NCBI GenBank assembly: GCA_016180645.1
Contig: JACPAV010000013.1
Coordinates: forward strand, 25,049-89,048
Length of the DNA: 64,000 nucleotides
Source of the DNA: Nitrospirota bacterium
GTDB taxonomy: Bacteria > JACPQY01
Direction: 5' to 3'
The notes beneath the pieces were generated by a model. That model saw nothing but the letters and a program-made list of their open reading frames with translations. It did no database searches and had not been told where the DNA came from. Both the position numbers and the translations under genes were made by a program. How positions within the stretch are numbered: the stretch's first letter is position 1; each line of letters begins with the position of its first letter. Shown in pieces: positions 1 through 64,000 of the stretch.

Positions 1-1
1 G

Positions 2-100
2 TGGAAGCGGGGGATTTCCGCCGGTGATCTGGTGAAGATGTCGGACAGCGCCATGTACCGGGCGAAGGACAATCAAGAGAGCCGGGTGGTGGAGGCGTAG
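2..100 (+). CDS. GGDEF (diguanylate cyclase) domain protein, 3' end only
   Basis: The window opens inside a gene. Reading from base 2 gives 32 residues ending at TAG 98-100. They contain the pattern GDLVKMSDSAMYRAKDNQ, which is the C-terminal signature of GGDEF domains (the ADxAMYxAK helix). The family makes the second messenger cyclic di-GMP from GTP. The GGDEF motif itself lies outside the window, so activity and any sensor domains cannot be judged. Confidence 0.7.
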   Translation, partial: WKRGISAGDLVKMSDSAMYRAKDNQESRVVEA

Positions 101-124
101 GAATGAAGTGCGCACGGGTCGAGC

Positions 125-274
125 GAGATTGCTTCGGTCGGTCGTTGCGACCTCCCCCTTGCCCAGGATGGCATGGGGCCATGCAATGTCGCCGCGCCGA
201 GGACGGCGCGGCATGGACCATGGCCTCGCAATGACCACACCCCACCGTCATTGCGAGCGGAGCGAAGCAATCTC
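125..274. repeat. MITE-like composite repeat with inverted ends
   Basis: The left end (125-150, GAGATTGCTTCG...TTGCGA) and right end (246-274, ...TTGCGAG...GAAGCAATCTC) are imperfect inverted copies of each other. Between them, 161-226 holds a nested palindrome: GGGGCCATG near 175, GCCGCGCC / GGCGCGGC around 190-210, and CATGGCC at the end. Related core units occur at about 7661-7724 and, inverted, at about 9294-9350. The right end stops about 13 bases before the rtcB start codon. No transposase is encoded. Ends resembling these are widespread in bacterial genomes (recalled, not searched). Confidence 0.6.
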
Positions 275-286
275 AAGTGCTACAGA

Positions 287-1732
287 ATGACCGCTCAAAT
301 CCCCCTCGAACAAATCGACGACGTCCGCTGGCGGATTCCCGCGTATGGCGACATGCGTGTGGACGGCATCGTGTTCGCGTCGAAGCAGCTCATGGATGCG
401 ATCCGCACGGATCAGAGTCTCCAGCAGGTGGCGAACGTGGCGACGCTGCCCGGAATTCAGAAAGCCTCCTACGCCATGCCGGATATCCATTGGGGTTACG
501 GTTTTCCGATCGGGGGAGTCGCCGCCTTCGACATGGACACCGGCGTCGTTTCGCCGGGCGGGGTCGGATACGACATCAACTGAGGAGTGAGACTCCTGCG
601 CTCCGGTCTGGAGCGCGAGGAGGTCGAAGCGCGAAAGCGCGATCTGATCCCGGCCCTGTTCAGTCGCATCCCCACCGGCGTCGGCTCCCACGGCGCCTAT
701 GACCTGAACGCCCGCGAAGAGGACGAGGTCTACTCCCGCGGTGCCCAGTGGGCCGTGAGCAAAGGGATGGGACTCCACGAGGATCTCCAGCATATCGAGG
801 AGAACGGCTGTTTTCCGAATGCGGAGCCGTCCGAAGTGAGCGATCGCGCGAAGAAGAGGGGTCGTCCCCAACTCGGCACGCTCGGATCGGGGAACCATTT
901 TCTCGAAATCCAGTACGTGGAAGAAATCTACGACGATCCCGCCGCGAATCAGATCGGCCTGTTCAAGAATCAGGTGGTGGTGCTCATTCACACGGGGAGC
1001 CGGGGGTTCGGACATCAGATTTGCGACGATTCCATCCAAGCCATGCTCCGTGCCTCGCAAAAATATGGAATCCAACTGGCCGATCGCCAACTGTGTTGCG
1101 CGCCGATCCGAAGCGCCGAGGGCCAGAGCTACCTTCAGGCGATGGCCTGCGGTGTGAACTATGCGTTCGCCAATCGACAGCTCATCACGCACGGCGTTCG
1201 GGAAGTCTTCAGGGAGTTCTTTGATAAATCCGAGAAAGATATCGCTTTGTCCGTTGTCTACGATGTGTGCCACAACATTGCCAAGATGGAGCGGCACAAG
1301 GTGGGGAGCGTGGAGAAGGAGTACTGCGTGCACCGGAAGGGGGCGACTCGGGCCTTTGCGCCGGGACACCCGAAGGTGCCGCAGGACTATCGCAAGATCG
1401 GCCAACCGGTGCTGATCCCGGGGGACATGGGCCGGTACTCCTACGTGCTGGTGGGCACCGAAGGGGCGATGGGAGAGGCATTCGGCTCGACCTGTCATGG
1501 CGCGGGCCGGCAGATGAGCCGGACGAAGGCCAAGCAGGTGGCGCGAGGGCGGAATATCGAACACGAGCTCGAAGGGCGCGGTGTCGTCGCGCATTCGGCC
1601 ACACGAGCGGGTCTCGCGGAGGAGATTTCCGAGGCCTACAAGGACGTGGCCGATGTGGTTGACGTCGTCCACCGTGCGGGTCTTTCCCGCAAAGTCGCCC
1701 GGCTCCGCCCGATGGCCGTCATCAAGGGGTAG
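287..1732 (+). CDS. rtcB: RNA-splicing ligase RtcB, probable selenoprotein (in-frame TGA at codon 99)
   Basis: RtcB joins RNA 2',3'-cyclic phosphate or 3'-phosphate ends to 5'-OH ends using GTP and Mn2+. Read through TGA 581-583, the gene gives 481 residues, the usual RtcB length. Upstream is GGVGYDIN and downstream GVRLLRS, with no frame change. The family has Cys at this exact position (Cys98 in Pyrococcus horikoshii, a Mn ligand). The other ligands are all present at matching spacing: D96, H204 (GNHF), H235 (HTGSRG), H329 (CHNIAK) and H404 (STCHGAG, the guanylylated His). A SECIS-like hairpin with a GGTCT loop starts 14 bases after the TGA. The ATG at 287 gives [11 protein letters not shown]; no clear Shine-Dalgarno is seen, as a repeat abuts the start. 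The alternative, a nonsense mutation, would be a coincidence of site, frame and hairpin. No rtcA or archease gene is nearby. Confidence 0.88.
598..616 (+). promoter_or_regulatory. Candidate bacterial SECIS element
   Basis: A perfect 7-bp stem, GCGCTCC (598-604) with GGAGCGC (610-616), closes a 5-base loop GGTCT (605-609). The loop begins 21 bases after the in-frame TGA of rtcB. The E. coli fdhF SECIS that binds SelB also has a short stem with a GGUCU-type apical loop at a similar distance. A T597-G617 wobble could extend the stem. A smaller hairpin (GGAGT 584-588 / ACTCC 592-596) lies between the TGA and this stem. Confidence 0.8.
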
Positions 1733-1743
1733 GGACAAGTTTC

Positions 1744-3189
1744 TTGGATTGGCGATTTCTTCCTTCCGCCATTCAGGGCTTGGGGGGCGTTCCAAGGCCG
1801 ATACGAGTTCTCGTGTTTCTGCTGATGGCAGTTGCCGTTGGATGCGGTGGCTCTGAAAAGCCCAAGCCTCCCTGTGGGGAGGACGAACTGAGCGTTATCC
1901 ATCCCGAAATCGTCTTTGCCAATGTGGGCCGGGGCGCCGCCTTTACCACCTCCGCGAAGTATGTTCGGGCCGATTGCGAGGAGACGGCTCTACCGGTGAA
2001 TCTGGAGGCTGATTCAGGCGTCGAAATTCGGCGCGTTGGGGATGAGACCTCCCTCGTCCCGAAGGTTGAAGGCACGCACACGATCCTTGTGTCGGCGACT
2101 TACGAGGGGATGGAAGTCCAGGCCACGGTCAAGCTGGTGGCGCTTGGGAACGCTACAGTCGAGGGAGCGTACGTGGTCCGAACAAGAAACGTCGTGCGAA
2201 GGCTCGATTCACCTTTCAGCGAGGGCTTGGATTGGTTCTTCGGATGCTACGGAGAGATGGTAGCCACTTCTCACTTCGTGTCATGTATTGGCGCGCCATT
2301 GATGGGGACACAGGTAGTTAGCCCGCGACTCGATCGGCTGCTGGTTGATTCGGGCGTCGGCGTAATCTTGCTCCCTTACATCTGGGGACTGGGTGGCGAC
2401 GGCCCACTCTTGGGGAGAGCCAGCTCGCTTTCGCCGGTACTGATGGTTGATGAAATCTCACCGGACGCAGGCATTTTGAGAACCGCCACGTATGAACCTC
2501 CGCCGAATCCGATCCGGGAAAGACTAGACGAGGAATCTTGTTCCCTCCGCAAAAAAACAATGTGCCCCGGTCGGCTTGCGAATCGTCCGAACAACGTTGC
2601 TATCGAAGGCAACCTCGTCGCGATGACCGATCTCCTGGGCGGCCTGTACCTCCTTCGATACGTCGACGGGACTCTTGTCGAACTCGCGCGCACGTATCCG
2701 ACTTCCGAATTGAAGGTGCGCGGAGAGTCCGAACACCCCATCCCCGTGGTCCTGGATGGAACGTCATTGTGGATGTTCTACGGGGGAAACTTTGTCGTTC
2801 ACGACATCTCGGAGGTGGCATCACCACGCATGATCGCAAAAGGAACGCTTCCCCGCGGCAGCCTTCCGATCACGGCTCGTTCGGGCCGCCTCTGGCTGAT
2901 CGATGGGAGCAGGTTGGAGGTCGATCGGCTGGAAGGGGGAATTCCGGTCAAGAGAGATGAATTTGATCTGGGTAGCCGGGTAGCAGGTTTGGCCGTTCTC
3001 CGTTCGCGTGTCGTCCTGCTCGGGGACACTTCTTTGGTCGAATTGGAGGCCGACGAAAGCGACAAACTGAGACCTCTTCGCAAGATCGCCCATTATGGGG
3101 CTGGAATGGGTGGAATCGCCTATGCGCCGGACGGTTCGATTCTCGCGGGCGGTTACGGCTTCATCCTCCGGATCGCCTCCGCGCCATGA
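1744..3189 (+). CDS. Putative lipoprotein with propeller-like repeats
   Basis: The protein is about 481 residues. A hydrophobic segment (LVFLLMAVAVGC) ends in a lipobox-like AVGC, so export and lipidation are likely. The start is uncertain: TTG 1744 gives a long n-region, while in-frame TTG 1780 gives a more typical signal peptide (MGGVPRPIRVLVFLL). After an Ig-like stretch, the second half has loosely repeated segments (VAIEGNLVAMTDLLGGLYLL; LWMFYGGNFVVHDIS; LAVLRSRVVLLGD; IAYAPDGSILAGG) that look like blades of a beta-propeller, reminiscent of LVIVD-repeat proteins. No enzyme motif is recognised. It follows rtcB by 11 bases but shows no functional link to it. Confidence 0.65.
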   Translation: MDWRFLPSAIQGLGGVPRPIRVLVFLLMAVAVGCGGSEKPKPPCGEDELSVIHPEIVFANVGRGAAFTTSAKYVRADCEETALPVNLEADSGVEIRRVGDETSLVPKVEGTHTILVSATYEGMEVQATVKLVALGNATVEGAYVVRTRNVVRRLDSPFSEGLDWFFGCYGEMVATSHFVSCIGAPLMGTQVVSPRLDRLLVDSGVGVILLPYIWGLGGDGPLLGRASSLSPVLMVDEISPDAGILRTATYEPPPNPIRERLDEESCSLRKKTMCPGRLANRPNNVAIEGNLVAMTDLLGGLYLLRYVDGTLVELARTYPTSELKVRGESEHPIPVVLDGTSLWMFYGGNFVVHDISEVASPRMIAKGTLPRGSLPITARSGRLWLIDGSRLEVDRLEGGIPVKRDEFDLGSRVAGLAVLRSRVVLLGDTSLVELEADESDKLRPLRKIAHYGAGMGGIAYAPDGSILAGGYGFILRIASAP

Positions 3190-3214
3190 GCGTGAACAAG
3201 GGTTGACTCTGCGG

Positions 3215-3583
3215 TCAGGAGGGCAGTTCCAAAAGGCGCCGGAGTTGCTCTCGAAGGATTGATACCTCATCGGCCAGCGCCTTCACCTGCTCAGGCGTGA
3301 GCCACCCTTCGTAAAAATTGATGTGGAGGGCGCTTGCGTCGGCAAAGAATTTCTGGAGGTCTTTGAGGCCGGTTTCCTGCGCAATTCTCCCGATGATCTT
3401 GAAAAGAGTGGCGTGTCCGTCGTGAGGCCACCCACGCTCTTCGGCCAAGGCCTTGACCAGTTCAGCGGCGCATCCCCAGAGCTTCTCGGAGGCTTGAGGC
3501 CAATCCTCTTCCGAGATCAATTTCTGGGAATGCTGCCAATACTGATCGCTCAGGGCAACGTAGTGATCGGCCTTTGGCGACAT
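3215..3583 (-). CDS. PaREP1/HEPN-like small helical protein
   Basis: The 122-residue all-helical protein contains YVALSDQYWQHSQKLISEED, then WGCAAELVKALAEERGW, and HINFYEGWLTPEQV near the end. This pattern is typical of the PaREP1 family, which is HEPN-like and often found in archaea and thermophiles. HEPN proteins are frequently RNases or toxin components, but the RxxxxH active motif is not evident here, so function is unknown. It is the last gene downstream of the nitric-oxide operon on the same strand, 62 bases after the NnrS-like gene. Confidence 0.6.
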   Translation of the reverse strand: MSPKADHYVALSDQYWQHSQKLISEEDWPQASEKLWGCAAELVKALAEERGWPHDGHATLFKIIGRIAQETGLKDLQKFFADASALHINFYEGWLTPEQVKALADEVSILREQLRRLLELPS

Positions 3584-3645
3584 GTTCGTATCCCGATTTG
3601 GATGCTACGCCGGAGGAGGAGTTTCCGCAACCTGCCGGCCCGAAC

Positions 3646-4740
3646 TCAGACGGGCTGAGTCTTTGCGCTTCCCTCGCGAACCGAAAGGATGTTGTTGGCG
3701 AGGAAGAGGAGGATGGCGAGGGCGTTGATGAGTCCGGCGTAGTAACGCAGGTGGGGCCAAGTGCTCAGATCCGCGAAGACTCGGAGGAGAAGGGAGAGAT
3801 GCAGAAGAGCGAAGTGGGCGTAGAAGCGTGGACTGTAGGGCATGGCCTTGCCGGTGACGGCGGGGAACATGATCGGGGCGTGACCGAAGATCATCGAGAA
3901 GACAAACCCCAACAGGATCGAGTGAAGAATCGCATCATGGGATAGCCCGGCTGGGACATCACCGTAAAGCACGAGGAGCAGCCCGCCGAGGGCGAGCCAA
4001 GGGTAGCCCGACAAAATACACGTGGCGGTGAAGCGGGGCAGGCCCGTCTGCTGAATCGTTTTCCGGGCGAGGTCGTAGCGGAAGAGCCAAAGCGCAAGAC
4101 CTACGAAGCCCGCACCGAGGAGTCGCGATCCGAGATTGAACAGGTGGTGGGAGATGCCCGCCGCCGCAATCAGAAATACCGCGAGAAGAGTAAACAACAC
4201 ATTCCGCAGCCAGGATCGGGCGGTTGAAGCGCCGCCGAATCGGGAGAGTTCAAGCCGTTCTCCGGCGATGGTGAAGACCAGGAACAGGATCCACGCATGG
4301 ATGGCTTCCGCCAACGGCGCTCCATGCAGCCACAGCACGCATCCGAGCAGCCAGTGCGCCGCACCGGCAACCATCACGCCCGTGTGGAGGCCGGGTTGCC
4401 GCTTGAAGATGAAAAGCATGACCAGAACGAGTCCCCCCGACGCTGCAACGGAGAAGGCAGCCGGGAAGACCGGTGGCGCTCCACCCACGAGGGTGATCAC
4501 GCCGGCGAGATTGAGGACCGGAAACACGTAGGCCCACTTCTTTCGGATGCCGACGGCCCGTTCGAGGCCGATGAGCGTGCCGAGGAACCCGGAGAGCAGG
4601 AGGGGACCGTGGAGACTCGGCCAGTCCACGCGTGGAGCGGGCAGCTCCCAGCCGAGCCGGACCAGACCGGTCCATAGGCCGGCGAGGAGCGTAAGAAGTC
4701 CTCCCGCCATGATCGGAATTTTCAGTCGCGATGAAATCAT
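3646..4740 (-). CDS. NnrS-like multi-pass membrane protein
   Basis: The product is 364 residues and almost entirely hydrophobic, with about 11-12 predicted membrane segments. It contains the recognisable C-terminal pattern HAILLHSILLGFVFSMIFGHAPIMFP in variant form (HDAILHSILLGFVFSMIFGH), as in NnrS and related haem/copper membrane proteins of nitric-oxide regulons. ATG 4740 begins MISSRLKIPIM; the longer reading upstream overlaps the preceding gene. It lies 11 bases after the amidotransferase gene in an operon headed by nsrR, which supports a role in nitric-oxide stress. Conserved His residues (GISHHLF, IFGHAP) could bind a metal. Confidence 0.7.
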   Translation of the reverse strand: MISSRLKIPIMAGGLLTLLAGLWTGLVRLGWELPAPRVDWPSLHGPLLLSGFLGTLIGLERAVGIRKKWAYVFPVLNLAGVITLVGGAPPVFPAAFSVAASGGLVLVMLFIFKRQPGLHTGVMVAGAAHWLLGCVLWLHGAPLAEAIHAWILFLVFTIAGERLELSRFGGASTARSWLRNVLFTLLAVFLIAAAGISHHLFNLGSRLLGAGFVGLALWLFRYDLARKTIQQTGLPRFTATCILSGYPWLALGGLLLVLYGDVPAGLSHDAILHSILLGFVFSMIFGHAPIMFPAVTGKAMPYSPRFYAHFALLHLSLLLRVFADLSTWPHLRYYAGLINALAILLFLANNILSVREGSAKTQPV

Positions 4741-4751
4741 CAGGTTCGATT

Positions 4752-5453
4752 CTACAGGAGCGAAACCCAGCGGCGGTAGACGATGTCGCCGATCGCCTGC
4801 AAAGCCGTCAGGTGTGTTTCGATGCCCTCCAGAATTCCTGCGGATGGAATTCCGGCCTCGGCCAGTTCGACCTCGAACGCGCGGGTCCATTCCCCAATCA
4901 TGGGAGCCGTGACTTCCATGTGGAAAAGGAAACCGTAGGCGTTTCCGCCGTATCGGAAAGCTTGGTGCGTCGTGAGGTCGGAGGACGCGAGTGAGACGGC
5001 CCCCTTCGGAAGCGTGAAAACGTCGCCGTGCCAGTGGAACCCCGTGAAGCTCGATGGAACGTCCATCCAGAGCGGGTCGGCGACCGCTTCGCCTGAGAGG
5101 GTCACGGGATACCATCCGATTTCCTTCTTCTTTCCTTTGCGAATGTCAGATCCAAGGGCCGAGGCGAGAAGTTGGCTCCCGAGGCAGGTGCCGAGAATCG
5201 GCTTGCGGCTCTTGAGGGCAGCCTGGATCAATCGGATTTCATCCGCCAGATGGGGGTACCGATCCTGCTCGTACACTCCCATGGGACCGCCCATGACGAT
5301 CAGTCCGGATGCGTCGCCCAGATCGGCCGGCACCGGATCCCCCAGGAATACGCGCACGATCGTGGGGGATGCGGAAACGCTTTCGAGAGCGCCCGCGATT
5401 CGGCCCACCGGCTCCGGTTCAACGTGCTGAAGAACGAGGACGGATTTCGTCAT
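4752..5453 (-). CDS. Class I glutamine amidotransferase (GMP synthase-like)
   Basis: The 233-residue protein has a complete class I GATase triad: Cys90 in LGTCLGSQLL, His178 and Glu180 in FLFHMEV. The oxyanion strand GGPMGVYEQD is at about 55-63. The family hydrolyses glutamine to supply ammonia, or acts as a peptidase on gamma-glutamyl compounds; stand-alone GuaA-like forms of this length are often unassigned. ATG 5453 is chosen; the upstream 5466-5536 is a repeat. It lies between the hemerythrin and NnrS-like genes on the same strand, an unusual place for this family, so a link to nitrosative stress is only inferred. Confidence 0.8.
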   Translation of the reverse strand: MTKSVLVLQHVEPEPVGRIAGALESVSASPTIVRVFLGDPVPADLGDASGLIVMGGPMGVYEQDRYPHLADEIRLIQAALKSRKPILGTCLGSQLLASALGSDIRKGKKKEIGWYPVTLSGEAVADPLWMDVPSSFTGFHWHGDVFTLPKGAVSLASSDLTTHQAFRYGGNAYGFLFHMEVTAPMIGEWTRAFEVELAEAGIPSAGILEGIETHLTALQAIGDIVYRRWVSLL

Positions 5454-5465
5454 TCGTGCCCCGCA

Positions 5466-5536
5466 CACTCCCTTCGTGATCCGGCCATCGTGGCCGGCAT
5501 CAAAGGTTGGGAGTGCGGCGAGCGTCATGCCCGCCG
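5466..5536. repeat. Dispersed palindromic repeat, family B, copy 1
   Basis: The element contains GATCCGGCCATCGTGGCCGG followed by a conserved arm, AAGGTTGGGAGT. A second copy with the same architecture lies inside sthA at 8791-8860. This copy spans the gap between the amidotransferase and hemerythrin genes and supplies the last codons and stop of the hemerythrin gene (C-terminus GGHDARRTPNL). Confidence 0.7.
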
Positions 5537-6063
5537 CATGCGCAGTGGCATTGACCATGCCCGGTCGGCGCTTCAGCGGAGGGATCCACCTCCGCGGCCG
5601 AATGCATCCGTTCGAGAATGTCACGCTGGGCCTCGTCCGACATGTGCCGTTCCATAATGGGAAGATAGCCCTCTTCTTCCTTCCTAACGTGGAGTGTTAC
5701 TACGGCCAGGAGTTGCAGGGCAAGGCGCGAAAGCCGTTCCCGCAGGACTGGGCGATCGACTTCCGGCGCGAGTGGAACGGTGCGGGCGATTTCGTCGATC
5801 TGCCGGATCGTGTTCTCGATCCATTGGTGATCCATCGACATCGTGGCCGTGGCATCCGCGTGATCCCGAAGAATGGGATTCAGCGCCGGGTAGAGGTGAA
5901 GTTCTTCGCCCTGGGCGTGCGGCAGGAGCTCCTCGTTGAGAAAGGCCGCCAGATCTCTTGCGGCCCCCCCCTGGGCTCCGCTCAGCACATGGTCGGTGTA
6001 TCCAGCCAGACTGTTCAAAAGGCTGCGGTGATGATTTCGAATGGCGTCGGTGGTGGTGCTCAT
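5500..6063 (-). CDS. Hemerythrin HHE-domain protein
   Basis: The 187-residue, mostly helical protein has the HHE cation-binding layout: HHRSLLNSL near residue 11, HAQGEELHLYPAL near 49, MSMDHQWIE near 78, and HVRKEEEGYLPIMERH near 125. These His and Glu residues would hold a di-iron centre. In nitric-oxide regulons such proteins bind NO or O2 or help repair Fe-S centres (YtfE/DnrN-like role). A Cys/His-rich tail (GHGQCHCACGGHD) is partly encoded by the family B repeat. It is the fourth gene of the nsrR operon. Confidence 0.85.
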   Translation of the reverse strand: MSTTTDAIRNHHRSLLNSLAGYTDHVLSGAQGGAARDLAAFLNEELLPHAQGEELHLYPALNPILRDHADATATMSMDHQWIENTIRQIDEIARTVPLAPEVDRPVLRERLSRLALQLLAVVTLHVRKEEEGYLPIMERHMSDEAQRDILERMHSAAEVDPSAEAPTGHGQCHCACGGHDARRTPNL

Positions 6064-6074
6064 GGGTTATCTCC

Positions 6075-6386
6075 TTATTCGTTCCAGCCCAATTGCTGTC
6101 GGGCGATCGGCGACATCATCATGGGGTTCCAGGGCGGGTCCCAGACCAGGTCGACGCTGATCTCCGGGGATCCCGGCACATTCGCTTCGATGGCGTTTCG
6201 AGCCATTTCGAGCAGATGCGTTCCCATGGGGCAGCCCGGCGCGGTTACCGTCATCTGCACGTGCACTCGGTCCGCATCCGCCTCGATGTGGTACACGAGG
6301 CCGAGGTCGACGATGTTGACCCCCAGTTCGGGATCGACGACGTGGCTGAGGGCGCCCATCACTTCCTCTTTGATGTCCTTTTCCAT
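6075..6386 (-). CDS. DUF59/MIP18-family iron-sulfur assembly protein
   Basis: The 103-residue protein matches the PaaD/SufT-like DUF59 domain: VMGALSHVVDPELGVNIVDLGLVY at the N-terminus and TVTAPGCPMG with the conserved Cys in the middle, ending in VDLVWDPPWNPMMMS. The family assists maturation of Fe-S clusters. The gene sits two bases downstream of the DUF2249/hemerythrin gene and 11 bases before the second hemerythrin gene, which fits repair of NO-damaged clusters. It is full length for the family. Confidence 0.85.
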   Translation of the reverse strand: MEKDIKEEVMGALSHVVDPELGVNIVDLGLVYHIEADADRVHVQMTVTAPGCPMGTHLLEMARNAIEANVPGSPEISVDLVWDPPWNPMMMSPIARQQLGWNE

Positions 6387-6388
6387 GA

Positions 6389-7084
6389 TCAGTAAGCCCG
6401 CATCCGATGGACCAAGTCATCGCGTTCGCCTTGGGAGAGCGATTGGTCGGACATCGGATAAAGGATCTGCTCTTCCTTGCGATTGTGTCCGGTCAGGATC
6501 TCGACCAATTCGTCGGCCGGGCCGGCGATCTTCGATGCTGCAATCGGCGCATCGTTCGAAGAAAGCGCCGATTCAATTTCGGCCATGCAGCTTTGGATCC
6601 CGCGGTGCTCCTGGCGCATAACGGCGGTGGGTCCGGCAGCGTGCATCCCCGTGCGCTCCTCGAAGATCGGGAACAGGATTTCCTCCTCGATGCGGATGTG
6701 TCGACGGAGCCCCAGCGCGAATTCGGAGAATCGGGCGCGTCCCTCGTTGAGTTGGCTCTTTTCCACATGATCGCGAAAGGCTGCCCAAAGTACATCCAGG
6801 CGTCGATGATCCCTTTGGAGCAAGTCGGTGATCGAAGCGGGCGCCGTTCGGCCGCGCTTGGCGATCAGGACGCGCCAGATCGCGGGACCCTGTTCGAGGG
6901 GCCACCATTCGAACCCATCGCGGCGTTCGAAGTGGAATTGGTGCAAGAGCGGCACGGGGTTGTGGTCGTTGACGAGCTCGAAGGCTCCGTCCGGGGGCAA
7001 ATCGTCGAACGTTGTGAAGATTCGGGGGTGGCGCTCCCGAGGGGGGATGGCGCGCACGTCCATGATCGATCCGTTGTTGTTCAT
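6389..7084 (-). CDS. DUF2249 plus hemerythrin two-domain protein
   Basis: Residues about 5-75 form a DUF2249-type domain (DVRAIPPRERHPRIFTTFDD, LVNDHNPVPLLHQF, GFEWWPLEQGP). Residues about 85-230 are a hemerythrin bundle with DHRRLDVLW, RRHIRIEEEILFPIFEE, RQEHRGIQ and GHNRKEEQILYPMSDQ supplying di-iron ligands. This fusion is common in denitrifiers and other nitric-oxide-responsive bacteria. The ATG overlaps the nsrR stop as ATGA (7081-7084), so the two are translationally coupled. Confidence 0.87.
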   Translation of the reverse strand: MNNNGSIMDVRAIPPRERHPRIFTTFDDLPPDGAFELVNDHNPVPLLHQFHFERRDGFEWWPLEQGPAIWRVLIAKRGRTAPASITDLLQRDHRRLDVLWAAFRDHVEKSQLNEGRARFSEFALGLRRHIRIEEEILFPIFEERTGMHAAGPTAVMRQEHRGIQSCMAEIESALSSNDAPIAASKIAGPADELVEILTGHNRKEEQILYPMSDQSLSQGERDDLVHRMRAY

Positions 7085-7566
7085 GAGACCTCCTTTTGAA
7101 GTGGATCAGCCGAGCGTGGATGCGTGGGTGACCGGTCAACCCGAAGCATGGCGGAGAGGGCCTTCCGACGACGCAAGACGTCCTCCAGAGTGTACCCGTC
7201 GAGCACGGCGTAGAAACTGGAGAGGGCCTTGCCGATGGCTTGTTTCAGAGAGCAGACGGGATCGATCCGACAGGTGTTGGAGGCGAGGTCGAAGCACTCG
7301 ACGAGCGTCCAATTTTCCTCCGTCTTTCGAACGACCTCGCCAAGCCGAATGTCGGCGGCCGCCCTGGAAAGTCGAATGCCCCCGCCGCGACCCCGGAGTG
7401 TATCCACATATCCGAATTGTCCCAGTCGGTGGACCACTTTCATCAAGTGATTCCGCGAAATACCGTAACTCCGGGCGATCTCCCGGATGGTGGACGGATG
7501 ATCCCCGCGGAGCCCGAGGTAGATCAGGACCCGAAGCGAGTAGTCCGTGTACTGTGTCAGTCGCAT
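7081..7566 (-). CDS. nsrR: Rrf2-family nitric-oxide-sensing repressor, NsrR-type
   Basis: The 161-residue protein begins MRLTQYTDYSLRVLIYLGLR, the usual Rrf2 N-terminus, followed by a winged helix (IREIARSYGISRNHLMKVV) and the wing RGRGGGIRLSR. Three cysteines, C91, C99 and C105, have the C-x7-C-x5-C spacing of the NsrR Fe-S site (Bacillus subtilis C92/C100/C106). Nitric oxide reacting with the cluster releases DNA. ATG 7566 is preceded by GGAG. A near-ideal NsrR operator overlaps the promoter 18 bases upstream, so autoregulation of the whole operon is strongly suggested. Confidence 0.9.
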   Translation of the reverse strand: MRLTQYTDYSLRVLIYLGLRGDHPSTIREIARSYGISRNHLMKVVHRLGQFGYVDTLRGRGGGIRLSRAAADIRLGEVVRKTEENWTLVECFDLASNTCRIDPVCSLKQAIGKALSSFYAVLDGYTLEDVLRRRKALSAMLRVDRSPTHPRSADPLQKEVS

Positions 7567-7583
7567 GTGTGAGCCGTCTCCGC

Positions 7584-7610
7584 TAAAGATGTACACAATA
7601 TACATCTTTA
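7584..7610 (-). promoter_or_regulatory. NsrR operator (inverted repeat)
   Basis: TAAAGATGTA (7584-7593) and TACATCTTTA (7601-7610) are perfect inverted repeats separated by 7 bases. They contain the AAGATGYA / TRCATCTT halves of the known NsrR consensus. The site covers the -10 hexamer of the nsrR promoter, placing a bound repressor over RNA polymerase. Confidence 0.88.
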
Positions 7611-7624
7611 TGGCTTCTTGTCAA
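7597..7624 (-). promoter_or_regulatory. Sigma-70 promoter of the nsrR operon
   Basis: On the minus strand, TTGACA (7619-7624) and TATATT (7597-7602) are separated by 16 bases. This is a near-consensus -35/-10 pair. The -10 lies within the NsrR palindrome. Confidence 0.75.
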
Positions 7625-7660
7625 GAGGCTGCGGCCATGGAGGTAGGCGCACCCCCATGC

Positions 7661-7765
7661 CAAGGACGGTATGGGGCCATGAGATGTTGCCGTGCCACGG
7701 ATGGCACGGCATGTAACATGGCCTTTACGGGTGCGTCCGCAGACGCGGGCTAAAGCCCGCGGCTA
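7661..7765. repeat. Dispersed palindromic repeat, family A, plus hairpin
   Basis: Bases 7661-7724 match the core of the repeat at 161-226 (GTATGGGGCCATG, GCCGTGCC / GGCACGGC, ACATGGCC). They are followed by a separate hairpin sequence, GCGGGCTAAAGCCCGC, near 7747. The stretch between the nsrR promoter and the end of sthA holds only these repeats. Confidence 0.6.
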
Positions 7766-7787
7766 CCTGGCCAAACGTGGCGAGGGC

Positions 7788-9248
7788 CTACGCGTTCCAG
7801 CGGCCGAGGGCGTCGTACGCCGCGTACTTGTACGCGTCGCAGAGTGTCGGGTAGTTGAACACGGAGGCGATGAAGAAATCGACGGTCCCTTGGAACATCA
7901 GGCAGGAGACGCCGACGTGCACGACCTCGGCCGCGTTCTCGCCCAGGATGTGAACGCCGAGGAGCTTGCGGGAGTCCCGGTCGAAGATCAGCTTGAGGAA
8001 TCCGTCCGTCCCGGCGATCTGGCCCCTGGGGTTGTTGCTGAATGCGACGCGACCCGTGACCGGCGCCCGGCCCTTCTTCCCTGCCTCTTCTTCCGACAGG
8101 CCGGCGCACGAGACCTCGGGAATGGTGTAGATGCCATAGGGGAGGACGGGGGAGACGCGGTCCTTGTACTTCAAGTCAAAGGCGTGGCACATGGCCACGC
8201 GCCCTTGTTCCATGGACGTGGACGCGAGGGCGGGGAAGCCGATGACGTCTCCGGCGGCGTAGATGTGAGGAACGGTCGTCTGGAAATGTTCATTCACGGC
8301 GAGCTGCCCTCTCGAATCGGCCCGGATGCCGAGCTTATCCAGCCCGAGTTCGTGCGTAACGCCGGACCGTCCGGCGGCGAACAGAAGTTTGTCGGAGGCG
8401 ATGGACCGTCCGTCTTCAAGGGTGGTGACAACGCCGCGGGCCGGGTCGCGCCCAACACTCTTGACCTTCGCGTTGAAGACGATGTCGATGTGGAGGCGTT
8501 GCTTCATGCTTTCACTCAGGCCGTTAGCCACATCTCCGTCGAGAAACGGCAGGAGCCGATCCCGGCCGTCCACAAGGGTCACGTGGGCGCCGAGCGCGGC
8601 GAAGAGGCAGGCGTACTCGCACCCGATCACGCCCCCGCCGATCACGGTCAGGCTTTTCGGTATGGCGTCGAGCTGGAGAATCGTATCGCTGTCGTAGATG
8701 TGGGTGTCGTCGAACGCGATATTGTCCGGGCGGTGAGGGCGGGAGCCGGTGGCGATCAGGATGACGTCGCCTCGAATCGCTCGTCCGCCGCGCTCCCTCG
8801 GTGATCCGGCCATCCTGGCCGGTATCGAAGGTTGGGAGTACGGCGAAGCGTCCTGCCCGCCGTTGATTTCGGACACGCGCAGGGTGTGGGCGTCCTCGAA
8901 CACCGCCGCCCCGGCCACGCGCTCGATCTTGTGGCGTGCGATGTTACGGTCGATCTGCTCGCGCTGCACGCGCTGGATCTCGTCCTTTCGATGCATGAGG
9001 TCCTGCACCGTTACGCCGTCCTTGATCTTCCAGTCGACGTGATAGATCTCCCGCGCCTTCAGCCCCGAGAAAAAAATCGCGCTTTCGCGGAGAGTCTTGC
9101 TGGGGAGCGTGCCCGTATTGACACAGGCGCCGCCGAAATACGGCTCCTTCTCGATGATCGCAACTTTCTTTCCGAAATAGGCGGCCTGGGCGGCTCCCTT
9201 CTCCCCGGCCGGCCCGCCACCGATGACAACCAGATCAAAAGAATCCAC
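7788..9248 (-). CDS. sthA: Soluble pyridine nucleotide transhydrogenase (Si-specific)
   Basis: The 486-residue flavoprotein transfers hydride between NADPH and NAD+. It has the FAD site VVIGGGPAGEKGA, FGGACVNTGTLPSKTLRE (SthA-type, keeping one Cys where disulfide reductases have CxxxxC), the NAD site VIGGGVIGCEYA, and the FAD motif IYAAGDVIGFPALA. The C-terminal dimer domain ends FNYPTLCDAYKYAAYDAL. It starts with GTG 9248. An in-frame insert of about 27 residues (near 150-177) between VSEIN and GDVILIATGSRP corresponds to a family B repeat and is absent from E. coli SthA as recalled. It falls in a surface-linker position, so the enzyme may still fold. Confidence 0.88.
   Translation of the reverse strand: MDSFDLVVIGGGPAGEKGAAQAAYFGKKVAIIEKEPYFGGACVNTGTLPSKTLRESAIFFSGLKAREIYHVDWKIKDGVTVQDLMHRKDEIQRVQREQIDRNIARHKIERVAGAAVFEDAHTLRVSEINGGQDASPYSQPSIPARMAGSPRERGGRAIRGDVILIATGSRPHRPDNIAFDDTHIYDSDTILQLDAIPKSLTVIGGGVIGCEYACLFAALGAHVTLVDGRDRLLPFLDGDVANGLSESMKQRLHIDIVFNAKVKSVGRDPARGVVTTLEDGRSIASDKLLFAAGRSGVTHELGLDKLGIRADSRGQLAVNEHFQTTVPHIYAAGDVIGFPALASTSMEQGRVAMCHAFDLKYKDRVSPVLPYGIYTIPEVSCAGLSEEEAGKKGRAPVTGRVAFSNNPRGQIAGTDGFLKLIFDRDSRKLLGVHILGENAAEVVHVGVSCLMFQGTVDFFIASVFNYPTLCDAYKYAAYDALGRWNA
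8791..8860. repeat. Family B palindromic repeat inserted in sthA
   Basis: This copy resembles 5466-5536: GATCCGGCCATCCTGGCCGG, then AAGGTTGGGAGT, then CTGCCCGCCG. It lies wholly inside the sthA reading frame and encodes part of the extra segment of that protein. Confidence 0.75.
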
Positions 9249-9571
9249 GTGTGCGATTCTGGATGGCCCAAATCATGAAGTCAACTTCCATCGAGGCCAT
9301 GTTCCATGCCGCACCATCCTGGGCGCGGCGACATACGTGGCCCAGGAGGGCCTGGTACTGCGAGTGGAGGCAGCGCCAGGACGGCGCTGCACATGACCGC
9401 TGTATCATGGCCCCGTACCCTCCATGGCACGGGGTTCGGCATCGGCTCCGGTGCTGTCAGATTTGATACTGTGGCGGAGGCGAACCGTCTACCGGCATCC
9501 TGTCTGAATTATTTTGTAATTTCAGGTAAGTCTCTTGCGGGCTTGGCCTCGGAGTTGCGCGTTAGCGGCGC
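9249..9571. repeat. Intergenic region with inverted and partial family A repeats
   Basis: About 320 bases lie between the divergent sthA and the next gene. Bases 9294-9350 are a reverse-orientation copy of the 161-226 core (GGCCATGTTCCATGCCGC at one end, GGGCGCGGCGACAT in the middle). Bases 9376-9412 hold a partial direct copy (CAGGACGGCGCTGCACATG, ATCATGGCC). The last 140 bases (about 9430-9571) show no repeat or clear gene and probably carry the upstream signals of the following gene. Confidence 0.5.
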
Positions 9572-10948
9572 GTGACGCCCCAAATCGCTCTCGTATTGAT
9601 CAGTGCCGTCAACCCTTTTGCGGGGACGACCGGGCTTGGGGCGGCGGACTACCTCAACCCTGCCTTGACCATTTCCGAGGAAATCCAGGATCGCCATCTC
9701 CCGACCGACACGGTGGCCGATCCGATTTTCGACTCCCCGGAGGGCTGGACGATTACCGGGTATCGCCGATTTGCCGACTCCGCGATCTGGTCTGGCCACG
9801 CCCTGGCAGCGGAAGCGTATCGATATGCCGTCACGAAGAGTCCCGAAGCAAAGGCGAACGTCACGAGGATCCTCCATGGCGTGACGCGGCTCATTCACGT
9901 TTCCGGAAAGCCCGGCCTGCTCGCGCGATTCGCCTGGCCGGTCGGGGACGCCGCGATGACCGAGAATGTGAAGCGGGAAGAGGGGGACCCGATCTTCACC
10001 GGGAGCTTTGAAGGCCAATCCTACAACTGGCTCGACAACGTGAGCCGCGATCAATACTCCGGCGTGATGTTCGGCCTCGGTGTGGCGTACGAACTTCTGG
10101 ACGACCCGGCCATGAAAGACGAAATCCGAAAGGACGCCTCCGCCGTGGTGGATTTCCTTTCGAGCAATTTGTGGAACGTCGTTCATCCGGACGGCCATAT
10201 CAGCACGACGTTCATCGGCCGGAACGATCAGATCCTCTCGTTTCTCCAAGTAGGGAAGCTCGTGGACACGGCGCGATTCGGGAAGTCTTATAACACGCAG
10301 GCGGCGCTCTGGTCGGGCACGGTCGAAACGCCGATCGTCTTCGAGCTGATCGACAAGCACAAGTCGTACTACAAGTTCAACCTCGACCACATCAATCTCT
10401 TCAACTTGACGCGCCTGGAAAAAGATTCGGGGCTCCGTGGAAAGTATCTCAGTGCGTTCATGAAGCTGCGTGACGGTCTCCGTGATCATCCGAATGCTCA
10501 CTTCCTTGCGATGGAAATGGGTGTCACCGGGAACACGGCGTACTCCGACTCCATTCGCGGCTATCTGGGTGAGTGGCTGGAAAGGCCGCGGCGCGATGTA
10601 TGGGTGCAGAACAGCGCGCGAACAGACCTAGCCATTTCGGGTGGACGCGCCGTGGATCCGCTGCCCGTACCCGAGCAGTGCACCACCGATTTCCTCTGGC
10701 AACGCAGCCCAACCATCCTCGATTGCGGCGGCGACGGCCGCGTGGAGGGTCCGGGCCTCGACTACACCCTCCCGTACTGGATGACGCGGTACTACACGGA
10801 GAAGACTTCTTCGTCACCTCCTCCTCCGGCCGGTGACGGGAACGCCGGTGGCTGCGTACACTTTCCAGGCTCCAACGGTTCGTTCAGCGAGCTGCTCGTA
10901 TTAGTGCTCGTGGCATTCTCCTTCCTTCTGAGAACTCGAATCGCCTGA
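9572..10948 (+). CDS. Secreted hypothetical protein with C-terminal membrane anchor
   Basis: The 458-residue protein starts at GTG 9572, just after an in-frame TAG. A short hydrophobic N-terminus (IALVLISAVNPFAG) suggests export. The body is helical, with W/D-rich motifs such as GYRRFADSAIWSGHALAAEAYR, RDQYSGVMFGLGVAYELL and DHINLFNLTRL. It resembles an alpha/alpha toroid as in some glycoside hydrolases or epimerases, but no family is confidently recognised. The end has a Pro/Gly linker, a Cys (GGCVHFPG), a hydrophobic helix and a basic tail (FLLRTRIA), a layout like MYXO-CTERM or similar sorting tags. It stands between the repeat region and a sugar dehydrogenase gene. Confidence 0.6.
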   Translation: MTPQIALVLISAVNPFAGTTGLGAADYLNPALTISEEIQDRHLPTDTVADPIFDSPEGWTITGYRRFADSAIWSGHALAAEAYRYAVTKSPEAKANVTRILHGVTRLIHVSGKPGLLARFAWPVGDAAMTENVKREEGDPIFTGSFEGQSYNWLDNVSRDQYSGVMFGLGVAYELLDDPAMKDEIRKDASAVVDFLSSNLWNVVHPDGHISTTFIGRNDQILSFLQVGKLVDTARFGKSYNTQAALWSGTVETPIVFELIDKHKSYYKFNLDHINLFNLTRLEKDSGLRGKYLSAFMKLRDGLRDHPNAHFLAMEMGVTGNTAYSDSIRGYLGEWLERPRRDVWVQNSARTDLAISGGRAVDPLPVPEQCTTDFLWQRSPTILDCGGDGRVEGPGLDYTLPYWMTRYYTEKTSSSPPPPAGDGNAGGCVHFPGSNGSFSELLVLVLVAFSFLLRTRIA

Positions 10949-10998
10949 CCCTCGGTTCTCCCCTTGCCAACCGCCAACGGCCTGCGCATGATGGGGGC

Positions 10999-12186
10999 GT
11001 GATCGGATACCTGAGAAGTCCCCAACGGTTCGCGTGGGTCGCTTCCCTGACCGTCATCCCTTCGCTGGCGGTTCTCTGCGGCGGAAAGAGCGAGAAGGGT
11101 ACACCCGTCACAACGGCGGGCAAGGGAAGCGGCGAATCTGCCGTGCGCGTGGAGACGCTCATCACGGGGCTGGAAATCCCTTGGGAAATCGAATTCGCTC
11201 AGGATGGACGCGCGTTCATCACCGAGAGGCCGGGGCGCGTGAAAATCTTCGACATGGCCTTCTCGCCGCTCGCCACCCAATCCATTCCCGGTGTGAAGGC
11301 CGTCGGCGAAGGTGGACTTCTGGGCATGGCTCTCCATCCGAAGTTCGCCGAGAACCACTGGGTGTATCTCTACCTCACTTACGAGGGGCCGGACGAAAAG
11401 ATATTCAATCGCGTCGTGCGGTTTGTGGAATCGGGAAACGCGCTCGAACCCGAAAGTGGAGATACGCCCAAGGTGATCTTCGATGCGATGCCCGGCAGCG
11501 GGGTCCACAACGGGGGACGCATCAAGTTCGGTCCCGATGGGAAACTGTACATAGCGGCAGGAGACTCGGCCAGGAAGGAGCTGGCGCAGGACCTCACCTC
11601 GCTTGCGGGGAAGATTCACAGAATCAACGACGACGGCACAATTCCGGCCGACAACCCGTTCCCCGATTCCAGTATCTGGTCGTACGGTCACCGGAACCCC
11701 CAGGGACTGACATGGGATTCGAAGGGCCGAATGTATGAGGCTGAACACGGCCCATCAGGATTCGACGGTCCCGGTGGCTACGACGAGGCCAATGCGATCC
11801 GGTCCGGCAAGAACTACGGCTGGCCGAAATACGGAGAAACGGGCAATCCGGCCCTGGTCGATCCGCTTTTCCTGTCGATCGATGCGGTGGCGCCATCTGG
11901 GTGCGTCCTGTACACCGGTGACCGAATCCCGTCATGGAAGGGCAACTTGTTCCTCGCCATGCTGAGGGGGCAACATCTCCGCCGTGTGGTTCTCGAACCC
12001 TCAGACCCCACGCGCCGCAAGTCGGATGAGATCCTTTTTAATCGCGAATTCGGCAGGCTTCGAGATATCGTCCAAGGACCGGACGGCCTCATCTACATCC
12101 TCACGAGTAACCGCGACGGCCGAGCGCAGACCCCATTTCCGACGGCCGAGGACGACCGTCTCCTTCGGATAGGCGCCTCGGAATAG
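10999..12186 (+). CDS. PQQ-dependent sugar dehydrogenase-like (GSDH family) protein
   Basis: The 395-residue protein has an N-terminal membrane-export segment ending near LAVLCGG (possible lipobox) and a six-bladed propeller of the glucose/sorbosone dehydrogenase family. Signatures are GLEIPWEIEFAQDGRAFITERPG, GGLLGMALHPKF, GVHNGGRIKFGPDGKLYIAAGD, YGHRNPQGLTWD and YEAEHGPSGFDGPGGYDE. The His of GVHNGGR and residues in the last two motifs normally hold PQQ and Ca2+. The usual role is periplasmic oxidation of aldoses; the exact substrate is not predictable. The start at 10999 is GTG. Confidence 0.85.
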   Translation: MIGYLRSPQRFAWVASLTVIPSLAVLCGGKSEKGTPVTTAGKGSGESAVRVETLITGLEIPWEIEFAQDGRAFITERPGRVKIFDMAFSPLATQSIPGVKAVGEGGLLGMALHPKFAENHWVYLYLTYEGPDEKIFNRVVRFVESGNALEPESGDTPKVIFDAMPGSGVHNGGRIKFGPDGKLYIAAGDSARKELAQDLTSLAGKIHRINDDGTIPADNPFPDSSIWSYGHRNPQGLTWDSKGRMYEAEHGPSGFDGPGGYDEANAIRSGKNYGWPKYGETGNPALVDPLFLSIDAVAPSGCVLYTGDRIPSWKGNLFLAMLRGQHLRRVVLEPSDPTRRKSDEILFNREFGRLRDIVQGPDGLIYILTSNRDGRAQTPFPTAEDDRLLRIGASE

Positions 12187-12233
12187 GCCCAACCCGATTG
12201 GCCCAGCCGGGCGTGATCTGCTACCATGCGAGG

Positions 12234-15110
12234 ATGAGTTGGTGGGCGCTCGCCGCGTCATGCGGCCATCCTGGCCGCGGGCTGTGGACGCGAGCACGGG
12301 GAACCGTCCTGGCCCCCGCGCTCGCCGCGTCATGCGGCCATCCTGGCCGCGGGCTGTGGACGCGAGCACGGGGAACCGTCCTGGCCCCCGCGCTCATCCT
12401 TCTTCTTCTGCCGCTCGCCATCACCGCCTGCGGCAAACTGAAGAAAGAAGATCTCAAACGTGTGGGGATCTCCGGCCGTGTGGTGGACGGCTCCCAGGAT
12501 ACTCCCCTCCGGCAAGCCACCGTCAAACTCTACAAGCCGGGCGACACGCAGGATCCCTTGGATGAGACTCAATCCGGCGAAGACGGCAAGTTCTCGTTCG
12601 CAACCGCATTCCCCGGGGAATATGAGATCGTTGCATCGGTCCAAGGCTACGCGCCGGCCACGACAACCGTCGTCGTCAATCCCGGCGAGGCCTCCGAGGT
12701 CACCGTCCGCCTTTACCTGACCTCCGACAAGTTCCCCGAGTGGTCCAGCTACATGACCCGGAAGCTGGCGCGAGCCTTTCTATCCGCCAACGGTGAATTC
12801 TGGATCGGCACGGAGGGCGGTCTGCTCCGCTACCCCTCCAACGGTTCCCCGATCGCGTACACCACTTCGGAAGGCCTTCCTTCGAGCGTTGTGCTCTCGC
12901 TCGCCGCCACGGACAAGCACATCTTGATCGGGACGGACAGCGGACTCGCGCGATTCAACATCAAGACCGAGGAATGGGACGTGCTCACGAAGGAGAAGGA
13001 TGGCCTGCCGGGCAATCGCATCAATGGAATCGGAATCGATCCGAAAGACAAGCGACTTTGGGTGGTGACGGACGGGGGGGCCGGCCGCCTCGAAGGACAC
13101 TACTGGACCACCTATCACGCGGGAACCTCGGCGGGCACCGCCTGTTCGTCCAACGGCCTGCCGGACAACGATGTGCGCTCGTTCGTGTTCGATGTGGACG
13201 GGCGCGCGTGGTTCGGCACGGCCAAGGGCGTGGGCGTCTTCTCGAACAACGCGTGGTGCTGGTACTCGAAAGGGAACGCGGATTCCGGGCTGCTCGATCC
13301 TTCCGTGAACGGAATGGCAATGACAGCGGCAGGCGTGGACGGCAAGACGTGGAAATGGTTTGGGACCGATCGCGGCATCAGCACCACCGATGGCTGCAAG
13401 TGGGTATCGTACAGCAGTTTTGAACCTGCCTCGGTGGAATGGCCCCCCGTGGGGGAATCCAGGTGCACCATGGCCGAACAGCTCTGCGACACGTCCACCT
13501 TGACCTTTGGGTGCACGGTGGACGGGAGCGCATGCTTCGACGACCCGGCGCCATGCATCGAAAAGGGAGGATATTGCAGGGCCAGTTGCCCGCTGCCGGC
13601 GCCGAGTTGCGAACTGTCCGCCTCAAAATGCAATGCGCCCCCGGCCAACTGCACCAAACCGGCCAAGGTGTGCGACAAAACCGGGCTCGCCTGTACGTCG
13701 GACGACAGCACCTGCAAACCCGCCGGAGGGAAATGCGTGGATCAGCCCGTTAAGTGCGAAGCGATCGCCACGGGCTGCTCGCTCCCCGAACGATCGTGCC
13801 TGCAAGGGGGCGCGGCGTGCGGAGCATTGGAAGGTCAGTGCGTTACCCCCGGTGTGATGTGCACCATCCCGGATCGCGGATGTGGTCTGGCGGCCACCTC
13901 CTGCACGGGGTCGAACGGCTGCCGCGTGCCGGCTCGAGAGTGCAAATACGCCGCGGCCAGGCCGTGTGCGCAAGTGTATCTCAAAGTGGATGAGGCGAAG
14001 ATGCCGACCGCGGCTGCCCTCTCGATCTACCTTCCGTCTTCCAATGAAGCCTGGGTGGGAACGCCGGCCGGACTCGTTCGTTATTCGCAGGGCACCTGGG
14101 GCCACGAGATCATCAACGTGCCGCTCGGAAAGGTCTCCGGCGTCGGAAGCGACGGGACAAGCATAATCGTCGGACATGAAACGGGACTCAGGGCCTACAC
14201 GGGAACGGAGTGGAAGGATTACCCGGCTCCAGGGGGTCCGATCAGCAGCCTGATCCGGGACGTTCTCCTGGATGCGGATGGGGCGGTGTGGGTGGCAACG
14301 GACAAGGGCGTCAGCCGGTTCAAAGCCGGCGAATGGAAGCACTTTCGCAAGGCGGAGGGGTTGCCGGACGATGATGTTCGCTCCCTGACGCTGGACTCCG
14401 AGGGCAAACTTTGGGCGGCGACCAAGATCGGCCTCGTCAAACTGGAGGGCGAAAAGTTCGCCGGTTTGCCGGACACGTTGGTCGACGAGGATGTTCGCAA
14501 GTTGGCGGGGGATGGGAATGGCGGGCTGTGGGTGGGCACGTCCAAGGGGCTTGTCTACCTCCAAAAGACCCAGGTGAAACGGATGGGCCGCAGTGAGGGT
14601 CTGCTTGGAGAAATCGTCACCTCTCTTTTTCGCGACGGCTCCGGCGCCCTTTGGGTGGCCACCGGCCCCGCCTACGATCCGGCCTGTCTCTGCTTCAACG
14701 GCGGAGGGGTGAATCGAATCGAATCGGGTAAGATCTCCGCGGCCCAGGGTCTCAAGGCCGGTTTGGTGAACGATCTCGGGGTCGATTCGCGCGGATTGTT
14801 GTGGGCGGCCACCAGCCAGGGTTTGAGCCTCTTCGATGGAGTCAACTGGAGGTCGATCCTTCCGAATTCCGCCGACAAGACGGCGGGGCCTCTCAGCGCC
14901 AGCGTCACCGCGCTGGCCTTCGAACCGAGCGGCAAAGCATGGGTGGGAACGGACAAAGGACTGAGTTCAACCGATGATCCCTCGGGGAAGTGGACCCATT
15001 TTGCAACGAAAGATGGACTCGGTGACGTGCGGGTGACCGCTCTCGCCGTACGCGAGAAGGAAATCTGGATCGGCACGAAGAACGGCCTTTCCGTCTACCG
15101 CCCCCAATAG
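12234..15110 (+). CDS. Lipoprotein with two-component-regulator-type propeller and Cys-rich insert
   Basis: From ATG 12234 the protein is 958 residues. The N-terminus carries two 24-residue tandem repeats before a hydrophobic stretch and lipobox (LLLLPLAITACG). Next comes a carboxypeptidase-regulatory-like beta domain (GISGRVVDGSQDTPLRQATVKLY) and then many Reg_prop-type repeats (FWIGTEGGLLRY, ILIGTDSGLARF, VWVATDKGVSRF, LWVGTSKGLVYL, IWIGTKNGLSVY) forming one or two beta-propellers. Between blades, at about residues 410-580, is an insert of about 168 residues with 25 cysteines. The propellers resemble sensor domains of hybrid histidine kinases, but no kinase follows, so this is probably a surface protein. 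TTG 12198 is an alternative start. The next gene begins 3 bases after the stop. Confidence 0.8.
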   Translation: MSWWALAASCGHPGRGLWTRARGTVLAPALAASCGHPGRGLWTRARGTVLAPALILLLLPLAITACGKLKKEDLKRVGISGRVVDGSQDTPLRQATVKLYKPGDTQDPLDETQSGEDGKFSFATAFPGEYEIVASVQGYAPATTTVVVNPGEASEVTVRLYLTSDKFPEWSSYMTRKLARAFLSANGEFWIGTEGGLLRYPSNGSPIAYTTSEGLPSSVVLSLAATDKHILIGTDSGLARFNIKTEEWDVLTKEKDGLPGNRINGIGIDPKDKRLWVVTDGGAGRLEGHYWTTYHAGTSAGTACSSNGLPDNDVRSFVFDVDGRAWFGTAKGVGVFSNNAWCWYSKGNADSGLLDPSVNGMAMTAAGVDGKTWKWFGTDRGISTTDGCKWVSYSSFEPASVEWPPVGESRCTMAEQLCDTSTLTFGCTVDGSACFDDPAPCIEKGGYCRASCPLPAPSCELSASKCNAPPANCTKPAKVCDKTGLACTSDDSTCKPAGGKCVDQPVKCEAIATGCSLPERSCLQGGAACGALEGQCVTPGVMCTIPDRGCGLAATSCTGSNGCRVPARECKYAAARPCAQVYLKVDEAKMPTAAALSIYLPSSNEAWVGTPAGLVRYSQGTWGHEIINVPLGKVSGVGSDGTSIIVGHETGLRAYTGTEWKDYPAPGGPISSLIRDVLLDADGAVWVATDKGVSRFKAGEWKHFRKAEGLPDDDVRSLTLDSEGKLWAATKIGLVKLEGEKFAGLPDTLVDEDVRKLAGDGNGGLWVGTSKGLVYLQKTQVKRMGRSEGLLGEIVTSLFRDGSGALWVATGPAYDPACLCFNGGGVNRIESGKISAAQGLKAGLVNDLGVDSRGLLWAATSQGLSLFDGVNWRSILPNSADKTAGPLSASVTALAFEPSGKAWVGTDKGLSSTDDPSGKWTHFATKDGLGDVRVTALAVREKEIWIGTKNGLSVYRPQ
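12246..12389 (+). repeat. 72-bp tandem duplication with palindromic core, inside a signal peptide
   Basis: Units 12246-12317 and 12318-12389 are identical in sequence as read here. Each contains the palindrome GCGGCCATCCTGGCCGC. Each encodes 24 residues (ALAASCGHPGRGLWTRARGT then VLAP). Without them the N-terminus would read MSWWALILLLLPLAITACG, a normal lipoprotein signal. Confidence 0.9.
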
Positions 15111-15113
15111 CGG

Positions 15114-17249
15114 ATGAAACGACCGAACGGGATGCGTCGCCTTTTCTCCTTACCTCTTTCCTCTTTTCTCTTTTCTCTGGTTCTCATCTCCTGCGCTGAC
15201 GTGACCCTCAAGGATAAGGAGAAAGACAAGCTCTCCCAAGGGCGTCAGCAATTGGATGCGGGCAACTTCGACGAGGCCCAGAAGGCCCTCCGTGAGATCG
15301 TCCAGGGAAATCCAGAAGCGGGTCAGATTCCACTCAACCCGAACAATTCTGAAGCTCGATTCTATCTTTTCGTAGCCCAGTTGCAGGGTTCCCTCAATGC
15401 ACTCAGCACGCAACTCGGCCCGATCATCGATCTCCTCGGTGGCTCGGGCGACAGCGCCTCCAAAACGTGCGTGCCCGGTTCTCCGACGGGAACGAGTCTC
15501 TTCGGGGTCAGCCACCGGGCGCCGGGGTCTCCGGCAGTCGGCGCGCATCGCCCGCGAAGATCGACGGCTCGCCTCCAGTCCGGCGAACTGAACGGTCTGA
15601 ATTACCTGGTCCTCTCCATTGTGAAGGGACTTCTCATCGATCAAATGCGCTCCATGGGCGACAACCTCCGTGCCATCACGGAGGATCGGGATTTCGAGAT
15701 CGTGTACGACCCGTTCCCGATCAAGCTGGGCGACACGACGCTGATCGACCTCGGCGGCCGGTTTGATCTGGGTGAAATTCATCTCTTCATCGCCGTCACG
15801 GAGCTGCTCGAAGCGCTGGGCCACGCGCTCCTCACGATCAATCTGGACATGGACCTCGGCCCGATCCTCCAGCTCGTGGCGGATCCCTGCGCCTCCACCG
15901 ATCTGGGCAGTGTCATGAATACGGTCGTTCAACTGCTCAACCGAAGCCCGAATTTCCTGACGCTGTCGCCGGTCGGCGCGGGTGAGATGCGGGATTTTGT
16001 GGACATGACCTTTGCGAGCGTGGGCGAGATCGTCAACGCCGTTTTCGTCACGGCCACACAGAAGGCCAGGCCCGATGACTTCTTCGCCATTGACACCCGG
16101 CTGGTCCTGCCCACGGACCCCACCTGCACTCCCGCTCCGCCCGATTCCGCAACGAAGCCGGTGAAACGGATGTGCATCATCATCCATCTTAAGGCAGGAG
16201 ATGGAACGCCCGTGGAACTCGGTTTGCCTCTCACTAAAGATTTGGTGGTCGCCGCCGCCGGAATGGGAGATGCGCTCTTTCAAACCTGCTCGAACCGGGT
16301 GGTGGACGCGAATGGGAAGGTCGTCATGGGCGCGAACGGATTGCCGCTGGTGATCGAACCGCCCGGATGCCGGATTTCCTGGGCGCGCCACATCGTTCCT
16401 CTGATCGCGAATGTCGTCCCGCCGCTCCTTTCCTCGGGCGCGCTGTTTGCCATACTCGGGCCGATTATCTCCGGGAGCAGCGCCGAGGCCACCGTGAATC
16501 AGCTCGAAGGCGTGCTTACCGATTGCGCCCCCGTGCTCAACGCGGACATGCTCGGCTGTACGATGCTCAAGTTCATCCCCGATGCGATCGAGATCGACGC
16601 ACAGGCTCTGCGGGGCATGGTGGATGCCACGCCGCAAGGCTACATTCGCGACATCCTTCCGTGCTGGACCTCGGGTTCGGACCGGAAAACGAATGGAGGG
16701 ACCTACGGTTGTCACATCACGCCAGTGATGGGAGAAACGGAGTTCATCGACTCGCAGGGAATCGTGAATGAACGCTTCCTGTTCGAGTCGGAATGCGAGG
16801 CGAATCCGCTGACGATCCCGAGCGGACTCGTCTGTAAGAGTACATCCAACGACTACGCGCATTTTGATCACGCTGTTTTCGGCCGCCTGGGAATCGGACG
16901 CATCGAACGGGACGGGTTGACCAGTCCCTTCCCGTACATGCCGATGCGCGATCCGTCGATCTTCGGACTTCTCTGGCTCAATCCGGGCCCCTTCGGAGAT
17001 GCGTACGCCGCCACCGCCACGCCTCTGGCGTTCGAGGTGGAGAATCGATATACCAAAGCCACCGTGAGAGACCTCAATCTGCTCGTGGCGCATCTCGGAA
17101 TCATCCTGGGTCCGGCGCTCGGAGGAGACGTGACCTCGGCCGCGGGGCCGGTGGTGGAGTGTTTCTCCAAACAATTCGGCAAGGTTCCTCCGGCCCAGAT
17201 CAACAAATGTATCGGGAGCGTGAGCGTACTCATCCCGACCTCTCTGTAG
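15114..17249 (+). CDS. Large putative lipoprotein, unknown function
   Basis: The 711-residue protein has a lipoprotein signal (FLFSLVLISCAD), followed by a single TPR-like helical pair (LSQGRQQLDAGNFDEAQKAL). The remaining sequence has long hydrophobic and amphipathic helices (LFIAVTELLEALGHALLTINLDM; IVPLIANVVPPLLSSGALFAILGPIISG) and scattered Cys in extracytoplasmic-type loops. No family is recognised. It lies between a propeller lipoprotein and a FadL-type outer-membrane protein, with gaps of 3 and 5 bases, so the three are probably co-transcribed and act at the cell envelope. Confidence 0.7.
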   Translation: MKRPNGMRRLFSLPLSSFLFSLVLISCADVTLKDKEKDKLSQGRQQLDAGNFDEAQKALREIVQGNPEAGQIPLNPNNSEARFYLFVAQLQGSLNALSTQLGPIIDLLGGSGDSASKTCVPGSPTGTSLFGVSHRAPGSPAVGAHRPRRSTARLQSGELNGLNYLVLSIVKGLLIDQMRSMGDNLRAITEDRDFEIVYDPFPIKLGDTTLIDLGGRFDLGEIHLFIAVTELLEALGHALLTINLDMDLGPILQLVADPCASTDLGSVMNTVVQLLNRSPNFLTLSPVGAGEMRDFVDMTFASVGEIVNAVFVTATQKARPDDFFAIDTRLVLPTDPTCTPAPPDSATKPVKRMCIIIHLKAGDGTPVELGLPLTKDLVVAAAGMGDALFQTCSNRVVDANGKVVMGANGLPLVIEPPGCRISWARHIVPLIANVVPPLLSSGALFAILGPIISGSSAEATVNQLEGVLTDCAPVLNADMLGCTMLKFIPDAIEIDAQALRGMVDATPQGYIRDILPCWTSGSDRKTNGGTYGCHITPVMGETEFIDSQGIVNERFLFESECEANPLTIPSGLVCKSTSNDYAHFDHAVFGRLGIGRIERDGLTSPFPYMPMRDPSIFGLLWLNPGPFGDAYAATATPLAFEVENRYTKATVRDLNLLVAHLGIILGPALGGDVTSAAGPVVECFSKQFGKVPPAQINKCIGSVSVLIPTSL

Positions 17250-17254
17250 CTCGC

Positions 17255-18688
17255 GTGCGAAAAAGCCTGCCGGTCCTGACGTTGCTCGTGTCCCTTGCGG
17301 CTCCGCCGGCCGCTCGGTCCAATCCCATCGAACACTTCGGGTTCGGGTCGCGCAACTCCGCCCTTGGACTCGCGGGGATCGCCGCGGCCAATGATTCCTC
17401 CGCCGTTTTCTACAATCCGGCCGGACTGCTTCTGTCCCCCGGGAACGGCTACAATCTCGGCTACACCTTCACGCAGCCGGTCATCGAGTTTCAGAAGGGG
17501 GATGAGGAGTATCGACGCCTCCGCTCAAACATCATCCAAGGCTACCACTTCGGTTTCACCACCGTGTACGGCGGTTGGTTCCGAAGGAGAGCGGCACTCG
17601 GGTTGGGCATCTACATCCCCACCACCACGCTCCTTCGAGCCATCGTGCGTGGGGAGCAGGAGCCGAACTTCTACGTGTACAGCAACACGGAGGGCATCTA
17701 CATCGGCCTCAGCGGGGCCGCACGGCCGACGAAATGGCTGCTGGTGGGAGCGGGTATCCAGGCGTTGGCAAGTTTGAAGGGTCCGGTGTTTCTCAACCTC
17801 CCGCCCATCAAGGTGAACATCAGTTCCCTCTCGGATATTTCCCAGTCGCTGGAAATCCGGGGCGAGATCAAAGCGGATCTCGATGTGGAGATCGATCCAA
17901 AGATTGCACCGATCGCAGGGGTCATGGTGTATCCGTTCGATTGGCTGCGCGCCGGAGCCGTCTATCGCGGAGCACTGTGGGTCCCCATTGAGCTGGCGCT
18001 CCGATTGAAACTCCAGGCGGAGATCACGGGGCTCGGGTCGCTCCAGATCTCCGAGTTGGAGCAGGCCCTGTCGGACCTTCCGCTCGCCGTGCGAACGAAT
18101 GTGCAGTACCACCCGGAACAGTTTGGCGGGGGCCTGATGCTCCTGCCTCTCCGTGAGTTGGTTCTGACGGGGGACCTGACTTACAAGCGGTGGTCCAAGC
18201 TCAAGTCGAATTACGCCTCGCTCGGGGATGCGAGCAGCGGCGACAGCGTCGGGTTGAATGACCTCGTGCAGAGTCTGACGGCGATCTTCGGCGGGAATGT
18301 GGATCTGACCATTCCGCACTTGCCTGAGTTGAATCTGAAGGACACGGTCAATTTCTCGGGAGGGATCGAGTGGATGGTGATCTCCTGGCTCCGGCTTCGA
18401 GGAGGGTACAACCTGCGGCCGAGTCCGGCCCCGGCCCAGACCGGCAAAACCAACTTCCTCTGGCCGCATGAACATCTTCTCACCGGAGGTCTGGGTGTGA
18501 CGTTCAAGGATCCCTTCGCCGCTCTCAAGCGGATTGCCGTGGACGGACACGCGCAGACCATGATCATGCAACCCTTGGATGCCACGAAAGATGCCCAAAT
18601 CGTGCCCGTTGAAAATCCCGGTTACCCCTCATTCAAGACACGAGGCGGATTCCTGGGCGTCGGCTTGACGCTGACGGGGGTCTTTTGA
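17255..18688 (+). CDS. FadL/OmpP1/TodX-type outer-membrane transport protein
   Basis: From GTG 17255 the protein is 477 residues with a cleavable signal (VLTLLVSLAAPPAARS). The mature part begins HFGFGSRNSALGLAGIAAANDSSAVFYNPAGL, the conserved plug-domain start of the FadL family, which moves long-chain fatty acids or other hydrophobic compounds across the outer membrane. Alternating strand patterns run to the end, which closes with the aromatic C-terminal strand GVGLTLTGVF. The start is 5 bases after the preceding stop. The substrate is not known. Confidence 0.85.
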   Translation: MRKSLPVLTLLVSLAAPPAARSNPIEHFGFGSRNSALGLAGIAAANDSSAVFYNPAGLLLSPGNGYNLGYTFTQPVIEFQKGDEEYRRLRSNIIQGYHFGFTTVYGGWFRRRAALGLGIYIPTTTLLRAIVRGEQEPNFYVYSNTEGIYIGLSGAARPTKWLLVGAGIQALASLKGPVFLNLPPIKVNISSLSDISQSLEIRGEIKADLDVEIDPKIAPIAGVMVYPFDWLRAGAVYRGALWVPIELALRLKLQAEITGLGSLQISELEQALSDLPLAVRTNVQYHPEQFGGGLMLLPLRELVLTGDLTYKRWSKLKSNYASLGDASSGDSVGLNDLVQSLTAIFGGNVDLTIPHLPELNLKDTVNFSGGIEWMVISWLRLRGGYNLRPSPAPAQTGKTNFLWPHEHLLTGGLGVTFKDPFAALKRIAVDGHAQTMIMQPLDATKDAQIVPVENPGYPSFKTRGGFLGVGLTLTGVF

Positions 18689-19431
18689 GCGAGGAACCAC
18701 AGGGAGTCCTCCCGCGAGAGTGCGAACTGGCCCTCGAAGGGGCGGTCGCGGATCTCCGCGGCCTTTTCGACACCGATCTTCTGAGCGTAGTGCTTTTCGG
18801 GAGCGGGGCGAGAGGTGATTTCGACCCGAAACGATCGGATCTCAATCTCCTGGTCGTCTTGAAGCAGGCCGATTTCGCGCGGCTGAAACGGATCGTGCCA
18901 ACCCTGAAATCCTGGCGGAAGCGGAGGATCAGCACACCGTTGGTCATGGACCCGGCCTACATCCAAACGGCTCAGGACGTTTTCCCTCTGGAGTTCCTTG
19001 AAATGAGATGGGCGCATCGAGTGCTGCATGGGCCGGACCCCCTTGCAGCGATCGAGCCTCCGCGGGAGGCGCTTCGGCGCCAGTGCGAGCAAGAGGCACG
19101 GGGCAAGCTCCTCCATCTGAGAAAAATACTTCTGGAGACGGATCTTGATTCGAAGCGGCTGATGGACGCGGTCCGCCTCGCCGCGCCTGCCTTTGTTCGC
19201 ATCGGCCGCACGCACTTGTATCTGAAGTTCTCAAAGGTTTCTCTCCAGGCCGATGAAGTGCTGAAAGGGCTCGAACAGGATCTCGGTCTCCCCTTGCAAG
19301 GTCTTGCCTCAGCCTGGGGATCGCGATCGCGGGTGAGCGGGCAAGGCGCCGATGCGGACAAGCTTTTCGCCGAACTCCTCGCCGATGTGGAAGCCCTCGT
19401 TGCCGCCGTGGATTCTCTCCACACTTCGTGA
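18685..19431 (+). CDS. Nucleotidyltransferase-fold protein with an altered catalytic motif
   Basis: The 248-residue protein has the MNT-type nucleotidyltransferase start LLSVVLFGSGARGDFDPKRSDLNLLVV. Active members have GS...D-x-D; here the motif reads D-L-N, so the second Asp is replaced by Asn. The helical C-terminal half (about 110-248) is unlike a known partner domain. It begins with TTG 18685, which overlaps the stop of the FadL-like gene. It may be an inactive or divergent transferase. Confidence 0.7.
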   Translation: MSEEPQGVLPRECELALEGAVADLRGLFDTDLLSVVLFGSGARGDFDPKRSDLNLLVVLKQADFARLKRIVPTLKSWRKRRISTPLVMDPAYIQTAQDVFPLEFLEMRWAHRVLHGPDPLAAIEPPREALRRQCEQEARGKLLHLRKILLETDLDSKRLMDAVRLAAPAFVRIGRTHLYLKFSKVSLQADEVLKGLEQDLGLPLQGLASAWGSRSRVSGQGADADKLFAELLADVEALVAAVDSLHTS

Positions 19432-19443
19432 GGCAGGGCACAA

Positions 19444-19490
19444 ATCTCCCCCTCCCCCTTGACGGGGGAGGGCTCGGGTGGGGGTGAGAT
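19444..19490. repeat. GC-rich palindromic repeat, family C, intergenic copy
   Basis: The pattern CTCCCCCTCCCCCTTGACGG continues into GGGGAGGG and GGTGGGGGTGAG. Its reverse complement matches the repeat at 23502-23546 inside the radical SAM gene. It could also act as a terminator for the preceding gene, although no T-run follows. Confidence 0.65.
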
Positions 19491-19517
19491 CTGGCGACGG
19501 GGAATTCCTGGCTTGGC

Positions 19518-20264
19518 ATGGGTGCTCTTCTCTTGGTGGCGGCCTCCGCAGCTCTCGCGGACGTCGTCCCCTTCACCGACTACGTCAGCGACTACGCCGA
19601 GGTGGTGCCCGACTCCACCGAGCGCGGTCTAAATTCGCTCCTGAAGGAACTCCAGGACAAGACGGGCGCCCAGGTCGCTGTCGTCACGCTCGGGACGACA
19701 GCGGGTGTCCCCGCAGCCGACTACGCCGTCGAGTTCGGACAGAAATGGGGAGTCGGGAAGAAGGGGAAAGACAATGGTGTGGTGTTTCTCGTCGCCGTCT
19801 TCGATCGGGAAATGTTCATGGCCACGGGTTACGGCGTCGAGGGCATTCTCCCGGATGGAAAAGTGGGCCGGATTCGCGATGAGGACGTGCTCCCACATTT
19901 CCGCTCGGGCGATTTTGGATCGGGTATTGCGGCCGGAACGTTGCGAATCGCCCAGGAAATTGCCCAAAGTGAACATGTGACCCTGGAAACGGTGGTGCAG
20001 GGGGTCGCGCCGGCGAGGGCGAGACCGCGCGCGACCGGGGGGATCGGGCCGGGGGCGATTCTTGTCGGCATGGTTCTGTTCATGATTTTCGTACGGCCGC
20101 TCATGCGTCGGCGGATGCTCGGGGCGTACGGAGGGCGTGGATCGGGATGGGGCGGGGGATTCGGCGGATTCGGGGGTGGTTTCGGCGGCGGGGGGTTTGG
20201 CGGCGGTTTCGGGGGAGGGCTGGGAGGTGGATTTGGTGGAGGCGGAGCGGGCGGAAGATGGTAA
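19518..20264 (+). CDS. TPM-domain (YgcG-like) membrane protein with Gly-rich tail
   Basis: The 248-residue protein has a signal peptide (MGALLLVAASAALA) and the TPM domain at about 20-150 (VSDYAEVVPDSTERGLNSLL, GAQVAVVTLGT, GKDNGVVFLVAVFDREMFMATGYGVEG, RIRDEDVLPHFRSGDFGSGI). It then has one membrane helix (GAILVGMVLFMIFV) and a tail dominated by GGGFGG repeats. The family is common beside LemA, as here (27 bases upstream of lemA). A role at the envelope is likely; phosphatase activity has been shown only for a plant relative. Confidence 0.85.
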   Translation: MGALLLVAASAALADVVPFTDYVSDYAEVVPDSTERGLNSLLKELQDKTGAQVAVVTLGTTAGVPAADYAVEFGQKWGVGKKGKDNGVVFLVAVFDREMFMATGYGVEGILPDGKVGRIRDEDVLPHFRSGDFGSGIAAGTLRIAQEIAQSEHVTLETVVQGVAPARARPRATGGIGPGAILVGMVLFMIFVRPLMRRRMLGAYGGRGSGWGGGFGGFGGGFGGGGFGGGFGGGLGGGFGGGGAGGRW

Positions 20265-20291
20265 GATGAAGCGCTTTGGAAGGAGCGATGC

Positions 20292-20867
20292 ATGAAGAAT
20301 GGTCCATCCATAGGATTGATCCTGCTGGGACTGATCGCCGTCGTCGGGATCGGGAGCTGCGGCTACGTGGTCAGCGTACGCAACCGCTTCGTGACGATGG
20401 AAGAAGGCATCAAGGGCCAATGGGCGCAGGTGGAGAACGTTCTGCAGCGCCGGAGCGATCTCATCCCGAATCTGGTGAACACCGTGAAGGGCTACGCATC
20501 GCACGAAAAGGAAATCTTCGAGAATATCGCCGCCTCGCGCGCGAAGCTCGGCGGTGCGGGGACGATCGACGACAAGATCAAAGCGGCGAACGAAATGCAG
20601 TCGGCTCTGTCGCGCCTGCTCGTCGTCGTGGAGCAGTATCCCGACCTCAAGGCGAATCAGAACTTTACGGCGTTGCAGGATGAACTGGCGGGGACCGAAA
20701 ATCGAATTGCCGTCGAGCGGAAGCGGTACAATGATGTGGTGCGCGACTTCAATGCCGCGATTCGGCGATTCCCGGGAAGCTCCATCGCGGGCTACATCGG
20801 CGCGAAGGCGTACCCCTACTACGGGGTGCCCGAGGAGAAAAAGGCCGTCCCGGAAGTGAAGTTCTGA
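20292..20867 (+). CDS. lemA: LemA family protein
   Basis: The 191-residue protein has one N-terminal membrane helix (GLILLGLIAVVGIGSCGYVV), then the LemA signature WAQVENVLQRRSDLIPNLVNTVKGYA and the paired helices ending in NDVVRDFNAAIRRFPGSSIA. The family has a cytoplasmic helical bundle of unknown function. A strong ribosome-binding site (GGAAGGAG) precedes ATG 20292. It follows the TPM-domain gene, the typical neighbour. Confidence 0.93.
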   Translation: MKNGPSIGLILLGLIAVVGIGSCGYVVSVRNRFVTMEEGIKGQWAQVENVLQRRSDLIPNLVNTVKGYASHEKEIFENIAASRAKLGGAGTIDDKIKAANEMQSALSRLLVVVEQYPDLKANQNFTALQDELAGTENRIAVERKRYNDVVRDFNAAIRRFPGSSIAGYIGAKAYPYYGVPEEKKAVPEVKF

Positions 20868-20886
20868 AATGGGAAGGAGAAGTTCA

Positions 20887-21360
20887 ATGCGAACACGGGT
20901 GATCGCGATCATGATCGGTCTGTGTCTGGCGGATGTGTCCTGCACGAAGAAAGTGAGCACGCCTTCCATCCCTCCGGAAGGGATCCAATCCAATGACATC
21001 CTCTCCCGGTCGCCGGTAACCGACCGGTCCGAGGTGAAGCACGTTCTGGTGGGATGGCGCGAACTGGCCGCGGCGTATCGGGGCCAGATCGATCCGCGGG
21101 CCTCGGCTCGAAACAAATCGGATGCAGAGCAACTCGCGTTCCAACTCCTCGGGCAGGTCCGCGGCGGCGAACCGATCGAGAAACTCATGTCGGAGTTTTC
21201 AGAAGACCCGGGGAGCGCGAAGAATGGTCAATCGTACACCGCCACGCCCGACGCTCCCCTGGTTCCACCGTTCAAAGATTTGTCCCTCAGGCTGAATGTC
21301 GGCGAGGCGGGCATCGTTGAAACGGTCTTCGGCTGGCACATCATCAAACGGGTTCAATAG
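20887..21360 (+). CDS. Parvulin-type peptidyl-prolyl isomerase lipoprotein
   Basis: From ATG 20887 the protein is 157 residues. It has a lipoprotein signal (IGLCLADVSC) and a parvulin domain: VKHVLVGW, AEQLAFQLLGQVRGGEPIEKLMSEFSEDPGSA, and the end FGWHIIKRVQ. The family catalyses cis-trans isomerisation of X-Pro bonds in exported proteins. Upstream ATG 20869 (MGRRSSMRTR) is possible but less typical. It is shorter than most PPIases because the N-terminal chaperone region is missing. Confidence 0.85.
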   Translation: MRTRVIAIMIGLCLADVSCTKKVSTPSIPPEGIQSNDILSRSPVTDRSEVKHVLVGWRELAAAYRGQIDPRASARNKSDAEQLAFQLLGQVRGGEPIEKLMSEFSEDPGSAKNGQSYTATPDAPLVPPFKDLSLRLNVGEAGIVETVFGWHIIKRVQ

Positions 21361-21367
21361 TATATAA

Positions 21368-21412
21368 GGTGACAGTATACTGTTATTACTTCAAATAAAG
21401 TATACTGTCACC
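21368..21412. repeat. AT-rich inverted repeat (13-bp arms)
   Basis: GGTGACAGTATAC (21368-21380) and GTATACTGTCACC (21400-21412) are perfect inverted repeats around a 19-base AT-rich loop. Its composition differs from the surrounding GC-rich DNA. It may be a MITE or REP-type element left by a mobile element, or a terminator for the PPIase gene. Confidence 0.7.
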
Positions 21413-21468
21413 GAATATAGACGGGGGTCGCCCTGAGATTATCGGATTATCCACATGTCACGCGATGG

Positions 21469-23265
21469 GTGGACGACGTTGCCCGGTTGACCCTGCCGGA
21501 TCGCGTGGTTTGGTGCGACGGAACCGACGAGGAGCGGATCCGGTTGACGGCGCAAGCCGTGGCCGAGGGGGTACTGATTTCCCTGGATCAGAAACGTCTA
21601 CCCGGCTGCACCCTCCACCGGTCCCATCCAAACGACGTCGCACGAAGCGAACACCTTACGTTCATCTGCACACCGACATCGGAACAGGCGGGGCCGACCA
21701 ACAACTGGATGGCCCCCGAAGAGGCCTACGAAAAATGCGGCGCGATTCTCCGGGGCGCCATGAGGGGACGCACCATGTACGTGGTGCCGTATCTGATGGG
21801 TCCTCCCGGCTCGCCCTTCAGCAAAGTGGGAATCGAACTCACGGACAGTATCTACGTCGTTCTCAACATGCGGATCATGACCCGGATGGGGAGGATCGCG
21901 CTGGACGAACTGGGGGCCTCCGAAGCTTTTGTACGCGGGGTGCATTCTCTTGGCGATCTGGATCCGCAACGGCGAATGATCTGCCACTTCCCGCAGGACC
22001 GGACGATTTGGAGCGTAGGCTCCGGGTATGGAGGCAATGCGCTCCTGGGCAAGAAGTGCTTTGCGCTGCGTCTGGGGAGTTGGATGGCGCGAGAGGAAGG
22101 CTGGCTCGCGGAGCACATGCTCATCATGGGGCTTGAAGATCCGCGGGGGCACATCACCTATGTGGCCGGAGCGTTCCCGAGCGCGTGCGGGAAAACGAAC
22201 TTTGCCATGATGCAGCCGAGCGGACGATTGGGCGGCTACAAGATCCACACCATCGGCGACGATATCGCTTGGCTGCGGTTCGGTTCCGACGGGCGTCTGT
22301 GGGCCATCAATCCTGAAGCAGGATTTTTCGGCGTGGCGCCGGGGACAGGCAGGTCCACCAATCCCACCGCCTTGGAGATGGTATCGCGCAATACGATCTT
22401 CACCAACGTGGTGGCCACGCCCACGGGGACCGTCTGGTGGGAGGGAATGGAACCCCTGCCGGTGGGAAACGGTTACTACGACTGGAAAGGCCACCCGTGG
22501 AATCCAGATCTGAAGACCCCCGGCGCGCATCCCAATGCGCGCTTTACCACCCCGATCACGCAGTGCGCCACCTACTCGCCCAAGTGGGAGGATCCGCAGG
22601 GCGTGCCGATCTCGGCCATCCTTTTCGGGGCACGGCGGTCGAATTGTGTGCCGCTCGTGATCGAGTCCTTCGATTGGGCCCATGGAGTCTATCTGGGAGC
22701 CACGCTTGCCTCGGAGACAACGGCGGCAGCCGAAGGGAAAACCGGCCAAATCCGGCGCGACCCCATGGCGATGCTGCCGTTTTGCGGCTACAACATGGCC
22801 GACTATTTCGCGCACTGGCTGAAGATGGGGAAGGGCCGTGACCGTGAGGGGAACGGTCCTTCCGACCTTCTCGGCAGACAGGAAGTCGGCGATACGGGGA
22901 AGGGCCGCGCGAACATGCCGAGGATTTTCAGAGTGAACTGGTTTCGGAAAGATGAGAACGGGCGATTCGTCTGGCCGGGATTCAGCGAGAACATCCGGGT
23001 GCTCAAATGGATCGTGGACCGATGCGAGGGAAGGGCCGACGCGATCGTTTCCCCTCTGGGGCGATTGCCGGCGCCGGGCGCCATTGATATCGAGGGGCTC
23101 CCATTGGCGAAGGACACGATGGAAAATCTCCTCGCGGTGGACCGGGCGGGATGGACCGAGTTCGCCAACGCCGAACAGACATTCTTTGACCGCCTCGGAT
23201 CCCGCATGCCCGCCGAACTACTTTCCCAAAGAACCTCCTTCCTGTCGCGCCTCCGGCCATCGTAG
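21469..23265 (+). CDS. pckG: Phosphoenolpyruvate carboxykinase (GTP)
   Basis: The 598-residue protein converts oxaloacetate and GTP to PEP, GDP and CO2 in gluconeogenesis. Signatures are the P-loop AFPSACGKTNFAMM, the metal site GDDIAWLRF, FGARRSNCVPLV and HVTR-like N-terminal residues. GTG 21469 is chosen, but the frame is open back to 21421 and homology (LSDYPHVTRWVDDV) suggests translation may begin slightly upstream. Between HWLKMGKG and PRIFRVNWFRKDENGRF there are about 20 extra residues flanked by a 12-bp direct repeat, compared with usual family members. A strong hairpin follows the stop. Confidence 0.92.
   Translation: MDDVARLTLPDRVVWCDGTDEERIRLTAQAVAEGVLISLDQKRLPGCTLHRSHPNDVARSEHLTFICTPTSEQAGPTNNWMAPEEAYEKCGAILRGAMRGRTMYVVPYLMGPPGSPFSKVGIELTDSIYVVLNMRIMTRMGRIALDELGASEAFVRGVHSLGDLDPQRRMICHFPQDRTIWSVGSGYGGNALLGKKCFALRLGSWMAREEGWLAEHMLIMGLEDPRGHITYVAGAFPSACGKTNFAMMQPSGRLGGYKIHTIGDDIAWLRFGSDGRLWAINPEAGFFGVAPGTGRSTNPTALEMVSRNTIFTNVVATPTGTVWWEGMEPLPVGNGYYDWKGHPWNPDLKTPGAHPNARFTTPITQCATYSPKWEDPQGVPISAILFGARRSNCVPLVIESFDWAHGVYLGATLASETTAAAEGKTGQIRRDPMAMLPFCGYNMADYFAHWLKMGKGRDREGNGPSDLLGRQEVGDTGKGRANMPRIFRVNWFRKDENGRFVWPGFSENIRVLKWIVDRCEGRADAIVSPLGRLPAPGAIDIEGLPLAKDTMENLLAVDRAGWTEFANAEQTFFDRLGSRMPAELLSQRTSFLSRLRPS
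22827..22907 (+). repeat. In-frame insertion flanked by 12-bp direct repeats in pckG
   Basis: GGGGAAGGGCCG occurs at 22827-22838 and 22896-22907, exactly 69 bases (23 codons) apart. The DNA between has two short inverted repeats (ACCGT / ACGGT; CCGACCTTC / GGAAGTCGG). Confidence 0.6.
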
Positions 23266-23272
23266 CGTCAAG

Positions 23273-23317
23273 GGGGCCAATGCTGAATGTTGAATGTCAA
23301 CATTCAGCATTGGCCCC
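23273..23317. terminator. Perfect 21-bp hairpin between convergent genes
   Basis: The arm at 23273-23293 (starting GGGGCCAATGCTGAATG) and the arm at 23297-23317 are exact inverted repeats with a 3-base loop, ATG. The hairpin sits between the pckG stop and the radical SAM stop, directly touching the latter. No long T-run is present, so it may be a bidirectional terminator or a cruciform/REP element. Confidence 0.7.
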
Positions 23318-24721
23318 TTATGACTTTGGGTGGGAGGGAAAGCGGGCGGGCATGGAGGAACGGAGCTCGGTCATCAGATCGGTGGTGATGACACGCAAGC
23401 CGCGGGAGCGGGCGGCAGATTCGACGGCGTTGCGGACGATGCCGCGAGCGAAAAAGGGGACGTGATCGAGGCGGGCGAGGGCTTCGGGGGTCCATTGGAC
23501 AGCGTCACCCCCACCCTGACTCTCCCCCTTCAAGGGGGAGGGGGATGTTGTTTCTCCGTGAATTGATGTCGTCGCTCCATAGAAACGATCGGTGGCGAGT
23601 GAGATCGTTTGGCCGCCGTGCGTGCCGGGCTGGTAGACGCACGAGGGGTCTTCCGCCAGGATATCGCCGGTCGCTGCGAAGGCTCGACATCGGCAGCCGC
23701 CGCAGAACTCGGTGAATTCGCATGAGCCGCAGCGGCCGCCGGGGCGTTCAGTCCGAAAGCGCGCGAGGAGTTCGGAGGAATTCCAAATCTGCCCGAAGGG
23801 TTGCTGTCGCACGTTACCGGCCGATACCGGCATGTACGGGCAGGGCGTGACATCTCCGGTCGGTCCAATTCGACAGTAGTAGGTTCCCGCGGGGCATCCA
23901 CCCCCCCGGAACGTGCGGACGAAGGGCGAATCCTGATTCCGCTCCCACAGCACGCGCCGGTAGTGAGGCGCGCACTTCGCATTGATCAGAAGTGATCCTG
24001 CGTGAATCTCCTGCAAACGGGCCAGCTCGCCGAATGCCTCCTCATACTCCTCTGGGGAGAGGTCGCCCAGTGCAGCGCCTCGACCGGTTGGAACAAGAAA
24101 AAATGCGTTCAGCGCCGTGGCGCCTTGTTTCAGACAGAAGTCGGCCAGCGCTGAAAGCTCGCCGACGTTCGCGCGTGTCAGAGTGGTCTCGATGAGAAAA
24201 GGCAGTCCTTCAGCCCGCATCACTTCCACGCCGGCCATCGTATTCTCCCACGCCTTGGGAATTCCCCGAAACCGGTTGTGCTTCCGGGGATCGAGCGAGT
24301 CGACGCTCACGCCGACACCTTTCAGTCCGGATTGGACCAGTCGTCGGGCGACGTCACGGTCCATCAGGCCGCCATGACTCCCCAGGACCGGCCAGAAGCC
24401 GATGGCGGCCGCTTCACGGATCAGATCGAAGATGTCTTTTCGGAGGAGCGGTTCACCGCCCGTGAGGATCAGAAAGGCTTCGGGATTGAGCTCGGCCAGT
24501 TGCGAGAGGACGTCCCGGCACTCCTCCGTGGTGAGTTCGTCGGCACCCGATTCCTTCCCGGTGGCGTCGATGTAGCAGTGGACGCAGGCGAGATTGCACC
24601 GGCGCGTGAGATTCCAGGAGACGGTGAGCGGAAGGAACGGCGGCGACGTGACGCTACTCAGGATTCTCGGTCCCTGGGTCTTCGCTTCGGCGGGGCAATT
24701 CTCCGATCCCCGAAGTCTCAC
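23318..24721 (-). CDS. Radical SAM/SPASM protein with C-terminal PCP_red domain (NirJ/AhbC-D-like)
   Basis: The 467-residue protein has the radical SAM cluster motif C42-x3-C46-x2-C49 (RRCNLACVHCY), GGEPLLRKDIF, and a SPASM region with Cys-rich motifs (GGGCPAGTYYCRIGPTGDVTPCPY, GRCGSCEFTEFCGGCRCRA). The C-terminal 50 residues (WTPEALARLDHVPFFARGIV...) match the PCP_red domain found at the end of light-independent protochlorophyllide reductase subunits. Related proteins act in haem d1 or alternative haem synthesis (NirJ, AhbC, AhbD). A GC-rich repeat is inserted in frame before the PCP_red domain (GETTSPSPLKGESQGGG). It overlaps the next upstream gene by 68 bases, so translation may begin later than 24721. 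Confidence 0.8.
   Translation of the reverse strand: MRLRGSENCPAEAKTQGPRILSSVTSPPFLPLTVSWNLTRRCNLACVHCYIDATGKESGADELTTEECRDVLSQLAELNPEAFLILTGGEPLLRKDIFDLIREAAAIGFWPVLGSHGGLMDRDVARRLVQSGLKGVGVSVDSLDPRKHNRFRGIPKAWENTMAGVEVMRAEGLPFLIETTLTRANVGELSALADFCLKQGATALNAFFLVPTGRGAALGDLSPEEYEEAFGELARLQEIHAGSLLINAKCAPHYRRVLWERNQDSPFVRTFRGGGCPAGTYYCRIGPTGDVTPCPYMPVSAGNVRQQPFGQIWNSSELLARFRTERPGGRCGSCEFTEFCGGCRCRAFAATGDILAEDPSCVYQPGTHGGQTISLATDRFYGATTSIHGETTSPSPLKGESQGGGDAVQWTPEALARLDHVPFFARGIVRNAVESAARSRGLRVITTDLMTELRSSMPARFPSHPKS
23502..23546. repeat. Family C palindromic repeat inside the radical SAM gene
   Basis: TCACCCCCACCC is followed by CTCCCCCTTCAAGGGGGAGG, the same unit as at 19444-19490 in the opposite orientation. 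It keeps the host reading frame open and encodes a Ser/Pro/Gly-rich linker. Confidence 0.75.
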
Positions 24722-26600
24722 CCGTGCTGAGACCGGGGAGGCGGCGCTCCACCCGTTTCAGGTCATCTGCAATGTTGTCCAGCGCGGCCTTAACCACCTC
24801 GAAGGTCACGTGCTTGATGCCGGTCTTCTCGGCGTGGCTTTCCACGGCCTCCTTGATCCGTTTCCGAAGGAATCCCTCCGGGTAGGCCTTGATCGCCTCG
24901 AACGCATCATCGGTCCACTTGCACTGGTACCCGCCGAGCAGATCCCCGAACCCTTCCTCCCTGAACATCTCCTCAACAAACTCTTTAGGTATGATGGATA
25001 ACTCTCTGATTCTTGCATTTTTCTCTATGCGAGCGCGGAGTCGGCGCTTGGTGTACCCCTGCGGGGCCTTCGCGAGGGTATTCCATGCTTCATAGGACCA
25101 TCGCATCCGGGCGCCGTCAAAGGTTTCCTCCACCTGCGGTTCACCCTGGCCCAGGGCGAGTGCTTCCAGTGCCTCCTTGTCCAGCGGACCGAACTCCTTC
25201 GCGGAACAGACGGGGCATTGAACGGGAGATTCCATTTTCGACACGTATCCGCAGTTCGCGCAGACTTGGAGGCTGACCTTGCCTGTGGCGACGGCTTGGT
25301 AGACCATCTTGACCGCTGCATCCGCCAGCATCCGGGCCGCCTGTTCCGGAAACATCTGTCCCATCGCCTTGTTGATGACGCTGTCCGTAATGACCGTGTG
25401 GCCCATTTCGAAAGCGTATCGGGCCACCACCATGCGGATCAGGTTCCGGCGCATTTCAGGCACACGCTCGAGCCGCTTTTCGGCCTCCGGCGACCACGTG
25501 AGGTACTGTTTGGTGCGCAGGTCCAGCGGCGGAAGGTATTTCTGCGTGCTCACGAAGACGTTGCAGGGGGCCATCCGCAGAAGGTTTTCCGTATTGTTCC
25601 CGATGTCGAGATCCTCTCCGCCGTGGTAGCCGACCTTGCCCAGAACGAGGAGCCAGGGATTGGACTCTTTCGCGTATTTCAGAATTTTCGGGTAAGCCTT
25701 GCCGTCGAGGAGCGTGGTTTTGAGCGTCACGCCCTTTTCCTGGGCGACCTCCTTCGCCACCTGGAGATGCGTTTGATAGATCCGTCCCAGCCCGGTGTCG
25801 ATGATTTCTTCATGGAGTTTTTCCTGTTCCTTGAAACGGAAGACCTTCGCGCCTTCTTCCGACAGGACCTTGGAAATCATGTGGAAGAGAACGTAGTGAA
25901 GATAGGGATCGTACACCGCGACGGCCTCGACTTCCTTGTTGAACACCTCGGCGAGTTTGAAGGCGGTCAGGAGTGCCGCGAAAGAATGAGGAGAACCGTC
26001 GATGCCGACGAGGATTCGACGCCCATGGCCGTTGGCATGCGCGCCTTCCCGCGTCGCTTCGCTCCCGGGACGGCGAAAGGATTCGTTATCCGGAATGACG
26101 CCGCCTCCCTCCGTTTCCCGCACGAGGAGGAGATCCGCCTGAGTCCGCCGCGCGACGCGTTCGCACACGCTTCCGATCATGCTGTCCTTCGTGGCGCCCA
26201 TGCCGAGCGTGCCCATGACAACGAGGTCGTATTGACTCTCGCGGATGTCCTTGACGAGGGAGCGCCAGTGCAGTCCGTCGATGATCTTGCCCGAGTAGGG
26301 CACCGATTCCTTCTCACACAGGAGCTTGACTTGGTCGAGGTAGGAATCGGAGATGAGCCGGAGGCCCATGGTGATGAGCGTGTCGTGCAATTTCCTCTGC
26401 CGCTCCATCTCCTTCTCGTTCAGGAACTCCTCCGGCAAGGTGTATTCCATCTGGCGGAAGCGGACATCATGCAGGGCGGCGGCATAAACGTGAGAACCGA
26501 CCACCGTGGCGCCGGTACCCTTGGCGATCCGAACCGCCATGTGCGCGGCGGCCATCGAATGGTCGCTCTGGTCGTGAGGAACGCAGATATTACGCCACAT
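24654..26600 (-). CDS. Fusion of two universal-stress domains, a zinc ribbon and PCP_red-like domains
   Basis: The 648-residue protein has USP domain 1 (residues 1-165, with VVMGTLGMGATKDSMIGSVCERVARR), USP domain 2 (about 195-370, starting RRILVGIDGSPHS and ending GNNTENLLRMAPCNVFV), a helical linker, a rubredoxin-like zinc ribbon at about 446-470 (CANCGYVSK, CPVCSAKEFGP), and two PCP_red-like segments (MRWSYEAWNTLAKAPQGYTKRRL; WTDDAFEAIKAYPEGFLRKRIK). Both USP halves keep ATP-type G-rich motifs. The radical SAM gene that follows also ends in PCP_red, which links the two. Function is unknown; haem or redox cofactor handling is an inference. Confidence 0.8.
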   Translation of the reverse strand: MWRNICVPHDQSDHSMAAAHMAVRIAKGTGATVVGSHVYAAALHDVRFRQMEYTLPEEFLNEKEMERQRKLHDTLITMGLRLISDSYLDQVKLLCEKESVPYSGKIIDGLHWRSLVKDIRESQYDLVVMGTLGMGATKDSMIGSVCERVARRTQADLLLVRETEGGGVIPDNESFRRPGSEATREGAHANGHGRRILVGIDGSPHSFAALLTAFKLAEVFNKEVEAVAVYDPYLHYVLFHMISKVLSEEGAKVFRFKEQEKLHEEIIDTGLGRIYQTHLQVAKEVAQEKGVTLKTTLLDGKAYPKILKYAKESNPWLLVLGKVGYHGGEDLDIGNNTENLLRMAPCNVFVSTQKYLPPLDLRTKQYLTWSPEAEKRLERVPEMRRNLIRMVVARYAFEMGHTVITDSVINKAMGQMFPEQAARMLADAAVKMVYQAVATGKVSLQVCANCGYVSKMESPVQCPVCSAKEFGPLDKEALEALALGQGEPQVEETFDGARMRWSYEAWNTLAKAPQGYTKRRLRARIEKNARIRELSIIPKEFVEEMFREEGFGDLLGGYQCKWTDDAFEAIKAYPEGFLRKRIKEAVESHAEKTGIKHVTFEVVKAALDNIADDLKRVERRLPGLSTGETSGIGELPRRSEDPGTENPE

Positions 26601-26709
26601 CGGCTGTGAACCTCTCAGGCGCAGGGATCGATAGAGACTTCGCGAGTCCAGTTAACACGTCGCCGATCACCATGATGAAAGACGGGTCGTGAGGGGGGGT
26701 CCCCAACGC

Positions 26710-27423
26710 CTATTTTTTCCCCAAGGAGAAGTCGGCCATGACTGTCTTTCCGCCATCCACGGTTACCTCTTTTATGGCCTTGCCGAGTTTCTCGTGCCAG
26801 ACCTCCACGGAGTACTTTCCCGGGGGAACGTCGGGTAGCGCGAAGGAGCCGGAGGGGTCCGTGACAGCGTAGTAGGGATGCTCCACCACTTGCAGCCAGC
26901 CGTGCATCCATTCATGGGCGTCGCAACGCACCTCGATCGTTTCCGCTTCGGCGAAGTTCGAGCCCTCCACCGTCATCTGTTTCTTGAACTTGGGCATGGC
27001 CTTGTTGAAAGACGGATTCTTCGCGGCGAAGGTATGAACGTTGTGAAGAATGCCGTCCGAATTCAGAATGTCGAGCGGCGCGCCCTTGGGCACGAGCACG
27101 ACGTGTGGTGTGTATTCGCACGCTTTCTGGTCCAGCGCCTGCTTCGGGAGCGCCATTTTCTTTCCCTTGTCGATGTTGACGATGCGGACCACGGCGTTCT
27201 GAAGCCCGCCGTCCTTCGTAGCCAGCACATCCGGGGCCGTCTTTTCCTTGCCACAGACCTCCTGGTCCTTGCTGGTCGCAATCTTCTTCGCCGCCGGGAC
27301 CGGACCTGAGATTTTGACTTTCCCCGAGATCGCCCCACCGCCGGAGACCGCTATCTCCTGATAGGCGAGAGCCGGGGACATGATGCACGCCGACAAGATC
27401 AGTGCCGCTAACCATCTGCTCAT
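26710..27423 (-). CDS. Exported cupredoxin-like / methylamine-utilisation-like protein
   Basis: The 237-residue protein has a signal peptide (LAALILSACIMSPALA). The body has a plastocyanin-like region with the potential copper ligands NSDGILHNVHTF, EVRCDAHEWMHGW, and a C-terminal carboxypeptidase-regulatory-like beta domain (YAVTDPSGSFALPDVPPGKYSVEVWHEKL). This layout is known in proteins encoded next to multihaem cytochromes. It is the last gene of the bd-like oxidase cluster, 58 bases after the tri-haem cytochrome gene. It could be a periplasmic electron carrier, but metal binding is inferred. Confidence 0.75.
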   Translation of the reverse strand: MSRWLAALILSACIMSPALAYQEIAVSGGGAISGKVKISGPVPAAKKIATSKDQEVCGKEKTAPDVLATKDGGLQNAVVRIVNIDKGKKMALPKQALDQKACEYTPHVVLVPKGAPLDILNSDGILHNVHTFAAKNPSFNKAMPKFKKQMTVEGSNFAEAETIEVRCDAHEWMHGWLQVVEHPYYAVTDPSGSFALPDVPPGKYSVEVWHEKLGKAIKEVTVDGGKTVMADFSLGKK

Positions 27424-27481
27424 TGGAACCTCCTTAGCCTCTCTGATGACGCCTGAAAATTAGTTCCGAATTTCGGTGGTG

Positions 27482-29779
27482 TCAACCCCTTGTCCGCTTG
27501 GCCACCCAAACTTCCGCCGCGAGGGCGAGGAGCCCGAACAACACGGAATAGGCATACGACTTTTTCGACGGCTTCTCTTTCAACATCAGGTGGTACCATG
27601 CGGAGAGGGAACATTTCCCTTCCGTTTCCCCCTGGGATCCATCCCACGTGAGGAACCCGACCGGAATGTACTCGCCGGAGGGAAAATCAAGATCTATCTC
27701 GTCATCGGATTGGAGTGGACGGGTGAACACGACCTTGTAGCGTCCGTTCAGGTAGGACTGACTGCCCGTCACGTCCTGTTTCTCCTGCTTGACCCACGTC
27801 CCCACACCGTTGGCCGTGTATTCGCCGATCTCTTTCGATTCGGAGTCCCACGACCAGAGGTTCACCGCCTTCTGCGGGTCACCCATCACGAAATGGGGCT
27901 TCTCCATTCCTTTCATCAACGTCTCCGGGAATTGGAGTGCCGCGCGGTCCGCGAAGACGGGTGCGGGAGGCGCGGGCGGCGCCGACGAATCCGTGCCGGG
28001 TTTGGGCTCGATCGGCGTCTTGGGATCGCTCAGGGTAGGATCGTGCCACTCCAGGAGAAAAGCGATCGACTTGCCGTCATGGAAAGCCTTCACGGACACG
28101 GAGTCGTTGGCCGGCTTGGTGTTTCTCGGCGGGATCACCATTTGGCCGAGGAGGGGAAAGCGCGAGTACGTCACTTTGTCCCACTGGGGATCATCGAGGG
28201 TCGTCGGCAATTGGGTCGAAAACTCCGCCAGGAGCAAAGTCGCCGGTTTGGACTTCGGCTCCATGGACAACGTTTCCACATAACGAGCCACATCCCATAG
28301 ATCCTCCGGTTTCTCGACGGATTCGGCGAAGGCCGGCATGGGGGTGCCCTGAATGCCGGTATAGAGAGTGGTGAAGATGCTCTGGGCGGAGTGGCCCCGG
28401 CGGAAATTCCAAGGCTTGGAAAGATTCGCCGGGGAGATCCGCTCGCCCCAGTCATCCTTCAAATCTTTCGCCGAGGGGCCATCCGCGAGTCCCTCCCGGC
28501 CGTGGCACTTCCAGCACTCGATATCCTCGTAGAGCTGCTTGCCGCGGGTGAGGCTTTCGGGCGTCGAGGGTGTTTCGGCAACCACCGGAATCGCCTCGGG
28601 CTTGGAATCGGAGAAACGGGGCGAGAAGGCCTTGATGTAGGCGACCAGATCTTTCATCTGTTTCTCGGTGAGCGAGTCCCTCCAGCCGGGCATGGTGGTG
28701 CCGGCCAGACCTTTCGCGATGGCGAGAAAGAGATCTTCATCCGAAGGAACCATGCCTTCTTTGGTGTGCCTGATTTTGTACAGGCCGCGGGTGAAATCGC
28801 GCGCGACGGGGTAAATGAACTCTCGGGCGGGGCCGTGTCCGTCGCCATTCACGCCGTGGCATCCCGAGCACTTGCGATCGTACAGGATCTTGACCTCCGA
28901 ATCGGCCGCCGAGGCGGGCGCAGCCGGCTCTGCCGGAGTCGGTTCGGCGTAAGCGCTCTTCATGCCGAAGGATTTGTACATGGCGTGACGTCGCGATCGC
29001 GCATCGCCGCCGGAAGCATGCTCGTGCTCTGCCGCCTCCCAAGTCCGCGGTTGGTATCCGGACGCATCGTAGATGAAGAGGATGGCTTTCCAAATCTCGT
29101 CCTCGGTGAGTGTGTCCTCCCATGCGGGCATGGCCGAGTTCCAGGGTTTGCCGCCGCTCGGGAGTCCGCGCCAACCCAGCGAAACGCGCCAGAAGACGAA
29201 CGACTCCTGGAGCTGGGCGATCGTGCCGGCGTCGCGGAAGTTGGCCGGGATGGGGTTCAGCGCGCCCGCGAACGGTCCGTTTCCATCGAGATTGTCGCCG
29301 TGGCAGTAGAAGCAATTCTTGAAATAGATCTCCTGTCCTTCGGTGATGTGTTTGGGCAGGTTTTCCTTGTCCTCGCGCAGGGGATTGGCCAGGCCCTGGA
29401 TATTGAACGGTCGGCCCTTGAAGGTGATTTCGAGCGGCGGCTCAGGATGAATGGTCCGCGATTCGGCGGGTGGGAGGTATTGGGGCGTGAGTTTCTGGAA
29501 GACGAAGGTGCCTGCGCCCAAGGGAAAGAGAATGAATAGCACAAGGCGGACCGCCTTGAGGGCGGCGGTCCGCCCGGACAGTGTGTCCAGGATCGGCGTG
29601 TAGAAGCGTTTGAACCGTTCCTCATCGGAGGACACGTAGAGCAGAAGGGCCGCGAAGAGGAGCGCGCGGTACATGTTCATCACGAAACCTGGAATCGGCG
29701 GCCGGACGAGACCGAGGGCGAAGAGAGCCAGCGCGTAGATCAGGGCGAATTGAAGGAGGGGAGATTTCAGAAGTTTCAT
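27482..29779 (-). CDS. Tri-haem cytochrome c with ethylbenzene-dehydrogenase-type haem domain
   Basis: The 765-residue membrane-anchored protein has about three N-terminal hydrophobic segments. Three cytochrome c domains follow, with CFYCH, CSGCH and CWKCH haem sites, the first followed by NLDGNGPFAGALNPIPANFRD. Residues about 510-720 resemble the haem b-binding gamma subunit (EbdC/DmsR type) of complex II-like molybdoenzymes (DDPQWDKVTYSRFPLLGQM, AFLLEWHDPTL, DRAALQFP, GSQSYLNGRYKVVFTRPL). A final membrane helix precedes the basic end. It overlaps the di-haem cytochrome gene by 4 bases. It is probably a periplasm-facing electron relay to or from the bd-like oxidase. Confidence 0.85.
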   Translation of the reverse strand: MKLLKSPLLQFALIYALALFALGLVRPPIPGFVMNMYRALLFAALLLYVSSDEERFKRFYTPILDTLSGRTAALKAVRLVLFILFPLGAGTFVFQKLTPQYLPPAESRTIHPEPPLEITFKGRPFNIQGLANPLREDKENLPKHITEGQEIYFKNCFYCHGDNLDGNGPFAGALNPIPANFRDAGTIAQLQESFVFWRVSLGWRGLPSGGKPWNSAMPAWEDTLTEDEIWKAILFIYDASGYQPRTWEAAEHEHASGGDARSRRHAMYKSFGMKSAYAEPTPAEPAAPASAADSEVKILYDRKCSGCHGVNGDGHGPAREFIYPVARDFTRGLYKIRHTKEGMVPSDEDLFLAIAKGLAGTTMPGWRDSLTEKQMKDLVAYIKAFSPRFSDSKPEAIPVVAETPSTPESLTRGKQLYEDIECWKCHGREGLADGPSAKDLKDDWGERISPANLSKPWNFRRGHSAQSIFTTLYTGIQGTPMPAFAESVEKPEDLWDVARYVETLSMEPKSKPATLLLAEFSTQLPTTLDDPQWDKVTYSRFPLLGQMVIPPRNTKPANDSVSVKAFHDGKSIAFLLEWHDPTLSDPKTPIEPKPGTDSSAPPAPPAPVFADRAALQFPETLMKGMEKPHFVMGDPQKAVNLWSWDSESKEIGEYTANGVGTWVKQEKQDVTGSQSYLNGRYKVVFTRPLQSDDEIDLDFPSGEYIPVGFLTWDGSQGETEGKCSLSAWYHLMLKEKPSKKSYAYSVLFGLLALAAEVWVAKRTRG

Positions 29780-30567
29780 CTGAGGGTCATCAGGAAGGCC
29801 ACGATGTCATCGATCTCTGCCGGCGTGAGACGGGTTGCGAAATCGGGCGGCATGACGCTTGGAGGATATCCAACCGCGATCTCGGCGTTCGGTTCCAGGA
29901 TCGATTTATGGATGAATTCCTCTCCCTTCGCCGAGATCTTGCTGAGATCCGGTCCGAGCACCGCGGCGGCATTTGGATTTCCGGGCACGATGTGGCAAGC
30001 GCCGCATGCGGCCTTGGTGAGGAATAGCTGCTTCCCGCGTTCTTCAGGAGTGAGGGGGGTGAGGTCGACCGGCTTTTCTTCCTTGGCCGCTGCGCGGAGA
30101 AGGGTCTTGAGGTGTTCCATGTCGCATCCCGGTTGGGCGCCGAGGCTCTCCATGTAGTTGACCACGGCCCACATCTCGAACTCATTGAGCATGGCCGGCG
30201 GCTTGTTCGCGGGCGGCATGATGGGGGGAAAACCTTCGACCACGAAGGCCTGGGGTTCGGCAAGGGACTGATACAGATATTCCGAGGCTGTCTTGCCCGG
30301 GATTCGCTTGGCCGCGCGCACCCCGATGCCCGAGTAGGCCGGACCGCGGCCGTCCGGTGGATCGATGGTGTGGCAGACCAGGCATTGTCCTTTTCCCGTA
30401 AGCGTTTTCTTCCCGGCCTCGATCACCTGGGCGCACGTCAGCGTATCGGGATTGAGCTTGATCTCCTCCGGTGGGAGGGATTCGCTCTGGGGGATTTTCG
30501 TGACGAACCAGGCATAGAAACCGGTCACGGCGACGACGAAAAGCAGGATGCGTCCGATCACCTTCAT
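29776..30567 (-). CDS. Membrane-anchored di-haem cytochrome c
   Basis: The 263-residue protein has an N-terminal membrane helix (IGRILLFVVAVTGFYAWFV) and two class I cytochrome c domains with haem sites CLVCH (about residue 62) and CGACH (about residue 188). Distal Met candidates are PPIMPPANKP and PPSVMPPDFA. It lies 9 bases downstream of the bd-like oxidase gene and overlaps the next cytochrome gene, forming one transcription unit. Confidence 0.9.
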   Translation of the reverse strand: MKVIGRILLFVVAVTGFYAWFVTKIPQSESLPPEEIKLNPDTLTCAQVIEAGKKTLTGKGQCLVCHTIDPPDGRGPAYSGIGVRAAKRIPGKTASEYLYQSLAEPQAFVVEGFPPIMPPANKPPAMLNEFEMWAVVNYMESLGAQPGCDMEHLKTLLRAAAKEEKPVDLTPLTPEERGKQLFLTKAACGACHIVPGNPNAAAVLGPDLSKISAKGEEFIHKSILEPNAEIAVGYPPSVMPPDFATRLTPAEIDDIVAFLMTLR

Positions 30568-30576
30568 GCGGTCACC

Positions 30577-32316
30577 TCAGAGCGATACTTCGACCTTCTT
30601 GTTGATCTTGCTTCCGAGGAAGAAGACCAGGCCGATGAACAGGAAGAAAACGATGACGCACAAGGAGACCATGCCCCCTGAGAAACCGTGGGTGGGAAGA
30701 TAGGCGCCGGCCGACGTATCCTTGAGCGATCCATACACATGCCAGAACTGGCGGATGCCGGAGCGGATGTAACCCATCAGGCCCATCAACCAGATGAAGG
30801 AGATGGTCAGGAACAGGAGAACGTACTGGGATCGCGCGGGCATCTGCCCCCAGCGGATCGGACCGATGATGCGGGCCCCACGATAAAGGAGGACGTCGAT
30901 CAGCGTTCCGAAGATGAGGACGGCCGCGACGGCTTCCACTTGGTAGACCGAAAAACCGACTCGGACGATCGCCGGAACGAAATAGCCGTATACGCCGAGG
31001 AATATCACAATACCGGCCGCGCCGATGACCAGCAGGGCAAGCAGGGAGTTGCCCAAGGCCTTCCATCCGGCCATACATTCCTTGTTGGCGCGCCGGTAGA
31101 ATAGGAAGCTCAGGTAGGTCGTGAGGATCATGAGGTTCACGGCGGTGTTCTTGGCCGACATGACTCCGAGGACGCCGAGCACCGGGTGGTGCGATCCGCC
31201 GAGCGCGCGGGCTTCCTCCAGGGAGGCAACCAACGAGTGCGGCGTGAGCCAAACGGCGTAGCAAAGCGTCAGGACGATCAGGAGTGGAGGGATGGCTCTT
31301 TTATATCGCCGGGCGCCTTCGATCTTGCCCATCGCCATCCAAAGGTAGTAATTCAGACCCATGAACAGGGCGCCGATGATCGTGGCCTGAACGATCCACA
31401 GCCACGAGAAGCTCCCGCCCATCATGGACACGCCCATCTGCTCCGAATACGCGTAGATTTCCCTCGCCAAGTAATAGCCCATGAAGGGCAGCGGGATGAG
31501 CGCCGAGATCATGATGAAGTTGCCGATGTAGCCCATCCAGTCGAAGTAGGCGCGATCCTCATCGGTCTTGGCCGAGAGGAATCGGAAGGCGGCGTAGGCG
31601 GAGGCGACGGCGCCCCCGAAGGCGACGTTGGCGACCATGCGATGGAGGTTGAGGGGCATCCAGGCGTACGTTTGGATCACCTTCGACATGCTCTCGCGCA
31701 CGCCGGCATCGGACACGCCCTGCGGCGTCATCGTGTAGGCCACCCATGCGTTGGTCAGGAACACGATCGTCGTCCCCACGAGATTGAGGAGCACTCCGAT
31801 CAGGATGTGCAAACCTTTCCTCTTGGCCATCTTGTCCCACGTCAGGAAGTAGACTTCGACAAGAATGACCTCCGCGAAGAGCAGGCCGATGTAGACAAAC
31901 CACGTCGGCTCGAAAATGTTCTTCATATGAACGAAAAACTTCGGGTAGAAGATGGCGAAGGCGACAAGCATGCCGCCGCCGGTGAGAGAGGTGATCGCGC
32001 CGGCCAGGGCGAACAGTTTGGTGAAGTCCCATGCCAGGAGATCCATCTTGGCGTCCTTGGTCCGCCAGCCGATGACCTCCACGATGACGGCGAAGATCGG
32101 CACCCCAAGCATGAATGCGCCAAGCATGAGGTGAAGCTGCGCTACAACCCAGATGATGAGCCGCGAGCCGCCGCGGCCAAAGTCCCGGTAGTCCGCATGG
32201 GGGAGCGTTTCGTTGAGGACGTAGATGACAAGGTAGGAAACGACGAGGATGGCGAGAGTCTTGAAGACGCCCTTGAACACCCCCCCCCCGACACTGTGGT
32301 GGGCGTCAGAATTCAT
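30577..32316 (-). CDS. Cytochrome bd-like oxidase subunit I (CydA-like, divergent)
   Basis: The 579-residue protein has about 14 membrane helices. The N-terminal half follows CydA: WVVAQLHLMLGAF (haem-ligand His candidate), FTKLFALAGAITSLTGGGMLVAFAIFYP, EVILVEVYFLTWDKM, and GLHILIGVLLNLVGTTIVFLTNAWVAY, matching the second haem-ligand His region. The quinol-loop motif GRxPW is not seen, and no CydB follows; instead two cytochromes c do. Similar bd-like proteins with cytochrome partners are known in Nitrospira-type bacteria. ATG 32316 is preferred; 32352 is an alternative. A 10-G run (32280-32289) lies at codons 9-13. Reduction of O2 or NO is inferred, not shown. Confidence 0.75.
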   Translation of the reverse strand: MNSDAHHSVGGGVFKGVFKTLAILVVSYLVIYVLNETLPHADYRDFGRGGSRLIIWVVAQLHLMLGAFMLGVPIFAVIVEVIGWRTKDAKMDLLAWDFTKLFALAGAITSLTGGGMLVAFAIFYPKFFVHMKNIFEPTWFVYIGLLFAEVILVEVYFLTWDKMAKRKGLHILIGVLLNLVGTTIVFLTNAWVAYTMTPQGVSDAGVRESMSKVIQTYAWMPLNLHRMVANVAFGGAVASAYAAFRFLSAKTDEDRAYFDWMGYIGNFIMISALIPLPFMGYYLAREIYAYSEQMGVSMMGGSFSWLWIVQATIIGALFMGLNYYLWMAMGKIEGARRYKRAIPPLLIVLTLCYAVWLTPHSLVASLEEARALGGSHHPVLGVLGVMSAKNTAVNLMILTTYLSFLFYRRANKECMAGWKALGNSLLALLVIGAAGIVIFLGVYGYFVPAIVRVGFSVYQVEAVAAVLIFGTLIDVLLYRGARIIGPIRWGQMPARSQYVLLFLTISFIWLMGLMGYIRSGIRQFWHVYGSLKDTSAGAYLPTHGFSGGMVSLCVIVFFLFIGLVFFLGSKINKKVEVSL

Positions 32317-32464
32317 TCGACGGGCAACAAGTCCCTGTCCCGGCAAGCGCATCGCGCGTCACTCTATTCAAACGAGGCGGCAAGTCAAGCCATTTCGGAG
32401 CGACATTCCATGATCCACGTCAGTGGAAAAAGGTGAAGCACTAATCTAGAGTAGTCAGGTCACG

Positions 32465-33103
32465 ATGAAGAGAAAGCAATTCCGGACGTTCCTGGGGCTC
32501 CAGAGAAATCGCTGGATCTATAGGCTGTTCTACCTTCGAGGGGTCCGAAATACTCCGTGGCACGATGAGGAACCGATGCCGACGCTCTTGAAATGGCATC
32601 GTGAACGGAAGCTGCCGCGTCGAGGGCGGGCATTGGACCTGGGATGCGGCGGAGGAACAAACACGCTCTGGCTTGCACGGCAGGGGTTCGACGCCACGGG
32701 AATCGACATGACTCCGCGAGCAATCGAGTACGCGCGGGACAAGGCGGAGAAAGCGAACGTGAAGGTCCGCTGGATCCTGGGGGATGTGTTGGCTTCGGAA
32801 GTGGGCGACGGCTTTGATGTGATCCTCGATCGCGGGTGTTACCATTCGCTGCCCGAGGAAGCGCGAGAAGTCTATGCCGAACGCATCCGCTCCTGGCTCC
32901 GTCCTCGCGGCGCCTACGTGCTTGGCTGCTTCGTGTGGAGCGGATTCGGCGAGTGGTCGAGACCGTGCCCCGCGCCTCGCGTGCCCGAGGGGGAGCCGGT
33001 CCGCCTGTTCGTCCCGCCATTCGTCCTTCGGGATCGGGAGGAGTTGAGGGACAGGGTGGGTGCCGTGAAGACTCGATTTGCGATCCATCTCTTCACTCGT
33101 TAG
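32465..33103 (+). CDS. Class I SAM-dependent methyltransferase
   Basis: The 212-residue protein has the SAM-binding motif ALDLGCGGGTNTLWLARQGFDATGID, followed by VRWILGDVLA and FDVILDRGCYHSLPEE. The architecture resembles the thiopurine methyltransferase/tellurite-resistance-like group, but the substrate is unknown. ATG 32465 directly follows the intergenic region upstream of the bd-like oxidase gene, which is divergently oriented. No strong ribosome-binding site is seen. The next gene begins 10 bases after its stop. Confidence 0.85.
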   Translation: MKRKQFRTFLGLQRNRWIYRLFYLRGVRNTPWHDEEPMPTLLKWHRERKLPRRGRALDLGCGGGTNTLWLARQGFDATGIDMTPRAIEYARDKAEKANVKVRWILGDVLASEVGDGFDVILDRGCYHSLPEEAREVYAERIRSWLRPRGAYVLGCFVWSGFGEWSRPCPAPRVPEGEPVRLFVPPFVLRDREELRDRVGAVKTRFAIHLFTR

Positions 33104-33112
33104 CATGCGCGA

Positions 33113-33724
33113 GTGAATCGGAACGATCTGGCGACGGAGATCGAGCGCGCGGCGTCGATTCTCCCCCGGCGTGGTTTCTTGAAGCTCGCGGGAGGGGCCG
33201 CGGTGGCCGGTCTTCTGCCGACGTCCTGCGCGGATCTCCCGAGGCATCTTCAGGTTCCGCCGAGCCGGCCACTCAAAGTGCTGAAGCTTTGGGAGTACGC
33301 TTTCATCACCGCGATGACCCGGCGAATGTTGGGACGGCGACCCGCCGAAATGATCGATGCCCGCGAAGTCGATCCGGCGGTGTACCTCGACGATATTCTT
33401 CCGCTCCTTGATCCCGGAATTTATGAGCCTCTTCGGTATGTGTTCGGTCTCGTGGAATATTTTCCTTGGCCCATTCTCCCCAAATGGGGCCGGTTCACCC
33501 GTTCCTCGGAAGAGGTGCAGGACCGCGTGCTCCTGGATATGCAGGATTCGAGATCTGAGGTTCTTCGGGCGGCGTTTACAGCCTTCAAACTTTTGTCCGG
33601 CCCGTCGTTCTACGCCCATCCTGCGGCGTGGAAGCTCATGGATTATCCCGGACCGCCGTGGCGGGCGCCCGAGCGTCACGCCGAATCGATGAGATATCCG
33701 GCCTCCTGGCCTGCGATTCATTGA
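33113..33724 (+). CDS. Tat-exported small-subunit-like protein (gluconate 2-dehydrogenase subunit 3-like), possibly 5' part of the next gene
   Basis: The 203-residue protein starts at GTG 33113. It has a twin-arginine-like export signal (PRRGFLKLAGGAAVAGLLPTSC). The helical remainder (RPLKVLKLWEYAFITAMTRRML, FKLLSGPSFYAHPAAWKLMDYPGPPW) resembles the N-terminal or accessory region of GMC alcohol oxidases. The neighbouring GMC gene is open in the +1 frame from 33693, and the two frames overlap at 33693-33721. A single-base frameshift may therefore have split one gene in two. If not split, the two are a membrane-bound dehydrogenase pair. Confidence 0.6.
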   Translation: MNRNDLATEIERAASILPRRGFLKLAGGAAVAGLLPTSCADLPRHLQVPPSRPLKVLKLWEYAFITAMTRRMLGRRPAEMIDAREVDPAVYLDDILPLLDPGIYEPLRYVFGLVEYFPWPILPKWGRFTRSSEEVQDRVLLDMQDSRSEVLRAAFTAFKLLSGPSFYAHPAAWKLMDYPGPPWRAPERHAESMRYPASWPAIH

Positions 33725-33758
33725 ACATGGATCGCTGCTGAATGATCCATTTCGTTCC

Positions 33759-35291
33759 GTGATTATCGAGGCCCGCGACCTCAAGGGTGACTTCGTCCAG
33801 TCGGCCGATGCCGTGGTCGTCGGAACCGGTGCCGGTGGCGCGCCTGCCGCGGCCGTTCTCGCCGAAGCGGGAATGAAGGTGGTGGTCCTCGAAAAGGGCG
33901 GCTACTACCTCTCGAACGAGTTCAACGGCGATCAAACCGACATGACGCGCCGCCTCTGGGTGAACGCCGGATTCAACTCGACGAAGCATGGTGTGGTTAC
34001 GCTCCTCCAAGGGAGCTGCGTGGGGGGATCGACGCTCATCAACATGTGCCTCTCGTGGAAGACTCCCCCGGAAACCTTTGAGCGGTGGAAAGAAGAAACA
34101 GGTGTGGAAGGATGGACGCCTGAGACGCTGGCCCCGTATCTGGACGAGGTCTGGCGGGCGATCCACGCGGAAACGGCGACGCGCCCTTACATCAATCGAA
34201 ACAATCGAGTGTTCGAAATGGGCGCTCAGTCACTCGGATGGGACGTGGTTCCGATGGCGCGCAACGTGAGCAACTGCCAGAATCTGGGCCTCTGCCTGTA
34301 CGGCTGCCCGGTGAACGCGAAGCAGTCGACCCTCCTCACCTACATCCCCAAGGCGGACGCCGCGGGAGCGACGATCCTCGCGGGAGCGGACACCCAGCGG
34401 GTGCTCACCGAGAACGGGCAGGCGGCGGGAGTGGAAGGGATCCTCCGGGATCGCGATACGCGAAAGCCGATTGGAAGCTTCAAGGTGAAAGCGCCGATCG
34501 TCTGCCTCGCGGCCGGCGTGATCGAGACCCCCGGCATCCTTCTTCGGAGTCGGTTGGAAGGGCGTCATGACACCGCGGGGAAATTCCTCACCATGCACAC
34601 GCACACGTTCTGCTACGGCATCATGGATGAGCCCGTGCATCTCTACTACGGCGCCCCGCAGACGATCGCCATCATGGAGTTTGCCGACGTGCTGGGGAGG
34701 CGAGGTCCGGGTTTCATCATCGAAGCCCTCGGAGTCCATACGGTGAATTTCGCGATGCTTGGTTATGGGATCGGGGAGATGCACGCCGAGCAGATGAAAA
34801 AACTGGACCATCTTGCGATGGCGGATGCGATCCTTCGGGATCGAACGCGCGGTTACGTGGAGCTGACGGATGCGGGCCTGTCCATGGCCGTTTACGAATA
34901 CACGGCAGGAGACTTGGCCCTGATCCGGGAATCGGTAAAACGAACGGCGGAATGCCTGCTCGCCGCCGGCGCGCAGAACGTGGTGCTTCCAGGCTCACGT
35001 CTCGGTCCCATTTCGAGCCGGGACCTGCTCGATGAAGCGGCGGAAGCAGTCAGCCTCCATCCGGAGCACCAGGCCCTGGCCACGGCCCATTTGTTTTCGA
35101 CGGCCAGAATGGCCGGCAGTCCCGAACTCGGCTACTGCAATTCGATGGGTGAGGCGTGGGCGACCAAGGGGCTCTACATTACGGATGCTTCCGCGCTCCC
35201 GGCCAACGTCGGCGTGAACCCGCAAGTCACCATCATGGCCGCCGCCCTGCGGATCGCTCAGGGGATCGTCGAACAGCGCAAACGGGGCTAG
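33759..35291 (+). CDS. GMC-family FAD oxidoreductase
   Basis: From GTG 33759 the protein is 510 residues. It has the FAD motif ADAVVVGTGAGGAPAAAVLAEAGMKVVVLEKGG, the GMC signature GSCVGGSTLINMCLSWKTP, and the conserved end NPQVTIMAAALRIAQGI preceded by HLFSTARMAG. The family oxidises alcohols or sugars. A Cys-rich stretch, NCQNLGLCLYGCPVNAKQS, is typical of the bacterial choline/glucose-type and long-chain alcohol oxidase subgroup. No ribosome-binding site precedes the start, and the frame stays open upstream to 33693, consistent with fusion to the preceding reading frame. Its stop overlaps the stop of the convergent acyl-CoA dehydrogenase gene. Confidence 0.85.
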   Translation: MIIEARDLKGDFVQSADAVVVGTGAGGAPAAAVLAEAGMKVVVLEKGGYYLSNEFNGDQTDMTRRLWVNAGFNSTKHGVVTLLQGSCVGGSTLINMCLSWKTPPETFERWKEETGVEGWTPETLAPYLDEVWRAIHAETATRPYINRNNRVFEMGAQSLGWDVVPMARNVSNCQNLGLCLYGCPVNAKQSTLLTYIPKADAAGATILAGADTQRVLTENGQAAGVEGILRDRDTRKPIGSFKVKAPIVCLAAGVIETPGILLRSRLEGRHDTAGKFLTMHTHTFCYGIMDEPVHLYYGAPQTIAIMEFADVLGRRGPGFIIEALGVHTVNFAMLGYGIGEMHAEQMKKLDHLAMADAILRDRTRGYVELTDAGLSMAVYEYTAGDLALIRESVKRTAECLLAAGAQNVVLPGSRLGPISSRDLLDEAAEAVSLHPEHQALATAHLFSTARMAGSPELGYCNSMGEAWATKGLYITDASALPANVGVNPQVTIMAAALRIAQGIVEQRKRG

Positions 35292-37033
35292 ATCTCGGAG
35301 GGAGAAACCTTCCCGTAGCGGAACATTGCGTCGAAGTGCTTGAGCGCGGCCTGCTCGATGGCGCGGGGCGCGGAGCGGGCAGGGGGAGCCAGCCGATTCT
35401 CACAATACATTCGGGCGATGAGGGCCTTTCGTCCGGACCCCGCCTTCGAAATCTCCTCCGATGCCTCCTCCACGAGAAGCGCGCCTTGAACCAAATCACA
35501 GAACAGATCGGCCAGGTGCTTCGACATCGCGAGCGCCTCTTCTCCATCGGCGGACGCCATCCGAGTCAGGGCGTCCCGGGCGACACCCAATCCCGCCTCG
35601 ATGGCTTTTCGGGGGCCTTGGAGCGACGAATGCTTGGCCTGCCCCGCGATGGAAGCGACCCGCTGAAGGAGCGGTTCGTGTGATTGATGCTTCGCCATGG
35701 CCCGGAGGGAATCCAGCACCATGATATTGTCGGCGCCTTCCCAGATCGTGTGGCATTGGGCGTCCCGGAACTGCCGCGCCATCGGCCAATCCTCGATGTA
35801 ACCATTGCCTCCGACGACCTCAAGGCTCTTCGAGGCGCACTCGATGCCCTGTCGCGTGGCGCGCATCTTGGTCAACGGCGCCAGGATCCGGAGATAACTC
35901 GCGGCGTTCTCGTCGCCCTTGTTCCGGGCCTGATCGGCCACGCGGGCGCATTCGAAGACCATCGCGGAGGCGGACTCCGATTCCATCTGAATTTTGAGGA
36001 GATCCTCGCGCATCAACGGCCAGTCGGTCAGCCTCCGCCCGAACGCATCGCGCCGCGAAGCGTAGATGGAGGCTTCGAAAAAACTTCTCCGGGCGATGCC
36101 GGCGCCCATGATCCCCACGCCCACGCGGGAAAGGTTCACCATCTCCATCATCCGGTTGATGCCGTGCTCCCAAGGGTCCTGGGCGTTGCCCTGAAGGATG
36201 TAGGCCTCGGCATCGACGAAATCGACTTCGGCCGTGGGAACCGCGCGCGTTCCGAGTTTGTCCTTGATTCGGCGGATGTGAATGCCGTTCCGCGTTCCGT
36301 CGCGCTTCGTCTTGGGAACGGCGAAGAGGCCGATCCCCTTGATGCCTTCGGGCGCGCCCACGGGCCGGGCCACGGTCATGATGACTTTGGCGTCGACGTT
36401 CGAGCAGAACCATTTCAAACCATTGAGGAGCCACGTATCGCCGCTCTTGCGGGCCGTGGTGGTGAGGACGCCGAGGTCGGAGCCGCCGGTGCGCTCGGTG
36501 AGAAACATCGCGCCGTCCCACGCTTCGTCATAGTTCATCGAGCGCATTCGGGGGAGGAATTCGGCCTTTACGCGATCGTCGCCATACCGTTCAATCAATT
36601 CCGCGGCGCCCGCCGTCATCCCGATCGAGCACAGCATGCCGGTCTCCGCCTCCGCCAGGAAATAGGAGAAGGCGGTCATCATCGAGGCGGGAACCGGCCG
36701 GCCCCGGCGCTTCGCCTCGTCGCTCCAAGGAAGACCGTTGAATCCGTTGTTCCACAAATCGCGTTTCGTCTCGATGGCCGTGGGGTGGTGGACGACTTCG
36801 TTGATCTCCATGCCGTTGCGGTCGTACTTGACCAGCTTCGGCGGGTTCTTGTCGGTGATTTCCGCCCGCTGGGCGATGGGTCCGCCGCACACGGCGCCCC
36901 ATTTCTTGAGCCAGCCCTCCGACCACGCAAAGTCCTCGGGGGGGATGGACTGGCGCATCAGGAGCTGCAGATCGGGATCGATCTCGTACCAGTTGAGGCC
37001 GATGGCGGATTCGTACTTCGAATAATCAATCAT
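35288..37033 (-). CDS. Acyl-CoA dehydrogenase (AidB-like, large form)
   Basis: The 581-residue flavoprotein has the acyl-CoA dehydrogenase layout: an N-terminal helical domain, MFLTERTGGSDLGVLTTTARKSGDTWLLNGLKWFCSN in the middle beta domain, and RDAFGRRLTDWPLMREDLLKIQ and LEVVGGNGYIEDWPMARQFRDAQCHTIWEGADNI in the C-terminal helical domain. The last motif resembles the AidB/adaptive-response group. About 150 extra C-terminal residues follow, also seen in that group. The substrate is unknown. Confidence 0.88.
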   Translation of the reverse strand: MIDYSKYESAIGLNWYEIDPDLQLLMRQSIPPEDFAWSEGWLKKWGAVCGGPIAQRAEITDKNPPKLVKYDRNGMEINEVVHHPTAIETKRDLWNNGFNGLPWSDEAKRRGRPVPASMMTAFSYFLAEAETGMLCSIGMTAGAAELIERYGDDRVKAEFLPRMRSMNYDEAWDGAMFLTERTGGSDLGVLTTTARKSGDTWLLNGLKWFCSNVDAKVIMTVARPVGAPEGIKGIGLFAVPKTKRDGTRNGIHIRRIKDKLGTRAVPTAEVDFVDAEAYILQGNAQDPWEHGINRMMEMVNLSRVGVGIMGAGIARRSFFEASIYASRRDAFGRRLTDWPLMREDLLKIQMESESASAMVFECARVADQARNKGDENAASYLRILAPLTKMRATRQGIECASKSLEVVGGNGYIEDWPMARQFRDAQCHTIWEGADNIMVLDSLRAMAKHQSHEPLLQRVASIAGQAKHSSLQGPRKAIEAGLGVARDALTRMASADGEEALAMSKHLADLFCDLVQGALLVEEASEEISKAGSGRKALIARMYCENRLAPPARSAPRAIEQAALKHFDAMFRYGKVSPSEI

Positions 37034-37204
37034 GGGCCGACCTTATCGCGGTGAAATTGGCAAGTCAATAGTAGGAGAGAGTGACTATCCGTCAGTGCGG
37101 ACCGGCTGCTTTCAGTGAACGTTGCCGCTCTCGTAGGGAAACTATGACGGTGGTCAGAAATACTGGGGGACGCGGAAAGACGGGTTGTATCGGCTCCTTT
37201 TTTC

Positions 37205-37233
37205 TTGAATTGGCCCCCAAAGCAAGCTACGTT
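37205..37233 (+). promoter_or_regulatory. Candidate sigma-70 promoter for nuoJKLMN
   Basis: TTGAAT (37205-37210) and TACGTT (37228-37233) have a 17-base spacer and lie 17 bases before the nuoJ ATG. The match is moderate and no Shine-Dalgarno sequence is visible. The rest of 37034-37204 shows nothing recognisable. Confidence 0.35.
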
Positions 37234-37250
37234 ACCCGCTGCAATCGGCT

Positions 37251-37748
37251 ATGGCGAAGTATCTTTTTGCGCTTCTCGGCTCCCTCGCAACGCTTGGTGC
37301 GCTGGGGACCATCTTCCTCCCAAATCCGGTACACGCGGCGCTCGCCCTGATCGTGGCCCTCGTGGCCACGGCCGGTGTCTACGTCGTTCTCTCCGCCCCG
37401 TTCGTGGCGGTGCTCCAGGTGGCCGTGTACGCCGGCGCGATCATGGTGCTGTTCCTATTCGTGGTCATGTTGCTCAATGTTCAAGGCCGGGCCGGCAAAC
37501 GCACCGTCTGGATGGGGCTGGGTGTTCTTGGGGGGGGGCTCATGATGGTCCAGATTCTCCACTTGGTGCGCATGCTGCGGATGCCGTCCGCGTCCGTGAC
37601 TGTTCCAGGTTTCGGCTCGCCGCAGGCGGTGAGCGAATTCCTTTTTGCGAAGTACGCGATTCCGTTCGAGTTGATCTCGGTCCTGCTGCTCGTGGCCATC
37701 GTGGGCGCGGTGCTGCTCGGACGCAAGGAGGCACCCAGTGGGCGGTGA
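37251..37748 (+). CDS. nuoJ: NADH-quinone oxidoreductase subunit J
   Basis: The 165-residue membrane protein has five predicted helices and the NuoJ signature VHAALALIVALVATAGVYVVLSAPFVAVLQVAVYAGAIMVLFLFVVMLLN, which includes the pi-bulge helix of subunit J. It is part of the proton-pumping membrane arm of complex I. A run of nine G (37530-37538) occurs in a Gly-rich loop (VLGGGLMM). It opens an operon lacking nuoA to nuoI. Confidence 0.93.
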   Translation: MAKYLFALLGSLATLGALGTIFLPNPVHAALALIVALVATAGVYVVLSAPFVAVLQVAVYAGAIMVLFLFVVMLLNVQGRAGKRTVWMGLGVLGGGLMMVQILHLVRMLRMPSASVTVPGFGSPQAVSEFLFAKYAIPFELISVLLLVAIVGAVLLGRKEAPSGR

Positions 37749-38055
37749 GGCCGGAGTGCCACTCTCTTATCCCCTGATCCTCTCCGGTGTTCTCTTTTCA
37801 CTGGGAACGATCGGCTTCTTCATTCGCCGGAACGTGGTGACGATGCTGATGTGCGTTGAGCTGATGCTCAATGCCGCGAACATTGCTTTCGTGGCCTTCG
37901 CCCGGCATCACGCGGAGATGGCCGGACAGATCTGGGTCTTCATCGTGATCACTCTTGCGGCGGGTGAGGCCGCGATTGGACTGGCGCTGGTGGTGACGCT
38001 GGCGCGCCATCATGGAACGATGGAAGTGGACGACCTCCGTTCGCTCCGAGGATAG
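37738..38055 (+). CDS. nuoK: NADH-quinone oxidoreductase subunit K
   Basis: The 105-residue protein has three membrane helices and the NuoK signature GTIGFFIRRNVVTMLMCVELMLNAANIAFVAFAR with the conserved membrane Glu in CVELMLN, then EAAIGLALVVTLARHH. It starts with GTG and overlaps nuoJ by 11 bases, so coupled translation is likely. Confidence 0.95.
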   Translation: MGGEAGVPLSYPLILSGVLFSLGTIGFFIRRNVVTMLMCVELMLNAANIAFVAFARHHAEMAGQIWVFIVITLAAGEAAIGLALVVTLARHHGTMEVDDLRSLRG

Positions 38056-38057
38056 GC

Positions 38058-39896
38058 GTGCCGCGCATCTGGCTGATTCCGCTCGTCCCGCTCGCGGGGT
38101 TCGTCGTCCTGGGTCTGTTCCATCGGTGGATTCCCAAGAAGGCCATCTCGTGGATCGCTTGCGGCACGGTGGCGGTCTCGTTCGTCCTTTCGTTCAAGTC
38201 CTTCCTCCCTCTCATGCGCGGCGGCGATCCGATCCACTCGGTGTTCTTCACATGGCTCACGATTGGGGACTTCAGCGTCGTCTTCGATTATCTCTTTGAT
38301 CCGCTCTCCTCCGTCATGGCCCTCGTGATTTCCGGAGTCGGCTTCCTCATCCATGTGTTTTCGGTGGGCTACATGGGTCACGACAAAGGCTTCGGGCGGT
38401 ATTTCGCCTACCTCAATCTTTTCATCTTCTTCATGCTCACGCTCGTCCTGTCGAACTCGCTCCTGCTGACGTTCGTCGGCTGGGAAGGCGTAGGGTTGTG
38501 TTCCTATCTCTTGATAGGTTTCTGGTACGACAAGCCTGATCCGCCCCCGGCCGCCGTGAAGGCGTTTGTGGTCAACCGGATCGGCGATTTCGGGTTCATC
38601 ACGGCGATGGTGCTTCTGCTGGCGCACCTCCACACCCTTTCGATCTCGGAAATTCTGAACATGGCTCCGGAGTACTACGCCGGCCTGCCGGCGGTGGCGG
38701 GGCTCATCGGCCTGCTTCTGTTCCTTGCAGCCACGGGCAAGTCGGCCCAAGTGCCCCTCTACGTGTGGCTTCCCGATGCCATGGCGGGTCCCACTCCCGT
38801 GAGCGCCCTCATCCATGCGGCCACCATGGTGACGGCGGGCGTCTATCTCATGGCGCGATTCCGGCCGGTCCTCGACATTGTGCCGGACGTGACCGCGCTG
38901 ATTTGCACCATCGGCGCTGTCACGGCGCTCCTCGCGGCCCTGATCGCGCTTGCGCAGCGAGACATTAAGAAGGTTCTTGCCTATTCCACCGTCAGCCAGC
39001 TCGGATATATGTTCATGGGCGTGTCCGCCGGCTCGGGCGTGGCCGGAATGTTCCACCTGACCACGCATGCCTTTTTCAAGGCGCTTCTCTTCCTCGGTGC
39101 GGGATCGGTGATTCATGCGATGGAGGGTGAGCAGGACATCACGAAAATGGGCGGCCTGCGACACCATGCGCCGAAAACGTTCTGGACGGTGCTGATCGGC
39201 GCGCTTGCGCTGGCCGGTTTCCCGCCCCTCGCCGGGTTCTTCAGCAAGGACCTCGTGCTGGCCGACGTGCTCCACACCGAACCGCGGGGAACGATTCTCT
39301 TTTGGATGGGGATCGTAACGGCGGGACTCACGGCGTTCTACACGGCTCGGTGGCTGATGCTGATCTTTTTCGGAAAGCCGCGTTTCACGCATCATGCCCA
39401 CGAGAGTCCCGCGGTGATGACGGTTCCCCTGATGGTGTTGGCCGGCCTAAGCGTGATCGCCGGATTCGGCGAGCACGGATTTGCATCGTACCTCGCACGG
39501 TCGCTCGGCGAGCACGAGCCGGAGGTGGGAAGTGGAGTGATGATGCTGGCTTCGGGAATCGGCGTGGCCGGACTGGTGGCTGGGATCCTCACGTATCGGG
39601 AGCGGGTGCCGGGACCGGGGCCTGCCACCGGCCTGGCCCGCATCTCGGAACGCAAGTTCTGGGTGGATGAAATCTACGATCTTATTATCGTCAGAACGTA
39701 TCGTTGGGCTTCGGGCGTGGTCGATCGGTGGATCGACGGCGGGCTGATCGACAAACTCGCCGTCGAGGGTTCCGCCGTCGTGACGCAAGCGGCCGGCAAG
39801 GTATTGCGGCCCGTCCACAGCGGCCAGCTCCACACGTACGCGTTCGGAATCATGCTGGGGCTCGTCGTGGCGCTCGGCTACTTTATCTGGAGATAA
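38058..39896 (+). CDS. nuoL: NADH-quinone oxidoreductase subunit L
   Basis: The 612-residue antiporter-like subunit has about 16 membrane helices. Signatures are VGWEGVGLCSYLLIGFW, AATGKSAQVPLYVWLPDAMAGPTPVSALIHAATMVTAGVYLMAR, and DIKKVLAYSTVSQLGYMFMG, with the channel Lys and His residues conserved. The C-terminal region contains the long lateral helix typical of NuoL. It starts with GTG 38058, 2 bases after nuoK. Confidence 0.96.
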   Translation: MPRIWLIPLVPLAGFVVLGLFHRWIPKKAISWIACGTVAVSFVLSFKSFLPLMRGGDPIHSVFFTWLTIGDFSVVFDYLFDPLSSVMALVISGVGFLIHVFSVGYMGHDKGFGRYFAYLNLFIFFMLTLVLSNSLLLTFVGWEGVGLCSYLLIGFWYDKPDPPPAAVKAFVVNRIGDFGFITAMVLLLAHLHTLSISEILNMAPEYYAGLPAVAGLIGLLLFLAATGKSAQVPLYVWLPDAMAGPTPVSALIHAATMVTAGVYLMARFRPVLDIVPDVTALICTIGAVTALLAALIALAQRDIKKVLAYSTVSQLGYMFMGVSAGSGVAGMFHLTTHAFFKALLFLGAGSVIHAMEGEQDITKMGGLRHHAPKTFWTVLIGALALAGFPPLAGFFSKDLVLADVLHTEPRGTILFWMGIVTAGLTAFYTARWLMLIFFGKPRFTHHAHESPAVMTVPLMVLAGLSVIAGFGEHGFASYLARSLGEHEPEVGSGVMMLASGIGVAGLVAGILTYRERVPGPGPATGLARISERKFWVDEIYDLIIVRTYRWASGVVDRWIDGGLIDKLAVEGSAVVTQAAGKVLRPVHSGQLHTYAFGIMLGLVVALGYFIWR

Positions 39897-39897
39897 G

Positions 39898-41376
39898 GTG
39901 GAATTCCGTTTTCTTTCTCTGCTGATCTTCGCGCCCCTTGCGGCAGCGCTACTTTGCGTGGCAACGAAACGCAGGCCGGTTCAAACGTTCTTCGGTCTCG
40001 TCGGATCGGGAATTCCGCTGATCCTCTCGATCGTCATGGTATACAAGTTTCAATCCGGATCGGCGGACTTCCAGTGGGTCGAAAGGATTTCATGGATCCC
40101 GCAACTGGGGATCTCGTACCACGTGGGGGTGGACGGCTTGAGTTTCCCGCTTGTCGCCCTGACGGCCCTTCTTACGTTCCTCGCGCTGATCTATTCGGCC
40201 GGTCACATCGCCGCGGCGCCGGGCTGGTTCAATGCGTCGTTCCTCATGCTGGAAAGCGCCATGATCGGCGTCTTCTGCTCCCTCGATATGGTCCTGTTCT
40301 TCCTCTTCTGGGAAATGATGCTGATCCCGATGTACTTCATCATCGGGTATTGGGGCGGGGCGCGGAAGATCTATGCCGCGGTGAAGTTCTTCCTCTACAC
40401 GATGGTCGGCGGCGCGTTCATGCTGGTGGGCCTTCTCACGGTGTACGTCCTCCACCACAAGGCGACGGGAGCCTGGAGCTTCGGGTGGGCGGACTGGGTG
40501 TCCATTCGCGATTTCATCGCGCCGAACATGCAGATTTGGCTGTTCGCATCGCTGGCGATCGGGTTCGCGATCAAGGTGCCGATGTATCCCCTGCATACGT
40601 GGCTCCCGGATGCCCACACCGAGGCGCCGACGGCGGGGAGCGTGCTTCTGGCTGGGGTCCTCCTGAAAATGGGCGCCTACGGCTTCATGCGGTTCGCCTT
40701 ACCGCTCTTTCCGGAAGGGGCGGCGGCGGCGGCGCCGGTGATGATGTGGGCGGCGATCCTGGGGATCATCCTGGGCGCGGCGGCATCGTACGTGCAGAAG
40801 GACATGAAGAAACTGGTCGCCTACTCCAGCGTGAGCCACATGGGATTCGTCATGTTGGGAATCTTCTCGTTCACCCCGGAAGGGATCTCGGGAGCATCGA
40901 TCCAGATGATCAACCACGGACTCTCCACCGGCGCGCTCTTCCTTGTGGTGGGCGTGATTTACGAGCGGACGCACAAGAGGGGCGTGAACGATTTCGGCGG
41001 GCTGGCGAAGGTGATGCCGTTGTATACGACGGTGAGCGTATTGGTGGTGCTCTCGTCGGTGGGGCTACCCGGCCTGAACGGATTCGTCGGCGAATTTCTG
41101 GTGATCGCGGGAGCGATGAAGGCTCGGCCCGCGTACGGATTTGCATCGGCCCTTGGGGTCATCCTCGCGGCGGTTTACCTCCTCGCCATGGTGCGGAGGG
41201 TTTACTGGGGTGAGACGAAGGAGTCGCTCCACGGCTTGAAGGACCTCACGCTGCGCGAAGTCATGGTCTTCGCGCCCCTCCTGGCCCTCATTTTCGCCAT
41301 CGGGATCTATCCGCGGCCTTTCTTCACGGCAACCGGCGCCTCCTTGATGAGAATCCTGGAAGGGGTGTCCAGATGA
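39898..41376 (+). CDS. nuoM: NADH-quinone oxidoreductase subunit M
   Basis: The 492-residue antiporter-like subunit contains SYHVGVDGLSFPLVALTALLTF, FFLFWEMMLIPMYFIIGYWGG, FAIKVPMYPLHTWLPDAHTEAPTAGSVLLAGVLLKMGAYGFMRF, and DMKKLVAYSSVSHMGFVMLG. The Glu of FFLFWEMM and the Lys residues of the half-channels are kept. It starts with GTG, 1 base after the nuoL stop, and overlaps nuoN by 4 bases. Confidence 0.96.
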   Translation: MEFRFLSLLIFAPLAAALLCVATKRRPVQTFFGLVGSGIPLILSIVMVYKFQSGSADFQWVERISWIPQLGISYHVGVDGLSFPLVALTALLTFLALIYSAGHIAAAPGWFNASFLMLESAMIGVFCSLDMVLFFLFWEMMLIPMYFIIGYWGGARKIYAAVKFFLYTMVGGAFMLVGLLTVYVLHHKATGAWSFGWADWVSIRDFIAPNMQIWLFASLAIGFAIKVPMYPLHTWLPDAHTEAPTAGSVLLAGVLLKMGAYGFMRFALPLFPEGAAAAAPVMMWAAILGIILGAAASYVQKDMKKLVAYSSVSHMGFVMLGIFSFTPEGISGASIQMINHGLSTGALFLVVGVIYERTHKRGVNDFGGLAKVMPLYTTVSVLVVLSSVGLPGLNGFVGEFLVIAGAMKARPAYGFASALGVILAAVYLLAMVRRVYWGETKESLHGLKDLTLREVMVFAPLLALIFAIGIYPRPFFTATGASLMRILEGVSR

Positions 41377-42806
41377 GCCTTGGAGCAGCATTCGGTCCCG
41401 CCTGGGCGCTCCTGGCGGCGGGAATATTGGTGCTTCTCGTCGACCTCTGGTCGAAGAATCGATCGCTCCAGGTTTTCCTGGCCGTTGCGGGCGTGATCGC
41501 AGGAATCGCCTGGGGCATTTCCGCATCTCATGCGGGCGCCTTCGATTGGCAGAACATGCTCGCCTCCGACCCGCTCTCCAGGGGAGCGGCGGTGGGCTTT
41601 GCCGTCTTGACGGGTCTCCTCCTGCTCGGCTCCCACGATTTCTTCAAAGCCAAGCGCGCATATGAGGGCGAGGTGATCTACCTTCTCCTGTTCGGCGGAT
41701 TCGCGATGGCTCTTGTGCCCTTGGCGCGGGATCTCGTAGTGCTATTCATTGCGTTGGAGACGGTTTCGCTCGTGAGCTACACGCTGATCGCCCACCTTCG
41801 GGCGGAAAGCGGCCGGGTGGAGGCGGGAATCAAGTACATGCTGCTCGGCGCGTTTGGGAGTGCCGTTCTCCTCATGGGGATCGCGTTTTATTTTGGAGTC
41901 ACGGGAACAACCTCGCTCGATCCGGCGCGGTGGAAGTTGGGCGTCGATCCCACAGGAATCGGATGGATCCTCAGCACCGTGTTCATCCTGAGCGGATTGG
42001 GCTTCAAAATCGCCTGTGCGCCATTTCACGTTTACGCTCCGGATGTCTACCAGGGGGCGCCGGGGCCGATCTCGGGGTTCCTGGCCGGTGCGTCAAAAGC
42101 TGCATCTTTCCTGGCTCTCTACTCCGTCGGATCGATTTGGTTCACTCCCGGCGCCGATGCGCTCCAAGGGTCGCTGGGGGACCGCGAAATCCTTCGGAAT
42201 GTCATCCGGCTTCTGGCCGTGCTGACGATGGCGTGGGGAACCGTCCTAGGAGTGATTCAGACGGAAGTGAAACGCATTCTCGCGTATTCAAGTATCGCGC
42301 ACACGGGCTACATTCTTTTGTTCCTCCTTGTGCCGGCGCAGGCGGGGGAGGGGGTCCTGATCTTCTATGTGGGCGTCTACGCGCTCATGAAAATCGGCGC
42401 GTTTCTGTGCGTATCGGTCCATGAGGCTCGGACGGGTGAGAAGCTGGAGCTGAAGGATCTCTCACGGCTCCGCGCGGAATCGCCGTGGCTTGCCCTGGCG
42501 TTTGGAGTGTTCCTGTTTTCTCTCGCGGGAGTCCCGCCGACCGGTGGGTTCATGGCGAAGCTTTTGTTGTTCCGCGAGGCGGTGGCGGCCGGCGAAACTC
42601 CTCTCGTGATCGTGGGCGTCCTGACGAGCGTCATCGCCGCCGGATTCTATTTGAAGATTACAATCCCTGTCTTCCTGACCGGCGAGGATCGCGCGACTGA
42701 AAGGCCGCACGGCTTCTCCTGGCTCAGACTCGTTGCCGTCGTCACCTCCGCCGCCGTCCTCTACCTCGGCCTCTTCCCCCCCGTCTCCTGGTTCCGGCTC
42801 TCGTAG
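41373..42806 (+). CDS. nuoN: NADH-quinone oxidoreductase subunit N
   Basis: The 477-residue antiporter-like subunit contains LFIALETVSLVSYTLIAHLRAESGRVEAGIKYMLLGAFGSAVLLMGIAFYFG, GLGFKIACAPFHVYAPDVYQGAPGPISGFLAGASKAASF, and VKRILAYSSIAHTGYILL. Its ATG overlaps the nuoM stop. It completes the membrane arm (J-K-L-M-N). No nuoA-I genes lie before it, so the rest of complex I must be encoded elsewhere. Confidence 0.96.
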   Translation: MSLGAAFGPAWALLAAGILVLLVDLWSKNRSLQVFLAVAGVIAGIAWGISASHAGAFDWQNMLASDPLSRGAAVGFAVLTGLLLLGSHDFFKAKRAYEGEVIYLLLFGGFAMALVPLARDLVVLFIALETVSLVSYTLIAHLRAESGRVEAGIKYMLLGAFGSAVLLMGIAFYFGVTGTTSLDPARWKLGVDPTGIGWILSTVFILSGLGFKIACAPFHVYAPDVYQGAPGPISGFLAGASKAASFLALYSVGSIWFTPGADALQGSLGDREILRNVIRLLAVLTMAWGTVLGVIQTEVKRILAYSSIAHTGYILLFLLVPAQAGEGVLIFYVGVYALMKIGAFLCVSVHEARTGEKLELKDLSRLRAESPWLALAFGVFLFSLAGVPPTGGFMAKLLLFREAVAAGETPLVIVGVLTSVIAAGFYLKITIPVFLTGEDRATERPHGFSWLRLVAVVTSAAVLYLGLFPPVSWFRLS

Positions 42807-42850
42807 ATTGTCTACCGGGGGGTCGAAGCGGAATTCGGGCTGATCGCAGG

Positions 42851-45241
42851 CTACTGGGTGAGGACGACTTCAATGGTTACGGCGTCGGCTCGGCCATGGT
42901 CGTCGATGACCCGCAAGACGGACTTTCCCTGCCTTGGGACCCAGTAGAGGGTTTCACCGTTGTTCGCCTTGTCGACGTATCGGTCACCGTCAAACCAGTA
43001 GAGGCGGCGCACATCGGCGTCAGCGACCGCGGCAAGGGGGATCGACGGCTTCTCGATTGCGGTCATGCGCATGGTGTACGCCACTCCGGTCTCCGGTGAA
43101 CTGATGACCGGAGGGACTCCCCTGTTGTCATTGATATCTATGGGACAACGTGGATTGTCGGGGGGGGGGGTCCGACGTGGTATACCGGCGCGACGAAACA
43201 GATCGAGCAGGTCGGACGGCCAAAATTCAAAGATCGAGGGTTTCACGCGGCTTGCCCGATCCAAACACGCGCGGCGGCCGGTGGTGGAATCGATGGGGAC
43301 CAAGCGGTGAATGTCGCACCGCTCGATGGGCGATCTCCCGGGAATAAACCAAGTGTCAACGGTGTGCGGGCAGTGTGGATTGGGAATTCGACCGGAGACC
43401 GCGCACACGCGCACCTTTGACAATCTTCCCAGCCGCGCAGGCCCCGTGAGGTAGAGGTTCTCGGCATGAGGCTGAAGGGCGTCAATGATACCGAAAAACA
43501 GCGGGGCAGCGGTCTGAATCCCGATGAAGGATGGATTGCCTTCTCCATTGAAGTTGCCCAACCAGACCGCGAGAACGTATTGTCCGAAGATGCCGACCGA
43601 CCATGCGTCGCGGAAGGCGGAAGATGTTCCGGTCTTCCAGTACACCGGAGCGATGTTGCCGGTCCATTCCGGCCGGTAGCCCTGATTCGGACGAACCACG
43701 TCCTTGAGAACCTCCAGCACCATGAACGACGATTCAGGTGTGAAGAGAGGATCGCCACCGGGCGCGTCGCGATCCATCCGGGTGCGCACCCCCCTTATCT
43801 CTCCACGGTTGGCCAGGGAGGCGTAGAGTTGCACGAGGTTCTCCATCGTGACTTCCGCACCGCCCAAGACGGGCGCGAGACCGTAGTAATCAGGGCCCCT
43901 TGGGAGATCGATGTTGACATGACGAAGGAATCCGTAGAAATTCGGCTCACGGAGCCGGGACGCAATTTCGACGGCCGGGACGTTCCGGCTCCTGATCAGA
44001 GCGTCACGTGCTGCGACAGGACCCGAAAAGTCACGATCAAAATTCTCCGGACTGAAACCGCTGAACCGGGAGGGGGTGTCCTTTAGCATGGTCATGGGGT
44101 GCACAACACCCTGATCAAATCCCAGCGCATAAGCGAACGGCTTGAGCAGAGATCCGGGCGATCGTTTGGCCCTGAATCCATTGACCTGGCCTTGGATGGA
44201 CTCGTCGAAGTAATCAGCCGATCCGACCGCCGCAAGTACGTCCATCGTTCGATGGTCGGCGAGCAGGACCGCCGCGTTGTGGACCCCCTGCATTCGCCGA
44301 CTTTCGACGTAGGTCGCCACGAGGCGCTCGACCGTTTTCTGGAGGTCCAGGTCCAGGGTGGATGGGATGGACCCCGTCAGGTCTCGATCTTCCTGGAGCA
44401 AATCATCCGTGAAGTGGGGCGCGAGAAAGGGGAGGGCGCTCCTGGACCCAACCTTGATCGGCAGGGCCATCATCTGCCGTTGCTCCAAATCCCCCGGATG
44501 GTCGGCGATCCACCGCTCGAACAGGGCATTCCGCGCGGCGGACAGATCCACGTTGATGGGGGCGGCTCCCCGGCTTGTTCCCAATGCTCTTCGGGTGGGG
44601 CTTTGAGGGATGACGGCAAGTGTGAGAATCTCCTGCAGTGTCAAACGATTTGCGGCCTTGCCAAAATAGATCAGGCTTGCCGCCGCGGCGCCTTCAACGT
44701 TCTCCCCATACGGGGCCAGATTCAGGTACGCCTCCAGGATCTCCTTTTTTGAATAGTGTCTTTCCAGTTGGACGGCGCGCGCAAGTTGAACGAGTTTGCC
44801 TCGCAGGGTTCTGGATTTCATCCGATAGCGGATTCGGGCGAGCTGCATGGTGAGGGTTGATCCACCGATGCGTCGTCCGCCCCCGACGTACGTGTGCCAC
44901 GCGGCCCGGACGAGCGAGACCGGATTGAATCCAGGGTGATACTTGAAGTGTCGATCCTCGTGAAGCAGGGTGGCCTCGATCAGCTCCGGAGAGAAGCTTG
45001 AAAGAGGCTGCCACATCCGGAATCGCTCATCCGCCGCCGTGGTCAGCCTCAGGAGGCGTCCTCCCCGGTCGAATACGGCTTGGGAAAAACTCAGCCCTTC
45101 GCGGAGTGGAGGTTTCGGTATCGCCGCGAGGCAGGCGATCAGGACGACCGATGCCTTGCCGATTCGGCTAATGAGCCGACTCGACCGGCCCCGCGACTTC
45201 AATCGTTCCACCCAGCCCTCTGGCTTGCACCGACCGGTCAT
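42851..45241 (-). CDS. pbpC: Penicillin-binding protein 1C
   Basis: A bifunctional peptidoglycan synthase of about 796 residues. It has a membrane helix (SVVLIACLAAIP), a glycosyltransferase domain (EATLLHEDRHFKYHPGF, GGSTLTMQLARI, KKEILEAYLNLAPYGENVEGA), a transpeptidase domain with SPGSLLKP (Ser nucleophile, SxxK), SRN and KTGTSS, and a BiPBP_C-like C-terminal beta domain. ATG 45241 is chosen; GTG 45211 and ATG 45274 are alternatives. It overlaps the alpha-2-macroglobulin gene by at least 40 bases. A run of 11 C in the coding strand (43160-43170) lies in a proline-rich linker. Confidence 0.9.
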   Translation of the reverse strand: MTGRCKPEGWVERLKSRGRSSRLISRIGKASVVLIACLAAIPKPPLREGLSFSQAVFDRGGRLLRLTTAADERFRMWQPLSSFSPELIEATLLHEDRHFKYHPGFNPVSLVRAAWHTYVGGGRRIGGSTLTMQLARIRYRMKSRTLRGKLVQLARAVQLERHYSKKEILEAYLNLAPYGENVEGAAAASLIYFGKAANRLTLQEILTLAVIPQSPTRRALGTSRGAAPINVDLSAARNALFERWIADHPGDLEQRQMMALPIKVGSRSALPFLAPHFTDDLLQEDRDLTGSIPSTLDLDLQKTVERLVATYVESRRMQGVHNAAVLLADHRTMDVLAAVGSADYFDESIQGQVNGFRAKRSPGSLLKPFAYALGFDQGVVHPMTMLKDTPSRFSGFSPENFDRDFSGPVAARDALIRSRNVPAVEIASRLREPNFYGFLRHVNIDLPRGPDYYGLAPVLGGAEVTMENLVQLYASLANRGEIRGVRTRMDRDAPGGDPLFTPESSFMVLEVLKDVVRPNQGYRPEWTGNIAPVYWKTGTSSAFRDAWSVGIFGQYVLAVWLGNFNGEGNPSFIGIQTAAPLFFGIIDALQPHAENLYLTGPARLGRLSKVRVCAVSGRIPNPHCPHTVDTWFIPGRSPIERCDIHRLVPIDSTTGRRACLDRASRVKPSIFEFWPSDLLDLFRRAGIPRRTPPPDNPRCPIDINDNRGVPPVISSPETGVAYTMRMTAIEKPSIPLAAVADADVRRLYWFDGDRYVDKANNGETLYWVPRQGKSVLRVIDDHGRADAVTIEVVLTQ

Positions 45242-48200
45242 ACATGGCCTCCGCGAACGGGGGAGGCACGGCATATTTACCCTTGTTCACGGGCCGTATC
45301 TGGTAGACGAACTCCCGGGTCTTTTCGCCGATGGCGCCGAACAAGATGACTCGATCCTCGCGAACGTCCGCGTGGTCGGGTCGCCATGAACTCCCGGAGG
45401 CCGCGATGCGAACGTTACCCTTCTCGCCCTCCTCGGGATCCATCACCACTTCGAAGCCGCCCGGCAGGAGGTCCACAACGGCCACGTCCGAATGGTTCAT
45501 GCCGTCAAGCGCCCTCATCCTGAGATGAACGGAGACGTGTGACCCGACAACGGGAATGGAGCCTTTCGCGATTTCAAACTCCCGGAACACCTCCATCTTT
45601 TGCTTCAGTTCCTGTGCGGGAGCGGCGAGATCGAACCCGCTCTGCGATACTTGGTAGAAAAGGATCCAGTCGCCTGAATTCTTGATCCTGACCTTCACGG
45701 CCTTTTCGGAATAGGCGCTCCGGGGGAAGGATCCTCCCGAGAGCACCAAGGGTTGAGACGCTCCCGTGGTAAGGATTTCCGACACCGTGACGTCGTTTCC
45801 CTTCGGCCGGCCGGTGACACCGGCGTAGCCGTGGAGTGCAAGGATGGAGTAGGCCGAGGAGGTGGTGTTGAAGCGGCCTCCGACGATGGGGTCGATGATG
45901 TGGAGGAGTTCGTCACCGCCTATGGCGTGCAATTGCTCGGGGAAGTGTTTGGATACGATGTAGAGATAGACGGCGTCTCGGGTCAGAGTGTCATAATACT
46001 CATCGTAGTCCTCCTCCTGTGGATCACCCAGGCGTGATGGCGAAATCAAGGCGTTCGCTTGACGATCCAACCGGAGCAGCTTGTACACCGCCGCCAGGTA
46101 GACTCCCGTGAGGTCTTTCTCCCACTTCCCGGGAAGATTCTTGTCGAGCCAAGTTCTCAGCGCGTCCAGGGTGCCGGTGGTGATCTCGCTATTCCGGGTC
46201 AGAACATACAGTGAGTATGCACGAACTCTGGCTTCCGAAAGAGCGTCAACGTCTTTTCCGGAAAGATAACGCAGGTAGTTCAAGCCTCGCTTGAGGAGAT
46301 CCTCGGGGACGGACAGACCTCCTTCTCGGGCCTCGGAAAGGAAGTGCATTGCGTAGACGGACTGGAATGGGGAGACGTGGGAGTTGGCCGCCCAGAAGCC
46401 GAATGCTCCTTCGGCGTTCTGACGGGCCCGCAGGATTCTGAGCGTGTCGGCCATGCGGGTTTCGATTTCCCCGGGTTTGTAACCGAATTCGGGATACTGG
46501 CGGAGGACAATTGATGGGAAAGCTTGGCTGACCAGTTGTTCCGTGCACCCATAGGGGAATTTCTGAAGGTAGCCCAGCAACCCATTGGCCAGACCCAAGG
46601 GCAACGTGGAGGCGCTGACCTCCAGGACTCGAAAATCGGGGTACAAGCGACGGCTCACAGTCACTTCGGCTTGCCCTCCACGGATGTGACCTCCGGCAAC
46701 GGTGGTCACAAGCGGAGCGGGCGGTCGGATACTGAGGTCAACCGTGGCCGTGGACCGTTGCTCCTTCCAAGAGCTGATGAAACTCAGGTTCCCCGATCCC
46801 AGAACGTCCTTGGCCCGGACCCTGAATGCGGCCACCCCTTCCCGGCCCTCGGCAATCTTCAGCGTCTGGCGGGTGGGTCCCAAGAGCTCGAGGTGGTGGG
46901 AAGCCTTTGCCTCAACTTCGATCCCCGCATCCGGCCCCGATCCTTCCGCGTTGTTATGGACCACCACACTTGCCTCGAATTCATCACCTGGTGAGGCGAA
47001 GGTGGGGATGTTGGGATCGACGACGAAGGGTCCCCTCACAAGGCCCTTCCTCTCCGCCACGCCGATCGCGTCCGCAAACACCGCAACGGCCATGACCCGC
47101 ACCGTGCCGTTGAAGTAGTCGGGCATGGGATAGACGAGCTCACGCCACTGGGAATCGGTATCCACCATTCCAGACCAGTACGCCACGGGTTTCTGGCGTT
47201 TGCGCTTGAATGGATTCAGGTTGCTTCCGAGAGCGTACTCATCACCCCCCGGAGAGAACAGCGATTTCAGGTGTCTGAATTCCGGCAGGATCAGATCCAC
47301 GGTCTGCGCGGTCCGGACCTCCAGCGCCCGCCTTTCGAAGAACTTCGCCAGCGGGTTGGGCGTTTTGTAGGCGGCCACCTGGAGGATTCCCTCGTCAATG
47401 GCGTACACGACGATCTTTCCCGGCCGGTCGCTTCGATAACGGATGGAATAGGGATCTCCCGGTAGAGCGAGGGCGGGGATGTCCAGGTCCACCTTGGCGG
47501 TTCTTCTTTCGAGGCTGACGCTGAAAGGGATGACGCCGTAACTCAGTGGGCTCATGAAGATTTCCGGTGATGCGGTATCTCGGACAAATTCCACGTTCAC
47601 AAATCCGTTGCCCTCCAGGTCGGCCGGCACTCGAATCCTTTGCACGGTATTGGTGGAGCGCGACTGGAACCACTTGGATGCGTATACGCGCTCGCGCTCC
47701 ACGGTAATCAGCCCGGCTCCGTTGTACGGCGCCGTGATTTGCATTTCGATCTCGTCTCCCGGCGCGTAGTCGGTTTTGCTGAGCTTGATTTGAAGTTCTG
47801 CGTTCCGCTCGAGAGATCGACTCAGGTTTGCTTCCCCGATAACGCTGAATCCGGCCCGCAGGAGTTCGGCTCCCTTTTCGTCCTGAACGAGCAATACAAA
47901 GTCGCCCGGTTTTTCGGTGGGCAGGGCGTATTCGAGACCCTCGGCAGCGAGGGCAAGAGTCTCGACCTTTACGGGATTCTCCTTCTGGACGGATTCATAT
48001 TTGTAAGTTCCATCTCTTTGACGGAGGAGAACGGAAACGTATTGTTGTTCAATCACGCTGCACCGGAGTCCGCGCACGGGGGCCATGGCCAGCTTGGGGT
48101 CCACGGCGATGATTCTGAGAGTGCGCTTCGCGTCCCGCTTCACATATTTCAAGTCGCCGTCCGGCTTGTACCCGAGAAGGAAGGGGAGGTCCGAAACGAG

Positions 48201-50978
48201 GGCGACGTTTTCGGAGGTTACGGCTCGGCCCGCACCGGATTCGTAAGCTTCGGCCACAAAGATCATCCGATAAACGGCCCGGTCGAAACGTTCGAGGTGC
48301 AGGTCGAACTCCGTCCGGCCTTCCTCGTCGGTGTGCCACTCTTCCAGCCTCTCCGTAAAGGCCTTCTTCTCGCGGTTCGGATCGTAGAACGTGAAGTCGG
48401 CATAGGGGCGGAATGAAGGGTAGCTTGGCGTAAGAGTGATGCTGGCCGCCACGCGCCGGTTGGTGGCCGGCGTCCCGATTAGATTTCGGAGTGAAACGGA
48501 TACCTTCAGGCCATCGGGTGACACCCATCCTTCTCGTCTCTCGTCCGAGAATCTGGAAACAATCGTCATGCGATCCGGCAGGAACTCCTCGACGCGGACG
48601 GGCACCGATGCCAAGAGGCTGGCCGCCCGGTCATCCTTCACGACGTAGGCCCCGATCTGGTATCCGCCCGTCGGGCCGTTTTCCTCCGTTCTGTAGAGGA
48701 TTTCTTCGAACCCGCTTGGAGACAGTCGGATCCTTTTTCGCTGGACAACAAGTCCACGCGGGTCCGTGATGACGGTTTCAAGGGGAACGCCGCCCAAATC
48801 CTGCTTCCAGTCCGGCGGCTTCACAATCAGTCCCACCCGGATCTCATCTCCCGGCCGGTAGATTCCACGGTCCGAGAAGAGGTACGCGAGGAGTCGTCCG
48901 GGTTCCGTGGTCTCAAGCCCGCCGACGTCGAAGCGGGAGAAGTTGAGTCGGCGGTCGGCCCAGTCATAGGGCATGAAGGAGAGGTCCGCCGCGTGCGTCG
49001 CAACATAGGCCGTGGGAGTCTTCTCCCGGTCAAAATCTTTCAACGACGGAAAGATCGTAGTCCCGTCGGACCCGGTTGTTCCCGAGACCACCGGCAGGCC
49101 GTTCTTGCCGATGACTTCCACCTTCGCTCCGGCCACCGGCCCGCCGTCCGCAAAAGACATCAGGAACACCTGACGCGCTCCATCCCTGGCTTCCTTCACC
49201 AGCAGCCCCAAGTCCGTGACGAGGACAAGCCGATTGTCCTTGATGCCCGTGGTCTCTTTCTTCTCCTGATCCCAACTTTCAGCTTTCAAAAGGAACAAGC
49301 CGCGTCTTGTCTCGGCCTCGCCTGCGAGATACACGGACAAGTCGAGAGCGGTGTACTGTGCCTTTCTCAAATCATTCCTGGCAAACTCGCGAATCTCCAC
49401 GAAACGCTCCGTGATGTTCTCGGGTCCGAAATTCCAACTGAATCCGGGGTTGTGGAACTCTTTCTGGTAACCGGTGGTCTGGCTCACCAGATGGTTGATC
49501 TGGTGCGGTAGGACACGAGCAATCTCGAACCGAATGGCCTCGATGCCGTTGGAGACGATGGAGATCTTTTTCTCACCGCTCATGCTCAAGATGGCCCCGT
49601 CATGCATGATCTCCAGAGATTTGGGGAACTCGGGGACCCCGGCCACTTTGTCGAAGGTGTCCGCGAGCACATACCCGCCGTGAGAGCGAAGTCCCTTGTT
49701 GATCTTGACATAGAGGTGTCTCCCCGGTTCGGCCTTGAACTTGAAGCTGTGGAGAGTGGCGTGCTCGCGCTCCGTGGGAAGCGCGTCGAGGCCGAGAGGT
49801 TCACAGAGATCGAGGACTTCCGGACCGATCATTCCCGCGTCGTACCAATCGTAGTTCTTGACGGCGGATCGTCCTTGAATCGATGGTAGATCGCGCGGGA
49901 GGAGGCAGACGTGCAACGTTGTGCGGAGATCTTGGTCCGATACTCCATCGGTCGTCGCAAGAACGAGGATTTGTTCAGGCTCATATTTTTCGTTTCGAAC
50001 AATGGTCAGCTCGGCGGATTCCACTTTGAAGAAGTCATACATCCCCGGAATTCTTACCTTCGACTCAAGTTCTTTTTGGAATCGAGGCCCCCCTCGCAAG
50101 GAACGCACTCCTGCTGCCAAGTGAATCGTCATGTGGGTATCCTTCAGCGCGATACGGACGGGATCGGAGTGGATGTAAGCCTCGCCCTTGAAATCGTCGT
50201 AGGTGACTTTGAAGGGGAAGGATTCGCCGCCGATGCCGAGCACGCCTTGGCGTTGGCCTTCCATCCGAAGAACCAAGCGCGGCTCGAACTCCGAAGGATC
50301 CACCGGATGGGTAAAGGAAACAGTGGCCACTACCTTCTTGAGGTCCGCATGCTCCGGGTCTTGGTAAAATTCGGCGCGTTCCAGGGCGACCTCAAAAGGC
50401 GCCGACTGAAACTTGATTTCGTAGGACTCCGGATGAACATGAGTCGGAAATAAATTCCGGTCGAATCGGACGGAGTACTCTTGACCGACGCCCCACTCCT
50501 GTTCCGGATTGAACTTCAGTTCTCGATCGGTTTCCCATACCCACTTTCCCTTGAGGGGCGGCGAAACGAGAAGACCGGCTTTGATTTCCTTGCCCACCTG
50601 CTCCAATCGGGCTGCGGAGTCGCTGAACTCGATGGACAGCGGGTCCGGTACGGCCCCTTTCTCCAATCGGGTCGGTCCGGGTGGGGCCGGCGTGGCGACA
50701 AGCTTCACCGGTCGAGGCCGGATCCTGAACCAAGCGTAAAGCCCGCCCGCCGATCCTACCGCTAGGGCCAGCACGCCTAGATAAAGCGCCGCTTTACGCT
50801 TGTGGGTTCGGACCCAAGTGGGCACATCCCAACGCAACGTTGCGAGAGCCGGAGAAATATGTTCTCGGAATGTCGGCCACCAGGGAGGCGGAGTCCACGA
50901 AAGTGTTCCGAGCATTCGCGGCGACCACTTGGAAATGAACTGCCTGATGGAGCGAATAGTGGACCGGACCCTATTCAA
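45168..50978 (-). CDS. Bacterial alpha-2-macroglobulin (YfhM-type) protein
   Basis: The 1936-residue protein has an N-terminal cytoplasmic basic region and a single membrane helix near residues 64-84 (KAALYLGVLALAVGSAGGLYAWF), instead of the usual lipobox. Macroglobulin-type beta domains follow, with FSDRGIYRPGDEIRVGLIVK (MG domain hallmark) and GNLSFISSWKEQRSTATVDLSI. The thioester motif is intact as YGCTEQLVSQ (CxEQ), followed by the helical TED domain (DTLRILRARQNAEGAFGFW). Such proteins trap proteases in the periplasm and are typically encoded with PBP1C to protect or repair a breached cell wall, as here. It overlaps the preceding DUF2914 gene by 8 bases. Confidence 0.92.
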   Translation of the reverse strand: MNRVRSTIRSIRQFISKWSPRMLGTLSWTPPPWWPTFREHISPALATLRWDVPTWVRTHKRKAALYLGVLALAVGSAGGLYAWFRIRPRPVKLVATPAPPGPTRLEKGAVPDPLSIEFSDSAARLEQVGKEIKAGLLVSPPLKGKWVWETDRELKFNPEQEWGVGQEYSVRFDRNLFPTHVHPESYEIKFQSAPFEVALERAEFYQDPEHADLKKVVATVSFTHPVDPSEFEPRLVLRMEGQRQGVLGIGGESFPFKVTYDDFKGEAYIHSDPVRIALKDTHMTIHLAAGVRSLRGGPRFQKELESKVRIPGMYDFFKVESAELTIVRNEKYEPEQILVLATTDGVSDQDLRTTLHVCLLPRDLPSIQGRSAVKNYDWYDAGMIGPEVLDLCEPLGLDALPTEREHATLHSFKFKAEPGRHLYVKINKGLRSHGGYVLADTFDKVAGVPEFPKSLEIMHDGAILSMSGEKKISIVSNGIEAIRFEIARVLPHQINHLVSQTTGYQKEFHNPGFSWNFGPENITERFVEIREFARNDLRKAQYTALDLSVYLAGEAETRRGLFLLKAESWDQEKKETTGIKDNRLVLVTDLGLLVKEARDGARQVFLMSFADGGPVAGAKVEVIGKNGLPVVSGTTGSDGTTIFPSLKDFDREKTPTAYVATHAADLSFMPYDWADRRLNFSRFDVGGLETTEPGRLLAYLFSDRGIYRPGDEIRVGLIVKPPDWKQDLGGVPLETVITDPRGLVVQRKRIRLSPSGFEEILYRTEENGPTGGYQIGAYVVKDDRAASLLASVPVRVEEFLPDRMTIVSRFSDERREGWVSPDGLKVSVSLRNLIGTPATNRRVAASITLTPSYPSFRPYADFTFYDPNREKKAFTERLEEWHTDEEGRTEFDLHLERFDRAVYRMIFVAEAYESGAGRAVTSENVALVSDLPFLLGYKPDGDLKYVKRDAKRTLRIIAVDPKLAMAPVRGLRCSVIEQQYVSVLLRQRDGTYKYESVQKENPVKVETLALAAEGLEYALPTEKPGDFVLLVQDEKGAELLRAGFSVIGEANLSRSLERNAELQIKLSKTDYAPGDEIEMQITAPYNGAGLITVERERVYASKWFQSRSTNTVQRIRVPADLEGNGFVNVEFVRDTASPEIFMSPLSYGVIPFSVSLERRTAKVDLDIPALALPGDPYSIRYRSDRPGKIVVYAIDEGILQVAAYKTPNPLAKFFERRALEVRTAQTVDLILPEFRHLKSLFSPGGDEYALGSNLNPFKRKRQKPVAYWSGMVDTDSQWRELVYPMPDYFNGTVRVMAVAVFADAIGVAERKGLVRGPFVVDPNIPTFASPGDEFEASVVVHNNAEGSGPDAGIEVEAKASHHLELLGPTRQTLKIAEGREGVAAFRVRAKDVLGSGNLSFISSWKEQRSTATVDLSIRPPAPLVTTVAGGHIRGGQAEVTVSRRLYPDFRVLEVSASTLPLGLANGLLGYLQKFPYGCTEQLVSQAFPSIVLRQYPEFGYKPGEIETRMADTLRILRARQNAEGAFGFWAANSHVSPFQSVYAMHFLSEAREGGLSVPEDLLKRGLNYLRYLSGKDVDALSEARVRAYSLYVLTRNSEITTGTLDALRTWLDKNLPGKWEKDLTGVYLAAVYKLLRLDRQANALISPSRLGDPQEEDYDEYYDTLTRDAVYLYIVSKHFPEQLHAIGGDELLHIIDPIVGGRFNTTSSAYSILALHGYAGVTGRPKGNDVTVSEILTTGASQPLVLSGGSFPRSAYSEKAVKVRIKNSGDWILFYQVSQSGFDLAAPAQELKQKMEVFREFEIAKGSIPVVGSHVSVHLRMRALDGMNHSDVAVVDLLPGGFEVVMDPEEGEKGNVRIAASGSSWRPDHADVREDRVILFGAIGEKTREFVYQIRPVNKGKYAVPPPFAEAMYDRSVQARGLGGTIEVAGPVESAH

Positions 50979-51369
50979 TCTTGAATTCCAATTTCTTCAA
51001 CAGTTTCCCGTCGCTTGAGAGGACCTCCACCCTCCAACCACCGGTCCATTCCGGGAGGATTCTCTTCTCGCTCCATGTGCGCCAGGACTTGGCCCCCACA
51101 GGTAAGTTCAGTTCAAACCGTTTCTGATCACCGTGGTACCAAACGTGGGTGACTTGAGTTGGGACCTCGGCCCCTTCAATCCGAGTGAAGGCGATAAGCC
51201 GGTCAACAGTCGAAGGGAAAGTGCCGGCATCCCCCTTGGGCTCCTTGTTCTCGATGGATGTTGCAATGGCGGCCCTCGTAACGTTCAGCACTTCCGATTG
51301 GGCCAGGTTCACACCGAACCAAAAGAGTGAGACCGCCATCCATCCGGTTCTAATTGCGCATCTGTTCAT
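50971..51369 (-). CDS. Exported DUF2914 protein
   Basis: The 132-residue protein has a signal peptide (MAVSLFWFGVNLAQS) and the DUF2914 pattern VTHVWYHGDQKRFELNLPVG...RTWSEKRILPEWTGGWRVEVLSSDG. The domain is beta-rich and of unknown function, often periplasmic. It is the first gene of the alpha-2-macroglobulin/PBP1C operon and overlaps the next gene by 8 bases. A ribosome-binding site (GGAGGTGCGGGG) precedes the ATG. Confidence 0.85.
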   Translation of the reverse strand: MNRCAIRTGWMAVSLFWFGVNLAQSEVLNVTRAAIATSIENKEPKGDAGTFPSTVDRLIAFTRIEGAEVPTQVTHVWYHGDQKRFELNLPVGAKSWRTWSEKRILPEWTGGWRVEVLSSDGKLLKKLEFKIE

Positions 51370-51675
51370 CCCCGCACCTCCTTCGTCGGTAGAATGCAGC
51401 CATGCTACCTCCCTCCAAGTCGTGATTCAACCCTTTGTTGCCGATCCCGATTGGGGTGATGGGGCCACCGGGGATCTGTCAAAGACTGAGAGGAGCGACG
51501 GGAGACGCTCTACGCGCCTACGGCAGTAAGCGAAATATCCTTGACCCGATCGGGGGGAAGGTCGAGGGCATGTCGGGAGGTGGGGGTGTGAAACGCGGCC
51601 GGTTGATAGTTTACGCCTTGGAATCTCAACTAGAATGGAGCAAATCATCTCGTCCAAAAGGCAAAACAGAGGAGT
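51370..51675. other. Intergenic region without a recognised gene
   Basis: About 306 bases separate the DUF2914 gene from the downstream end of the ATPase gene, both on the minus strand. It holds the DUF2914 ribosome-binding site near 51372-51384. No convincing open frame, hairpin terminator or repeat is seen in the rest. Confidence 0.4.
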
Positions 51676-52842
51676 CTACTTGAGCAGAGTCGGGAGAGTC
51701 CGGACGAAATCGTCGGCTGAATAGGCCTTCACGCCGGGAGCGAGGACGCGATTGCCGGGAGTTCCCCGGTGAACTAGGATTGGGGCGGTTTCGTAGCGTT
51801 TGATACTCCGCGACAGGCGTTGAAGAGGCCCCGCCATTTCCGGCCGCGGAGTGCGCGAAGCTTTTACCTCCAGCAGCGTCAGTTTCCGACCCTCGGAGGG
51901 TACTAGAAAATCCACCTCCAGCCCCTGCTGGTCGCGGAAGTAGTACAGCCGGCGATTTCGCCCGGAGTTGAGTTCGTACTTGATGATCTCAGAGGCGATC
52001 CATCCCTCGAACAGCGGCCCGAGGAACGGGGATCGCTCCAGCATTTGGGGCGATTCAATCCCCAAGAGGTGACAGGCCAGGCCGGAGTCCGTGAAGTAGA
52101 TCTTGGGAGACTTGATCAATCGCTTCCCCAGATTTTCATAGTAGGGTGGTACGATGAGGATCTGCATCGTGATTTCGAGGAGGTCCAACCAGTTGGATAC
52201 CCCAGGCACCGATAGGCCGAGGGGCGCAGCGAGATCGGTTTTGTTCAGGACCTGTCCCGATCGGGTGGCCAGGAGGGAAAGAAATCTGCGGAACGTCGCC
52301 AGATCGCGGATGGCGCTGATCGACCGAATATCTCTCTCCAAGTACGTCTGGAGATAAGAGCGGTACCAGATGCCGGGTCGCGACGGGTGTAGGATGACTT
52401 CCGGAAATCCGCCTCGGAACAGCGTCGCCTTCGGCGTCTCGCGGGCAGAAAGCGGCAGCAGGTTGAACACGGCCGCTCGGCCGGCGAGCGACTCTGTAAC
52501 TCCCCGCATCAGAGGAGCCTCCTGCGAGCCGGTGAGCAGCCATGGACCCCGCCGACCCTTTGCAAGATCGATTCGAGTGCGGACGTAGTTCAGCAGCTCA
52601 GGTGCATTCTGCACCTCGTCAAGGATAACCGGCGGTTTCAGTTCGTCCACGAATCCCCGCGGGTCGGATCGTACCCGCGCGATGAGATCCGGATCTTCGA
52701 GGAGGTGGTAGTCGGCTTTGGGGAAGACCCGGCGAAGCAGAGTGGTCTTGCCGGATCGCCTGGGGCCGGTGACGATGGCGGCGGGGAATCGTCGCGCAGC
52801 CGCGACGAGCAGAGGGGTCAGGTCCCGGGTAAAATAGGTCAT
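51676..52842 (-). CDS. AAA-type ATPase with DUF4143 nuclease-like C-terminus
   Basis: The 388-residue protein has a P-loop (AAIVTGPRRSGKTTLLRRVF), Walker B (PPVILDEVQNAPELL), the sensor LLTGSQEAPLM, and a C-terminal DUF4143 domain with a degenerate nuclease core (YYFRDQQGLEVDFLV...LLEVKAS). The family is common in variable regions and resembles defence or toxin-linked ATPases, but many members are solitary. ATG 52842 is preferred (MTYFTRDLTPLL). It stands alone here, with no obvious partner. Confidence 0.88.
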   Translation of the reverse strand: MTYFTRDLTPLLVAAARRFPAAIVTGPRRSGKTTLLRRVFPKADYHLLEDPDLIARVRSDPRGFVDELKPPVILDEVQNAPELLNYVRTRIDLAKGRRGPWLLTGSQEAPLMRGVTESLAGRAAVFNLLPLSARETPKATLFRGGFPEVILHPSRPGIWYRSYLQTYLERDIRSISAIRDLATFRRFLSLLATRSGQVLNKTDLAAPLGLSVPGVSNWLDLLEITMQILIVPPYYENLGKRLIKSPKIYFTDSGLACHLLGIESPQMLERSPFLGPLFEGWIASEIIKYELNSGRNRRLYYFRDQQGLEVDFLVPSEGRKLTLLEVKASRTPRPEMAGPLQRLSRSIKRYETAPILVHRGTPGNRVLAPGVKAYSADDFVRTLPTLLK

Positions 52843-52990
52843 GTGAGGATTATGAACTGATAGTTTAGAATACTCAAGACACACTAATGGTCCACCGAGG
52901 CACGCTCCTCTCTATCCGTTGCGAAGAGGGAGGACAAAAGGGCAGGGCGTCCATCGATTCCCCACGCTGTGTTGATTTCTGACGGGGAGC

Positions 52991-55171
52991 CTATGCGCGA
53001 ACGCGGCGGGCGGAGACGGGGATGGCGGTCATGATGTGCTGGCCGCTGGAAGGTTCGATCGCGGCGGAGCCGGAAGGAATCAGCCGGTTCATGTTGGCCT
53101 CCGCCAGGCCATGGGGGACTGAAACAACGCCGCTGAGAACGTCCTCGGACGACTCCCAGCGGAGACTCACGGCGCCCGATCCATCCCGCCTCAATTCGAT
53201 GGGCCGGCCGACCATGAGGCCCAAGGCGGAAACCGTCGAGGGATGAAGCAGGGCCGAGCCGTCTCCGCCACCGGGACCTTCGGATCCGCACCCTCCGCGG
53301 CCATCCATGGCGCTCCGGGCACGGCCGGCCGTCCTGGCGCCGTGCCAACTGTTGTACATGAGGGGCCGTCTACGCCCGATCATGCTGAGGGGAATCCACT
53401 CGTTTTTCGGCTCGCTCTTGGATTCCTCCACCCGCGGCCGATCCAGCCATTTTCGCAATCGTTCCACTTCAGCCTGAAGGACAGGGGTGAAAAGATGAAG
53501 CGTGTGGTCGCCGTGCTGTGAGGCGCGGGAGGGCCGACCCTCATGCGTAGGAGCCGAAACCTTGATCGCCCGGCCACGGCCCTTGCCCTTGCGATCCAGC
53601 AGCCGCGAGAGTAGGCCTTGCGCCCGCACAAGCCAGCGGTCGTGGTCCAGACGGGCGAGTCGCCGGTGCAGAAAAGTTTTCACGGGACCGCCAACCTTCA
53701 TCTCCGCAAGAATTCGATACAGGATTTCCCACTCCGATTTCGACTCCCCCGCCGGCGGCAAGACCGGTTTCGAATAAGAGAGCCACTCCCTGTTCTGGAT
53801 GACCATCCCGAGTGTCGCGAAATCCGCGCGTTCCAGCCACGTCCGGCCGGGGAGAACGGCATGGGCCATCTCGGCCGTCTGGCTTCGGAACAAATCGATG
53901 ACCACCAGCAGGTCCAGTGAGCGAAAGGCTTGCCTTAGCCGGGTCTCATCCGGGATCGACCATATCGGGTTGCCTGCAATGACCACGAGGGCGCGAATGC
54001 GATCGTCCCCAGACGTGAGGATTTCGTCCGCGAGGATTCCTCCTGGAAGGGAGTCCATGACCGGCACATATCCGCCGATGCGGCTTTTCTGCGTCTGCAC
54101 GCCGATGCCCAGAATCGGGCCCCATCGACCCATCCGGAGGCCGAGAGGATGGTACAGCCACCCGCCGGGGCGGTCGACGTTGCCCAACGCCAGCATCGCC
54201 GCATGGAGAAGCACATAGGCCAGCGAGCCGAACGGACCGAAATTTACGCCGACACTCATGTGCAGGATGGGGGATCGGGCTTTCAAGAAATCCGTCCGAA
54301 GGGCTTGGAGCGAATCGCGATCGAGTCCCGTAATGCGTTCCGCCAGCTCCAGCGGCAGGGAAGGAAGGGCATTCTTGAGATCGCCGAGTGAGGGAGTTTC
54401 CCGGATGGCCGCGGCCCAGCCCTGCGTGGCAGACAACTCGTGGATCAACCACGTTAGCAACGCGATGTCGGTTCCGGGGCGGATGGGAAGATGGCGGCCG
54501 CAGGTGCGGACGCTCTCGGACCGCCGCGGATCGACCCACCACACCCGGCCGCCGCGCTTCTCGATGGCCCGGATTCTCTGCATGGCATCCGGGAGAAACA
54601 TGAAGCTCCCTTTGCTGACCATCGGATTCATACCGATAATGACCGCCAGGTCGCACGAGTCCAGATCCGGGATCGGATGGATGGCGCCATGACCGTAGAT
54701 TTCGCCCGCGGCCCAGAATTTGTTGTTGCAATCCTGTGGGCCGGAGGTGAACGAGTTCCGCGTGCCGAGGGCCTTGGTGAATGCCGCCGTTGCAAGCAAG
54801 GTCATGAGACCGAACCCGGCGGGCTCGCCCATGTACATGCCGATGCTGTGGGGGCCGTGCTCCCTATGAATACGGCCCAACGTCGCCCCGATGTGGTCAA
54901 AGGCCTTCTCCCATGAGGTGGGAGCGAGTGCCCCGTCCGAATCCCGGAGAAGGGGTTGCAGAAGTCTGGAAGGATGCCTGGCCGTTCCGAGGAATTGAGT
55001 GCCCTGCGCACAGGCAAATCCATGGGTGCCTGGATGCTCCTTGTCCGGCCGCAGGCCGACGGGATTTCCAGCGGAGTCCCGAACAACAACGAGTCCGCAT
55101 CCCGGCTCGCAGATTCTGCAAAACGTGTGGGGAACCGGGCCGCTCCCTCTTCCGTTGGCCGAATCAACCAT
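52991..55171 (-). CDS. Molybdopterin oxidoreductase (formate dehydrogenase/nitrate reductase superfamily)
   Basis: The 726-residue protein begins with a 4Fe-4S site (CRICEPGCGLVVV...GFACAQG). It has MGEPAGFGLMTLL, DLAVIIGMNPMVSKG, RVWWVDPRRSESV, PIRPGTDIALLTWLIHE, AGNPIWSIPDETRLR and the molydopterin-binding C-terminal region (NSWHG). The residue that usually ligates Mo (Cys/Sec) lies near GPQDCNNKFWAAG; no Cys is at the position expected from FdhF, so this may be a Ser/Asp-type or divergent member. No Tat signal or partner subunit is visible. The substrate is unknown. Confidence 0.85.
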   Translation of the reverse strand: MVDSANGRGSGPVPHTFCRICEPGCGLVVVRDSAGNPVGLRPDKEHPGTHGFACAQGTQFLGTARHPSRLLQPLLRDSDGALAPTSWEKAFDHIGATLGRIHREHGPHSIGMYMGEPAGFGLMTLLATAAFTKALGTRNSFTSGPQDCNNKFWAAGEIYGHGAIHPIPDLDSCDLAVIIGMNPMVSKGSFMFLPDAMQRIRAIEKRGGRVWWVDPRRSESVRTCGRHLPIRPGTDIALLTWLIHELSATQGWAAAIRETPSLGDLKNALPSLPLELAERITGLDRDSLQALRTDFLKARSPILHMSVGVNFGPFGSLAYVLLHAAMLALGNVDRPGGWLYHPLGLRMGRWGPILGIGVQTQKSRIGGYVPVMDSLPGGILADEILTSGDDRIRALVVIAGNPIWSIPDETRLRQAFRSLDLLVVIDLFRSQTAEMAHAVLPGRTWLERADFATLGMVIQNREWLSYSKPVLPPAGESKSEWEILYRILAEMKVGGPVKTFLHRRLARLDHDRWLVRAQGLLSRLLDRKGKGRGRAIKVSAPTHEGRPSRASQHGDHTLHLFTPVLQAEVERLRKWLDRPRVEESKSEPKNEWIPLSMIGRRRPLMYNSWHGARTAGRARSAMDGRGGCGSEGPGGGDGSALLHPSTVSALGLMVGRPIELRRDGSGAVSLRWESSEDVLSGVVSVPHGLAEANMNRLIPSGSAAIEPSSGQHIMTAIPVSARRVRA

Positions 55172-55248
55172 GCTTCGGGAACACTACGATTACCCGCCGG
55201 CGATGTAAAGATGAGTCGCCGGGGAGGCGCACTCCCTGCCGGAAGGTT

Positions 55249-55791
55249 CTATCCGCCTTCAGCCGTGAAGCCGAGGTCTTTTCCCGGTTCGGGAGGCAGG
55301 TTCAGAATGTCCCGAGGGAAGAGATCCACGATGAAGTTCACGATGTCTTTCACCGAAACCACGCCGACCGGCCGATTATCCTTATCCACGATCGGAACGT
55401 GCCGGAAACCGCCTACGCTCATCTTGTTGAGGGCAAACACGATGGGATCGTCGAGTCCCAGGGTCTCCGGGGCACGAGTCATCACGGTCTCCACTCGGGT
55501 TCGGTGCTGATCCAACTTCGTCGCCGCGATCTTTAGCAAGACATCCCGCTCGCTGAAAATCCCGGTCAACCGTCCGTCATCCACCACCAAGACACAGCCC
55601 GTGTTCCGGTCCTTCATCTTCGCGACCGCCTCCTCGACCCGTGCGCCCACTTCGACGCAGACCGGTGTTCGAGGCTTGAGCGTGCGAATGGCTTTCTCGG
55701 TAATGGCTTGCTCGATGGCGGGACGGTCTTCCTCCCGCCGGAGTTGACTCTGCACTTCGAGATCCTCGTCGACAAACTGTTCCAGCGACAT
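55249..55791 (-). CDS. Tandem CBS-domain protein
   Basis: The 180-residue protein has two CBS domains: ARVEEAVAKMKDRNTGCVLVVDDGRLTGIFSERDVLLKI and DDPIVFALNKMSVGGFRHVPIVDKDNRPVGVVSVKDIVNFI. Such pairs bind adenine nucleotides as energy sensors. A strong ribosome-binding site (GGGGAGGTGGG) precedes ATG 55791. It is divergent from ftsH. Confidence 0.9.
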   Translation of the reverse strand: MSLEQFVDEDLEVQSQLRREEDRPAIEQAITEKAIRTLKPRTPVCVEVGARVEEAVAKMKDRNTGCVLVVDDGRLTGIFSERDVLLKIAATKLDQHRTRVETVMTRAPETLGLDDPIVFALNKMSVGGFRHVPIVDKDNRPVGVVSVKDIVNFIVDLFPRDILNLPPEPGKDLGFTAEGG

Positions 55792-55923
55792 AACCCACCT
55801 CCCCTATGAATCCAGTGTCGTCCCGGATGGCCCGACCTGTCAAGGAGCGGAAACCTGAAAATTCGCAGTTGAAAATCGGTCCGTAGTCGCCCCGTGGTGT
55901 TTGTGTTAGGATGGGTTGGGCAA

Positions 55924-57798
<1,875 letters not shown>

Positions 57799-57819
57799 GA
57801 GAGGGTCCCGGTCCGGCCG

Positions 57820-57868
57820 GATTCATGGGTTGATGGATTCCGCAGGGGAATCCATGAACGTATGAATC
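57820..57868 (+). promoter_or_regulatory. Nested hairpin covering the folP start codon
   Basis: An inner hairpin pairs TGGATTC (57834-57840) with GAATCCA (57848-57854). An outer stem pairs GATTCAT (57820-57826) with ATGAATC (57862-57868), which contains the folP initiation codon. Folding would hide the start, suggesting possible translational control. Confidence 0.4.
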
Positions 57869-58770
57869 GGGCGAGTACGGCGCTGAAGCATTGGGGACAA
57901 ACCTACCGGCCTACGCACCATGCGATAGCGCCGCTGGAGTGGGGGAAGTGGCGGTTTTCCTTCGAGCGAACGGTGCCCTACATCATGGGCATCCTCAATG
58001 TGACCCCCGACTCCTTTTCGGACGGCGGCCTCTACGCGGATGTGGACCAGGCGGTTGAGCATGGTCTCCGAATGGAAGAGGAGGGAGCGGACCTCCTCGA
58101 CGTTGGCGGCGAGTCTACAAGGCCCGGCTCCGAGCGCATCCCAGCCGAGGAGGAGATGCGGCGAATTCTTCCTGCCATCGAGCGGCTGGCCGGTCGACTG
58201 CGCATCCCCCTCTCAGTGGATACCTTCAAGCCTGAAGTGGCCCGCGAGGCTCTGCGATGCGGCGCCTCCTTGGTGAATTGCGTCGGGGCGTTCGACATGG
58301 GCGCGGACATGCCGAAGGTCGTGGCCGAGGCCGACGTTCCGGTCATCCTCATGCACATGCAGGGCACCCCGGAAACCATGCAGCGAAGCCCTTCGTACCG
58401 GGACGTTGTTGAGGATATCCGAACGACTCTCCTCCGCGCGGCCGGAAGGGCCCAGGCGGCGGGTGTGCCCTCGAGCCGGGTAGTGATTGACCCGGGCATC
58501 GGCTTCGGAAAGACGCAGGATCACAATCTCGATATTGTCCGACGGACATCGGCGTTTTCTTCGTTGGGCTTCCCCGTCCTCGTGGGGCCTTCGCGCAAGA
58601 GTTTCATCGGGAACGTAGTGGGGAAGGACGTTCAAGACCGGGACGACGGCACGCTGGCGGTGGTGGCGTGGGCTGCGCTCCAGGGCGTTCAATTCGTGAG
58701 AGTTCACGATGTGCGGCGGACGCGCAATGTGCTGAAAATGATGGAGGCCTTGATTCATGGCGCCGACTGA
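57862..58770 (+). CDS. folP: Dihydropteroate synthase
   Basis: The 302-residue TIM-barrel enzyme joins 6-hydroxymethyl-dihydropterin pyrophosphate and p-aminobenzoate in folate synthesis. Signatures are IMGILNVTPDSFSDGGLY, DVGGESTRPGSERI, PLSVDTFKPEVAREAL, ILMHMQGTPETMQ, DPGIGFGKTQDHNL and GPSRKSFIG, with the final HDVRRTRN. ftsH is 63 bases upstream and cdaA overlaps by 14 bases, a common ftsH-folP-cdaA order. Confidence 0.96.
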   Translation: MNRASTALKHWGQTYRPTHHAIAPLEWGKWRFSFERTVPYIMGILNVTPDSFSDGGLYADVDQAVEHGLRMEEEGADLLDVGGESTRPGSERIPAEEEMRRILPAIERLAGRLRIPLSVDTFKPEVAREALRCGASLVNCVGAFDMGADMPKVVAEADVPVILMHMQGTPETMQRSPSYRDVVEDIRTTLLRAAGRAQAAGVPSSRVVIDPGIGFGKTQDHNLDIVRRTSAFSSLGFPVLVGPSRKSFIGNVVGKDVQDRDDGTLAVVAWAALQGVQFVRVHDVRRTRNVLKMMEALIHGAD

Positions 58771-59626
58771 TTTGTGGGCATGGATGAAAGACCATCTGGT
58801 CGATGCGCTCGACATCTACATCATCGCCTATCTCATCTATCGCATCATCCTCATGCTTCGGGGTACGCGCGCGGTGCGGATTCTGTTCGGCCTCGTCGTC
58901 ATGATTCTTTCCTACTTCATCTCGCAGCGGCTTGGACTCGTTGCCACGAGCTGGTTGCTGGGTAATTTTCTTCTGTACGCCGTGCTGATCGTGGTGATCA
59001 TTTTTCAGAACGAAATCCGGCGCGCCCTGTGGGAGTTCGGACGTACACCCCACTGGTTCGATGTCGGCTCTCGAAGCGGAGTGCAGGAGTTGGAGGAAAT
59101 CATTCAGGGAGTTCACCAACTGGCCTCACGGCGCGTGGGCGCGCTGGTGGCCATCGAGCGAAGCGTGGGCCTCCGGGATTATGTCGAGGCGGCGACCACC
59201 GTGGATGCCAAAGTCAGCAAGGAACTGCTGGCGTCCATTTTCCATCCGACCTCGCCGCTGCATGACGGCGCGGTGATCGTGCAAAAACGCCGTCTGGCTG
59301 CGGCAGGATGCCTGCTTCCGTTGAGTCATGCGGCGGATCTGGATCCGGTCCTGGGCACCCGACATCGCGCGGCGTTGGGCTTGGCGGAGGAGACGGACGC
59401 GATCGTAGTGGTGGTGTCGGAGGAGACGGGTACAGTGTCATTGGCCGTGGATGGGGAACTGAGGCGGAATCTGGAAGCGGGGCGACTGCGAGATGATCTG
59501 TACCGGCTGCTCACCGAACCCGTGAAGAAGCCTGTCAAAGTGCGGTCGCCGGAGGAGTCGAAGGAACGGGCGGGTTCGGCCGAATCGGGACCGCTGGCCG
59601 CAAGAACGGAGGAGTCGGAAATATAG
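58757..59626 (+). CDS. cdaA: Diadenylate cyclase CdaA
   Basis: The 289-residue enzyme makes cyclic di-AMP from two ATP. It has three N-terminal membrane helices (IYIIAYLIYRIILML; AVRILFGLVVMILSYFI; WLLGNFLLYAVLIVVIIF). The DAC domain has DGAVIV (D170) and RHRAALG (R202-H203-R204), the conserved catalytic motifs. It overlaps folP and cdaR, its usual regulator. Confidence 0.95.
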   Translation: MAPTDLWAWMKDHLVDALDIYIIAYLIYRIILMLRGTRAVRILFGLVVMILSYFISQRLGLVATSWLLGNFLLYAVLIVVIIFQNEIRRALWEFGRTPHWFDVGSRSGVQELEEIIQGVHQLASRRVGALVAIERSVGLRDYVEAATTVDAKVSKELLASIFHPTSPLHDGAVIVQKRRLAAAGCLLPLSHAADLDPVLGTRHRAALGLAEETDAIVVVVSEETGTVSLAVDGELRRNLEAGRLRDDLYRLLTEPVKKPVKVRSPEESKERAGSAESGPLAARTEESEI

Positions 59627-60279
59627 TGGGACGGGTCCGTAGGTTCTTCCTGGGCAATCTGACCGAGAAACTGGTGGCGTTGGCGCTGGCGCTTCTGGTC
59701 TATGGCTTTGTATTCGGGCAAAGCCCCGTCGAGCAGACGGTCCGCGTGCCGATACAACTGGAAAATTTGCCGCCGAAGTTCATCGTGTCCAAACTGGCGG
59801 TCCATAACGTGGATTTGCGGCTCAGCGCTCCCAAGACGCTCTTGGTCGGCCTGGAGGAGAGGAACCTCCGCGCGAACATAGACCTTTCAAAGTCAGCCAC
59901 CGGTTTCCAGACCTACCTGTTTTCGCAAAAGAACTTCAGCGTGCCGCGGGGGATCAAGCTGGATAGCATTTCGCCTCCGGAGATCAGTTTTTTCGTGGAT
60001 GAGCTGACCTCCAAGGTCGTCCCGGTTGCGCCCAACTTCACGAATCGGCTTCCGGAAGGGTACGAACTGGAATCGGCGGAAGTCACACCGAAGGAGATCG
60101 AGATCTACGGGGCGAAGCAGGAGGTGTCGCAGACCGACGAGATCCCGACACAGCCCATTGATCTTTCGACCTTGCGGGAGGATGCACAGCTTTCGGTGAA
60201 TCCTGAACTCATCTCCCCCGACGTGAAAATGAGCTTCGGCGGCCGCGTCCAGGTCAGCCTGAGGATCCGGAAGAATTAG
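59626..60279 (+). CDS. cdaR: YbbR/CdaR-like regulator of diadenylate cyclase
   Basis: The 217-residue protein has an N-terminal membrane helix (LVALALALLVYGFVFG) and YbbR repeats (VDLRLSAPKTLLVGLEERNLRANIDLS; VVPVAPNFTNRLPEGYELESAEVTPKEIEIYG). The family contacts CdaA and modulates cyclic di-AMP output. It starts with GTG, sharing a base with the cdaA stop. The usual third gene, glmM, does not follow. Confidence 0.88.
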   Translation: MGRVRRFFLGNLTEKLVALALALLVYGFVFGQSPVEQTVRVPIQLENLPPKFIVSKLAVHNVDLRLSAPKTLLVGLEERNLRANIDLSKSATGFQTYLFSQKNFSVPRGIKLDSISPPEISFFVDELTSKVVPVAPNFTNRLPEGYELESAEVTPKEIEIYGAKQEVSQTDEIPTQPIDLSTLREDAQLSVNPELISPDVKMSFGGRVQVSLRIRKN

Positions 60280-60331
60280 TCGGTTCAGTAGCCCGGCAAG
60301 TTCATGGGCTGGATCTACAGGGTCGGTCGTT

Positions 60332-61285
60332 GTGCCTCCCACGGCTTTGAGCACTGAGTCTGTTTGTCTCATGGGGTTTCCGGCTTTGGAATTGAAGGAT
60401 AACTCCATGCGGGTAGTCGTGATTCCGGAATGGGGGGGGAAGATCGCGTCGCTCGTGGATCTCCGGAGGGGGCAGGAGTGGCTGTACACGAATCCGAATA
60501 TCAAGCCAAGGCGTCCGGAATACGGGGCGAGCTACGTGCAGGATTTCGACATCGGCGGGTTTGACGAGTGCTTCCCCACCGTGGGGGCCTGCAACTATCC
60601 ATCCGGCCCATGGAAGGGGGTTCCGATTCCGGATCATGGAGAGGTTTGGTCGTCGCCCTGGGAGTCGGCTCCTGCCGAGGGGGGGGTGCGGCTTGCCGTG
60701 AAGGGGCGGGCTCTTCCGTACAAACTTGAAAAATCCATTCGCCTTCTGGGCGATGGCAGGGTCCGAATGGAATATCGTGCGGAGAATCTCTCCTCCGATC
60801 CGATGCCGTTTGTTTGGAGCAGTCACCCCCTGCTTAATATCAAGCCTGGAATGACGCTTTCTGTTCCGGCCCGGTTCATGCGCGTAGACTCCGCTCCGGC
60901 ATTTCCGGCCAAGTCGGGAGACACCCTCTCATGGCCTCGGTTCGAAGGTCTGGACCTGGGCCTCATAGCTGAGCGGGAAGCCGGGATGGCGGTCAAGCTG
61001 TACAGTCAATCGCTTGAAGAGGGATGGGCCGAACTGTCCGATCCCAACGACGGTGCGTCGATTCGGTTTGAGTTCGATCCCGGACAGGTCACACACGTTG
61101 GGTTATGGCTGAACTATGGTGGCTGGGCCGGCGTGCCCGGCGCCGCTCCCTATTTCAATCTCGGACTTGAGCCGTGCATCGGCGATAGTGACTCGCTGGA
61201 GGCGTCGGTGGCCCGATCAGGTGCGCACGCAGTTCTACCTCCTAGGGGAACTCGCGAATGGTGGATCGAGCTTAGGCTTTCTTGA
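60332..61285 (+). CDS. Aldose 1-epimerase-like protein
   Basis: The 317-residue beta-rich protein has the galactose mutarotase-like fold: MRVVVIPEWGGKIASLVDLRRG, GGFDECFPTVG, PDHGEVWSSPWE (HGE active-site motif), and FNLGLEPCIGD with a catalytic-type Glu. It could convert alpha- and beta-sugars, matching the adjacent galK and galT. It starts with GTG 60332; ATG 60371 is an alternative. It converges on galK with a 14-base overlap. Confidence 0.8.
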   Translation: MPPTALSTESVCLMGFPALELKDNSMRVVVIPEWGGKIASLVDLRRGQEWLYTNPNIKPRRPEYGASYVQDFDIGGFDECFPTVGACNYPSGPWKGVPIPDHGEVWSSPWESAPAEGGVRLAVKGRALPYKLEKSIRLLGDGRVRMEYRAENLSSDPMPFVWSSHPLLNIKPGMTLSVPARFMRVDSAPAFPAKSGDTLSWPRFEGLDLGLIAEREAGMAVKLYSQSLEEGWAELSDPNDGASIRFEFDPGQVTHVGLWLNYGGWAGVPGAAPYFNLGLEPCIGDSDSLEASVARSGAHAVLPPRGTREWWIELRLS

Positions 61286-62429
61286 GGGGAATCAATTCGG
61301 TTCCCCCCGAGGGCGAACAAGGGTACAGGTCGGGAGCAATTCCCGTCGAGACTTCGTAGCCCTTCGCAACGTCACGGCAGAAGCGGTCAACCTCGGTCTC
61401 CTGAACGAGGGCGATGGCGCAACCCCCGAAGCCGGCCCCGGTCATTCGTGCCCCGTGGCAAGAGGGTTGAGCACACGCGATCTCGACCATCGTGTTGAGT
61501 TCTCGCGTGGACACCTCGAAGCCGTCCCTCAGCGAAGCATGACTGGTGTTCATCAGTCTGCCCAAAAGGCCGGCGTTTCCGTGTCGCATCGCATCGACGG
61601 CTTCCAGCGTTCGGGCGTTCTCCGAAATAACGTGGCGGGCGCGCCGGCGGGCCGCATCATCGAGGGTCTCCTCGGAGTGTTTCAGCCGTGCTTCGTCGAT
61701 CTGGCGGAGCGAGCGGACCCCCATCGTTCGTGCCGCACGCTCGCAACTGCCCCGTCTCTCGTTGTACTCCGAGTCCACCAACCCCCGCCTCGTCTTGGTA
61801 TCCATCACCACGACGACGGTTCCCCGTGGGAGCGGCACATGCTGAAGCTCCAGGCTTCGGCAATCGATGAGGAGGGCATGCCCCGCCGCGGCAGCGGAGG
61901 AAACAAGCTGATCCATGATCCCGCAGTTCACGCCGACCCATCGATTCTCCGCTTTCTGACAGAGGAGAGCTGTCTTCATAGGATCCCAAGACAACGCGGA
62001 CACCTCGGCGAAAACCCTTGCGGCGGCCAACTCCAGCGCCGCCGATGAGGAAAGCCCGGCGCCCCGTGGCACGTCTCCGGACATCACGCCTTCCCACCCG
62101 TGGATCGGAGTTCCATCAAGGGTCAGCGCCCACGCTACGCCCTTGATGTATTCGCCCCATTCAGGCCCCCCCTTCGCGAGTCCATCGAGCGAAAATTCGA
62201 TCGTCTCGTTGAAGTCGATCGAATGAACTTTCACTCGGAGGTCGTTCCTCGCACGAAACGCGATCCAGACCGCACGATCAATGGCCATCGGAAGGACGAA
62301 CCCTTCATTGTAGTCCGTATGCTCCCCGATCAGGTTGACGCGCCCGGGAGCACGGGCTACCGCGGTGGCCGGACCGCCGAAGCGCATCTTGAACGTCTCC
62401 TCCACTTTGTTTTTCATCTCGGAGATCAC
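61272..62429 (-). CDS. galK: Galactokinase
   Basis: The 385-residue GHMP kinase phosphorylates galactose in the Leloir pathway. Signatures are [26 protein letters not shown], the ATP loop [44 protein letters not shown] (catalytic Asp in MDQ), and [16 protein letters not shown]. Its ATG overlaps the galT stop as ATGA. Confidence 0.96.
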
Positions 62430-63445
62430 GCCACGCCCGTTCGGTCACTGGTCACGGAGCGCAGTCGTGCGGCCGCCTCTTCGGCGGTAAGGTCCCGCTG
62501 GGCCTCGGCGAGCATTTCGTAGCCCACCATGAATTTCTTCACGGTGGCCGAGCGGAGGAGGGGCGGATAAAAATGAGCGTGGAGCTGCCAGTGGGGTTGA
62601 TCGTCGCCGGCGCCCGGGGCTCCGTGCCATCCCATCGAATACGGAAAGGACACTCCAAACAGGTTGTCATACTTCACCAGGAGTTCCCTCAGAATCGCGG
62701 CTAGGGCATGACATGAGGCTGTCTCCAACTGCGGGAGGTGCGGCACAGGCCGGCGGGGCAGCAGCAAGGTCTCGAACGGCCAGACGGCCCAGAACGGAAC
62801 CACAACGACCCAGTGATCGTTCGCCAAAACGATGCGATGCGCCGCTGCCGCCTCCAGCTCCGCGTAGTCCACCAGCAAAGGCGCGCGATGGGCCTCGAAA
62901 TAGTCTCTCTGAGCGCGGTCTTCCTTCTCAGCTTCATTGGGCCGATTCGATTGAGCCCAGATCTGTCCGTGGGGATGCGGATTGGAGCACCCCATGATCT
63001 CCCCCTTGTTCTCGAACACCTGAACCCAATGATATTGTCTCGAAAGCTCCGTGACCTCGTTTCTCCACGTGTCGATGACCCCCCGCATTTCCGCAACCTC
63101 CATCTGGGCCAGCGTCAAGTCATGCCGGGGGGAGAAGCAGATTACCCTGCAGCAGCCGGGCTCAACCCGGAACTGGAGGAGGGGATGCGCGGGCGGACCG
63201 GCAGGATTCGCGCGATGGGTGAGGGCCGGATAGTCGTTGTCGAACACGTACGTGTTTACGTACGCCGGGTTGACCGCCCCTCCGGCCCTCTTGTTTCCAG
63301 GACAGAGGTAGCACGACGGATCGTAGGGAGGCCGCTGAACCGACAGCGGCGGATCAATCTGACCCAGCCAGGGGCGTTCCGTCCGCTGTGGCGACACGAG
63401 AATCCACTCTCCGGTGAGGGGATTGCGCCGCCGATGGGGGGTCAT
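62426..63445 (-). CDS. galT: Galactose-1-phosphate uridylyltransferase
   Basis: The 339-residue HIT-superfamily enzyme transfers UMP between UDP-glucose and galactose 1-phosphate. It has [21 protein letters not shown], the zinc-site CYLCPGN, and the active-site NPHPHGQIW with the nucleophilic His, followed by QLHAHFYPP near the end. ATG 63445 is preferred to 63454. It forms a galT-galK unit; galE is not seen. Confidence 0.95.
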
Positions 63446-63505
63446 GGGCGCCATTGTTCATGTGGGAGCTGCCCCCGTCAACCCCGCACCCAAGTTGGTG
63501 TGGTA

Positions 63506-63661
63506 GTTCAGTGAAAATGTCCTCCTGTAACTGTTCAGTGATTCTGTCCTCTTTCTTCGTGACCGAGAGGATCTTTGGAAAGGAGATTATCTTAACCCGA
63601 TTTACATGGACCGGCACGGGATCTTCCGCCGCAACGACGCCCACTGGACGCGGGAGGAAGC
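63506..63661. mobile_element. IS-like terminal remnant
   Basis: GTTCAGTGAAAATGTCCTC (63506-63524) is repeated with three changes at 63533-63551 (GTTCAGTGATTCTGTCCTC). A GTG-started reading follows (TERIFGKEI, then after a stop in the same region a phase reading YMDRHGIFRRNDAHW), which looks like the degenerate 5' end of a transposase. Only about 150 bases remain. No intact transposase is visible, and the assignment is tentative. Confidence 0.35.
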
Positions 63662-63927
63662 GTAGGGGAGGGTCTTCAGACCTTCCCGACAAGAGGGAGC
63701 AAGTAGGGGAGGGTCTTCAGACCTTCCCGACAAGAGGGAGCAAGTAGGGGAGGGCCTTCAGGCCCTCCCGAAAGAGGGAGCAAGTAGGGGAGGGTCTTCA
63801 GACCTTCCCGACAAGAGGGAGCATCTGAAGTAGGGGAGGGTCTTCAGACCCTCCCGACAAGAGGGAGCAAGTAGGGGCGGATCTTTAGATCCGCCCCTCT
63901 TGGGAGCATCTGAAGATGCTCCCCTAC
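63662..63927. repeat. Tandem array of six hairpin-forming units of about 41 bp
   Basis: Units start at 63662, 63703, 63744, 63784, 63830 and 63871. Most read GTAGGGGAGGGTCTTCAGAC, then CTTCCCGACAAGAGGGAGCA. Each contains a palindrome around TCTTCAGA. In unit 3 both arms change together (GGCCTTCAGGCC), and in unit 6 the palindrome becomes GGCGGATCTTTAGATCCGCC. No open frame of quality runs through it; nothing is recognised from 63928 to the end. Confidence 0.85.
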
Positions 63928-64000
63928 GAATCGGCATTCTGTCAGAGGCTCTAAGCTCGACTTTTTCCATTCTTGAGCGGTGTCTGAAGATACCTTATGG

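Follow-up and report, generated by a model that had tools for sequence, protein, structure and literature searches.

Results

An rtcB gene with a single in-frame TGA

The window (the whole stretch of DNA analysed, 64,000 nucleotides of a Nitrospirota bacterium contig) contains near its start an rtcB gene whose translation gives a 481-residue frame with a lone TGA, at codon 99. The features of the gene are as follows (window positions).

287..1732, + strand: rtcB coding frame, with the TGA read as selenocysteine (Sec, U99); based on translation, Pfam RtcB and PDB relatives
572..574, + strand: codon of Asp96, a metal ligand (Asp95 in P. horikoshii RtcB), invariant in 158 loci
581..583, + strand: predicted Sec codon TGA, codon 99, equivalent to P. 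horikoshii RtcB Cys98; alignment to 1uc2/2epg, TGA in 44 of 158 loci
591..625, + strand: predicted bacterial SECIS, full stem; fold of 581-628, -23.2 kcal/mol, z -2.8 against dinucleotide shuffles
598..616, + strand: apical stem-loop of the SECIS, arms 598-604/610-616, loop GGTCT 605-609, agreeing with the bSECIS model
896..898, + strand: codon of His204, a metal ligand in the SGNHF motif, invariant in 158 loci
989..991, + strand: codon of His235, a metal ligand in the IHTGSRG motif, invariant in 158 loci
1274..1276, + strand: codon of His330, a metal ligand in the CHNIAK motif, invariant in the loci that reach that far
1499..1501, + strand: codon of His405, presumed GMP-accepting histidine in the CHGAGR motif, invariant in the loci that reach that far

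The protein belongs to the Pfam RtcB family (PF01139), scoring 593.7 bits for residues 47-481 where the cut-off is 27. Of the solved structures, the nearest to it are those of T. thermophilus TTHA1785 (2epg, E 1.7e-178) and P. horikoshii PH1602 (1uc2, E 1.7e-167). In the phmmer alignments, codon 99 lies opposite the Cys in '...GYDINCGVRL...', Cys98 of PH1602. This residue is an intein splice junction in P. horikoshii RtcB; there is no intein in the frame of the natural Sec enzymes. The protein has Asp96, Asn203, His204, His235, His330 and His405, each invariant in the loci that cover it, so that the RtcB metal ligands and the guanylylated histidine are complete except for the Cys, whose codon is TGA. 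The role of His405 as GMP acceptor is assumed here from His404 of P. horikoshii RtcB. A sequence-only reading of the window had placed the TGA at the Mn-ligand Cys of a 481-residue RtcB, with the frame intact on either side and the remaining ligands in place, and the translation, profile and structural relatives agree with it on each of these points. The observation of an otherwise intact rtcB interrupted by a TGA and followed by a hairpin is therefore confirmed.

Without recoding, a GTG at 587 would open a 381-codon frame that does not include the metal ligand. rtcB is single-copy in the source genome (4.7 Mb, 97% complete), where no second rtcB was found; the idea that a Cys-type second copy makes the TGA copy dispensable was rejected. 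A 515-codon open frame runs antisense to the whole of rtcB (window 248-1795, - strand) and, as its composition and the lack of need for it suggest, most likely just reflects the high GC content of the coding strand.

TGA occurs at the same codon in relatives

A scan of genome contigs gave 80 rtcB loci, five of them with TGA at the site. Two phylum-level groups, one with Acidobacteria MAGs and one with a Deltaproteobacteria MAG, were also searched, and TGA rtcB was present in at least 12 of 234 and at least 29 of 300 of their rtcB-bearing genomes. The genomes identified by title are all metagenome assemblies. In the resulting 158 rtcB loci the codon at the site was TGC (86), TGT (28) or TGA (44) and nothing else, and the rest of the aligned frame was free of in-frame stops in all 158. 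These genes thus show a pattern expected of bacterial selenoproteins, an in-frame UGA opposite the Cys of homologues and within conserved sequence (44 TGA vs. 114 Cys codons). Most of the 43 TGA loci other than the window gene are frame-intact to the end and have a matching hairpin. Downstream of the TGA, substitution rates between the window gene and one TGA relative (L042) were 0.30/0.23/0.53 at codon positions 1/2/3; differences from the TGA relatives fall mostly at third positions, and the downstream part is therefore under selection as protein. Together with the absence of further stops and the invariant ligands, this speaks against decay of the frame beyond the TGA and upholds the original preference for recoding over a nonsense mutation.

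A quick maximum-likelihood tree, with the Sec/Cys site masked and many branches weakly supported, required at least 18 Sec/Cys changes, of which well-supported branches force 8; it is compatible with change in either direction. The Cys genes L025, L143, L106 and L010/L103 nest among Sec genes and retain a SECIS-like hairpin. Among these, L025 and the Sec gene L166 are sisters, and their apical stem-loops are identical. These Cys genes look like recent Sec-to-Cys replacements carrying a fossil hairpin. A SECIS-like hairpin is also found in L138, a Cys-type rtcB that does not nest directly with Sec genes and is a further candidate for such a replacement. An origin of the TGA form from phages or plasmids was rejected: a pattern search of viral contigs returned no TGA form. 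Phage and plasmid RtcBs, compared by identity, were below 60%.

A conserved hairpin follows the TGA

The bSECIS model describes a loop of 3-9 nt, an upper stem of 4-16 bp, G in the first two loop positions, a distance of 16-37 nt from the UGA and a minimum free energy of at most -7.5 kcal/mol (PMC13188914). The window hairpin, with its GGTCT loop, a 7 bp stem touching the loop, a TGA-to-loop spacing of 21 nt and -21.0 kcal/mol, satisfies the model and is the best among the 44 TGA genes in the model scan. The 39 nt after the TGA gave z -3.03 against shuffles keeping the protein sequence. A hairpin with a GGTCT loop starting 14 bases past the TGA had been noticed in the sequence-only reading, and the arm found here from 598 and the loop at 605-609 correspond to it. 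An Rfam scan of 540-700 returned sub-threshold chance matches alone, with no SECIS family.

Among the relatives, 35/44 TGA genes satisfied the bSECIS model, compared to 16/114 Cys genes; the remaining 9 TGA genes failed its strict form mostly on energy or loop sequence. An unbroken run of at least five base pairs adjoining the loop, in the SECIS register, was present in 38/44 TGA and 9/114 Cys genes (Fisher p 1e-21, a value that ignores shared ancestry). Stability against synonymous-codon shuffles was also higher in the TGA genes (median z -1.40 vs. -0.29 in the Cys genes; Mann-Whitney p 1.7e-7), while a control stretch 99-138 nt downstream showed no difference in stability between the two (p 0.51). 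The conservation of the hairpin in the TGA genes exceeds what codon choice explains. In L129-L132, which form a distant clade, several arm positions are changed and pairing is kept (gagaaccGGTCTggttctc vs. gcgctccGGTCTggagcgc), and the predicted stem is preserved there by paired changes. Some TGA genes have apical loops other than GGUC (AGUU, GGGUU, GUGUU; for example L009:1129-1190), a variation that suggests lineage-specific recognition by SelB.

The source genome encodes the selenocysteine machinery

All four components whose presence had been proposed as a check were found in the source genome: selA (contig C22, 556 bits), selB (C42, 369.8 bits; the single SelB above cut-off), tRNA-Sec, the selC product, with anticodon UCA (C11, 73.3 bits), and selD (C5, 356.9 bits). 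The selD gene carries its own in-frame TGA at the usual Sec site (...CAG-U-AGKIG...), and UxxK is the motif listed for Sec-containing SelD (PMC9312934). The Sec trait is thus complete in the source genome, which also has at least one other selenoprotein gene, of an already known kind.

selB was above cut-off in 42/44 TGA genomes; G292 and G409 have strong tRNA-Sec matches instead. ARAGORN confirmed the UCA anticodon in 30 TGA genomes, including the source genome. In the Cys comparison genomes selB was found in 29/36 (Fisher p 0.07 vs. 42/44). The co-occurrence of selB and TGA-rtcB therefore has the expected direction and serves as a weak consistency check, Sec users being common in these phyla.

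The phylum of the window is represented by two genomes in the set, and the other one (G001) is 84% complete. At that completeness selA, selD and tRNA-Sec were not found in G001 and no SelB was above cut-off. Its rtcB is a C-terminal remnant corresponding to residues 367-481, with an in-frame TAA (positions 5850-6194 of L133, G001:C1:15000-26000). This fits the Sec trait and a Sec-dependent rtcB having been lost together; the incompleteness of the genome may also explain the missing sel genes.

Alternative explanations for the TGA

A nonsense mutation or assembly error, leaving rtcB dead or truncated, has next to no probability. Broken rtcB copies do exist, as the remnant in G001 demonstrates, but the TGA recurs at this codon, and nowhere else, in 44 independent loci from many genomes, the downstream frame is under protein constraint and the hairpin is conserved, and we reject this explanation. 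Genome-wide reassignment of UGA to a sense codon such as Trp, by which the gene would be decoded in the ordinary way, might be entertained in so poorly sampled a lineage. It is equally improbable, since the tRNA-Trp found reads UGG (anticodon CCA), Trp in rtcB is encoded by TGG, 16 of the 39 long predicted frames in the window (mechanical frames) end in TGA, and the residue at codon 99 is Cys in relatives; it was likewise rejected on the TGA stops and the tRNA-Trp anticodon. A third way of reading through would be insertion of cysteine at the UGA by a selC*-type tRNA-Cys, using SelB or a second SelB*, with an ordinary Cys-RtcB as the product. Deltaproteobacteria are known to have such tRNAs, in some cases with a UCA anticodon and a SelB* to go with them (Mukai et al., reviewed in PMC7609411), and the source genome contains a selC*-like tRNA-Cys, which has a long variable arm. 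Its anticodon, however, is GCA, which cannot read UGA; the sole UCA tRNA found in that genome is the canonical tRNA-Sec, beside one SelB above cut-off, and canonical tRNA-Sec with UCA is the top match in all 30 of the ARAGORN-confirmed genomes. Cysteine insertion by selC* is unsupported in the source genome and we regard it as very unlikely. In one TGA genome, G630, a second UCA tRNA (L214, G630:C262:8200-8500) adjoins a second, partial SelB (G630:C262:7138-8205); this is a possible second UGA-decoding system, and decoding is therefore less certain there.

The remaining alternative accepts Sec insertion and concerns its purpose: the UGA would be leaky, most of the product would be a 98-residue peptide ending at the stop, and Sec would act as a selenium-dependent switch of RtcB level and not as improved chemistry. 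Bacterial Sec insertion competes with RF2 termination, with 30-40% recoding in vivo reported in PMC4513850, and RtcB level would follow the selenium supply because rtcB is single-copy in the source genome. Against it, neither a regulatory element nor a second rtcB was found, and the repeated Sec/Cys exchange fits a catalysis-neutral replacement as well as regulation. We consider such a switch unlikely, though less so than the other alternatives.

The selC*-like tRNA-Cys (G000:C22:24197-24287; L006:1501-1592) has a U discriminator and scores 47.2 bits on the tRNA-Sec model. It shares its contig with selA, and an ordinary tRNA-Cys is also present in the genome (L007:446-518).

Discussion

A probable selenoprotein form of RtcB

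The product of the window gene is very probably a selenoprotein, a Sec-containing form of the 3'-phosphate/5'-OH RNA ligase RtcB. In translation, the ribosome would meet the UGA at codon 99, and SelB carrying Sec-tRNA-Sec(UCA) would bind the hairpin 21 nt downstream, leading to the insertion of Sec. The product would be a 481-residue RtcB in which Sec takes the place of the bridging thiolate between the two catalytic metal ions. As the rest of the active site is standard, RNA ligation with Mn2+ and GTP would be expected as in other RtcBs. Sec insertion in the cell and the enzyme activity are both what we infer from the sequence.

The corresponding cysteine of RtcB is bound to both metal ions and supports catalysis via metal binding (PMC13247085). 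It is sensitive to oxidation, upon which the metals are released and the enzyme is stopped; in animals it is protected by PYROXD1 and repaired by thioredoxin (PMC12263435, PMC10653391). Resistance of selenium to irreversible over-oxidation is the reason proposed for Sec in [NiFeSe] hydrogenase (PMC13188914). By analogy, the benefit of Sec in RtcB might be a redox-resilient metal ligand, the selenolate being oxidised and then reduced back and not lost to over-oxidation; we put the chances of this at about even. Sec would then be an intrinsic answer to the problem that animals handle with PYROXD1 and thioredoxin, addressing the oxidation of the same active-site residue by a change in the residue itself where animals use separate proteins. 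An engineered P. horikoshii RtcB with Sec at the same residue (U98), produced in E. coli in 2014, self-cleaved next to residue 98 (PMC4150793). This counts against an easy reading of Sec at the site; the natural Sec enzymes, which lack the intein, may be adapted to it. In the engineered protein, moreover, Sec was placed at a UAG codon through an EF-Tu system, whereas the natural enzymes would rely on UGA, SECIS and SelB.

Comparison with known systems and novelty

Compared to the known RtcBs (PH1602, T. thermophilus TTHA1785 and human RTCB; PF01139), the window gene is alike in full-length homology, length, ligands and GMP-accepting histidine, and it differs in having a Sec codon for the metal-bridging Cys and a SECIS hairpin within the coding sequence. 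With formate dehydrogenase FdhA and [NiFeSe] hydrogenase it shares a UGA at a metal-ligand position and a bSECIS just downstream. We take its GGUC(U) loop to resemble that of E. coli fdhF. FdhA and [NiFeSe] hydrogenase have a Mo/W or Ni redox centre, unlike RtcB, whose substrate is RNA and in which Mn2+ would be expected in a two-metal ligase without net redox.

RtcB is absent from the main texts of the 87-family selenoprotein list of 2022 (PMC9312934) and the 119-family list of May 2026 (PMC13188914). Neither 'ligase' nor 'RtcB' occurs in the main texts of these two papers or of PMC12013277, PMC5029168 and PMC2398784. Among the open full texts searched for RtcB together with selenoproteins, the engineered U98 enzyme was the one relevant case, and an unlisted mention may exist. 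The sequence-only reading knew of no characterised Sec-RtcB; this stands for the natural form, missing from the inventories' main texts, and has to be qualified for the engineered U98 protein of 2014 (PMC4150793). Judged by its genes, Sec-RtcB is a real selenoprotein family, absent from the main texts of published inventories. Both RtcB and bacterial selenoproteins are known; their combination has not been listed before. We think it likely that this is a natural, widespread and unlisted family with a selenolate-bridged two-metal RtcB centre, in which Sec would take a direct part in RNA repair and splicing chemistry as a ligand in a non-redox Mn2+ centre, chosen so that the centre can be re-reduced after oxidation.

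The source bacterium and at least 43 others sampled appear to make a Sec RtcB, and selenium is thereby connected to RNA repair. The selenoproteins catalogued so far are nearly all redox enzymes; in RtcB, the cysteine serves to bind metal and is a known weak point under oxidation. The natural Sec/Cys swaps, some apparently with a fossil SECIS, form matched pairs for testing Sec in a non-redox metal centre. Standard annotation would end such genes at codon 98, and rtcB would then be reported as truncated or missing.

Other genes in the window

At 5500-7605 (- strand), the window encodes two hemerythrin-domain proteins (one with DUF2249), an FeS-assembly-P protein and an Rrf2 regulator, a cluster resembling NO/iron-sulfur stress genes. 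A PaREP1/PaREP8 family protein (71.3 bits) is encoded at 3215-3583 (- strand); the family is named for archaea, and the host here is bacterial.
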